Positions 1 through 42,983 of a stretch of DNA of 42,983 bases are shown in pieces. The DNA is taken from the NCBI GenBank assembly GCA_018813905.1, contig JAHJAO010000110.1, forward strand, positions 1 through 42,983, given 5' to 3'. Below the pieces are notes generated by a model, which saw nothing but the letters and a program-made list of their open reading frames with translations, did not search any database and was not told where the DNA came from. The stretch's first letter is position 1; each line of letters begins with the position of its first letter. The DNA is from Candidatus Omnitrophota bacterium (GTDB taxonomy: Bacteria > Omnitrophota > Gorgyraeia > B26-G9). A program made the translations under genes and the position numbers.

Positions 1-1
1 A

Positions 2-103
2 ATTCAGCCGGGCGGGTCGATTCGCGATGAGGAAGTAATTAAAGCCGCGGACCGTGCCGGCATAGTTATGGTTTTTACGGGAATAAGGCATTTCAAACAT
101 TAA
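2..103 (+). CDS. purH: C-terminal end of bifunctional AICAR transformylase/IMP cyclohydrolase (5' truncated by window)
   Basis: Frame 2 reads [33 protein letters not shown], the characteristic PurH C-terminus. Confidence 0.85.
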
Positions 104-143
104 TTATAGGCTAAAAAAAAGCTTAGATTAAGAGGATAAACTT

Positions 144-1493
144 ATGGATTACCAGGAAGCGCTGGAATACTTGGATACGTTTGTAGATTATGAAAAGAGC
201 ACTACATATAAATATACCGATTTTAAGCTTGAGCGGATGCAGAAAATTCTGGAAAGAATGGGGAATCCGCAGAACAATTTTAAATCCATACACATCGCCG
301 GCACAAAAGGTAAGGGGTCAACCTGCGCTTTTATGTTTTCCATACTCAAAAATGCCGGGTATAAAGTTGGCTTATACACGTCTCCGCATTTGTTAAACTT
401 CCGCGAACGAATAAAGATCAGCTATGTAAATGATTTGGGCGAAACCAGGGAACGCCTTATCAATGAAGAAGAAGTTTGTAAAGTTATCGAAGAAATAAAG
501 CCGTTAACGGATGAGATTAAAGAGCTGACTCTTTTTGAAGTATATACGGTAATGGCATTCAAATTTTTTTCCGACATGGGAATGATGTTTGCTATTCTGG
601 AGACCGGCCTGGGAGGAAGATTGGACGCAACCAATGTGGTAAAACCCATAATTTGTGGTATTACCAATATCAGTTATGACCACGTGCAGGTTTTAGGCGG
701 GGACTTAACACGGATCGCGCAGGAAAAAGCGGGGATTATCAAGGAAGACGCGATAGTAGTTAGCGCGCCCCAGTCGCCGGAAGCGTTTAAGGTTATAACC
801 GAGGTGTGCAAGCAGCAAAAGGGCCGCTTGTATGAGGTGGGCAGCGATTTTGCCTGTGATACAATTGGCCAGGATTTAAGCGGCAGCTTTTTCGACTTCC
901 GGGGGATATTTGATAACTACGAAAATTTACATATTTCGTTAATCGGACAATTTCAGCTTATCAACGCCACTTTGGCCATTGCCATTATTCAGCTTTTGCG
1001 GTTGTATGATATTGTAATCTCCCTGATCGCGATAAAAAACGGCTTAGATAGTGCTTACTGGCCGGGGCGGATGCAGCTTGTCCATAAAAAGCCCAATGTG
1101 ATTTTTGACGGCGCGCAAAATGCCGCTTCTGCCCACGCGCTGAAAATAGCCATAAATCAATTAATTACTCCTGGTAAGTCGGTGTTGATTTTGGGAGTTT
1201 CAAAAGATAAGGATGTAGAAGGTATTTGTGAACATTTATGCCGGCAGCAGAGCTTAATAATTTTAACTCAGGGGCAAAGCAAGCGGGCGATGGACGTTGA
1301 TACTTTGGCAAGCCGGATACCGCGGTTTCAGAAGGTTATCCGGAAGACGGTCCATGTCGAACAAGCGCTTAAACTCGCGGTTGAAAATGCCGGTCCGGAA
1401 GACTTAATTTTGCTGACCGGCAGCCTGTATCTCGTCGGGGAAGCGTTTAAGGTGTTAAAAACAATAAATTTTTCTCCCTCAGCCAAAGGATGA
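144..1493 (+). CDS. folC: Folylpolyglutamate synthase / dihydrofolate synthase
   Basis: N-terminal HIAGTKGKGSTCAF Mur-ligase P-loop, TSPHLLNFRERI and LETGLGGRLDATNV motifs. Confidence 0.92.
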   Translation: MDYQEALEYLDTFVDYEKSTTYKYTDFKLERMQKILERMGNPQNNFKSIHIAGTKGKGSTCAFMFSILKNAGYKVGLYTSPHLLNFRERIKISYVNDLGETRERLINEEEVCKVIEEIKPLTDEIKELTLFEVYTVMAFKFFSDMGMMFAILETGLGGRLDATNVVKPIICGITNISYDHVQVLGGDLTRIAQEKAGIIKEDAIVVSAPQSPEAFKVITEVCKQQKGRLYEVGSDFACDTIGQDLSGSFFDFRGIFDNYENLHISLIGQFQLINATLAIAIIQLLRLYDIVISLIAIKNGLDSAYWPGRMQLVHKKPNVIFDGAQNAASAHALKIAINQLITPGKSVLILGVSKDKDVEGICEHLCRQQSLIILTQGQSKRAMDVDTLASRIPRFQKVIRKTVHVEQALKLAVENAGPEDLILLTGSLYLVGEAFKVLKTINFSPSAKG

Positions 1494-2926
1494 CAGAAAT
1501 GAGCATTAAGTTTGATACAGATGATACGATTGCCGCCATCTCCACGCCTTTAGGCGAAAGCGGTATTGGTATCGTACGTTTAAGCGGGAAAGATGCGTTA
1601 CGCATCGCCGATAAAATATTTCTGAGTAAAACTAAATCTTCTTTAACCGGGGCGGCGGCATTTACGACCCATTACGGATTTGTTACGGAATTTGTAAAAA
1701 CTTCGTCTGGGCACAAATATGCGCGTAAACGTAAAATCGTAGACGAGGTGATTGTGAATATAATGCGCGCGCCGCGTTCTTATACGAGAGAGGATATTGC
1801 GGAGATCAATTGTCATGGAGGGATAATTCCGCTTAAACGGACTTTGGATTTACTGTTAAAACACGGCGCAAGGCTGGCCCAGCCCGGAGAATTTACCCAG
1901 CGCGCGGTTTTAAACGGACGGATTGATTTGACGCAGGCCGAGGCGATCTTTAATATCATTAACGCTAAGACGTTGCTTGCCCAGGACGGCGCGATGAATC
2001 AATTGCGGGGCGCGTTATCCAGGCGTATAAAACAAATAAAAGGTGATTTAGTAGATATAATTGCTCCTTTGGAAGCAGGTATTGATTTTCCGGACGATGA
2101 AATAAATATCGGCCAAAAAAAACGGCGGATCCGGTTATTGATGCGTACGGCAAAAGAGGTAAAAGATCTTATGGATACTGCGGACCGCGGTATAATGCTG
2201 CAACAGGGGATTAATGTAATATTGGCGGGCAGCACCAATGTGGGCAAATCCAGCCTAATGAATAGGTTGGTGGAATTCGAGCGGGTAATTGTTACTCCTA
2301 TCGCCGGCACCACACGCGATATTGTCGAGGAAGTAATTAATATTAACGGACTGCCGGCAAAGATCGCTGATACCGCCGGAATTATTGATACCAAATGTTT
2401 GATCGCTAAACAGAGCGTAAACCGCAGCCTTGAATTCTTAAAACAGGCGGACCTTGCTTTATTTATATTGGATGGCTCAAGAAAGCTTAACCGGTTTGAT
2501 TTGGCGCTGGCGGATAAACTAAAGGATAAAAAAGTAATTGTAGTTGTTAATAAAATCGATCTTCCGCAAAAGATAAATGTGGGTATATTGAAAAAAATAT
2601 TGCCTACTGCGGCCAAAGTCGAAATATCCGCATTAAAGGGAGCAGGGGTCGGGAAATTAAAAGATAAGATTGTTAAAATGTTTTTTCATGGAGATATCCT
2701 GAAAAATGACGAGATTTTAATTGCCAGCCTTCGCCACAAACAGGCTTTAAATAGTTGTCAGGGGGCACTATCGCGCGCCATATCCTTAGAAAAGGAAAAT
2801 GGGTTTTCCGAATGCGTCATCTTCGAACTGAGATGCGCAACACAGTGTTTGGCGGATATGGTCGGAGAGGATTTAAGCGAAGATATTCTCACTAACATAT
2901 TTTCCCGTTTTTGCATTGGGAAATAA
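1490..2926 (+). CDS. mnmE: tRNA uridine-5-carboxymethylaminomethyl modification GTPase MnmE
   Basis: DTIAAISTPLGESGIGIVRLSG N-terminus, GTPase motifs (NVGKSSLMNRL, AGTTRDIVEE, NKID) and C-terminal FCIGK; ATGA overlap with folC. Confidence 0.95.
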   Translation: MTEMSIKFDTDDTIAAISTPLGESGIGIVRLSGKDALRIADKIFLSKTKSSLTGAAAFTTHYGFVTEFVKTSSGHKYARKRKIVDEVIVNIMRAPRSYTREDIAEINCHGGIIPLKRTLDLLLKHGARLAQPGEFTQRAVLNGRIDLTQAEAIFNIINAKTLLAQDGAMNQLRGALSRRIKQIKGDLVDIIAPLEAGIDFPDDEINIGQKKRRIRLLMRTAKEVKDLMDTADRGIMLQQGINVILAGSTNVGKSSLMNRLVEFERVIVTPIAGTTRDIVEEVININGLPAKIADTAGIIDTKCLIAKQSVNRSLEFLKQADLALFILDGSRKLNRFDLALADKLKDKKVIVVVNKIDLPQKINVGILKKILPTAAKVEISALKGAGVGKLKDKIVKMFFHGDILKNDEILIASLRHKQALNSCQGALSRAISLEKENGFSECVIFELRCATQCLADMVGEDLSEDILTNIFSRFCIGK

Positions 2927-2941
2927 AAAGCATTGTTTTAT

Positions 2942-3457
2942 ATGAAAAAAAATATTGTGCTAGTCGGATTTATGGGAACAGGCAAGACAACGGTCGCCCG
3001 GATTTTAGCGCAAAAGCTTAAAAGGCAGTTTGTGGACTTAGATGATATTATCGAAAACGGAGAAGGCCGGACAATTGCCGATATTTTTCGGGAAAAGGGG
3101 CAGGCGTATTTTCGCAAAATTGAAAAAGATGCAGTATGCGCTGTTTCTAAAAATACAGGTATGATTATTGCTTGCGGCGGCGGGGTCGTGCTGGATAGTG
3201 AAAATGTAAGCCGCTTAAAAGACAAAGGGGTTATGATTTGCCTTACCGCTACAGCGGAAGTAATTTCAGAAAGAACAAAATCATTTTCTCACCGGCCTCT
3301 TTTGAATACGGATGAGGCGAAAACAAAAATCGAAGAGCTGCTTAAGGCTCGCAAGGCCGATTATGCTAAAGCGGACCATACTATAGATACATCATCTTTG
3401 ACCGTTGAGCAGGTTGCGGAAAAAATATTAAAAGCCGCCGGCGAGAAAAAAAAATAG
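2942..3457 (+). CDS. aroK: Shikimate kinase
   Basis: MKKNIVLVGFMGTGKTTVARILA P-loop, DLDDIIE, CGGGVV and RPLL motifs; internal ATG at 2942 preferred as start. Confidence 0.9.
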   Translation: MKKNIVLVGFMGTGKTTVARILAQKLKRQFVDLDDIIENGEGRTIADIFREKGQAYFRKIEKDAVCAVSKNTGMIIACGGGVVLDSENVSRLKDKGVMICLTATAEVISERTKSFSHRPLLNTDEAKTKIEELLKARKADYAKADHTIDTSSLTVEQVAEKILKAAGEKKK

Positions 3458-3467
3458 GCGCGGATAT

Positions 3468-4580
3468 ATGAAAGAACAGGAGTATCTTGTTGGTTTGAAT
3501 ATGGTAGAGGGAATGGGGCCGGTTAAAATAGCTGAGCTTCTGAGGGGTTTTTCTTTGCCCAGCCGCATTGCCGGACTTTCGGCAAATAAACTTGCGGCGC
3601 TGGGAAATATCGGCCCGGTTTTGGCGCAAAGGATATGCCGGATTTTTGAGGCCGAAGAATTGAAGAATGAATTGCGGCGCATTAGCAATTTAGGAATTAA
3701 AATAATTACAATTATCGATAAAGATTACCCATATCTTTTACGCCAGATTTATGATCCGCCGCCGGTGCTTTATGTACTGGGCGACGCCGGTAATTTGCAT
3801 GAGACTTGTGTGGCGGTTGTGGGCTGCCGTCGGGCAAGCTTCTACGGGTTGCAACAGGCCCGGCATATCGGCCGGCAGTTATCGGCGCGCGGGATTTGCG
3901 TTGTCTCCGGCCTTGCGCGGGGAATCGATAGCGCGGCACACCGGGGAGCGTTGGATGAGAATAAAAAAACAGTTGCGGTTTTGGGCAGCGGGTTGAATTG
4001 TATTTATCCGCGGGAAAATAAAGATTTATTTGGGCAAATCGCAAAGGCCGGAACAGTAGTTTCCGAATTTCCGCTGTTAATGGCTCCGCAGAAAGGCAAT
4101 TTCCCGCGGCGCAATCGGATTATCAGCGGACTATCTTTGGCCGTGATTGTGGTTGAGGCGGCAAAAAGAAGCGGGTCGTTGATAACGGCTAATTTTGCGC
4201 TCGAACAAGGCCGCGATGTTTTTGCGGTTCCGGGGCCGGCGAATTCGATTAATGCTCAAGGAACTAATAAATTGATTAAAGAAGGGGCAAAATTGGTTGA
4301 AAGCGCACAGGATATAATTGAGGAACTTAACCTGAAACTCCTTGATTTAAAGCCGGAAGGGAAAAATAAGGATCGGCCGGATGTTTCACGGCAAGACAAA
4401 GAAGTAATTAATGCGGGGTGCGAAATTTTAGATCTTTTAAGCACGGAACCGCTTCACATAGATGGGATTGTTCAAAAGAGCAAACAGGATTCCGCGCGTG
4501 TTTATCGACAACTGTTGGAACTAGAGTTAAAAGGTTTGGTTAAGGAGCTTGGCGGGAAGAGGTATGTGCGGGTTGGCTGA
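3468..4580 (+). CDS. dprA: DNA-processing protein DprA/Smf
   Basis: VVGCRRASFYG, SGLARGIDSAAHRGAL, GSGLNCIYPREN and FPRRNRIISGLS motifs; C-terminal winged-helix region. Confidence 0.93.
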   Translation: MKEQEYLVGLNMVEGMGPVKIAELLRGFSLPSRIAGLSANKLAALGNIGPVLAQRICRIFEAEELKNELRRISNLGIKIITIIDKDYPYLLRQIYDPPPVLYVLGDAGNLHETCVAVVGCRRASFYGLQQARHIGRQLSARGICVVSGLARGIDSAAHRGALDENKKTVAVLGSGLNCIYPRENKDLFGQIAKAGTVVSEFPLLMAPQKGNFPRRNRIISGLSLAVIVVEAAKRSGSLITANFALEQGRDVFAVPGPANSINAQGTNKLIKEGAKLVESAQDIIEELNLKLLDLKPEGKNKDRPDVSRQDKEVINAGCEILDLLSTEPLHIDGIVQKSKQDSARVYRQLLELELKGLVKELGGKRYVRVG

Positions 4581-4603
4581 ATTTTAGAGAAAAGGAGGCA
4601 GGT

Positions 4604-4879
4604 ATGGAAATTAAAAATTATATGGAATTTGTCGTTCAAGAAGCCGTGGAAAGGATACTTGAAGGGCGTAAAGACCTTTGTAAGTGCGACCAGTGTAAAA
4701 TGGATATTATGGCCCTTGTGCTTAACCGCGTGCCGCCGCGTTATATCGTAACAAATAAAGGGCGGATTATGACAAAAATAAGCGAAACCGAAATACAGTT
4801 TCAAGTGGATGTAATTCGTGAAATCGTGGTTGCGGTGGAAATTGTGAGAATGAAGCCGCGGCACCAGAAGCAGGAATAA
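4604..4879 (+). CDS. ComFB family late competence protein
   Basis: Small protein with NYMEFVVQEAVERIL...CKCDQCKMDIMALVLNRVPPRYIVTNKG, the ComFB family signature; GGAGG SD just upstream. Confidence 0.8.
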   Translation: MEIKNYMEFVVQEAVERILEGRKDLCKCDQCKMDIMALVLNRVPPRYIVTNKGRIMTKISETEIQFQVDVIREIVVAVEIVRMKPRHQKQE

Positions 4880-4914
4880 AAGAGAGTCTACAACCGCAAA
4901 AAATAGTAGAAACT

Positions 4915-5754
4915 ATGAAAGACGGGACACTAAGTCCTCAGGAAGAAACTATTTTAAGAAAAATTCTGGATGGCATCCTGGCTGAACGCGGCGTTGACTT
5001 TCGCGGCTATCGGTCAAAATGCCTCTGGCGGCGGGTTGTCGCCGCGATGCACGATATCAACATTGACGATGCCGGCGAGTATCTGGGCGCTTTAAAAAAA
5101 GACCCTAAAGCGTACGATAAGCTTTTGAATAAAATTACGATTAACGTTTCAGAATTTTTTCGTAATCCCGAGACATTTTTTGCGGTGCGCGATAAAGTCA
5201 TTCCGGAGCTAATCAGGCGCAAACGGTTAAAAGGGAGCAAGGTTATTAAAATATGGAGCGCCGGGTGCGCCACCGGCGAAGAACCTTATTCTATCGCGAT
5301 TTTGTTAAAAGAGATTTTTACGGGAGAAAACGCTTCTTTTCAAGCGAATATTTATGCTACGGATATTGATGAAGAAGCGTTACAGAAAGCCCGCGCCGGC
5401 AGGTATAAACGAATCGCGCTGCGGGAATTGAGCTCGGAACAAATCGAGAAAAATTTTATAAAAGAATCGGAAGAATATTACAGTATCAACCCGGAATTAA
5501 AGACAAACATAAAGTTCGTGTACCATAACATGATAGCGGAGCCGAAATTTAATAAGATTGATTTGATTTTCTGCCGCAACGTAATCATCTATTTTAATAA
5601 AAGCTTGCAGCGCCAGGTGTACGAGAATTTTCATAAAATTCTGGCCAAAGAAGGCTATATCGTTGCGGGGAAAGTAGAGGCGCTTATGGGTATCGGCGAA
5701 GATTTGTTTGAGAGAGTGAGTTTATCCGAGCGGATATTCAAAAAGAAGATTTAA
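4915..5754 (+). CDS. cheR: CheR-type protein-glutamate O-methyltransferase
   Basis: INVSEFFRNPETF, IWSAGCATGEEPYSIAILL, YATDIDEEALQKAR and DLIFCRNVIIYF motifs of CheR. Confidence 0.92.
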   Translation: MKDGTLSPQEETILRKILDGILAERGVDFRGYRSKCLWRRVVAAMHDINIDDAGEYLGALKKDPKAYDKLLNKITINVSEFFRNPETFFAVRDKVIPELIRRKRLKGSKVIKIWSAGCATGEEPYSIAILLKEIFTGENASFQANIYATDIDEEALQKARAGRYKRIALRELSSEQIEKNFIKESEEYYSINPELKTNIKFVYHNMIAEPKFNKIDLIFCRNVIIYFNKSLQRQVYENFHKILAKEGYIVAGKVEALMGIGEDLFERVSLSERIFKKKI

Positions 5755-5766
5755 GGCGAATATAAG

Positions 5767-6780
5767 ATGCGATTTATTAAAAAAGCCGGTTCTTTGAAAA
5801 TAACCGTCTTTCTGCTTTTGAGCATAGCTCTGGGCTCGGCTTTGGGGACGCTAATTATTCAGGGCCAAGACGGAACTTTTTACATAAATTATTATGGAGA
5901 TTTTTGGGGAGGAATAATCTCCCGTTTTGGCCTGGATAATTTTTATGATACTTTTCTTTTTAACGCGCTAATTGCCGCCTTAGGCTTAAATCTTATCTTG
6001 TGCAATTTAAATAAGTTTAAACCGGGGCATTTGAAAACACGCAGAAAGTCAGCTCTTTTGTTGTTGCATTTCAGCGTATTGGCCATTTTTACCGGCGCGG
6101 TTATTAGCAAACACACAAGATATGCCCGGAGCTATCGCCTGCTTGCGGACGATAAAATAATTCTTCCGGCCAAGACCGCGGAAGTTGTTTTTAAAAATTT
6201 TATGGTCAAGTTCTATCCCCGGAGCAAACGGCCTCAGGATTATTGCACGAATGTTGCCGTATATAGCGGGCGGCAGCTGATCGGCCAAAGACAAATCCGG
6301 GTTAATCACCCTTTGAAAATTTTGGGGTATAACTTTTATCAATCGAGTTTTGAAACTCTGGCCGATATGGATTTGATGGTAAGACATTCAGGTAAAATTG
6401 TTGCGCAAGGCCGGTTAAGACAGGGCGAGGTTATGGCTTTAAGCGGGCCGGAGGGGATTAACCTCGAAATACTTGATTTTTTACCGGATATCATAATAAG
6501 AGATGATAATAAGATTGTGCCAAGTTCCCATCATTTAGATAACAGCGCATGCTTATTCGGGATATTTAAAGGGGAAGAGCTTATTGAACATTTTTGGGTT
6601 TTTAAGGATGCGGTACAGAATAATGTTTATCCGCAGCCGGCGCCCGCTTTTGAAGTCGAAATAAAAAATACCAGAATGTTTTACGCGTCAGTCATTGAAG
6701 TTGTCAAAGATCCGGGGCTGGGTTTTATCTGGTCGGGATTTATAATGTTGGGTTTAGGGTCGGTATTAATTTTAATATAA
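5767..6780 (+). CDS. resB: ResB-like cytochrome c biogenesis protein
   Basis: Transmembrane N-terminus with KITVFLLLSIALGSALGTLI, large extracytoplasmic region, C-terminal TM; partnered with CcsA/ResC-like gene downstream. Confidence 0.75.
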   Translation: MRFIKKAGSLKITVFLLLSIALGSALGTLIIQGQDGTFYINYYGDFWGGIISRFGLDNFYDTFLFNALIAALGLNLILCNLNKFKPGHLKTRRKSALLLLHFSVLAIFTGAVISKHTRYARSYRLLADDKIILPAKTAEVVFKNFMVKFYPRSKRPQDYCTNVAVYSGRQLIGQRQIRVNHPLKILGYNFYQSSFETLADMDLMVRHSGKIVAQGRLRQGEVMALSGPEGINLEILDFLPDIIIRDDNKIVPSSHHLDNSACLFGIFKGEELIEHFWVFKDAVQNNVYPQPAPAFEVEIKNTRMFYASVIEVVKDPGLGFIWSGFIMLGLGSVLILI

Positions 6781-6821
6781 CGTAAAAAAGAAGTTTAAAG
6801 CAAAATTTTGAAGGAGTCGAG

Positions 6822-7373
6822 ATGATCCGGTTAAGCAGCGCACTGTTAATTATAGCTTTAGTTTGCGGTCTGATTCTGGCGTTAATTTATCAGAGAACAG
6901 CGCCGATTATCGAAAAACAGCAGCAATTAATTCTGGAAATGTCTTTAAAAGATGTACTGCTTGCTCAAACATACACAAAAAAAGAACTTTCCGGCCTTAC
7001 TTACTTTGAAGCCCGGGATGAAGAAGGCGAGCTTGCCGGGTGGTGTTTGCCGTCCAGCAGCCCGGGTTACGGCGGGCCGATTCAGATTTTAATCGGTATC
7101 GGCCGGGATAAAAAGATATCCGGCATAAAAATTCTAGACCATAAAGAAACGCCGGGTTTGGGTTCAAAGATTAATGAAATCGGCTATAAAGAAACCGAAG
7201 CGGGATTTTTGAGGCAGTTTAAGAATAAAGCGGTTAAAGATCTGGTCTTGGTAAAGGGGAAAACCGAAGAGAATATCGAGGCGATTACCGGCGCCACGAT
7301 TTCATCTAAGGCCATCGTCGAAGGAGCGCATCGGGTAATGGAAGAATTTTTTAAAGTTAAGGACCCGGAATGA
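6822..7373 (+). CDS. RnfG/NqrC-like FMN-binding domain protein (stand-alone)
   Basis: N-terminal TM helix, GYGGPIQILIGIGRDKKISGIKILDHKETPGLG and EAITGATISSKAIVEG covalent-flavinylation-type motif. Confidence 0.85.
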   Translation: MIRLSSALLIIALVCGLILALIYQRTAPIIEKQQQLILEMSLKDVLLAQTYTKKELSGLTYFEARDEEGELAGWCLPSSSPGYGGPIQILIGIGRDKKISGIKILDHKETPGLGSKINEIGYKETEAGFLRQFKNKAVKDLVLVKGKTEENIEAITGATISSKAIVEGAHRVMEEFFKVKDPE

Positions 7374-7999
7374 AAATATATCCGGTTTGCCTAAAGCTAG
7401 AAGGGCATCCGTGCCTTGTCGTAGGCGGAGGAAGAGTGGCCTGCCGTAAAGTAAAATCGCTGCTTGAGTGCGGAGCAAGAGTTACCGTAATAAGCCCTGC
7501 GCTTTGCCGGCCGCTTGAAAAACTGCACAAAGAAAAGAAAATATTTTTCAAAAAATCGGAATACCGGAAAAAGTTTTTGCGCGGAGTTTTTTTGGTTATC
7601 GCGGCTACAAATGACGGTAAAGTCAATCTGAAAATACAAAAAGAGGCAAAAGATAAAAAGATCCTGTTTAATATTGTGGATAAACCCAAGCTGTGCAACT
7701 TTTATGTGCCGGCGGTTATTAGAAAAAAGGGGCTGCTTGTTTGCGTTAGTACTGCGGGGAAATTCCCCGGTTTGGCTAAGAAATTAAAGGAAGACCTGTC
7801 TCATATTTTAGGTGACTACGCGAGTAAAATTAAAATCCTTGCCGGGATAAGATCCCAGATAAAACGACGGGTTAAAAGTCCGAAGATGCGGAAGAAGCTG
7901 GTAAAAATACTGCTTCATCGCCGCATTCTGAATTTGATTGAAAGAAAAAGGATACGGTTTTTTAGGGACTTTAAAAAATACCACGGTTTACACGGATAG
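7370..7999 (+). CDS. Precorrin-2 dehydrogenase / sirohydrochlorin ferrochelatase-like (Met8/CysG N-terminal type)
   Basis: YPVCLKLEGHPCLVVGGGRVACRKVKSLLECGARVTVISP Rossmann motif, ATND, NIVDKPKLCNFYVPAVIRKKGLLVCVSTAGKFPGLAKKL. Confidence 0.85.
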   Translation: MKIYPVCLKLEGHPCLVVGGGRVACRKVKSLLECGARVTVISPALCRPLEKLHKEKKIFFKKSEYRKKFLRGVFLVIAATNDGKVNLKIQKEAKDKKILFNIVDKPKLCNFYVPAVIRKKGLLVCVSTAGKFPGLAKKLKEDLSHILGDYASKIKILAGIRSQIKRRVKSPKMRKKLVKILLHRRILNLIERKRIRFFRDFKKYHGLHG

Positions 8000-8014
8000 T
8001 TTTAGGAGGTGCTC

Positions 8015-8830
8015 ATGTATAGCCTGCTGTTTGTCGGCACTTTGTGCGCTAATTTTGTCAGCACAATTTGTTTTATCATCTGGGGGACGAATAAAAAAAA
8101 TAAGACATCAAAAGTAGCGCTTTTTTCTGCGGTCTTAAGCCTTGTTTTATTAAGTTGCGCTTTAATCGCGCGCGCGTTCCTTTGCGGCTTTCCGCCGATG
8201 TCCAGCCTTTATGAGTCGCTGGTGCTGTTTACCTGGGCAATTGTGTTTATTTTTCTGGTGCTCGAATATAGATATAAATTTAGAATAATCGGAGTTTTCG
8301 TTATGCCGCTTGCTTTTCTGATCCTGTTCTATGCGGCTTTATTGGATAATACCGTAAAACCGCTTATCCCGGCCCTGCAAAGCTGGTGGCTTGTTATTCA
8401 CGTGCTCAGCTGTTTTTTCGGATATGCCTGTTTTGCCTGTGCCTTTTGTTTGGGAATAATGTTTCTTTTACAGGAAAGGCAGGTCAAAACCAAACACACG
8501 GGTAAGATTTTCGAACGCTTCCCGTCTTTGGGTGTGATGGATAAGATAAATTATGACATGGTAAAAATAGGGTTTGTTTTTTTAACATTAGGCATAATTA
8601 CCGGTTCCATTTGGGCGCAACATGCCTGGGGCAACTGGTGGAGCTGGGACCCTAAAGAAACCTGGTCTTTAATCACTTGGCTGGTTTACGCCGCATATTT
8701 ACACGCCCGTTTTAATTCCGGCTGGCAGGGCCGCAAAATGGCCATACTTTCCATTGCGGGTTTTATGGTGGTGCTTTTTACGTATCTGGGGGTAAGTTTC
8801 CTGTTGCCCGGATTGCATTCTTACTTATAG
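8015..8830 (+). CDS. ccsA: Cytochrome c biogenesis protein CcsA/ResC
   Basis: Polytopic; WAQHAWGNWWSWDPKETWSLITWLVYAAYLHAR haem-handling WWD signature. Confidence 0.93.
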   Translation: MYSLLFVGTLCANFVSTICFIIWGTNKKNKTSKVALFSAVLSLVLLSCALIARAFLCGFPPMSSLYESLVLFTWAIVFIFLVLEYRYKFRIIGVFVMPLAFLILFYAALLDNTVKPLIPALQSWWLVIHVLSCFFGYACFACAFCLGIMFLLQERQVKTKHTGKIFERFPSLGVMDKINYDMVKIGFVFLTLGIITGSIWAQHAWGNWWSWDPKETWSLITWLVYAAYLHARFNSGWQGRKMAILSIAGFMVVLFTYLGVSFLLPGLHSYL

Positions 8831-8834
8831 GGTT

Positions 8835-9866
8835 ATGAAGATTAATATCATAGGCATAAATCACAGAACCGCGCCGATTGAAATCAGAGAAAAATTGGCT
8901 TTTCCCAAAGGCAAGCTTTCTGAAGGGCTTCTTTATTTAAAGAAGAATCCCCGGATTAAGGAAAGCGTAATCCTTTCTACCTGCAATCGCGTGGAGATAT
9001 ATACGTTGGCAGAGGAGGATAACGCAGTTCCGGAATCAATCGCCGATTTTTTGACCAATTTTCATAAATTAGGCGGAGAGAGTTTTAAAGAATTCATTTA
9101 TAGATTGGAAGATTTTGAGGCGGTAAGACATCTTTTCCGCGTCAGCTCTTCCCTTGACGCGCAGGTGTTAGGCGAAAATCAAATCCTGGCTCAGGTACGG
9201 CAAGCGTATCTAGCTGCGAAAGAAGCGGGCACTGTTTCTAAAATTTTTTCTTATCTGTTCGACGAGGCGATTAAAGTCGGAAAGTTTGTCCGTACCGAAA
9301 CGCAGATCGGCTATGGCGCGGTTTCCATAGGTTCGGCGGCGGTAGAGTTGGCAAGGAAGATATTTGAAAATCTTCAGCGGAAGAAAGTTTTAATAATCGG
9401 GGCCGGCAAGATCGGAGAATTGTCCGCAAAACATCTTTGGGACAGGGGGGCGCAGATGATTTTGGTTGCCAACCGGACTCTTGCTAAAGCGAAGGAACTC
9501 GCTCAAAGATTCGAGGCAAGCGTGATCGCTTTTGAAAAATGGCATGAAGCGCTGGGGGATGTGGATATTGTTATAAGTTCGGTGAATGCGCCGCATCTTT
9601 TAGTGACAAAAGAACAGGCGGAAAAAATTATTTTACAACGCAAGCACCGGCCGATGTTCTTTATCGATTTAGGAATGCCGCGCAATATCGATCCGGAAAT
9701 TAATAGTATTGACAACATCTATGTTTATAATTTAGATGATTTAAAAAAAATCACAGATAAAAATTTAAACGAAAGATTAAAGGAAGCGGAAAAAGCCGAA
9801 CAAATTATCGAAGGCTGTTTGATGGAAGTAGGCCGGCAGATTAAAAGGCTGGCTTTTGGAGTATAA
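8835..9866 (+). CDS. hemA: Glutamyl-tRNA reductase
   Basis: IGINHRTAPIEIREKLAF, STCNRVEIY, LGENQILAQVRQAY, IGAGKIGELSAKHL, DLGMPRNIDP motifs. Confidence 0.95.
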   Translation: MKINIIGINHRTAPIEIREKLAFPKGKLSEGLLYLKKNPRIKESVILSTCNRVEIYTLAEEDNAVPESIADFLTNFHKLGGESFKEFIYRLEDFEAVRHLFRVSSSLDAQVLGENQILAQVRQAYLAAKEAGTVSKIFSYLFDEAIKVGKFVRTETQIGYGAVSIGSAAVELARKIFENLQRKKVLIIGAGKIGELSAKHLWDRGAQMILVANRTLAKAKELAQRFEASVIAFEKWHEALGDVDIVISSVNAPHLLVTKEQAEKIILQRKHRPMFFIDLGMPRNIDPEINSIDNIYVYNLDDLKKITDKNLNERLKEAEKAEQIIEGCLMEVGRQIKRLAFGV

Positions 9867-9867
9867 G

Positions 9868-10803
9868 ATGAGATCGGGTAAATGTGTTGTTGTCGTGGGA
9901 GCGAGAAGAAGTGTTTTGGCCATGACCCAGGCGCGGGGCGTAGTTGTGCGGCTTAAGAGATTATTTCCGCAGGTAAAGTTTATTGTTAAAGGCATTGTTA
10001 CCCGCGGCGACCGGTTAACAGGGGCAATTGCGCAGGATGCGAAAGGGGTTTTTGTAAAAGAGATAGAAGAGGCCCTTATAAACAGGAAAATTGATTTAGC
10101 GGTACACAGCATGAAGGATTTGCCGATAGAAATTCCAAAAGCCTTAACCATCGCTGCGGTTACCAAGCGGTCCAGCCCCAAAGATGTTTTGATTTCAAAC
10201 AGGGATAGCACAATAAAGACGTTAAGACCCGGAGCAAGGATTGGTACTTCCAGCCCCCGGCGCCGGGTCCAGCTGCTTTCTCATCGTCCGGATTTAAAGG
10301 TTATGGATATCCGCGGGAATTTGGATACGCGGATAAGAAAACTGAAAGAAGGAATGTATGACGCCATAATCGTTGCGGCCGCGGGGATGCTGCGTATGGG
10401 GTGGCAGCAAAGAGTAAATCAGTTTATACCGATGTCTGTGATGCTGCCGGCACCGGGGCAGGGAGCTTTGGGTATTGAGATTCGCAAAAAAGATGTCTTG
10501 TTGCGAAAAATTGTAAAAATAGCCGACCATCGCATCACGCGCATGGAGGTAAAGGCAGAAAGGGTTTTTTTAAAAGCTATGGGCGGCGGTTGCCAAAAGC
10601 CTATTGCCGCCTTCGGGAAATTAAATGCAGATAACTTATATCTAGAGGCAGCTTGCGCTGATGACCAAGGCCGGGTTGTAAGGGGCCGGGTGAGAGGCAA
10701 AAGCCGCCGCGCAAATGAGTTGGCGAGGCAACTTGCGAAAAGGATTAAACGCAAACTGTTATTTATCAGGCAAGAAGGTGAATTGAGACGTGTGCAAATA
10801 TAA
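9868..10803 (+). CDS. hemC: Porphobilinogen deaminase (hydroxymethylbilane synthase)
   Basis: RSVLAMTQARGV, VHSMKDLP, GTSSPRRRVQL, DIRGNLDTRIRKL, GGGCQKPIAA cofactor-cysteine motif. Confidence 0.93.
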   Translation: MRSGKCVVVVGARRSVLAMTQARGVVVRLKRLFPQVKFIVKGIVTRGDRLTGAIAQDAKGVFVKEIEEALINRKIDLAVHSMKDLPIEIPKALTIAAVTKRSSPKDVLISNRDSTIKTLRPGARIGTSSPRRRVQLLSHRPDLKVMDIRGNLDTRIRKLKEGMYDAIIVAAAGMLRMGWQQRVNQFIPMSVMLPAPGQGALGIEIRKKDVLLRKIVKIADHRITRMEVKAERVFLKAMGGGCQKPIAAFGKLNADNLYLEAACADDQGRVVRGRVRGKSRRANELARQLAKRIKRKLLFIRQEGELRRVQI

Positions 10804-12316
10804 AACTCAAGTTTATCTGGTTGGGGTTGGGCCGGGAGATGAATCTTTAATTACACAAGCGGGACTAGATTGTATTCGGGCCGCAGATGTTATTGTTTAC
10901 GACCATCTGATACCGGAAAAGGTGTTAGAACATAGAAAACCACAGGCTAAGCTGATTTATGTGGGCAAGACCCCTAAACGGCATACGCTTATTCAAGCCG
11001 AAATTAATAAATTACTTGTTCGGCAAGCGAGAAAAGGACATACGGTTGCGCGGTTGAAAGGCGGAGACCCGTTTATTTTTGGCCGGGGAGGGGAAGAAGC
11101 TTTGGCCTTGCAGAAAGCCGGCGTATTGTTTGATGTGGTCCCGGGGGTGAGTTCCGGTTTGGCGGCCGCAATATATGCGGGAATTCCCGTAACGCAGCGA
11201 GGCATAGCATCTCAGCTAACGTTTGTCACCGGCCATGAGGACCCGGCGAAACGGACATCGGACGTCGACTGGGCGAGCTTAGCTAAATTCAAAGGTACAC
11301 TTGTGGTGTTTATGGGGATGGGTAGGATCGATAAAATAAGTCGAGCTTTAATTGGCGGGGGGATGAAGAAAAGTACGCCGGTTTGTGTTATCCAGTGGGG
11401 AACTTTGCCAAAGCAAAAAACGTTGACCGCAACGTTGGACAAAATCGCAAACAAAACGAAAGAAAAACAGCTCGTTAGCCCGGCGGTAATTATAATCGGA
11501 GAGGTTGTTAAGTTGCGCAATAAGCTCAACTGGTATGAGAAAAAGCCGTTGTTTGGCAAAAAAATTCTTGTTACCCGGCCGTTATCTTTTGCGGCAGAAT
11601 TGTCCGGGATACTTAGAAAATTCGGGGCGCAGACGATTGAGTGTCCGCTGATAGAATTGCGCAAAAATCATAAAATTGCGCCAAAAGTTTTAATAAATAA
11701 ATTGAACGCTTGCGATTGGACTGTTTTTACCAGCGTATCGGCGGTGAATATGTGTTTTGAGGTTTTAAATAGCGCCGGAAAGGATGCCCGGATTTTTGGA
11801 AACAAGAAAATAGCTGTTATCGGAGAAGGGACTCGGAACCAATTATATAGATACGGAATCCGATCCGATCTTATGCCAAAAAAGTTTTTCATGGAAGACC
11901 TGGCCCGGGCGTTTAAAAATATGGATTTAAAAGGAAAAAGAGTTTTTATTCCGCATTCCCGGCAAGGCCGCAAGGTGCTGTGCGAAGAGTTGCGTAAACA
12001 GGGGGCCCGGGTCGATGAGATATTTATTTATAGCGTAAAAGCCGCCCGCGCAGGCGGTGCTAAGCATTTGGCAGAAACGATAAAAAAAGAGGATTTTGAC
12101 GTTATTACTTTTACCAGCTCAAGCTGTGTACGTCAATTTATGCACGATATGAAGACAAAAAAAGAACTTCTGAAAAAGCAGACTTTTGCCGCAATCGGTC
12201 CGATAACCGCATCCTGCCTTAAAAGTTACGGGTTCCGGGCAGAAATAAGTGCCCGTACTTTTACGATAGAAGGGTTGGCCGAAGAGATAATAAAATATTA
12301 CATGAATAAACGGTAA
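10790..12316 (+). CDS. cobA-hemD: Fused uroporphyrinogen-III C-methyltransferase / uroporphyrinogen-III synthase
   Basis: N-terminal VYLVGVGPGDESLITQAG, RLKGGDPFIFGRGGEEA (SUMT); C-terminal KKILVTRPLSFAAELSGILRKFGA...TFTSSSCVRQF (HemD). GTG start overlaps hemC by 14 nt. Confidence 0.92.
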   Translation: MCKYKTQVYLVGVGPGDESLITQAGLDCIRAADVIVYDHLIPEKVLEHRKPQAKLIYVGKTPKRHTLIQAEINKLLVRQARKGHTVARLKGGDPFIFGRGGEEALALQKAGVLFDVVPGVSSGLAAAIYAGIPVTQRGIASQLTFVTGHEDPAKRTSDVDWASLAKFKGTLVVFMGMGRIDKISRALIGGGMKKSTPVCVIQWGTLPKQKTLTATLDKIANKTKEKQLVSPAVIIIGEVVKLRNKLNWYEKKPLFGKKILVTRPLSFAAELSGILRKFGAQTIECPLIELRKNHKIAPKVLINKLNACDWTVFTSVSAVNMCFEVLNSAGKDARIFGNKKIAVIGEGTRNQLYRYGIRSDLMPKKFFMEDLARAFKNMDLKGKRVFIPHSRQGRKVLCEELRKQGARVDEIFIYSVKAARAGGAKHLAETIKKEDFDVITFTSSSCVRQFMHDMKTKKELLKKQTFAAIGPITASCLKSYGFRAEISARTFTIEGLAEEIIKYYMNKR

Positions 12317-12319
12317 AAT

Positions 12320-13483
12320 ATGGTTAACTTTACAAGACTTTTAGGCAGCGCACCGGAAGTATCCGAGGCGTTTGAGGCCGTAAACAGGAATTTGAACGAA
12401 GAATTTGGCAGTACAACTAAAAGTCCGCTGGTTATTTTTAATCTCACTCGCCGCTGCAATCTTAAATGCCGGCATTGTTATCTTGAGGCCAAAGATATAG
12501 ATTTTAAGAACGAACTTAATTGGGCAGATATCAAAAATACCATTAATTGTTTTGCCAAAATAAAAATCCCGATACTGCTGCTCTCCGGCGGCGAACCCCT
12601 GTTACATAAAGATATTTTTAAAATTATAGAATATGCAAAGACGAAAAATATCCATGTCGGCTTATCCACTAACGGCACGCTTATTTCCCGGAGCCTCGCA
12701 CGCAAATTGCGGGATTTAAAGATAGATTATGTCGGGGTAAGCATAGACGGGACAAGCCGGCGGCATGATGAGTTCCGGGGGGTAAAGGGAGCTTTTGACG
12801 CCGCAATGCGAGGAATAATCAATAGTTTAGAGATGGGTATAAAAACCGGGATGCGTTTTACCATAAATAAGTTGAATGCTGTTGATTTGGCGCCGATTAT
12901 AACTTTATGCGTACAGGAAAAAATACCGCGGTTTTGCATGTACCATCTTGTATATTCCGGACGGGGAAAATTGTTAAAAGAACAAGATCTTGATAATAAT
13001 CTGCGCCGTCAAACGATCGATTTTTTAATTGAATGTACATGCGAAATAAACCGCAAAGTCCAGGGGGTGGAGATATTGACTGTGGATAACCACGCCGATG
13101 GAATTCACATCTACAATTACCTGAGGAAGAAAAATTCGCAGAACGCAGCGCAGGTGTTGGAACTTTTAAAGCTTCACGGGGGATGTTCCGCCGGCTGCCG
13201 CGTGGTGGATATTTCGCCTGAAGGCAATGTATATCCGTGTCAGTTTTGGCAGGATAACTCCTTGGGTAATATAAAAGAAAAGGATTTTCTGGAAATTTGG
13301 ACGAATAAAAGAGATAATCTTTTATGCCAGCTTCGTTCCAAGCAATTTTGCCTGAAAGGCAAATGCGGCCGGTGCCGCTATAAGGCGTATTGCGGCGGCT
13401 GCCGGATAAGAGCGGGTTTTATGTATAAAGATTTTTTTCAAGAGGACCCCTGCTGTTATCTGACTGAGGCGGAAATCGGATGA
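12320..13483 (+). CDS. Radical SAM/SPASM protein, AhbC/AhbD/NirJ-like (putative alternative haem or modified tetrapyrrole biosynthesis)
   Basis: CNLKCRHC 4Fe-4S motif, LSGGEPLLH, C-terminal Cys-rich GGCSAGCRVVDISPEGNVYPCQFW...CLKGKCGRCRYKAYCGGCRIRA; immediately follows cobA-hemD. Confidence 0.75.
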   Translation: MVNFTRLLGSAPEVSEAFEAVNRNLNEEFGSTTKSPLVIFNLTRRCNLKCRHCYLEAKDIDFKNELNWADIKNTINCFAKIKIPILLLSGGEPLLHKDIFKIIEYAKTKNIHVGLSTNGTLISRSLARKLRDLKIDYVGVSIDGTSRRHDEFRGVKGAFDAAMRGIINSLEMGIKTGMRFTINKLNAVDLAPIITLCVQEKIPRFCMYHLVYSGRGKLLKEQDLDNNLRRQTIDFLIECTCEINRKVQGVEILTVDNHADGIHIYNYLRKKNSQNAAQVLELLKLHGGCSAGCRVVDISPEGNVYPCQFWQDNSLGNIKEKDFLEIWTNKRDNLLCQLRSKQFCLKGKCGRCRYKAYCGGCRIRAGFMYKDFFQEDPCCYLTEAEIG

Positions 13484-13540
13484 AAAGATGATACTTTGCC
13501 CCCGCACCATAAATGATGTGTTTATTAAAAGGAGGTTAGA

Positions 13541-14230
13541 ATGAGACAGGTGGCTGTGATCGGACTGGGAAGGTTTGGCTTTGCTGTTGCCAAGACATTG
13601 ACGGAACAGGCCGTGGAAGTTTTGGCGATAGACAAGGATAAGGAAAAAATCGAGGATATCAAAGATTATGTGGCCGTAGCCGTCGCTTTGGATTCTATGG
13701 AGGAAAAGGCATTGCGTTCTATCGGCATCGAACAAATCGACGCGGCAATCGTGTGTATCGGGCAGAATTTGGAGGCGAATCTTCTTACCACGACACTGCT
13801 AAAAAAAATGGGTATTAAAAATATCTATGCGCGCGCGGTAAATCCGCTTCAGGAAGAAATACTGAAATCTTTAAATATTACCAAGATTATAAAATTAGAA
13901 GAAGAAATGGGGGAGGTTGTGGGAAAAAGCCTGACCAGTCCCAATATTCAGGTGTCCATGAAATTATCCAGCGGCCACACCATGGCGGAAGTAAAGGTTC
14001 CTAAGGAATTATGCGGGCGGACGCTAAAGGATTTAAACCTGCGCAAAAGGTACAATGTTAATGTGGTTGCTATAAAAAAAGCGATTCCTTCCATAGACGA
14101 GACGGGCAAGCGCATCTTTAAAGAGGTAATAAATGATTTGCCGCAGGCCGAAGATACTTTAGAAGAAACGGATTTTCTTATACTTGTGGGAAAAGAAGAA
14201 AGTATAAATTTGCTTTCCAAGCATAAATAA
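13541..14230 (+). CDS. TrkA/KtrA-type potassium channel/transporter regulatory NAD-binding protein
   Basis: VAVIGLGRFGFAVAKTL RCK-N Rossmann motif, C-terminal TrkA-C-like region; SD AGGAGG. Confidence 0.88.
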   Translation: MRQVAVIGLGRFGFAVAKTLTEQAVEVLAIDKDKEKIEDIKDYVAVAVALDSMEEKALRSIGIEQIDAAIVCIGQNLEANLLTTTLLKKMGIKNIYARAVNPLQEEILKSLNITKIIKLEEEMGEVVGKSLTSPNIQVSMKLSSGHTMAEVKVPKELCGRTLKDLNLRKRYNVNVVAIKKAIPSIDETGKRIFKEVINDLPQAEDTLEETDFLILVGKEESINLLSKHK

Positions 14231-14245
14231 AAGGCAGGACAAATT

Positions 14246-14920
14246 ATGAGAAAAAAGATTAATTTATTATTTTGCATAGTCATCGCGGACTTTATGGTTT
14301 TTTGGTATTTGCAAACGCATTGCCGCGATTTTCTGCAAAAAGATCTGGTTATATTAATCGCGGGTTTCGGCATTGTCACTGTTTTATACATGTTTAACCG
14401 GTTTGATATTTTTAACAGAAAAATGAAGCTGGCTTTGCGCCATATTCTGGAAAATAATTTTCAAACCGGAATTTCCATGCCCGGCCATGACGAATTTTCG
14501 GTGATGGCGGATGATTTTAACCGCGCTATTGACCGGATAAACGAATATGATGTTCTGCGCGAAAACAAAATCGTAGGCTTAAACCGGCTCATCGGCCACA
14601 TAAACCGTAATATCTCAAGCGGTATTATGATCTTTGATTTGGACTCCGGCCGCATCAAGATTAACCGGGCGGCGCAGGAAGTTCTGGGCATTCGGCAGGA
14701 TGATTTGAGCATTGATTCGGTGATTAAACTTGAATCGAACAATGCGTTTAATGATCTGTATCAGGATGTCGTAAACGGCAAAGCGAACACTATCGCCGCC
14801 GATTTAGAATTGTCCCTGCCGATTTTAAGGGCCAAGGCGGATATCAAGTTAAAAATGTTTGCGATTAAAGATAAGGATGAAAGATTAAATTCTGTGCTGT
14901 GCGTTTTTGCCAAAGCATAA
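14246..14920 (+). CDS. Membrane protein with two TM helices and PAS-like domain, no kinase domain
   Basis: Two hydrophobic segments, HAMP-like linker (DDFNRAIDRINEY), PAS-like NRNISSGIMIFDLDSGRIKINRAAQEVLGI; ORF ends before any H-box or ATPase motif. Confidence 0.65.
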   Translation: MRKKINLLFCIVIADFMVFWYLQTHCRDFLQKDLVILIAGFGIVTVLYMFNRFDIFNRKMKLALRHILENNFQTGISMPGHDEFSVMADDFNRAIDRINEYDVLRENKIVGLNRLIGHINRNISSGIMIFDLDSGRIKINRAAQEVLGIRQDDLSIDSVIKLESNNAFNDLYQDVVNGKANTIAADLELSLPILRAKADIKLKMFAIKDKDERLNSVLCVFAKA

Positions 14921-14950
14921 AATACGTATCGGCATAGAATTTTAAGTTAT

Positions 14951-17017
14951 ATGTATTATCCCAAGATATTTAAATACCGCCTACCGAACTTTATTTTGTC
15001 TATTGTCGTTATCATTGTATTCGGGGAAAGCCTTCTTTTCGCCTCAGATAATGAGTATATGAAGCATCTTAACCGCGGGCGCCTTTTGTTTAATCAGGGC
15101 CGGGAAAAGGAAGCGCTTGCCGAATACAGGAAGGCTTTAAGATTTAATCCGGAAGCGAAAGAACCTCTGATTAACTTAGCGATAATCCACAAAAATATTT
15201 ATCAATATGCGCAATCGATGAGTTTGTATAAAAAGCTTTTACAGATCGCCCCGGATAAAACCATATATGCGAATTTAGGTGAGGTCTATTATTTAAGTTC
15301 AAGGCCCCAAGAAGCGATAGGGGCATTTAATGCTGGCGTTGCTTGGGGCGAGACAAGAGCGTATGTGTATTTTTTGCTGGGCAGATGTTTTCAGGAGACG
15401 GGTGAGTTGGAAAAGGCGGCGGAAAATTTCGAAAAGGCGGTGGAATTAGACGATGCACACGCTGCGGCATATTTGTATCTGGGGTATGTTTACAAGCAAA
15501 GAAAAATGCAGGATAAGGCTCAAGGATACTTTGAAAAAGCGCTAATACATGATCCGAATTTAACCCAAGGTTACCGTGAAATCGCAGAATTACATTTTTA
15601 TAACGGCCGCTACGAAGAAGCGTTGCAAAATTGCCGGAGGTTTAACTCTATTTATCCGCAGGATACGCAGGCGAAAGTGTTTATCGATAAAATTTTAAAA
15701 GTCGGCGGAGATGATTTAAAGGAAAAATTAGCGGCAAAAGAAAAAAAACGATATCTGGAAAGTGAAGCCAAAATAGTTGTGCCCAAAAAAGTGAAAGATG
15801 CGCCGCTTGTGCGGGTATTGATAGAAAAAAATAAACAATTGCGTTTTAAATGTCGAGGAAACTTTACGGTGTTTGCTAAAGGCGAAAGCAAGGCGCTTTT
15901 TAAAGGAACTTCGCAAGCTCTCTACGCCTTGGTTAATAACCAGGGCCGGATTTCGATTTCGACCGAAGGCAAAAAGCTGCAGGAGTTGGACGGGCAAATC
16001 ATTATTGTCCCGGAAAAACCTGAAGATACGATTTTGGTTTTTGAAGTAGGCGTGGGAACAGGTGATTTCTGGGCTTCGCGCGTAGACCGCGCTTACCGGG
16101 GAAAACTTGATGTGAAAGCCGAGGGGAATGAGTTGACCATTGTAAATATTGTGAATATCGAAGAGTACCTTTATGGTGTCGTCCCTAGCGAAATGCCAAG
16201 TTCTTGGCCGCAGGAGGCGCTTCGGGCCCAAGCGGTTGCAGCCAGAAGTGAAGTCTATAAAAAACTCTTTCGGCACAAACAGGAAGGATATGATTTTTGT
16301 TCAGGCGTTCATTGCCAGGTCTATGGAGGTACGTTGGTGGAAACAGAAGCTACGTGCTCGGCCGTAGACGAAACTACGGGATTAGTTGCGGTTTGCGATA
16401 ATAAGCCGATAGACGCTGTTTATTCCAATAGCTGCGGCGGGCATACGCAAAATAATGTCTTTGGGCAAAGAGAAGATATCTCTTATTTTCAAGGCCGGCC
16501 GGATAGCGGCGGGTTTTTTGGGTTTGTATTTCCTCTTTCTCCCTTGGAACTGGAAGACTGGTTGTGGGGCAAAGATATAAATGCCAACTGCAATAACAAA
16601 TATTTTTCCCGTTCCAGCAATTTTCGCTGGATAAAGCTGTATACGGCTCAAGAACTGCAAGACCTGATAAGCGATAAAAAACCCGTGGGACGCATTATTT
16701 CCATAAAGATATTAGAGCGGAATAAATCTTCTCATATCCAGGAACTTGAGATTATCGGTTCTAAAGGCAGGCTGATTTTGAGTAAAGAATTGGATATCCG
16801 CAAGACACTTGGAGGGCTGCGCAGCAGTATGTTCAATATCGACGTTAAGATCGATAAATACGGCCGGCCTAAAGAGTTTTTATTTTACGGAGGCGGTTGG
16901 GGCCATGCCGTCGGTATGTGCCAGGTGGGTGCGGCAACTATGGCGCAGAAGGGTGCAACTTACCGGGAAATTTTAAATTTCTATTATGCCTCAATAGAAA
17001 TAAAAAAGATGTATTAA
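14951..17017 (+). CDS. TPR repeat protein with C-terminal SpoIID/LytB domain
   Basis: N-terminal signal/TM, several TPR units (LGRCFQETGELEKAAENFEKAVELD), SpoIID motifs VNIEEYLYGVVPSEMPSSWPQEALRAQAVAARS and VYSNSCGGHT, WGHAVGMCQVGA. Confidence 0.88.
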   Translation: MYYPKIFKYRLPNFILSIVVIIVFGESLLFASDNEYMKHLNRGRLLFNQGREKEALAEYRKALRFNPEAKEPLINLAIIHKNIYQYAQSMSLYKKLLQIAPDKTIYANLGEVYYLSSRPQEAIGAFNAGVAWGETRAYVYFLLGRCFQETGELEKAAENFEKAVELDDAHAAAYLYLGYVYKQRKMQDKAQGYFEKALIHDPNLTQGYREIAELHFYNGRYEEALQNCRRFNSIYPQDTQAKVFIDKILKVGGDDLKEKLAAKEKKRYLESEAKIVVPKKVKDAPLVRVLIEKNKQLRFKCRGNFTVFAKGESKALFKGTSQALYALVNNQGRISISTEGKKLQELDGQIIIVPEKPEDTILVFEVGVGTGDFWASRVDRAYRGKLDVKAEGNELTIVNIVNIEEYLYGVVPSEMPSSWPQEALRAQAVAARSEVYKKLFRHKQEGYDFCSGVHCQVYGGTLVETEATCSAVDETTGLVAVCDNKPIDAVYSNSCGGHTQNNVFGQREDISYFQGRPDSGGFFGFVFPLSPLELEDWLWGKDINANCNNKYFSRSSNFRWIKLYTAQELQDLISDKKPVGRIISIKILERNKSSHIQELEIIGSKGRLILSKELDIRKTLGGLRSSMFNIDVKIDKYGRPKEFLFYGGGWGHAVGMCQVGAATMAQKGATYREILNFYYASIEIKKMY

Positions 17018-17046
17018 TTGATGAAATTGGTGATAGTATCTATAAT
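17018..17046 (+). promoter_or_regulatory. Sigma70-type promoter for feoAB
   Basis: TTGATG (17018-17023), 17-bp spacer, TATAAT (17041-17046); ATG at 17056. Confidence 0.6.
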
Positions 17047-17055
17047 ACAAAAACC

Positions 17056-17295
17056 ATGAAGAAAATTACACTCGTTCAGATGAAGACCGGGGCTAAAGGC
17101 CGAATTGTTCAACTCGAAGGCGGTCCTGCCTTTGAGAGCCGGCTTTCGGCCATGGGCGTGCGCATAGATAAACATATTGTGAAATTGAGCGCTTTTGTTT
17201 TGCAGGGGCCGGTGGCAATACGGTCGGGCAATACGGTCCTGGCCTTAGGGTATGGCATGGCTTCAAAAATATGGGTGGAATTAATTAAAAAATGA
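17056..17295 (+). CDS. feoA: FeoA-like ferrous iron transport protein
   Basis: MKKITLVQMKTGAKGRIVQLEGGPAFESRLSAMGV; overlaps feoB by 4 nt (ATGA). Confidence 0.88.
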   Translation: MKKITLVQMKTGAKGRIVQLEGGPAFESRLSAMGVRIDKHIVKLSAFVLQGPVAIRSGNTVLALGYGMASKIWVELIKK

Positions 17296-19004
17296 AAAAG
17301 ATTGTTCTAATCGGTAACCCCAACGTAGGAAAAAGCGTTTTGTTTTCCCGCCTTACGGGAGTGAGGGTGCTGGTATCGAATTATCCCGGCACTACCGTGG
17401 AATTTCTGGAAGGGTATGTGAACATAGATGGAGAGCAGATGAAAATATTGGATCTTCCGGGAACATACAGTCTTGAACCCAATGCCCCGGCGGAAGAAGT
17501 GGCGGTAAAAATGATCGAAGAGGCGGATTTGGTAATAAATGTTGTTGACGCCACTAATCTGGAGAGGAACCTGTATTTGACCATGACTCTGCTTGAACAA
17601 AGACGCCCGATGATTATCGCGCTCAATATGTTTGACGATATTAAGCATCGCGGTATTTCTATAGATGTAGCGAAATTAGAGGATTTGCTTGGGGTAAGCG
17701 TTGCTCCGACCAGCGGGATTACGGGCCTAGGGATAAAACAGCTAAAAGAACGCCTGGTGGAAGCAAAGCCGGGACAATTTGATCGGGGAACACACCAGGA
17801 GCGCTGGCAAAAAATCGGGGACATTATTGATAAAGTGCAGCAGCTTTCTCACCGGCACCATACCTTATTTGAAATTCTCGAAGATGCCTCGGTGAATCAT
17901 GCGTGGGGGGTAGCGATTGCGATTTTTATTATCGCGTTCAGCTTTAAGACAGTACGTTTTTTAGGTGAAGGGTTGATTAAATATGTGCTGGAACCTTTTT
18001 TTCAGTTGGTATATAAACCGGTTCTCGAAAGTTTTAGTATTTATCTGCAAAACAAACCATTTTTACATAATATTTTACTCGGCCGCATGATCGATAATAA
18101 CATTGATTTTGAAAAGTCAATGGGCCTGCTTACGACCGCGCCTTATATCGAATTTGTCATAGTCCTGCCTTATATTTTTGCCTTTTATCTTTTACTTAGT
18201 TTCTTAGAAGATATCGGCTACATGCCCCGCCTGGCGTTGCTCTTAGATAACATAATGCACCGGTTAGGATTGCACGGTTTTGCCATAATACCGATATTGC
18301 TTGGTTTTGGCTGTAATGTTCCGGGAATTATCGCTACCAGGATTTTAGAAAGCAAACGTGAACGCTTTATTGCCTCCACCATAATATCTATTGGTGTACC
18401 CTGTGCGGCATTACAGGCGATGATTTTTGGCATGTTAGGCAAGTTTGGGGCAAGATATGTGATCGCCGTGTACCTTGTGCTTTTCAGTGTCTGGTTATTT
18501 TTAGGCGCGGCCTTAAACAGATTGCTTAAAGGGTACAGCCCGGAGCTTTTTATTGAAATTCCGCCGTACCGTTGGCCGGATTTTAAACTACTGTTTAAAA
18601 AGATGTTTTTGCGGATAAAGGGTTTTGTTGTTGACGCGCTTCCAATAGTATTGCTGAGCGTTCTGATCATCAATTTATTGCAGCAGATAGAGTTGTTTGA
18701 AAGTATCTCGCAGTTTTTTGCTCCTTTGCTGAACAAAGTTTTCGGCCTGCCCAAAGAAGCGGCTTGGGCTTTAATTGTCGGATTTTTGAGAAAAGATATT
18801 GCGGTGGGGATGTTAATACCGCTTAAGCTTACGGTAAAACAGATGATGATTGCCTGCGTAGTTTTGTCGATGTCTTTTCCGTGCGTGGCCACTTTTATAA
18901 TATTTTTGAAAGAACTCGGCCCGCGGCGCCTATTTCAAGCGGTGCTTATAACGTTATCGATTACTTTCCTGGGCGGCGCAACGATGAATTTCTTTTTGCA
19001 TTAA
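17292..19004 (+). CDS. feoB: Ferrous iron transport GTPase FeoB
   Basis: GNPNVGKSVLFSRLTGVRVLVSNYPGTTVEF, DLPGTYSL, NMFD, LLGFGCNVPGIIATR. Confidence 0.95.
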   Translation: MKKIVLIGNPNVGKSVLFSRLTGVRVLVSNYPGTTVEFLEGYVNIDGEQMKILDLPGTYSLEPNAPAEEVAVKMIEEADLVINVVDATNLERNLYLTMTLLEQRRPMIIALNMFDDIKHRGISIDVAKLEDLLGVSVAPTSGITGLGIKQLKERLVEAKPGQFDRGTHQERWQKIGDIIDKVQQLSHRHHTLFEILEDASVNHAWGVAIAIFIIAFSFKTVRFLGEGLIKYVLEPFFQLVYKPVLESFSIYLQNKPFLHNILLGRMIDNNIDFEKSMGLLTTAPYIEFVIVLPYIFAFYLLLSFLEDIGYMPRLALLLDNIMHRLGLHGFAIIPILLGFGCNVPGIIATRILESKRERFIASTIISIGVPCAALQAMIFGMLGKFGARYVIAVYLVLFSVWLFLGAALNRLLKGYSPELFIEIPPYRWPDFKLLFKKMFLRIKGFVVDALPIVLLSVLIINLLQQIELFESISQFFAPLLNKVFGLPKEAAWALIVGFLRKDIAVGMLIPLKLTVKQMMIACVVLSMSFPCVATFIIFLKELGPRRLFQAVLITLSITFLGGATMNFFLH

Positions 19005-19017
19005 ATCTTTTCATATC

Positions 19018-19620
19018 ATGCAACGCAAAACTTTTAAAATCAAGTTAAGACAGATAATATCCCTACTTACATTATTGAGCGTCTTAGCGGTTTTGACCGG
19101 GATACTTATATTTAAGGCGTATCTTAATTCTTATCATGTCTTTACGGACAAGACTCTTGCGGCCAAAATCGGTTGCCGGCAGGATAAAATTTCAAAAGAG
19201 AAATTTTTGGAAGTCGAATTTCTGTTAGCGCAAAAATACGGCGAAAAAATGGTGTTGTCTTTCAATTCTGCCGATGAATGGGTAATCGAAGGCCGGATCA
19301 TAAAATGGAAAGATTTTTTTACTTTATTCGGCGCCAAATCTTATTGGCGGCTTGAACGCATCCGGTCAAGATTTTATGATATCCAAGCCGAAAAAAGAAA
19401 CGAAGCGTTTATCTTTAACCTGCAGAAGAGCCCGGACCGGGTGTGGTTTTTTATTTACGGGCTTAAAAGATTTCTACCGTTTATCGATGCTGTTTACGGC
19501 AGCAGCGCGTTTGTCCCTTTCGAACCAGGCAAGGATTTTGAGGTGTATGTCACAAAATCAGGATTACTGATAAAAGATGTTACCCTGCCGGCCAGAAGAA
19601 GCTGGTGGTCTACGGGTTGA
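19018..19620 (+). CDS. Hypothetical membrane-anchored protein
   Basis: Open frame directly downstream of feoB, N-terminal TM segment; no family recognised. Confidence 0.6.
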   Translation: MQRKTFKIKLRQIISLLTLLSVLAVLTGILIFKAYLNSYHVFTDKTLAAKIGCRQDKISKEKFLEVEFLLAQKYGEKMVLSFNSADEWVIEGRIIKWKDFFTLFGAKSYWRLERIRSRFYDIQAEKRNEAFIFNLQKSPDRVWFFIYGLKRFLPFIDAVYGSSAFVPFEPGKDFEVYVTKSGLLIKDVTLPARRSWWSTG

Positions 19621-19644
19621 ACAACTATGCCGTAAAGTTTGAGC

Positions 19645-21993
19645 CTAAATGCGGCTTGATTTATTTAACAGCCAGACGAGCGCCAGCATGGCAAAGGGGA
19701 TAATTTTGACTCCGGCAATCAGAAAAGCCGTATTTATAATGCCCACTGTCGGGATCAATACTATCGATATAAATATCGAACCAAAAAAAGCACCTAGCAT
19801 ATCCAGGGCATAGAGGATATTGGACGGATTCTGCTTTGAGCTGTTTTCAAGATAGATTTTATTGCCGAGCGGAAATTCAAACCCCACCAGAAACCCCGCG
19901 GTTGCGGAATTCATACAAAACAGGATAAAGACAAGCGGGGCAGATACGTTTTGTCCGCTTAAATAGTTGGCGCCTAAAATAAAAAACGGGAAGAAAAGGG
20001 AAAATAGGACAAAAGCGGAGTCTATTTTTACCAGCGCCGTGACACTATTTTTAAAACGTGACAAATGTTTAGTTGCGACCATTGCGCCAAAAGTTAAACC
20101 GAACATAAAGCTGCTGATTAAAATTCCAATGTAGGCATAAACATATCCGTATAATGTTTGCAGACCTAAAATAATAATCAGGTTCAAAGAGGCGCCGGCG
20201 AGGCCGCTGCTTATTATGAGCAAAGGTATGATCCGCCGCAACAAAGCCGAAGCGGATGATTTTTTCGATAAACCGAATAATAGCGAAGAGAAAAAAATAG
20301 CGAATAAAGAGATGAGTATCAAAAACGCTTCTTTTGTTTTGAGCTGAGTTATTGTCCGGAACAGGCTTTTAAAATGAGCATCACTGAACATCGCGTTCCA
20401 GTATCTTAATCCGTACAATACGCCTGCGGGGTCTAGATCCCTGTTTAGCCGCACGGGATGCTGTCGGATATTTTCATAAAACCAGCGCTTATTTTCTAAC
20501 TTTAACCGGTCCTTAATATAAAATTGGGTAAACAAAGCGCTCTTAACACCGTTTGTTTTTAAATGGGCATAGATCTTATCGGCATCAGCTTCAAAATCAG
20601 AAGTGTCTTTTGCCAGATAAAGGTTATAGTAACCGGTAATTACTTCCGTTTTTTTGAATACGCGTAAGAGGCTGTTTAATATGCATTTGTTTAACTCAAT
20701 AATTTCGTCCGAAAGAGAGCTTAGTGATCCGGGCAGGGACAGGCAAACCAGGCCGTTTTTTTTAAGGCGCGCCTTGCAGAGAGCGAAAAATTCCTGCGTG
20801 AAAAACCGGTTTAATTGAAAAGTAGAAGGCAGCGGCAGGTTTATAATAATCCGGTCGAATTTATCCCCTGTTTTGCTTAAAAACCGGCGACCGTCAATAG
20901 TATGAATTTTCACGCGAGGATCATTTAACTCTTGCGTGGTCAAATCCGTTTGATAGCGCCGGGCCATTTTAATAATTGACGGGTCAAGTTCAGCATAGGT
21001 TATGGTTAAAAGCGGAAATTTTAACGCCTGAGAAATATAACCGCCCAGCGCCGGGCCGATAAACAAGATATCTTTTGGCTGGTCCGCCAGGGCCAGAGAG
21101 AAGCTTACCAGGTCTTCTGTGAACACAATATCCGGTTCGGGGATAGTCATAAACGGCAGGCCGTCGTAATAGAAAACATACTGTTCAGCTTGTTTGGTTA
21201 CGGCGATATTGCCATATACGGAATTTTCCCAATCTATAATATTCAGATTGCGCCACTGTAATTTCAAAGAAACTTTATGCAGCAGATCGGTTTTGTATCC
21301 GAAGGCGAATAGCACCAGAAGCGCCAACAAAACTGTTTTGATCTTGAGAGAGATTTTTTTATATTCTAACAAAAGGATAAAATAAGCGCAGGCTAAATTC
21401 ACCGCGCTAAGCACCAGCGCAATCCGCAACGAATTTATGTGGGGGATTAAAAGAAAAGTTATAATTATTCCCCCCAGTCCGAACCCGGCCGCTTCCAAAA
21501 AGTAGTTTTTACCGATACTTTCAGATAACTTCTTTTTTGGGAAGTATTTTTGCATAAGCCGGCAGGCAAGCGGGAATTGGGCCCCAAGCAACAGGGCAAG
21601 AGAAGCCATTACCAAAAAAGAGGATATCGAGATAATCGCAACGCCAACGCCTTCGCCGACAGCTATCGAGAGGATATTTTTAATAATCCGGACCGTGAAA
21701 ATGCTCAGCGGAAAAAGAATTGTTATACCAATGCAAATAAGCGCGTAGACAAGGCCGGGGTTGCGCAATTTCGTGCTTATCTTCCCGAAAATAAAACTGC
21801 CGGCGGCTTCAAGCAGTAGCCAGTTACCTAAAATCAGGCCGATAGAAAGCTCATTGCCGTAGAATATAATGAGAAATTCCCGGATCAAAAGCAACTGTCC
21901 GCCGAAACACGACAGGCCCATTACTATCGGAACCAGGGGGAATAGCCTCTCCGGCTTAAACCGCTTTGTTAGGCGCATGGCTTGGCGTTGCAT
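19645..21993 (-). CDS. Polytopic membrane protein with spermidine-synthase-like (SAM methyltransferase fold) domain
   Basis: Multiple TM helices flanking a soluble core: FIGPALGGYISQALKFPLLTITYAELDPSIIKMARRY...PRVKIHTIDGRRFL...FDRIIINLPLPST, a spermidine synthase-like signature. Confidence 0.8.
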   Translation of the reverse strand: MQRQAMRLTKRFKPERLFPLVPIVMGLSCFGGQLLLIREFLIIFYGNELSIGLILGNWLLLEAAGSFIFGKISTKLRNPGLVYALICIGITILFPLSIFTVRIIKNILSIAVGEGVGVAIISISSFLVMASLALLLGAQFPLACRLMQKYFPKKKLSESIGKNYFLEAAGFGLGGIIITFLLIPHINSLRIALVLSAVNLACAYFILLLEYKKISLKIKTVLLALLVLFAFGYKTDLLHKVSLKLQWRNLNIIDWENSVYGNIAVTKQAEQYVFYYDGLPFMTIPEPDIVFTEDLVSFSLALADQPKDILFIGPALGGYISQALKFPLLTITYAELDPSIIKMARRYQTDLTTQELNDPRVKIHTIDGRRFLSKTGDKFDRIIINLPLPSTFQLNRFFTQEFFALCKARLKKNGLVCLSLPGSLSSLSDEIIELNKCILNSLLRVFKKTEVITGYYNLYLAKDTSDFEADADKIYAHLKTNGVKSALFTQFYIKDRLKLENKRWFYENIRQHPVRLNRDLDPAGVLYGLRYWNAMFSDAHFKSLFRTITQLKTKEAFLILISLFAIFFSSLLFGLSKKSSASALLRRIIPLLIISSGLAGASLNLIIILGLQTLYGYVYAYIGILISSFMFGLTFGAMVATKHLSRFKNSVTALVKIDSAFVLFSLFFPFFILGANYLSGQNVSAPLVFILFCMNSATAGFLVGFEFPLGNKIYLENSSKQNPSNILYALDMLGAFFGSIFISIVLIPTVGIINTAFLIAGVKIIPFAMLALVWLLNKSSRI

Positions 21994-22108
21994 TTAGGTG
22001 TTTGCTTGTATTTAAGGGGTATTTAGAGTAAAATAAGTTTAAAATTTCAAGTCAGCAATATAATACCAGATTTAACGTACAGTTTCAAATATAGGAGAAA
22101 GACCGAAT

Positions 22109-22426
22109 ATGCATAGACTATTTGTCCGGATATGGAACGAATTGGATATCGATGAGGTGAAGAAACATCTGCTTAAAGCGGGGGAGCTTTCGGCGAATTG
22201 CGAGAACTGCCAACATTTAGGCATAGATTTTTCTATGCAAAAGACCTGCCCGAATTGTAAAACAGAATTCAAATTTATCGGTTTCCGAAAGAAAAGCAAT
22301 CCGGCGGAGATGATTTCCGCGATCCGGCGCATAAAAGAAAAAAGGCCCGACTTGACGGTTGTCGACTGCGAGGATATTGACCGGGCAATGGGAAAATCCA
22401 AAGCGCAAGAATTGTTCGGCAGATAA
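22109..22426 (+). CDS. Small zinc-ribbon-containing conserved hypothetical protein
   Basis: CENCQHLG...CPNCKTEF CxxC pairs; SD-like GGAG upstream. Confidence 0.6.
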   Translation: MHRLFVRIWNELDIDEVKKHLLKAGELSANCENCQHLGIDFSMQKTCPNCKTEFKFIGFRKKSNPAEMISAIRRIKEKRPDLTVVDCEDIDRAMGKSKAQELFGR

Positions 22427-22429
22427 AAA

Positions 22430-22660
22430 TTAAACCGCTTTTTTCACTCTTCCGTTACGGATACAATCTGTGCAGACGCGGGCGGTTTTTCTTGTGCCGC
22501 CAAGGATTATTTTTATATTTTGCAGATTTGGCAGGAATCGGCGCTTGCTGATTCCGGTGGTCTTACGCCCGACACCGCCTTTTTTCTTAGGCATACCGCG
22601 GCGGGTAATTGTCCTGCCGGCGACTGGTCCTTTACCGCAAATTTCACAAAATTTTGACAA
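22430..22660 (-). CDS. rpmB: 50S ribosomal protein L28
   Basis: (TTG start) SKFCEICGKGPVAGRTITRRG...KTARVCTDCIRNGRVKKAV; GGAGG SD eight nt upstream of the TTG on the minus strand. Confidence 0.92.
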   Translation of the reverse strand: MSKFCEICGKGPVAGRTITRRGMPKKKGGVGRKTTGISKRRFLPNLQNIKIILGGTRKTARVCTDCIRNGRVKKAV

Positions 22661-22740
22661 TTTTTTTACCTCCGTAGTTAATAATCTATAAAATTCAATA
22701 CGAAGATTTATAGCACAAATACCCGGGTTTGTCAACCTAT

Positions 22741-22865
22741 CGAGTAATGAGTTATGGGTTATAAATTATAAGTTATAAATTGAAAATTAAAAATTAACAA
22801 TAACCAAATCCCAAATTCCAAACAATACATTTTAACTTATAACTCATAATTCATAATTAATAACT
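22741..22865. repeat. AT-rich intergenic repeat region with imperfect inverted repeats
   Basis: gagttatgggttataaattataagttataaattgaaaattaaaaatta ... ttttaacttataactcataattcataattaataac, with aaatcccaaattccaaac between. Confidence 0.55.
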
Positions 22866-22879
22866 TTATTTTCATCCTA

Positions 22880-22908
22880 TTGAAAAAAAGGTAGTTAGAT
22901 GGTATACT
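22880..22908 (+). promoter_or_regulatory. Sigma70-type promoter for the GT35-like gene
   Basis: TTGAAA (22880-22885), 17-bp spacer, TATACT (22903-22908). Confidence 0.6.
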
Positions 22909-22953
22909 TTACTACATTTTTTTAAGCCTGAATTACAGAGAAGGGATTTTAGT

Positions 22954-25704
22954 ATGTTAAAAGGCAAACAATATAATAAATGTTTTAAAATTCTGGCCAG
23001 TATTTTAATCCAGATTTTCATCACAACTTCTTTTATTTCAAATAGTTATAGTTTTATATCCCCCGGTGCTGTTTTGGCGGATAAAGATTCCGGGCAGTAT
23101 ACCCTCTCGCCGCATTTGGGCATCGCCAATCCTATGGTTATGGAAGCGTTTCAGAGTATCGGGCAGGTTGCGCCGCAAGAAAAAGAAAGATTTTTGCTTC
23201 CGCAATCGAAAACCTGGCTTCAAACAAATCAGCTTGAACTATTCCGTTATTTTGAGCAAAATCCGCTGATTACCGCTTCCGCGGAAGGTTACGATGAAGA
23301 TCTTAGCGAAGATGCTGGGCAAGAAAATTTTAAAGGAGGGCTGGGAGGTTTTTTTGGTGATTTTTTGGCGGGGAATCGGATAATCGGATTAAAAACCGTG
23401 GCTTTTCAACCGTTACATTCCAAGAGGAGAAGACAGCGGATAAAAGTAGATTATGATGAAGTAGTAAACGGGGTAGAGGGGGCATTGAGACAAATCAAGG
23501 AGCGTAATTTTAGCACATACGCTTTCGAAATCACTACAATTATCGCCGACTTGGCACAGCGAGACAAACTTTCTTTACCGGAGTTTACCGCAGCGGTTGA
23601 AACCAGTAATGCAGAGTATGCCAAGAAACATTGTTTAGAATATGAAAAGTTGGAAAATATGAAAAAAGATATAACCGGAGAAAATATCGCTTTTATCTAT
23701 ACGGCGGCAGTGAGCGCATTAATCAAAGAAGCGGTTAATAAAAAAGAAGAGCAGAGTAAAAGAGCGATAAGAAGAGTCTTGGAGGCGCAGTTAAAAAAGG
23801 AAGTGGGCGACGATGTTATAGAAAATCTTTTTCACAAGGTAAAACCTTTAGCCGAGGGGAAAAGGTATACCTTCGAACATTTCCAAAATGACCATCTCAG
23901 CAAAGATCAAAAAATTCAGCAGTTTCTTTCGGACAACAGTGTAAATTATCAAAAAATTTATGATGATCTCGCAAACTTTTTAGCACTATTGCCGATAACC
24001 AGAGTCCAGCATATCGATGAAGAAGTTGTATCGCATGAAGGCCGGCCGGGCGCATATATACTTAACCAGGACGGAACGCCTTTTACCGTTACCGTAAAAG
24101 GGTTAGATGTGTATAATCCATACCAGGATAAAGAGTATGAAGTCCGTTTCAAATATATTATCAAGGGAACTCAAGTAAAGATATCTTTTGAATGCCCGGA
24201 TTTATTGACCCTGTTATATCAAAGAGACACAGATGACATAGGCAAAAGACACCGATTTAACAACTGTGTTATCCCGGCCAAGGCGATGTATGTACTCATG
24301 AAACAATTTGAAGAATTTACTCCCGGAATGTTCCACTTAAATGAATCTCCCTATGTTGTTGCGGCAGCCTTGATGGAATATGATGAGCGTTTGAGTCAAG
24401 TCCCGAGAGTCTATACTAATCATACGGTTGTTCCGGCCGGCCTTTCCCGGTTTGATGCGGGTAGTATGGGCGTTTCTCCGGAGCGGCTTTTTCAAGTGAT
24501 GTTTGGTTACGGATACAAAATCGGGACAGAAGAATATCCTTTACTTGAAGATGCTAATGCCCGCCAGAGACTGAACAAGGATATGGGGAGACTTTTTATA
24601 AAAGATGGGAAAGTCGATTTTTCCTGGGCGGCTTTACAATTATCCGACGAAACAAATGCCGTAAGTGACGAACATGCCAAAGTTACAAAAGATAAATTAT
24701 TCATGACCGAGAAAGAGATTAAAGCGGTTCTTAACGGTTCCGGCGACTTTTTTGTCCATGAGAGATTGCTCGCTAAAGAATTAGAAAAGGGCCGGGAAAA
24801 TATTGACGGCAACGACCTCTGGGATATATATGCCAATCCGGATGATGGCGGGAAAAAGCAGTTTATTGATGAAATCTATGAAAGAACGGGGATCCGGCTG
24901 GATAGCAATAAATTGATTATTTCTTTAATCCGTAGATTAGCCGAGTATAAAAGTCAATACGATATTCTTAAAGATATCGTCCGGGTCGTCTGCGCTGACC
25001 GGGGCAAGATTGTGCAGACCAAGTGGGGAGACATGGCTGGGTTGGGAGAGCAGGTAGTGGTAGGGGGATTTGCAACTAGATTTGGTAAGGAAGAGAAATT
25101 TTGGATTAAGGAATTTTTGAGTTGGATGGTGGACCCGGATTTGCGCGGCCGGTTTGTCTTTGTGCCTGATTTTGACACTAAGCTTTTGAAACTGCAGGCG
25201 ATGGGGGCGTTGTGCGTTAATTGTCCCCGGCCAGAAGAAGAAGCGTGCGGGACATCTAATATGAAAGGTTCAAGGCATGGCCAGCCTAATATTGTCGTGC
25301 ATAATTCCGGCGGAGGCAAGGAACATCATGTCCCATTAAATCGACAGGCAAGGACGGGCAGCAGCACCTTGGTCGGGCCTTACCGGACAGACGACGATTT
25401 CAGTGAATTTTATGAAAAAGCGCCAAAAGATATTTTAGACGCCTTAGCCGCATATGGGGACATATATTATACCGATAAAGACCTGTGGAAAACGATAATG
25501 CTGAATGAGTATCGAAGCAGTGAAAAAGTAACTGCGGAAGCAATGTCAAAAAGATATGTAGAAAAAGTTTTTATCTCGGCGCGCGAGAAGGCGAAAGCGC
25601 GGCTTCTAAAAAAGAGTATGCGTATCCAAAAGCCCCTCGATTTAATCACATTTTTTAAAGGTACAAATGTTAATAACGAGCGGCTTATTGGCCAGTCCAT
25701 TTAA
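22954..25704 (+). CDS. Signal-peptide-bearing alpha-glucan phosphorylase-like (GT35) protein with large unassigned N-terminal region
   Basis: N-terminal hydrophobic segment ILASILIQIFITTSFI; GT35-like motifs FHLNES, TNHTVVPAGLSRFD, ALQLSDETNAVSDEHAKV, RRLAEYK, RFVFVPDFDTKLLKLQAMGALCVNCPRPEEEACGTSNMK (PLP-lysine context). Confidence 0.75.
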   Translation: MLKGKQYNKCFKILASILIQIFITTSFISNSYSFISPGAVLADKDSGQYTLSPHLGIANPMVMEAFQSIGQVAPQEKERFLLPQSKTWLQTNQLELFRYFEQNPLITASAEGYDEDLSEDAGQENFKGGLGGFFGDFLAGNRIIGLKTVAFQPLHSKRRRQRIKVDYDEVVNGVEGALRQIKERNFSTYAFEITTIIADLAQRDKLSLPEFTAAVETSNAEYAKKHCLEYEKLENMKKDITGENIAFIYTAAVSALIKEAVNKKEEQSKRAIRRVLEAQLKKEVGDDVIENLFHKVKPLAEGKRYTFEHFQNDHLSKDQKIQQFLSDNSVNYQKIYDDLANFLALLPITRVQHIDEEVVSHEGRPGAYILNQDGTPFTVTVKGLDVYNPYQDKEYEVRFKYIIKGTQVKISFECPDLLTLLYQRDTDDIGKRHRFNNCVIPAKAMYVLMKQFEEFTPGMFHLNESPYVVAAALMEYDERLSQVPRVYTNHTVVPAGLSRFDAGSMGVSPERLFQVMFGYGYKIGTEEYPLLEDANARQRLNKDMGRLFIKDGKVDFSWAALQLSDETNAVSDEHAKVTKDKLFMTEKEIKAVLNGSGDFFVHERLLAKELEKGRENIDGNDLWDIYANPDDGGKKQFIDEIYERTGIRLDSNKLIISLIRRLAEYKSQYDILKDIVRVVCADRGKIVQTKWGDMAGLGEQVVVGGFATRFGKEEKFWIKEFLSWMVDPDLRGRFVFVPDFDTKLLKLQAMGALCVNCPRPEEEACGTSNMKGSRHGQPNIVVHNSGGGKEHHVPLNRQARTGSSTLVGPYRTDDDFSEFYEKAPKDILDALAAYGDIYYTDKDLWKTIMLNEYRSSEKVTAEAMSKRYVEKVFISAREKAKARLLKKSMRIQKPLDLITFFKGTNVNNERLIGQSI

Positions 25705-25745
25705 GTTTACCTGCCCGTAATTATAGCGCCCTAAAAGAACGAACC

Positions 25746-25767
25746 GGTTTTTAAAAACCCCTTTTTT
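25746..25767 (+). terminator. Possible intrinsic terminator after the GT35-like gene
   Basis: Perfect palindrome GGTTTTTAAAAACC (25746-25759) followed by CC and a T run. Confidence 0.35.
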
Positions 25768-25805
25768 AAAATTTGATAAGAACGATTATTATCTAAAAAT
25801 AATTA

Positions 25806-25834
25806 TTGACAAAATTCTGGGAATGTAATAAAAT
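25806..25834 (+). promoter_or_regulatory. Sigma70-type promoter for fur/perR-like gene
   Basis: TTGACA (25806-25811), 17-bp spacer, TAAAAT (25829-25834); palindrome AATAATTATT (25798-25807) overlaps the -35. Confidence 0.6.
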
Positions 25835-25844
25835 AATAATCCTG

Positions 25845-26252
25845 ATGAAAAAAACAGTGCAAAAACTCAAAGGAAACGGCATTAAAATTACGCCTCAACG
25901 GGCCGAAATATACCGGATTCTGGCGGCGGATAATAATCATTTGACGGTGGAGGAAATCTATGCCAAAATAAAAAAGCGGTTCCCGGCGGTTTCTCAGGCG
26001 ACGGTCTATTGCGTCCTTGAACTTTACTGCCGGAAAAACATGGCCAGCGAGATTCGAATTAATTTTGAGCGGTCTTGTTTTGAGGTAAGAACGGATTCTC
26101 ACCATCATTTCTACTGTAAAACCTGCAAACGGATTTTTGATATCGATTTACATCCTTGTCCGGCCCTAAAGAACAAAGAAACAGGCGGACATAAAATAGA
26201 AAAACTGCACGGATATTTTTACGGACAGTGCTGCTACTGCCGGAAAAAATAA
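25845..26252 (+). CDS. Fur family transcriptional regulator, PerR-like
   Basis: KLKGNGIKITPQRAEIYRIL, HLTVEEIYAKIKKRFPAVSQATVYCVLELY, HHHFYCKTCKRIFDID, C-terminal CCYC. Confidence 0.88.
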   Translation: MKKTVQKLKGNGIKITPQRAEIYRILAADNNHLTVEEIYAKIKKRFPAVSQATVYCVLELYCRKNMASEIRINFERSCFEVRTDSHHHFYCKTCKRIFDIDLHPCPALKNKETGGHKIEKLHGYFYGQCCYCRKK

Positions 26253-26269
26253 ATTTAGGGGTAAAAAAA

Positions 26270-26980
26270 ATGGAGATATTCAAAGCTAAGTTTATCGAAA
26301 AAATAATCCGGACGCCGTCTGTGGCCAGCTTTCGTTTTGCCCCGGAGAAAAAAATAGAATTTTTGGCCGGGCAGTTTTTGAAAATTATGTTCGATGAACA
26401 GAATTTATCGAATAATAAGCTGAATAAATATCTTTCCTTTTCTTCTTCGCCGGCTGAAAGTTATATTGAAGTAACGAAACGGATAACGGAGAGTGATTTT
26501 TCCGGCCGCTTAGGCGCTTTAAAAAAGGATGATGTGGTATTGTTTCAGGGGCCGTTAGGTAAATGTGTTTTTAAGCCGGAATACAGAAAAATCGTATTTT
26601 TAATCGGCGGCATCGGCATAACCCCGGTTATCTCCATTATTGGGTACGTGTTCAAAGAAAAACTGGATAATGATATCGTTCTTCTATATTCGAATAAGAC
26701 GGAAGAGGAGATCGCTTTTAAAAAGGAACTCGACTTTTGGCGGCAAGAGGCGCGCAATGTAAAGATTTACTACTCGCTGACCGATTGTACCCCGAAAGAT
26801 GAAAAATGTATTTACGGGCGTATCGATAAGGGAATGGTTCAGGATAATGTCCGGGACATAAAGGAAAGGACTATTTTTATCTTCGGCCCGCCGCGCATGG
26901 TCGAAGCAATACAAGGCGTATGCCTTGAACTTGAATGCGATAAAAAAAGAGTACTGAGCGAAAACTTTATTGGTTATTAA
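26270..26980 (+). CDS. FAD/NAD(P)-binding oxidoreductase (ferredoxin-NADP+ reductase type)
   Basis: YLSFSSSP flavin motif, GPLGKCVF, IVFLIGGIGITPVISII, FIFGPPRMVEAI. Confidence 0.82.
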   Translation: MEIFKAKFIEKIIRTPSVASFRFAPEKKIEFLAGQFLKIMFDEQNLSNNKLNKYLSFSSSPAESYIEVTKRITESDFSGRLGALKKDDVVLFQGPLGKCVFKPEYRKIVFLIGGIGITPVISIIGYVFKEKLDNDIVLLYSNKTEEEIAFKKELDFWRQEARNVKIYYSLTDCTPKDEKCIYGRIDKGMVQDNVRDIKERTIFIFGPPRMVEAIQGVCLELECDKKRVLSENFIGY

Positions 26981-27031
26981 TAGGGGATTTGGAAGTAAAA
27001 GTTACGGTTGAATATTTAGGAGGTGAAAACA

Positions 27032-27427
27032 ATGGCAAATCTAAAAGACTTATTGCAGAGCGCGGATTGGAAAACGGAAAAGCATGCGCCGGTTATTGAC
27101 GCGCCGGATAAAGCGAAAAAAGGGGATATAATTAAAGTTACGGCAACGGTGGGCAAGCAAATCGCGCATCCCAATACCACCGAGCACTATATAAGTTCCG
27201 TGGAAATGTACTTTTTGCCGCAGGGAGAAAAATTTCCGCATTATATCGGCCGGTTCGAATTTAATGCTCATGGCGCGTCAGTCAAGGGGCCGAATACAAG
27301 TACGGTTTATACCGTACCGGAAGTTACGGTAAGTTTTAAAACAGACCTGTCCGGCACGCTATACGCCGCTAGCGTCTGTAATATTCACGGGTTGTGGGAA
27401 AATTCAAAGGAATTGATTGTTGAGTGA
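27032..27427 (+). CDS. Superoxide reductase (neelaredoxin/1Fe type)
   Basis: EKHAPVI, AHPNTTEHYI and CNIHGLWE supply the expected His4-Cys iron ligands; no N-terminal desulforedoxin domain; AGGAGG SD. Confidence 0.9.
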   Translation: MANLKDLLQSADWKTEKHAPVIDAPDKAKKGDIIKVTATVGKQIAHPNTTEHYISSVEMYFLPQGEKFPHYIGRFEFNAHGASVKGPNTSTVYTVPEVTVSFKTDLSGTLYAASVCNIHGLWENSKELIVE

Positions 27428-27461
27428 CAAATTCTTCGAAGGAGATAAAAAGAGGGAGAAG

Positions 27462-27707
27462 ATGACTGGTTTTAAATGCCCGGGAAGCGACGACCGGAAT
27501 TTAAAAGTTGAGATCCGTATCTGCCCGCGTTGCCAGCGGGAAGTTGAAGTATTTTCTGATGAAATGCGGGTAACATGCCCAAACTGTAATGCTTGGGTAG
27601 AGCGCAAGATGCTTCCGGCGTGCGCGGATTGGTGTAAATCCGCCCGGGAATGTTTAGGAGAGGAAAAGTGGCAAAAACTTAAAGGAAAAGGCCGGCATAA
27701 AAAATAA
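27462..27707 (+). CDS. Small zinc-ribbon protein in redox cluster
   Basis: ICPRCQREVEVFSDEMRVTCPNCNAWV...CADWCKSARECLGE. Confidence 0.7.
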   Translation: MTGFKCPGSDDRNLKVEIRICPRCQREVEVFSDEMRVTCPNCNAWVERKMLPACADWCKSARECLGEEKWQKLKGKGRHKK

Positions 27708-27734
27708 TAGATGTGTTCAAGCTGTTAAAATAAA

Positions 27735-28073
27735 ATGGAGGTTATTGTGGCCATAAACTTAAATGCGGACAATTTTGACCAAGAGGTTATTAATTCGAAT
27801 ATACCGGTGCTGGTGGATTTTTGGGCCGCCTGGTGCAGTCCCTGCCGGATGTTAGTGCCGATAATTGATGATATATCTATAAAATACGCGGGTAAGCTGA
27901 AGGTATGCAAACTGAATGTGGATGAAGCATCGGATTTGGCGGCAAAGTACGCGGTTATGAGCATACCCATGCTGATTCTTTTTGATAAAGGAAAACTGGT
28001 TAAACAAACAGTCGGGGTTATGTCCAAAGAAAACCTGGCTGAATGGATAGATGGATATTTAAAAAAAGGATAA
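27735..28073 (+). CDS. trxA: Thioredoxin (WCSPC active site)
   Basis: VLVDFWAAWCSPCRMLVPIID, KLNVDEASDLAAKYAVMSIPMLILF. Confidence 0.92.
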   Translation: MEVIVAINLNADNFDQEVINSNIPVLVDFWAAWCSPCRMLVPIIDDISIKYAGKLKVCKLNVDEASDLAAKYAVMSIPMLILFDKGKLVKQTVGVMSKENLAEWIDGYLKKG

Positions 28074-28100
28074 GTGGAATTGAATTGAAAGGGGCAAGAT

Positions 28101-28244
28101 ATGAAAAAATATATATGTACGGTTTGCGGTTATGTGTATGATCCGAAAGAAAATAATAATATCGCTTTTGAAGATTTGAGCGATGACTGGGTGTGCCCGG
28201 AATGCGGCGTGGGCAAGGACCAGTTCGAAGAAGTCAAAGATTAA
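28101..28244 (+). CDS. Rubredoxin (47 aa; not in supplied ORF track)
   Basis: [47 protein letters not shown], two CxxCG rubredoxin knuckles. Confidence 0.95.
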
Positions 28245-28245
28245 T

Positions 28246-29448
28246 ATGGTAGAAATAAAAAAAGGTATTTATTGGACGGGGTATATCGATTGGGATTTGC
28301 GCAATTTTCACGGATATTCCACGCCCTCCGGTTCAACTTATAACGCCTATCTTATTTTAGATGAGAAGCCCACGCTTATCGATACCGTGAAATATTACGG
28401 TTTTGAGCAAATGCTTCACCGGATAAAACAGATAATTGATCCCGCTAAAATACGGTATATTGTTTCCAACCATACGGAGATGGACCATTCCGGTTCAATC
28501 GGCGAACTTCTGAAGCTTTGCCCGAAAGCCGAAGTTATCTGTTCGCCTAAAGGCCACGAGGGTTTGATGCGGCACTTTTTGTCTGCGCCCGAAAAAGACA
28601 AGCCGAGTTGGAATTTTAAAGTGGTGAATAACGGGGAAACTGTATCTTTGGGCAAGCGGACTTTACAATTTTTTCTCACCCCCATGGTTCACTGGCCGGA
28701 TTCTATGGTAAGTTTTTGTGAGGAAGAAAAAATTCTTTTCTCCAATGACGCTTTTGGGCAGCATCACGCCAGTTCCCAAAGATTTGTGGATGAGGCGGGG
28801 TTGGATATTATACTTAAGGAAGCGGCTAAATATTACGCGAATATCGTTATGCCCTACGGGCCGCAGGTACTAAAAGCCCTGGAGGCGCTGGGAACGCTTA
28901 AGCTGGAGATGATCTGCCCTTCGCACGGATTAATCTGGAGAGAAAAAACCGATATCCAAAAGATTGTTTCTTTATATCAAAAATGGGCAAATTATGAATC
29001 CGATGTCAAAGCAGTTATTATCTACGATACGATGTGGCATTCTACGGAAAAAATGGCTTTAAAACTCTACGAGCTTTTAGACGTAAAAGGCGTGGATGTT
29101 AAACTTGTAAATCTAAAAGACACGCATATCTCTGACGCAATGACCGAGGTTATGAGTTCCCGCGTGGTTTGTATCGGCAGCCCCATTTTGAACAACCGGG
29201 TTTTACCCGCGGTCGGCGGATTTCTTACCTACCTTAAGGGCCTAAAGCCCAAAAACCGTTTTGGTTTTGCCTTTGGTTCATACGGCTGGGCAAAAGTGGG
29301 GTTTAAAGAACTGGAGCAGGCGCTTGAGGAAGCGGGGATAAAAGCGATCGCCGATGCGAAATATTTTCAGTATGTTCCGGCCAAAAGCGAACTGGACAGT
29401 TTAAATGAGACGGCCGATAAAATAAAACAGCTATTAGATGGTAAATAA
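28246..29448 (+). CDS. A-type flavoprotein / flavodiiron protein (FprA/Roo family)
   Basis: NHTEMDHSGSIGELLKL (HxExDH diiron ligands), SNDAFGQH, CPSHGLIW, C-terminal flavodoxin domain IIYDTMWHSTEKMA, GSYGWAKVG. ATG at 28246 directly after rubredoxin. Confidence 0.92.
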   Translation: MVEIKKGIYWTGYIDWDLRNFHGYSTPSGSTYNAYLILDEKPTLIDTVKYYGFEQMLHRIKQIIDPAKIRYIVSNHTEMDHSGSIGELLKLCPKAEVICSPKGHEGLMRHFLSAPEKDKPSWNFKVVNNGETVSLGKRTLQFFLTPMVHWPDSMVSFCEEEKILFSNDAFGQHHASSQRFVDEAGLDIILKEAAKYYANIVMPYGPQVLKALEALGTLKLEMICPSHGLIWREKTDIQKIVSLYQKWANYESDVKAVIIYDTMWHSTEKMALKLYELLDVKGVDVKLVNLKDTHISDAMTEVMSSRVVCIGSPILNNRVLPAVGGFLTYLKGLKPKNRFGFAFGSYGWAKVGFKELEQALEEAGIKAIADAKYFQYVPAKSELDSLNETADKIKQLLDGK

Positions 29449-29469
29449 TAAATAAGGAGACAAGGCGTG

Positions 29470-29955
29470 ATGAATACCCTGTTTAATCCCCGGGAAATCG
29501 TTAATGTCGCCATAAAAGTTGAAGAGAACGGTAAAGTGCTTTACGGGATTTTAGAAAATAAAACCCGCAGCGAAAACTTAAGAAAAACATGGGCGCACTT
29601 AAAAGAACAGGAAGAAGAGCATCGGAAAACATTCGAAACGATGCGCGATAATATCGGCGATTATATCGTTCATGAATTCAGTCCCGGCGCGTTCGATGTT
29701 TATCTTGAAACCCTGGCTTCAACCTTTATCTTTACCGAAGAATTGATCCGCGAAAAAATAAAACAGTTGTTTAATTCGGAAATTGAAGCCGTAGATTTCG
29801 GGATACAGATAGAAAAAGATTCGATACTTACATTCTCGGCGCTTAAAGAATATGTAATCGAAGGGAAAAAACCGGTTCTCGGGAAAATAATAGACGAGGA
29901 AAAAAGGCACCTCGCCCGGCTTATTTCTTTAAAAGAAAAGCTGCTTAAAAATTAA
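29470..29955 (+). CDS. Ferritin-like (rubrerythrin diiron domain) protein lacking rubredoxin domain
   Basis: EENGKVLYGILENKT, EEEHRKTF, EKDSILTFSALKEYV, DEEKRHLARLISL: four-helix diiron carboxylate pattern. Confidence 0.82.
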   Translation: MNTLFNPREIVNVAIKVEENGKVLYGILENKTRSENLRKTWAHLKEQEEEHRKTFETMRDNIGDYIVHEFSPGAFDVYLETLASTFIFTEELIREKIKQLFNSEIEAVDFGIQIEKDSILTFSALKEYVIEGKKPVLGKIIDEEKRHLARLISLKEKLLKN

Positions 29956-29966
29956 AAGCGGTATTT

Positions 29967-30386
29967 ATGCAGAAAAAGTTTATATGCCATGATTGTTTCC
30001 GCCTGAAAAAGTGTCAGGAGTCTTTTGTTTCCTGGATTTTTTTCTTTCTGGGTGTCGTCGCCACTATTTCTATCCGGGCGGTAAATATAACTTTAAGCTT
30101 TAACCCGCTGATGGCGCGCATTTTTTGGTATGTGGGGGTTGCGGGATTTCTGCTTTTTTTCATATACAAATTCAACTATTATAATATTACGCAGCAGCAG
30201 ATAAAAGATTGTAATTTAGTAGAGAAACTCCTTGAAAAAAATAAACTTGATGGACATGATTATGAAGTGCTGGGTACGATTATCTGTGCGTTGAATTCAA
30301 AAAAAGATAAGATTAACTTCTTCCTGATTTTCCTCTTTTCGGCCCTGGCGCTGGTTGTCGCCGTATACATAGATTTTATAAAATAG
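29967..30386 (+). CDS. Hypothetical membrane protein with N-terminal Cys pair
   Basis: CHDCFRLKKCQES followed by TM helices; co-directional within redox cluster. Confidence 0.55.
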   Translation: MQKKFICHDCFRLKKCQESFVSWIFFFLGVVATISIRAVNITLSFNPLMARIFWYVGVAGFLLFFIYKFNYYNITQQQIKDCNLVEKLLEKNKLDGHDYEVLGTIICALNSKKDKINFFLIFLFSALALVVAVYIDFIK

Positions 30387-30388
30387 CC

Positions 30389-30530
30389 ATCCTGTAATCG
30401 GAGAAAAAAGTGAGGATGTCTGATGAGCATGATTAAAAGCAGATTAGAGAGATTAAAATCGCTGTAATCTTTATTAATCTCAGTAATCAGGTATAATTTG
30501 AAGAGTTATGCCCGAAGATTATACCAAGGA
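30389..30530 (+). promoter_or_regulatory. Copy A of duplicated structured leader, upstream of glutaredoxin gene
   Basis: Shares GAGGATGTCTGAT and TTAATCTCAGTAATCAGGTAT (30474-30494) with copy B; inverted repeat GGTATAAT (30490-30497)/ATTATACC (30518-30525) abuts AAGGAGG. Confidence 0.7.
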
Positions 30531-30539
30531 GGTATAGTT

Positions 30540-30770
30540 ATGGAAGTAAAAGTATATTCTACCCCGACTTGCCCCTATTGCAAGATGGCAAAAGAGTACC
30601 TGTCTTCTAAAAAGATTTCTTACCAGGATATCGATGTTTCCCAGGACAAAGCCAGAGTTGCTGAGATGGTGAAATTATCCGGCCAGATGGGTGTCCCGGT
30701 AATTGTTGTGGGCAGCGAGGTAATCCGCGGATTTGACCGGGGGCGTCTTGAAAAACTTTTAGCTAAGTAA
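30540..30770 (+). CDS. Glutaredoxin-like protein (CPYC)
   Basis: MEVKVYSTPTCPYCKMAKEYLSSKKISYQDIDVS...SGQMGVPVIVVGSEVIRGFD; SD AGGAGG. Confidence 0.92.
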   Translation: MEVKVYSTPTCPYCKMAKEYLSSKKISYQDIDVSQDKARVAEMVKLSGQMGVPVIVVGSEVIRGFDRGRLEKLLAK

Positions 30771-30788
30771 CCGCAGCTTATTATAAAT

Positions 30789-31700
30789 ATGAAGATATAT
30801 GATTTGATAATTGTGGGTGCGGGCCCGGCGGGGATGACGGCCGCGGTGTATGCCGCACGCAAAAGATTGGAGTTTCTTATTATCAGCCGGGATATCGGGG
30901 GGCAGCTGAGTTGGAGCGGCGATGTAGAGAACTATACGGGGTATCAATTTATAACCGGGCCGGAACTTACTCTGAAATTCGAGGAACATATCCGGCGTTT
31001 TAAGGTAAATATGCATATGCCGGAAACGGTAAAAGAACTTATTCAAGAAGGTAAATCGATAAAAGCGGTTAGCGATAAGTCTGAATATATTTGCCGTACC
31101 GTGATTGTTGCCAGCGGGAAACGGCCGCGGCCGTTAAACGTAAAAGGAGAAAAGGAGTTTAGAAATAAAGGCGTTACTTATTGCGCCACTTGCGACGGCC
31201 CGTTATTTGCCGATAAACCGGTGGCAATTATCGGCGGCGGGAATTCCGCGTTAGACGCGGCGTTACAGATGGTAAAAATTTCGCCGAAAGTCCATATCGT
31301 TAATAACGCGCAAAATTTTACCGCAGATGCAATAATGGTCGATAAGTTAAAAGAGTCGCCGGTTGCCCAGATTTGGAATAACGCAACCGTCCAAAAAATA
31401 TACGGGGATAATTTTGTGCGGGGGATAGAGCTCGAAAAAGACAAAAAGCGATATGATTTGAAAGTCGAAGGCGTATTTATCGAAATCGGCTTAATCGCGA
31501 ATACGGACGGGCTGGATATTTTAAAAAAGAACGAGGATTCGGAAATAATCGTTGATTGCCATAACCGGACAAATGTTGCGGGTATCTTTGCCGCCGGCGA
31601 TGTCAGTAATGTGCCGGAGAAACAGGTAATCGTTGCCTGCGGCGAAGGGGCGAAAGCGACATTGGCGGCTTTTCGCTATTTGTCCACTCATACATTTTAG
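30789..31700 (+). CDS. Thioredoxin reductase / AhpF-C-terminal-like flavoprotein
   Basis: DLIIVGAGPAGMTAAVYAARK, YCATCDGP redox centre, IIGGGNSALDAALQM; lacks the HRRxxxR NADPH motif. Confidence 0.9.
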   Translation: MKIYDLIIVGAGPAGMTAAVYAARKRLEFLIISRDIGGQLSWSGDVENYTGYQFITGPELTLKFEEHIRRFKVNMHMPETVKELIQEGKSIKAVSDKSEYICRTVIVASGKRPRPLNVKGEKEFRNKGVTYCATCDGPLFADKPVAIIGGGNSALDAALQMVKISPKVHIVNNAQNFTADAIMVDKLKESPVAQIWNNATVQKIYGDNFVRGIELEKDKKRYDLKVEGVFIEIGLIANTDGLDILKKNEDSEIIVDCHNRTNVAGIFAAGDVSNVPEKQVIVACGEGAKATLAAFRYLSTHTF

Positions 31701-31712
31701 GAGAAAGATCTT

Positions 31713-32186
31713 ATGCGGGAATTGACCGATATCATTATGTACCATATCCAAAAGCAGGGGTTTGTTATCGTATCCACTCTCGATAGCGAAGGAGGGATTA
31801 ATGTTTCCTGCAAGGGAATCGTCGGCATAGACAGGGAAGGCCGGATTTATCTTATCGACCTTTACCGCGGCCGTACTTTCAAGAATCTTAAATCGAATCC
31901 CACGGTAAGCGTTACCTCGATTGACGCGCATGAATTTACGGGTTACACCTTAAAGGGAAAAGCGGAAATTATCGAACGCGACAAGATTGAAGGCCATATC
32001 ATAAAAAAGTGGGAAGAAAAAGTTATTCAACGCATCTCCGATCGGGTGATAAAAAACGTTCAATCCGATACAAAATCATTTCATCATCCGGAAGCAAAAT
32101 TTCCTCAGCCGCAATACATGATCGTGATAGATGTGGAAGAAATTACGGATTTGACCCCGACCCATTTAAAAAAGGATAAAGTTTAA
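31713..32186 (+). CDS. Pyridoxamine 5'-phosphate oxidase family flavin-binding protein
   Basis: GFVIVSTLDSEGGINVSCKGIVGIDREGRIYLIDLYRGRTFKNLKSNPTVSVTSID split-barrel pattern. Confidence 0.8.
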   Translation: MRELTDIIMYHIQKQGFVIVSTLDSEGGINVSCKGIVGIDREGRIYLIDLYRGRTFKNLKSNPTVSVTSIDAHEFTGYTLKGKAEIIERDKIEGHIIKKWEEKVIQRISDRVIKNVQSDTKSFHHPEAKFPQPQYMIVIDVEEITDLTPTHLKKDKV

Positions 32187-32205
32187 AGAGAAACAGGTGA
32201 CTGGA

Positions 32206-33075
32206 ATGATAGAGCAGCTGTTATACGAGAGGATTTTACAGGCCCAGCGCAGCGAGATAACCGAGCATTTCATTTATAAAAATCTTTCGCGGATTATAAA
32301 AGACAAAGAAAACAGCCGTGTCCTTTCGCGCATCGCAAAAGATGAATTAAGGCATTACGGATTCTGGAAAAAAATCAGCCGCCAATCAATTAGGCCCAAC
32401 GGCTTAAAAATTATTCTTTATACAATAATCGCCCGCGTATTTGGCTTGACGTTTACGATTAAGCTTATGGAAAATATCGAGGACTTGGTGCAGGACGAAT
32501 ACGCCGTATTGAAAAATGTTCATCCCGATGTTGCCCGGATTATCCAGGATGAAGAAAACCATGAACACCAGCTGATTGCTTTGATAAACGAAGAACGCCT
32601 GCTTTACGTTAGCTCCATGGTCTTGGGGTTAAACGACGCCTTGGTCGAGTTGACCGGCGCTTTGGCGGGCCTGACGCTGGCATTGCAGAACACAAGACTT
32701 GTGGCTATCGTCGGCCTGATTACCGGGATTGCGGCGTCCATGTCCATGTCCGCTTCGGAATATTTAGCTATCAAGCACGAGGAAACGAAAAAATCTCCCC
32801 TGAAAGCGAGTATTTATGCGGGATGCGCGTATGTTTTGACCGTGTTATTTTTAATTTTTCCTTACCTTATTTTTAAAAACATCTTTGTCTGCTTAGGGCT
32901 GGTTATGTTTAACGCGCTGCTGGTTATACTTGTGTTTACTTTTTATATTTCGGTGGCAAAGAGCCTTTCGTTCAAGAAAAGATTCTTTGAGATGGCATCG
33001 ATAAGCCTGGGAATTGCCATAATCAATTTCTTTATCGGTATAGTGATAAGAAAAGTGTTTGGGATTGACGCCTAA
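32206..33075 (+). CDS. Ferritin-like domain fused to VIT1/CCC1-type membrane domain
   Basis: N-terminal ExxH carboxylate motifs (KDELRHYGFW, QDEENHEHQL), C-terminal VLGLNDALVELTGALAGLTLAL...ASMSMSASEYLAIKHEE VIT-family signature. Confidence 0.85.
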   Translation: MIEQLLYERILQAQRSEITEHFIYKNLSRIIKDKENSRVLSRIAKDELRHYGFWKKISRQSIRPNGLKIILYTIIARVFGLTFTIKLMENIEDLVQDEYAVLKNVHPDVARIIQDEENHEHQLIALINEERLLYVSSMVLGLNDALVELTGALAGLTLALQNTRLVAIVGLITGIAASMSMSASEYLAIKHEETKKSPLKASIYAGCAYVLTVLFLIFPYLIFKNIFVCLGLVMFNALLVILVFTFYISVAKSLSFKKRFFEMASISLGIAIINFFIGIVIRKVFGIDA

Positions 33076-33079
33076 ATTT

Positions 33080-34285
33080 ATGGATATTTTATTTTCGTTA
33101 TTTTCGGCAAGTATTAGTTTATGGCTTGAGGTTGCGCCTTATCTTCTTTTAGGGATGGTGTTCGCCGGAATCCTGCATCTTTTTCTGGGAAAAGACTTTA
33201 TCCGTAACCACCTGGGAAAAGGCGGGATAAAGTCGGTTATCAAAGCCACGCTGTTAGGCGTGCCGCTTCCGGTTTGTTCCTGCGGCGTTATTCCGATTGC
33301 CAGTTCTCTGGAAAAAGACGGCGCGCATAAATCAAGCATACTGGCATTTCTCGTTTCTACGCCGACAACGGGAGTGGATTCTATTTTAGCAACCTACTCG
33401 CTTATGGGGCCGTTATTTGCGATATTCCGGCCGCTCGCCGCTGCTTTTTCCGGGATTACTCTGGGCATTTTGGATTATTTTTTTGAAAAAGAAGGAAAAA
33501 ATAAACAAATGGATGTTTCGCATAAGCATGCAAAGCTTAAATTTGTTTTTAAATGGCGCGAGTTTTTAAGATATTCTTTTTTTGAAATCCCTCAGGATAT
33601 CGGCAAGACGCTTTTTATCGGAATTATTTTGGGCGGGGCGATAAGCACGTTTTTACCCAAAGAGTTGTTTAGCCGGTATTTTTCTTATCCCTTCGATTTT
33701 TTGGTAGCTTTAATCGTCGGCATCCCTTTATATGTCTGCGCTACCGGCTCTATCCCGATTGCCGCTTCTTTAATCCAGAAAGGCTTTACGCCCGGGGCCG
33801 GGCTAGTTTTTCTGATTGCCGGGCCGGCGACCAACGCGATAACGTTAGCATTTGTGCGGCAGAAATTGGGCCGCAAATCGTTTTATTTATATCTTTCTAA
33901 CATCATTCTGGTCGCGGTTGCTTCTGGATTTGTTTTTAATAAAATATGGCAGCTTTTAGGCCGGAAAGAAGACCTGATTGTGGGCGCGGGCAAAATGCTG
34001 CCGCAAGAGGTTAAAATCGTCTGCGGAATAATCTTATTGGGGTTGATCGCCAACGGGATTATCTTGAAAAAAACAGGCCGGGCTTCCGCCGCCGATATGG
34101 AAATAGCCGTTAGCGATATCCATTGCCGGCATTGCAAAATAACCTTAGAGGGCGTGCTTGGCGGTATTCCCGGAGTTGACTGGGTTGATGTGGATGTTCA
34201 AAGACGGCTTGTGCGCATAAAAGGAAAGGTCGAAAAACAGGAGATCACCGAAAAAATAAAGGAAGCCGGGTACACGCCTAAATGA
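33080..34285 (+). CDS. Permease of SO_0444/YraQ type with C-terminal heavy-metal-associated (HMA) domain
   Basis: LLGMVFAGILHLFLG, GVPLPVCSCGVIPIASSLEKDGAHKSSILAFLVSTPTTGVDS, GPATNAIT; C-terminal ISDIHCRHCKITLEGVLGGIPGVDWVDVD. Confidence 0.87.
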   Translation: MDILFSLFSASISLWLEVAPYLLLGMVFAGILHLFLGKDFIRNHLGKGGIKSVIKATLLGVPLPVCSCGVIPIASSLEKDGAHKSSILAFLVSTPTTGVDSILATYSLMGPLFAIFRPLAAAFSGITLGILDYFFEKEGKNKQMDVSHKHAKLKFVFKWREFLRYSFFEIPQDIGKTLFIGIILGGAISTFLPKELFSRYFSYPFDFLVALIVGIPLYVCATGSIPIAASLIQKGFTPGAGLVFLIAGPATNAITLAFVRQKLGRKSFYLYLSNIILVAVASGFVFNKIWQLLGRKEDLIVGAGKMLPQEVKIVCGIILLGLIANGIILKKTGRASAADMEIAVSDIHCRHCKITLEGVLGGIPGVDWVDVDVQRRLVRIKGKVEKQEITEKIKEAGYTPK

Positions 34286-34331
34286 CCCTATACATAGATA
34301 TTCAACCGGATTTTCGTAAAAAATTATAAAA

Positions 34332-34373
34332 AGAGGTCTCTGAAAACTATTTAAAACTACGCGAGAGACCTCT
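34332..34373. repeat. Intergenic inverted repeat (10-bp perfect arms)
   Basis: AGAGGTCTCT (34332-34341) / AGAGACCTCT (34364-34373). Confidence 0.7.
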
Positions 34374-34388
34374 GATTGCAGTGATTAT

Positions 34389-34425
34389 TTTCCCGCCATA
34401 GCGGGATCTCGTCACGGGCGGGAAA
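34389..34425. repeat. GC-rich REP-like inverted repeat (9-bp perfect arms)
   Basis: TTTCCCGCC (34389-34397) / GGCGGGAAA (34417-34425). Confidence 0.65.
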
Positions 34426-34533
34426 GATTGCAGAGATTTTGCCATAGGAGTTTTAATCTGCGTAATCGGATTTCTAATCTTTTAATCAGAGATTTCTATG
34501 TTTTTAGACTTTTTCAGAAATATCAAAAAAGTC

Positions 34534-34568
34534 TTGACATTTTATAAACTAATACTAAAATAGTATCA
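34534..34568 (+). promoter_or_regulatory. Promoter and putative operator of rrf2-family gene
   Basis: TTGACA (34534-34539), 16-bp spacer, TAAAAT (34556-34561); dyad TAATACTAAAATAGTATCA overlaps the -10. Confidence 0.6.
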
Positions 34569-34571
34569 GAT

Positions 34572-34988
34572 ATGAAATTAATAACCAAAAACTCAGATTA
34601 CGCGATCCGGGCGCTTGTGTATCTGGCAAAGAAGAAAAATGAATTTGTCTCCTCCGCCGAAATCGCCAAAAAAGAAGGTATCCCGCTCATGTTTCTAAGG
34701 CGGGTATTGCCGGAGCTTTTAAAGCGCAAAATTATTGTTTCCAAAGAGGGGGTGAAAGGAGGAGTATTTTTGCGCCGCGCAAGTCAAACGATTACTGTTA
34801 CCGAGGTGATTAAAATCTTTCAAGGGGACATTCAACTGTCCCAATGTATGTTCCGGAACGCCTTTTGTATAAACCGGAAAACATGCGTGTTAAGAAAAAA
34901 GATAATTTCTATCGGCAAAATGGTCGAACGTAAATTCGACAAAATCACCATTCGGGATTTAACCGGCAAAACAAAGGAAAAAAGATGA
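34572..34988 (+). CDS. Rrf2 family transcriptional regulator
   Basis: MKLITKNSDYAIRALVYLAKKKNEFVSSAEIAKKEGIPLMFLRRVLPELLKRKII, C-terminal three-Cys region CMFRNAFCINRKTC. Confidence 0.92.
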   Translation: MKLITKNSDYAIRALVYLAKKKNEFVSSAEIAKKEGIPLMFLRRVLPELLKRKIIVSKEGVKGGVFLRRASQTITVTEVIKIFQGDIQLSQCMFRNAFCINRKTCVLRKKIISIGKMVERKFDKITIRDLTGKTKEKR

Positions 34989-35809
34989 AAAGAAAAATCA
35001 TAAAAATCGATGAAGACAATTGCTCCGGATGTGGCGAATGCATCCCGAATTGCCCGGAAGGGGCCATCCAAATAATCGACGGCAAAGCCCGGATAATCAG
35101 CGACCTTTTTTGCGACGGCTTGGGCGCATGTATCGGCCATTGCCCGCAACAAGCTATAAGTATCGAGGAAAGAGAAGCCAAGCCTTATGATGAAAAAAAG
35201 ACCATGGAAAACATTATCAAAGCCGGGCCGAATGTAATTTCCGCGCACCTGGAACACCTGAAAAACCATAATCAGGCGGATTTGTATAAACAGGCCATTG
35301 ATTTCTTAAAAGAAAAAAAGATAAAAATTCCGGCGGCTAATTTCCCGCATCACCACGGAGATAAAGGATGCCCGGGGATGAAGGTTGTGGATCTAAGGCA
35401 AAAAAAAGATAAAAATTCCGGTCAGATGCGCCTATCTTTAGACTCGCAGCTTAATAACTGGCCGGTGCAGTTGAAATTACTCAATCCCCAGGCGCCGTAT
35501 TTTAAAGATGCGGATATCGTGGTGGCTGCGGACTGCGTGCCGTTTGCTTTTGCGAACTTTCATCAAAAATTTTTAAAAGGCAAAACCTTGGTTATTTTTT
35601 GCCCCAAATTAGATTCCGCGCATGAAGAGTATGTGGAAAAATTGGCCCAGATTTTTAAAAATAACAATATCAAATCCATAACCGCGGTCCATATGGAGGT
35701 GCCCTGCTGTTTTGGTACAAGCAAAATTGTGGAAGAAGCGGTTAAGCAGAGCGGCAAAAATATCGTGATTAAAGATTACACCGTTTCTCTAAAAGGAGAA
35801 CTGGTCTGA
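34985..35809 (+). CDS. 4Fe-4S ferredoxin-type iron-sulfur protein associated with Hcp
   Basis: CSGCGECIPNCPEGA...CDGLGACIGHCPQQA; C-terminal VPCCFGTSKIV. Confidence 0.9.
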   Translation: MKRKIIKIDEDNCSGCGECIPNCPEGAIQIIDGKARIISDLFCDGLGACIGHCPQQAISIEEREAKPYDEKKTMENIIKAGPNVISAHLEHLKNHNQADLYKQAIDFLKEKKIKIPAANFPHHHGDKGCPGMKVVDLRQKKDKNSGQMRLSLDSQLNNWPVQLKLLNPQAPYFKDADIVVAADCVPFAFANFHQKFLKGKTLVIFCPKLDSAHEEYVEKLAQIFKNNNIKSITAVHMEVPCCFGTSKIVEEAVKQSGKNIVIKDYTVSLKGELV

Positions 35810-35812
35810 TAA

Positions 35813-35955
35813 GACATCCTCTAATGAGAAAGAAGCGAGGATGTCTGATAAAGTGTATATAAAGCGATTAATGGTTTAATCGCTGTAATAATCTTTGTTA
35901 ATCTCAGTAATCAGGTATGATCTGAAGAGTTATACCTGAAGATTATACCAGGAGG
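35813..35955 (+). promoter_or_regulatory. Copy B of duplicated structured leader, upstream of hcp
   Basis: GACATCCTC (35813-35821)/GAGGATGTC (35837-35845) stem; GCGATTAA/TTAATCGC stem (35864-35883); CAGGTAT (35912-35918)/ATACCTG (35932-35938); conserved block abuts AGGAGGG. Confidence 0.7.
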
Positions 35956-35963
35956 GTCAAATT

Positions 35964-37637
35964 ATGAGTATGTTTTGCAGGCAATGCGAACAAACAGCAC
36001 AGGGCAAAGGATGCACGGTCAAAGGGGTATGCGGCAAAACCGACGAGACCGCCGCGTTACAGGATACACTTCTTTATGCCTTAAAAGGCATTGGCGTTTA
36101 CGGAGTTTTGGCCCAAAAATTAGGCATTAAGGATGCGTTGGCCGAGCGCTTTATTATGGAAGGATTGTTTACGACCATAACCAACGTCAATTTTTATCCG
36201 GAAAAGATAGAAGAACTTATCCGTAACGCTTTCGAAATAAAAGAGCGGCTCAAGAAAAAAGTCGCGCAGCAGTATCTTAAACAAAATAAAAAAGAGTTGG
36301 ATGCTAAAGAACTTCCCGCTTGTGCGAACTGGGTGCTGCCCGCGACAAAGGCTGAATTGATCGAACAGGCAAAAAATATCGGGGTGTTATCCAATCCCGG
36401 GCTTAACGAAGATATAAGAAGTTTGCGGGAGCTGCTTCTTTACGGCTTAAAAGGCATGGCCGCCTATGCGGATCACGCGTTGATTTTGGGAAAAGAAGAC
36501 CGGCAAGTAAACGAATTTTTCTATAAGGCCCTGGCGGCGCAGGCAGATGCTGAGCTGACCGCGGATGATTTAACGGCACTAGTTATGGAATTTGGCAAGG
36601 TGAACCTTAAGTGCTTAGAGATCCTGGATAAAGCGCATACCGAGAAATTCGGCAACCCCATACCGACTAAGGTGGGTACCGGAATCAAACCGGGTCCGGC
36701 GATAATCGTTTCCGGGCACGACCTGTTGGATTTATATCAGCTCTTAGGCAAGACCCAGGGTCAGGGCGTAAATATCTATACTCACGGAGAAATGCTGCCG
36801 GCGCATGGTTATCCGGAGTTGAAGAAATTTAAGCATCTGGTTGGCCATTTCGGTACGGCCTGGCAAAATCAGCAGAAAGAATTTGATAATCTGCCAGCGG
36901 CAGTTCTGATGACCACAAACTGCATCCAGAAGCCGAAAGATTCTTATCTGGACCGGATTTTTACTACCGGGCTTGTGGCCTGGCCGGGAGTTTTCCATAT
37001 CCAGACCGAAAAAGACGGAAATAAAGATTTTGGAAAAATTATCGCCAAGGCAAAAGAGCTGAACGGGTTTAAAGCCGAAAAAAAAGATAAAGAGATACAG
37101 GTTGGGTTTGCTCATAAGACGGTGCTGCAAGTGGCGGATAAGGTGATTGATGCCGTCAAAGCGAAAAAAATACGCCATTTCTTTCTTATCGGCGGCTGCG
37201 ATGGCGCAAAGCCGGGCCGTAATTACTATACGGATTTTGCCCAAAAGGTTCCGCAAGATTGCGTTATCCTGACGTTAGCCTGCGGGAAATTCAGGTTTAA
37301 CCGGATCGATTTTGGCGATATCGCCGGCATCCCGCGCCTGCTTGATTGCGGCCAGTGCAATGACGCCTACTCGGCGATCATAATTGCTTCCGCCTTGGCC
37401 AAAGCGTTTAACTGCGGCGTAAACGACTTACCGCTGTCGCTTGTGCTTTCCTGGTATGAGCAAAAAGCGGTATGTATCCTGATTACGCTTTTATCGCTGG
37501 GGATAAAAAACATAAAAATCGGTCCGACACTTCCGGCGTTTATCTCCGCAAATGTTTTGAAAATTCTGGTTGAAAAATTTAATATTCAGCCGATAACGGA
37601 CGCAGAGAAAGATATCAAAGAAATATTAAAAAATTGA
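35964..37637 (+). CDS. hcp: Hybrid cluster protein (hydroxylamine reductase / prismane), class I-like
   Basis: MSMFCRQCEQTAQGKGCTVKGVCGKTDETA, GLKGMAAYADHA, HGEMLPAHGYPELK, NCIQKP, GGCDGAKPGRNYYTDFA, DCGQCNDAYSAI. Confidence 0.95.
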   Translation: MSMFCRQCEQTAQGKGCTVKGVCGKTDETAALQDTLLYALKGIGVYGVLAQKLGIKDALAERFIMEGLFTTITNVNFYPEKIEELIRNAFEIKERLKKKVAQQYLKQNKKELDAKELPACANWVLPATKAELIEQAKNIGVLSNPGLNEDIRSLRELLLYGLKGMAAYADHALILGKEDRQVNEFFYKALAAQADAELTADDLTALVMEFGKVNLKCLEILDKAHTEKFGNPIPTKVGTGIKPGPAIIVSGHDLLDLYQLLGKTQGQGVNIYTHGEMLPAHGYPELKKFKHLVGHFGTAWQNQQKEFDNLPAAVLMTTNCIQKPKDSYLDRIFTTGLVAWPGVFHIQTEKDGNKDFGKIIAKAKELNGFKAEKKDKEIQVGFAHKTVLQVADKVIDAVKAKKIRHFFLIGGCDGAKPGRNYYTDFAQKVPQDCVILTLACGKFRFNRIDFGDIAGIPRLLDCGQCNDAYSAIIIASALAKAFNCGVNDLPLSLVLSWYEQKAVCILITLLSLGIKNIKIGPTLPAFISANVLKILVEKFNIQPITDAEKDIKEILKN

Positions 37638-37649
37638 GAGAGGCAGGTT

Positions 37650-38279
37650 ATGGAAAAATTACTGCATATTATCGCTACCCCCAGAGGCGGCCAATCCCGG
37701 ACATTAAAGGTTTCCCAGGCTTTTCAGGAAGAGCTTAAAACCAGGTTCCCAGAGATGAAAATAACCGAGCTTAATTTATTTGAAGAGACCCCGCCCGAGT
37801 TGACTTTAAAAACCGTAAACGGGAAATACGTATTATTAACCGGAAAAGATTTGAACCCGGAACAAAAAAGGGATTGGGGGAAAATAGAAAAATACATAAA
37901 TAACTTTCTCGCTCATGACGCCTATCTTATCAGTTGCCCGATGTGGAATTTTTCGATTCCTTATCCGCTTAAAAATTACATCGATGTCATTGTTCAGCCG
38001 CGTTATACTTTTCGCTACACGGATAAGGGGATAGAGGGACTGGCGAAGGGGAAAAAGATGGTCGTAGTTACCACGCGCGGCGGCGATTACAGCCCCCAGA
38101 GCCCGGCGCACGCGTATGATTTACAGGAGCCGTATTTACGGACTGTTTTCGGGCTTATTGGCGTAACGGATATAACTTTTATAAACGCCCAGCCCCTGGA
38201 CGCGTTGGGGGAAGATGTGTGCAGAGAAAAAATTCAAAAAGCGCAGGCATTGGCTAAATCTCTCGCGCAAAAGATATAA
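37650..38279 (+). CDS. azoR: FMN-dependent NADH-azoreductase family protein
   Basis: LLHIIATPRGGQSRTLKVSQAFQEEL, ISCPMWNFSIPYPLKNYIDVIVQPRYTFRYT. Confidence 0.88.
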   Translation: MEKLLHIIATPRGGQSRTLKVSQAFQEELKTRFPEMKITELNLFEETPPELTLKTVNGKYVLLTGKDLNPEQKRDWGKIEKYINNFLAHDAYLISCPMWNFSIPYPLKNYIDVIVQPRYTFRYTDKGIEGLAKGKKMVVVTTRGGDYSPQSPAHAYDLQEPYLRTVFGLIGVTDITFINAQPLDALGEDVCREKIQKAQALAKSLAQKI

Positions 38280-38407
38280 GTTTTTTAGATTAACCCGCCG
38301 GGCCTCAGATATTGGTAGATTGTTATCAATTTTCCGAATATTTTTATTGCAAAAATCCTCCGCGCAAGTTAAAATTCTTTTAGCTCTATTTATAACTTTA
38401 AAAGGCG

Positions 38408-40267
38408 ATGATTAAAGAAAAACTGGCCAAGATAAAATTAACGAAAGAGCTGGGGCTTTTAGACGTGTTCTGCATTGCTTCCGGCGCGATGGTGAGTTCC
38501 GGCTTGTTTATCCTGCCGGGAATTGCTACTGCTCAAGTAGGCCCGGCCTTATTTGTGTCCTATTTTTTAGCCGGCCTTTTGGCGATGACCGGAATGCTGT
38601 CGCAGGCGGAACTAGTCAGCGCCATGCCTAAAGCCGGCGGGACTTATTTTTATGTCACCCGGAGCATGGGGCCGGGAGTGGGTACGGTCGACGGATTGCT
38701 TACCTGGTTTGCATTATCTTTGAAAAGCGCTTTTGCCCTTGTCGGTATGTCGGCATTTTTAACTTTGATTGTCCGGGTGGATATCCGTTTAGTTGCGTTA
38801 ATATTGTGCGGCTTATTCATCGGTATCAATATCCTGGGCGTAAAAGAGGCAAGCCGGGTACAGGTAGTTTTGGTTATTGGCCTGTTAGCTATTCTTGTTT
38901 TATATATCGCAAAAGGATTGCCTGCGGTAAAAGTGTATAATTTTGACCCATTCGCACCGCATGGAATGGCCGCAATTTTTTATACTGCGGGTTTCGTATT
39001 TATTTCCTACGGCGGCCTGCTCAAAGTCGCCAGCATTGCCGAAGAAGTAAAAGATCCGGCCCGGGTTGTGCCGCTGGCGATGTTTTTGTCGTTACTTGTA
39101 ATCAGCGTATTTTATGTTTTAACGGTCTTTGTCACGACCGGTGTTTTGGGCTCGGAAGTTCTTAGTAAATCCCTGATGCCAATTTCAGACGGCGCCGCGG
39201 TTTTTATGGGCCAAGGCGGTAGAATCGCTTTGAGCGTCGCGGCCATTCTTGCCTTTGTTACGACCGCCAACGCCGGCATTATGGCCGCATCCCGCTATCC
39301 TCTGGCGCTTAGCCGGGACGGATTATTACCGGAAGTTTTAATGCGGGTAAATTCGCGGTTTAAAACTCCGCATATCTCGATTATGATTACGGGGTTGTTT
39401 ATGATTATTGCTTTGCTTTTGAACCTTTCGGTCCTGGTTAAAGTGGCTTCTACGGTTTTGATTTTGACTTACATGTTTTCCTGCTTTTCCGTTATTATCT
39501 TAAGAGAGAGCCGCCTGCAGAATTACCAGCCGCAGTTTCACGCGCCGCTTTATCCCGGGGTACAGATAATCGGCATAGTGGGTTTCGCGTTTTTATTATT
39601 TGAACTGGGAAAAGAGGCTTTTTGGATAAGCGCAATCTTGATTATTAGCGGGTTTTTTGTCTTTTGGTTTTATGGCCGTATTCGCGCAAACCGCGAATAC
39701 GCCTTGTTGCATCTCATTGAACGGATCACGGCAAAAGAGCTAACCGGCCGCACGCTTCAAACCGAACTCAAGGAAATAATCCGGGAACGGGACGATATCT
39801 TAAAGGACCGGTTTGACCATATTATCGAAAAGTGCCATGTTTTGGATATCGAACAGGAGCTGTCTATGCGTGATTTTTTTAAGCTTGTGGCCGATACGAT
39901 GTCTAAAAATTTAAGTATCAGCGCTGAAAACTTTTATAATTTACTTATTTTGCGTGAGAAGGAAAGTACAACCGTTATCAGCGAGGGATTGGCGATTCCG
40001 CATATTATAATCGAGGGCGAGAAGATGTTTGATATCCTGCTTGCCCGCTGCCGCAGCGGGATCACTTTTTCCGGTGATATCCCGAAAGTTCATATCGTAT
40101 TTGTGCTGGTCGGAAGCAGGGACGAACGCAATTTTCACCTGCGGGCGCTTTCGGCTATCGCCCAGATAGTGCAGGATACGCATTTCGAAAACAACTGGAA
40201 AAAAGCGAAGAGCATCGAGGATTTGCGCGATATCGTGCTTTTGGGGAAAAGGCAGAGAGTGGCATGA
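38408..40267 (+). CDS. APC-superfamily amino acid permease fused to C-terminal PTS EIIA type-2 domain
   Basis: APC pattern LGLLDVFCIASGAMVSSGLFILPGIA...AMPKAGGTYFYVTRSMGP; C-terminal EIIA-like LLILREKESTTVISEGLAIPHIIIEG. Confidence 0.88.
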   Translation: MIKEKLAKIKLTKELGLLDVFCIASGAMVSSGLFILPGIATAQVGPALFVSYFLAGLLAMTGMLSQAELVSAMPKAGGTYFYVTRSMGPGVGTVDGLLTWFALSLKSAFALVGMSAFLTLIVRVDIRLVALILCGLFIGINILGVKEASRVQVVLVIGLLAILVLYIAKGLPAVKVYNFDPFAPHGMAAIFYTAGFVFISYGGLLKVASIAEEVKDPARVVPLAMFLSLLVISVFYVLTVFVTTGVLGSEVLSKSLMPISDGAAVFMGQGGRIALSVAAILAFVTTANAGIMAASRYPLALSRDGLLPEVLMRVNSRFKTPHISIMITGLFMIIALLLNLSVLVKVASTVLILTYMFSCFSVIILRESRLQNYQPQFHAPLYPGVQIIGIVGFAFLLFELGKEAFWISAILIISGFFVFWFYGRIRANREYALLHLIERITAKELTGRTLQTELKEIIRERDDILKDRFDHIIEKCHVLDIEQELSMRDFFKLVADTMSKNLSISAENFYNLLILREKESTTVISEGLAIPHIIIEGEKMFDILLARCRSGITFSGDIPKVHIVFVLVGSRDERNFHLRALSAIAQIVQDTHFENNWKKAKSIEDLRDIVLLGKRQRVA

Positions 40268-40349
40268 TTTTTTAATAACGTAAAAGGTTAGACGTTTTAT
40301 AATCGCCGGATTTGTGGTATAATAAACAAAATAAAAAGGAGAGCCGGGA

Positions 40350-40712
40350 ATGTCCAAAATAGAATTTTCCATGGTGCGGATGATGCAACGCACCTGGCGC
40401 ATGAAAATAAGAAGTTTTCTGCAAGGCCAGGATTCTTTACCGGAACAGGAGGCGTATTCATTCCGGGATTGCGAGTTCGGAAAATGGTTGTATTCGGAAG
40501 GGATGGCAAAATACGGAAAAATTCCGGAAATGAAAGAGATAGAAAAAATACATATACACTTACATCATAACGTCAAAAAAAACAAGCATATCCGGGAGAA
40601 AAAACTTTTTTTTGAAGCGGAAAAAAGTTTGCAAAAAATCGAAGAACTCGCGCAGGAAATGATGTATCTGTTGAATATCGTAGAGAAAAAATCCAGCGAA
40701 GAAATTGAGTAA
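40350..40712 (+). CDS. Stand-alone CZB (chemoreceptor zinc-binding)-like domain protein
   Basis: RTWRMKIRSFLQGQDSLPEQEAYSFRDCEFGKWLYSEGMAKYGKIPEMKEIEKIHIHLHH resembles the CZB CxFGKWL...H..H pattern. Confidence 0.7.
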   Translation: MSKIEFSMVRMMQRTWRMKIRSFLQGQDSLPEQEAYSFRDCEFGKWLYSEGMAKYGKIPEMKEIEKIHIHLHHNVKKNKHIREKKLFFEAEKSLQKIEELAQEMMYLLNIVEKKSSEEIE

Positions 40713-40774
40713 ACGCAGCAGCGCTTTTATATTTTACCCGCCTGAGATTGTTGTAACAGGAATAAGATAAGAGT

Positions 40775-41113
40775 ATGTTCCTTAAAACAACCCTTTTTAT
40801 TTTCATCATTATTGTTTTAATCCCGGCGGTATCTTTTTGTCAGGGTGCCGGGGATGAGGATATTCCGGAAGGTATGGAACTGATTGAGGTGGGAACAGTT
40901 AAACTTGTTGTTCCCGAAGAAGCCCAGGTCAAACAAGTTGCCGGCCTGATTATCGTGGAGAGTATTGACCAATATGTGGCCAGGGCGATAAGCCGGATGA
41001 AGGAGCTGTTGGAAAAGATGGAGTTAAAATACCAGGGCTTGGAGAATAATTTTAAAAAGTTAGAGGAAGAAGTTGAAGGTTTGCGAAAGGAAAAAAACGC
41101 AAGTTCCAAATAA
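40775..41113 (+). CDS. Small exported hypothetical protein with C-terminal coiled coil
   Basis: Signal-peptide-like FLKTTLFIFIIIVLIPAVSFCQG; heptad-like KELLEKMELKYQGLENNFKKLEEEVEGLRKE. Confidence 0.55.
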   Translation: MFLKTTLFIFIIIVLIPAVSFCQGAGDEDIPEGMELIEVGTVKLVVPEEAQVKQVAGLIIVESIDQYVARAISRMKELLEKMELKYQGLENNFKKLEEEVEGLRKEKNASSK

Positions 41114-41142
41114 AGCGGGATGAACGCGACTATTCGATACGG

Positions 41143-41919
41143 ATGAATTTTAATGCCGAAGACAAAGAAAAGATAAAGAAGGTTGTCCGCCGGCTAAAAA
41201 AGAGCAAAAGCATCTTTTTCATAACCGGGGCGGGAATTTCCGCCGATTCCGGCCTGCCTACCTATCGAGGTATCGGCGGCCTATATGACGACAAAACAAC
41301 CGAAGACGGCATTCCCATAGAAAAGGCGTTGGCCGGCCAGACCCTGCGGGAGAGCCCCAAAATTACCTGGAAATACCTCAGCCGCATAGAAGAAAAATGC
41401 CGAGGGGCTACTTTTAATTCCGCGCATAAAATTTTGGCGGATATGGAGAAAGTTTTTGAACGGGTATGGATTTTGACTCAAAATATCGATGGTTTTCATC
41501 AAAAAGCGGGTTCAAACAATGTAATCGATATCCACGGCGATATGCATAAACTGTTATGCCCGCGTTGCGGCTGGAGAAGCGCGGTGCGAGACTACCGGGA
41601 TTTAGCAATACCGCCGCTATGTCCTGCTTGTACGCATATTGTCCGGCCGGATGTTGTTTTCTTCGGCGAAATGCTGCCAACAGAAAAAGTCGACAAACTT
41701 TATCGTGAATTGGAAAAGGGATTCGACATTTATTTTTCCATCGGCACAAGCAGCGTATTCCCGTATATTGCTCAACCGATATTATTAGCCGGCCACTTGA
41801 GGCGTTTTTCGGTAGAAATCAATCCAGGAAAAACACCGGTATCCGACATCGTAGATATCAAGATACCGCAAGGCGCGGCTTGTGCTCTTGAGGGTATTTG
41901 GCAGGAATATAACCGTTAA
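41143..41919 (+). CDS. Sir2 family NAD-dependent protein deacylase
   Basis: FFITGAGISADSGLPTYRG, LTQNIDGFHQKAG, CPRC...CPAC zinc site, RPDVVFFGEMLP. Confidence 0.93.
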   Translation: MNFNAEDKEKIKKVVRRLKKSKSIFFITGAGISADSGLPTYRGIGGLYDDKTTEDGIPIEKALAGQTLRESPKITWKYLSRIEEKCRGATFNSAHKILADMEKVFERVWILTQNIDGFHQKAGSNNVIDIHGDMHKLLCPRCGWRSAVRDYRDLAIPPLCPACTHIVRPDVVFFGEMLPTEKVDKLYRELEKGFDIYFSIGTSSVFPYIAQPILLAGHLRRFSVEINPGKTPVSDIVDIKIPQGAACALEGIWQEYNR

Positions 41920-41936
41920 TTTATAAAAATGTAATT

Positions 41937-42560
41937 ATGACGCGTTTTAAAGGATTTTACTTTATACTGGATACGGCGTTACTTGCGGGCAACTTGGATA
42001 GCTTGGTAAAAGCGGCGCTTGGGGCCGGCGTAAAGATTATTCAATACCGCAACAAAAATGCCCCAACAAAAGAAATCTGCGACGACATAACCGCGATAAA
42101 AAAGATTATTAAAAATAAAAACGTGCTGCTTTTAATAAACGACCGCGCGGATATTGCTTTCTTATGCGGCGCGGACGGAGCGCATCTGGGCAAAAAAGAC
42201 GCCTCTTATGAGGCGGCCAGAAAAATACTGGGAAAGAAAAAGATAATCGGCCTTACGGTACGTTCCCTAAAAGAAGCAAAACAAGCGCAGGAAATGGGGG
42301 CGGATTATGTTGGCCTCGGGCCGGTTTTTATAAGTAAAACCAAACCAGGTCTTAAAAAACCCTTAGGCATAAAACTTATTGGCAGAATCAGAAAAGAACT
42401 GCGTATACCCATTGTGGCTATCGGCGGGATAAATCTGAATAATGCTCGGGCAGTGCTCGCAACCGGCGCGGATTGTATCTGTGCCGTGGCCGCGCTCTCC
42501 GGCGGCAAGAGTTTAACTGAAGAAATTAACAAATTCCAAAAATTATTTAGTTGCCACTGA
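41937..42560 (+). CDS. thiE: Thiamine-phosphate synthase
   Basis: IIQYRNKNAPTKEI, LLINDRADIAFLCGADGAHLGKKD, GADYVGLGPVFISKTK, IPIVAIGGINLNNA. Confidence 0.9.
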   Translation: MTRFKGFYFILDTALLAGNLDSLVKAALGAGVKIIQYRNKNAPTKEICDDITAIKKIIKNKNVLLLINDRADIAFLCGADGAHLGKKDASYEAARKILGKKKIIGLTVRSLKEAKQAQEMGADYVGLGPVFISKTKPGLKKPLGIKLIGRIRKELRIPIVAIGGINLNNARAVLATGADCICAVAALSGGKSLTEEINKFQKLFSCH

Positions 42561-42574
42561 AAAAGCGGCAACTA
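42548..42574 (+). terminator. Hairpin overlapping the 3' end of thiE
   Basis: TAGTTGCC (42548-42555) / GGCAACTA (42567-42574), 8-bp perfect stem, no strong T tract. Confidence 0.35.
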
Positions 42575-42638
42575 TTTGCTTGACAACAGTAGCTCATGTA
42601 TGTTTTAAATAAAGATATCCTGAATAACGGTAATATCC

Positions 42639-42983
42639 ATGAAAAAGAGTAAGAGCATAGCTATAATAATATTATTAGGGGTTTGTTATTTGTCGGGCGC
42701 TATTGGTTATGGCCGGGCCCAGTCCTCGCCGGATAGTTCTACGCTAACCAAAGCGGCTCTATCCCAAGACGCTCAGGATATCGAACAGGCGAAACAAGAA
42801 GCGGAGAAAGTAAGCAAAGAAGTGGAGCTTGAACGCGAGAAAGCTGTAAAAGATGCGGAAGCGGTGCGTACGGATTCGGAAAAACAAGCCGAATTTGAAG
42901 CCCAAAAGGCCGAGCAGGAGCTGACATTAATAAATCAGCAGCTTATCGAAGAGTATGTTTCGGCGGTAAAAAAAGCTCAAGCC
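42639..42983 (+). CDS. Exported, charged, probable coiled-coil protein (3' truncated by window)
   Basis: MKKSKSIAIIILLGVCYLSGAIGYGRAQSS signal-like start, then Ala/Glu/Lys-rich IEQAKQEAEKVSKEVELEREKAVKDAEAVRTDSEKQAEFEAQKAEQE; open to window end. Confidence 0.6.
   Translation, partial: MKKSKSIAIIILLGVCYLSGAIGYGRAQSSPDSSTLTKAALSQDAQDIEQAKQEAEKVSKEVELEREKAVKDAEAVRTDSEKQAEFEAQKAEQELTLINQQLIEEYVSAVKKAQA

Follow-up and report, generated by a model that had tools for sequence, protein, structure and literature searches.

α-Glucan phosphorylases of family GT35 in the TIGR02094 branch, exemplified by the S. copri enzyme (9l6i), have a two-domain fold, a GGLG loop, His and Asn donor contacts, RR..YK and EA[SC]GTS motifs, and a PLP lysine. 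The glycogen/starch synthases of family GT5 (PF08323, TIGR02095) have a related retaining GT-B fold, and a review suggests that PLP replaced the nucleotide in a proto-GT35 enzyme (PMC11046441). The giant ORFs of Omnitrophota, with a giant protein of 39,678 aa in V. archaeovorus (Seymour 2023), are reported to have few annotated domains and to be poorly conserved (PMC10066038). Among protein sorting systems, PEP-CTERM and GlyGly-CTERM (PMC1569441, PMC3237569) and the C-terminal domains of the T9SS (PMC11285876) rely on an N-terminal signal peptide together with a signal that recurs at the C-terminus of many unrelated proteins.

The protein considered here, P0001, is encoded on contig JAHJAO010000110.1 of a Candidatus Omnitrophota bacterium, in the stretch of 42,983 nucleotides that was analyzed as a whole (the window). 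P0001 is probably an exported protein, tagged by a leader and a tail, and a free-standing representative of a group of two-domain (GT-B) glycan enzymes that derive from GT35 and form a family within Omnitrophota. Its gene is a single intact ORF in which HLNES, TNHTVVPAGLSRFD, RRLAEYK, and EEACGTSNMK occur in this order; the ORF, its coordinates, and the motif positions given by the first-pass annotation, which had been made from the DNA alone, were all reproduced (Table 1). Arg661 and Lys666, which we take to be the equivalents of rabbit Arg569 and Lys574, and Lys771, at the PLP-lysine position of the pattern E-A-x-G-T-x-x-x-K, are likewise present as that annotation had proposed, whereas the relatives that have the latter site are without the lysine. 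Around P0001 (window positions 17292–19004 and 25845–31700) lie iron- and oxygen-stress genes for FeoB, Fur, desulfoferrodoxin, an ODP/flavodiiron-like protein, rubrerythrin, and a thioredoxin-reductase-like flavoprotein; of these neighbors, FeoB, Fur, desulfoferrodoxin, and rubrerythrin offer no functional clue, and no link with P0001 was seen.

Table 1. Features of the P0001 gene (window coordinates).
Feature	Residues	Position	Strand	Remarks
Whole CDS of P0001, exported-type GT35-like (export predicted)	1–916	22954..25704	+	ATG start, 916 aa
Signal-peptide-like leader: basic n-region plus hydrophobic stretch ILASILIQIFITTSFI	1–42	22954..23079	+	Sequence and leader profile
Leader motif LSPHLGIANP	51–60	23104..23133	+	Leader profile and motif searches
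GT35 N-domain, first part	about 84–165	23203..23448	+	hhalign to canonical GlgP; AF2 pLDDT about 70–94
GGLG loop (phosphorylase glycine loop)	128–131	23335..23346	+	Invariant in the protein family and canonical GlgP
Insert (~190 aa), mostly helical, low model confidence	about 166–348	23449..23997	+	Alignment, AF2
N-domain remainder, with HLNES, NHT (His490), and NGS (Asn594)	about 349–612	23998..24789	+	Alignment, AF2, hhalign; approximate boundary
C-terminal Rossmann-like domain, GT-B fold	about 613–890	24790..25623	+	AF2, hhalign; approximate boundary
RRLAEYK	660–666	24931..24951	+	Catalytic positions invariant across the protein family
EACGTSNMK	763–771	25240..25266	+	Lys771 (codon 25264–25266) at PLP-lysine position; Arg in relatives
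C-terminal tail LIGQSI plus stop		25684..25704	+	Tail pattern searches

P0001 has all of the TIGR02094-branch features named above, as does the canonical GlgP of its own genome. It differs from that branch in scoring below the curated cut-offs as a single sequence (PF00343, 21.4 vs. 27 bits; TIGR02094, 63.4 vs. 191.7 bits), in its added leader, insert, and tail, in a changed GKAHP motif, and in belonging to a family that is, overall, without the PLP lysine. The GT35 ancestry claimed in the first-pass annotation is borne out over both domains. A profile of the family matches glycogen phosphorylases in the PDB at E 5e-44 and GlgA at just E 2e-6, and hhalign of the family against eight canonical Omnitrophota GlgP sequences gives a probability of 100 and E 7e-48 over 540 columns. 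The AF2 model of P0001 (mean pLDDT 72, pTM 0.70) is good in the core, and every top Foldseek match is a glycogen phosphorylase (E 1e-18, prob 1.0, TM 0.42). The model of L041, a relative lacking the lysine, is better (pLDDT 86.5, pTM 0.87), and its top matches are also glycogen phosphorylases, the S. copri enzyme among them at E 5e-29 and TM 0.76. Once the relatives are included, these comparisons place the GT35 origin of the whole core beyond doubt, and P0001 reads as a divergent GT35 paralogue, because its own genome keeps the canonical GlgP elsewhere (575 aa; G000, contig C69; TIGR02094, 563 bits). Within GT35, the enzyme stands as a new variant. A second canonical phosphorylase was considered as a donor of the NMK motif, and none was found in a search of the own genome.

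The likeness to GT5 is much weaker than that to GT35, in both profile and fold. Pfam begins to detect GT5 (PF08323), by weak matches, in 12 of the 17 family members, most of which are without the PLP lysine, whereas P0001 itself has no significant match to the GT5 models, and its best match is not among them.

The large N-terminal region (residues 1–420) that the first-pass annotation could not assign resolves instead into the leader (residues 1 to ~60), the GT35 N-domain (about 84–165 and again from ~349), and an insert (~166–348). Alignment to canonical GlgP picks up again near residue 360, after the insert, which is common only to P0001 and its two nearest relatives, L023 and L004. The export-type N-terminus described earlier also stands, as a prediction of export: the start codon is upstream of the hydrophobic stretch, the leader profile matches, and a possible cleavage site lies at VLA/DKD. 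By alignment and motif searches, P0001 combines a full GT35 core with a signal peptide plus LSPxLxI leader and a LIGQSI tail.

A single-sequence search of genome contigs with P0001 gave no matches, whereas an alignment-based search found relatives in some 30 of the 386 genomes sampled from the phylum (scores above about 250 bits). Matches below about 145 bits were mostly excluded from the family; those examined were canonical GlgP or a second sub-branch (L030:5381–8581 and L031:5798–8953), which has a leader, a tail, and Gly/Ala at the PLP-lysine position. L030, the member tested, has a weak xylose-isomerase-like TIM-barrel match (PF01261) at its C-terminus. Three family members (L041, L042, and L052) are on contigs titled Planctomycetota or Elusimicrobia, by horizontal transfer or through mislabelled bins.

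Many relatives lie within very long frames, and the GT35-like domain is a module that recurs in Omnitrophota giant proteins. A 64.5-kb contig of genome G037 is free of Ns and open throughout as one frame, at least 21,496 aa long, in which matches to GT48, GT5, and TPR, among others, also occur. The 70,450-aa frame of G144 was rejected as a readable length: it contains a 24,000-residue run of Ns, and 46,432 residues are readable. Only some of the remaining long open frames of relatives were examined for Ns. The own genome of P0001 has long frames on contigs C64 (L215/L216), of 7,423 aa, and C93 (L206/L207), of at least 7,288 aa (with the leader; the 3′ end is the contig end). The 7,423-aa protein has a P0001-type leader and the tail NILVEQAI, whereas the 916 aa of P0001 hold a single module.

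The glycine loop, His490, Asn594, Arg660/661, Tyr665, Lys666, and Glu763–Thr767 are invariant or nearly so in the family, and the donor-site residues are invariant across 15–16 relatives. P0001 keeps 53 of the 59 family-conserved positions, including all core catalytic ones. The altered family-invariant positions (A124E, W600F, D769N, R771K, N775H, and G804S) could reflect decay. L023, the nearest relative, carries a frameshift and L004 is truncated at a contig end, so that the function of this sub-branch rests on one intact gene, that of P0001. In L023:1040–3822, as in L163 (G000, contig C76), the leader and tail of one gene are in separate frames, through either a genuine frameshift or an assembly error.

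At the PLP-lysine position, Arg (EA[CS]GTSDQR and close variants) is the residue in every relative of alignment A3 that has the site and in almost all of the others examined; L079 has Ala, L030/L031 have Gly/Ala, and Lys is never found in any readable relative. GTSNMK is therefore confined to P0001 within the family. The loss of the lysine from the family as a whole means that most members cannot be classical phosphorylases. In a 45-row tree rooted by outgroup, P0001 forms a group with L023 and L004 (100/100; L004 ends before the site) inside a 20-row clade (100/99) that lies within the family. Lys771 appears, most simply, to have been regained after loss in the family, because one early loss and one regain are more parsimonious than five or more independent losses. 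Phe740, Asn769, and Met770 have changed alongside Lys771. Phe740, which is presumably the aromatic residue at the Tyr648 position, is Ser, Gly, Thr, or His in the family and Tyr in canonical enzymes. These three changes are compatible with a rebuilt PLP pocket, whereas W600F and N775H would fit remodelling and decay equally. Given the apparently regained lysine, the adjacent Asn-Met, and the aromatic residue, P0001 could have returned to using PLP, or could do without it; its reaction may be PLP-dependent phosphorolysis or PLP-free glycosyl transfer.

The tag pair is a larger surprise than the enzyme. Its N-terminal half is a signal peptide followed by LSPxLxI, its C-terminal half a protein terminus of the form [ILV]xx[SA]I-COOH, and P0001 has both. 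A search for the LSP motif in the same genome as P0001 yielded unrelated proteins with the same leader that also end like P0001. In counts derived from searches and retrieved stretches, the tail DNA pattern occurs at 49 sites in that genome, and 32 ORFs end in the tail, nearly all of them with the leader where the 5′ end is present. BLAST among tagged proteins indicates that the leader is the segment most have in common. A leader profile trained on other own-genome proteins detects P0001, which was outside the training set, at E 4.9e-8, with a score of 30.2 bits against 15.0 for the best of 1,956 block-shuffled copies. The profile has 49 matches in the own genome and 376 across 12 genomes of its bacterial family (9–49 each), compared with 0–8 per genome in 46 genomes outside it.

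Leader and tail are coupled. Closed leader ORFs end in the stricter tail in 30 of 36 cases, and 34 of the 36 fit the relaxed pattern [ILVM]xx[SA]I (hand-counted from the list), the two exceptions being the frameshifted L163 and a weak match, L168. Because most stretches were retrieved via the tail, a fair count has to use only the six closed ORFs that were later retrieved by the leader alone, and all of these have the relaxed tail. The strict form [IV]EQ[SA]I-stop occurs 25 times in the own genome vs. 0 in the control, and at about the control rate outside the bacterial family. LIGQSI is a variant that falls outside this strict form, and both the leader and the tail of P0001 match less well than those of the EQAI core set; by its pattern, LIGQSI is of the tail type common to about 50 own-genome proteins. 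Among window ORFs of at least 150 aa, only P0001 has the tail.

Unlike PEP-CTERM, GlyGly-CTERM, and T9SS signals, the tag has an extra LSPxLxI after the signal peptide, and its tail, 5–6 residues long, has neither the transmembrane/basic end nor the folded domain seen in those systems. NCBIfam signal models gave no match to ten tagged proteins. A literature search, with preprints and most subscription papers outside its reach, found no earlier description of the tag pair, which is no proof of its being unknown.

The tagged proteins include cytosol-type ones: NMNAT with NAD(P)H-hydrate dehydratase and methyltransferase, an SF1 helicase, and HTH proteins with a kinase-type ATPase. In one leader/tail protein of 1,575 aa (L166:3963–8690, minus strand; G000, contig C101), nicotinate-nucleotide adenylyltransferase, methyltransferase, NAD(P)H-hydrate dehydratase, and an APH-type kinase are fused behind a signal peptide. 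Because such cargo would make little sense in the periplasm, delivery elsewhere is suggested; a partner or prey cell as the destination is a guess. The idea that tagged proteins are liberated modules of giant proteins is unsupported, as just 3 of the 32 have any counterpart in the giant frames examined.

The readings of P0001 differ in the use of PLP, in activity, and in location. It is quite possible, though short of probable, that P0001, in common with the other family members, is a PLP-free glycosyltransferase with a nucleotide-sugar donor, the nucleotide of which replaces PLP, and that Lys771 is a conservative Arg-to-Lys change. The family keeps its donor-site residues while lacking the lysine, GT5 begins to show in the Pfam searches, and EACGTSDQR resembles the ExCG loop of GT5. 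The proposal that PLP took the place of the nucleotide in proto-GT35 points the same way (PMC11046441). However, matches to GT35 are far stronger than those to GT5, and the joint Asn-Met-Lys change is not expected from a neutral Arg-to-Lys step. That joint change, together with Phe740, the retained Arg661 and Lys666, and a GTSNMK motif as in classical phosphorylases, argues for an active, PLP-dependent exported α-glucan phosphorylase in which Lys771 would bind PLP and glucose 1-phosphate would be released beyond the cytoplasm or inside a partner cell. This, too, is quite possible though short of probable: chains are unfolded during Sec export, so that PLP would have to be loaded outside; Trp600, invariant in the family and Trp in canonical enzymes too, is now Phe; and PLP biosynthesis (M00124) is reported to be missing or incomplete across Omnitrophota (PMC10066038), with PdxS not found in the 92%-complete own genome.

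A non-catalytic or decaying copy, serving as a glycan-binding or structural module under relaxed constraint in the sub-branch, would account for W600F, D769N, R771K, and N775H at family-invariant sites and for the frameshift in L023, but it is unlikely given a frame open across 916 codons and the conserved positions kept, all core catalytic ones included. Finally, classical phosphorylases are cytosolic, and several tagged proteins are of cytosol type (e.g., NMNAT and the SF1 helicase); yet a cytoplasmic phosphorylase with a chance hydrophobic start and a coincidental leader and tail is very improbable, since the leader outscores all of the shuffled copies, dozens of unrelated proteins have the leader and tail as a pair, and the tail is in no other window ORF of at least 150 aa.

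For P0001 as an exported, tagged GT35-derived enzyme, the leader would carry the unfolded chain through Sec, and the LSP motif, the tail, or both would send it to a common second destination (the cell surface, the periplasm, or a partner cell), by a route that would be that of the family's giant proteins. At the destination, P0001 would transfer or phosphorolyse an alpha-linked hexose by means of the glycine loop, His490, Asn594, Arg661, Lys666, and Glu763. The first-pass annotation was right in part, and the observation on which it was built is real; the changed acceptor or substrate pocket and the cell-surface role that it put forward stand as proposals. A broader proposal, for and against which we see equal weight, is that an undescribed sorting route (leader signal peptide plus LSPxLxI; tail [IV]EQ[SA]I and variants) exports some 10–50 otherwise unrelated proteins per genome, giant and cytosol-type ones included, possibly into partner cells, with a GT35-like cargo from a branch that lost PLP and a copy here that regained the PLP lysine. 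A natural GT35 branch in which the lysine was lost, and one member in which it was regained, would make the origin of the PLP phosphorylase within nucleotide-sugar GT-B enzymes testable, and the paired tag would give access to secreted proteins, including giant ones, of a predatory or host-dependent phylum.
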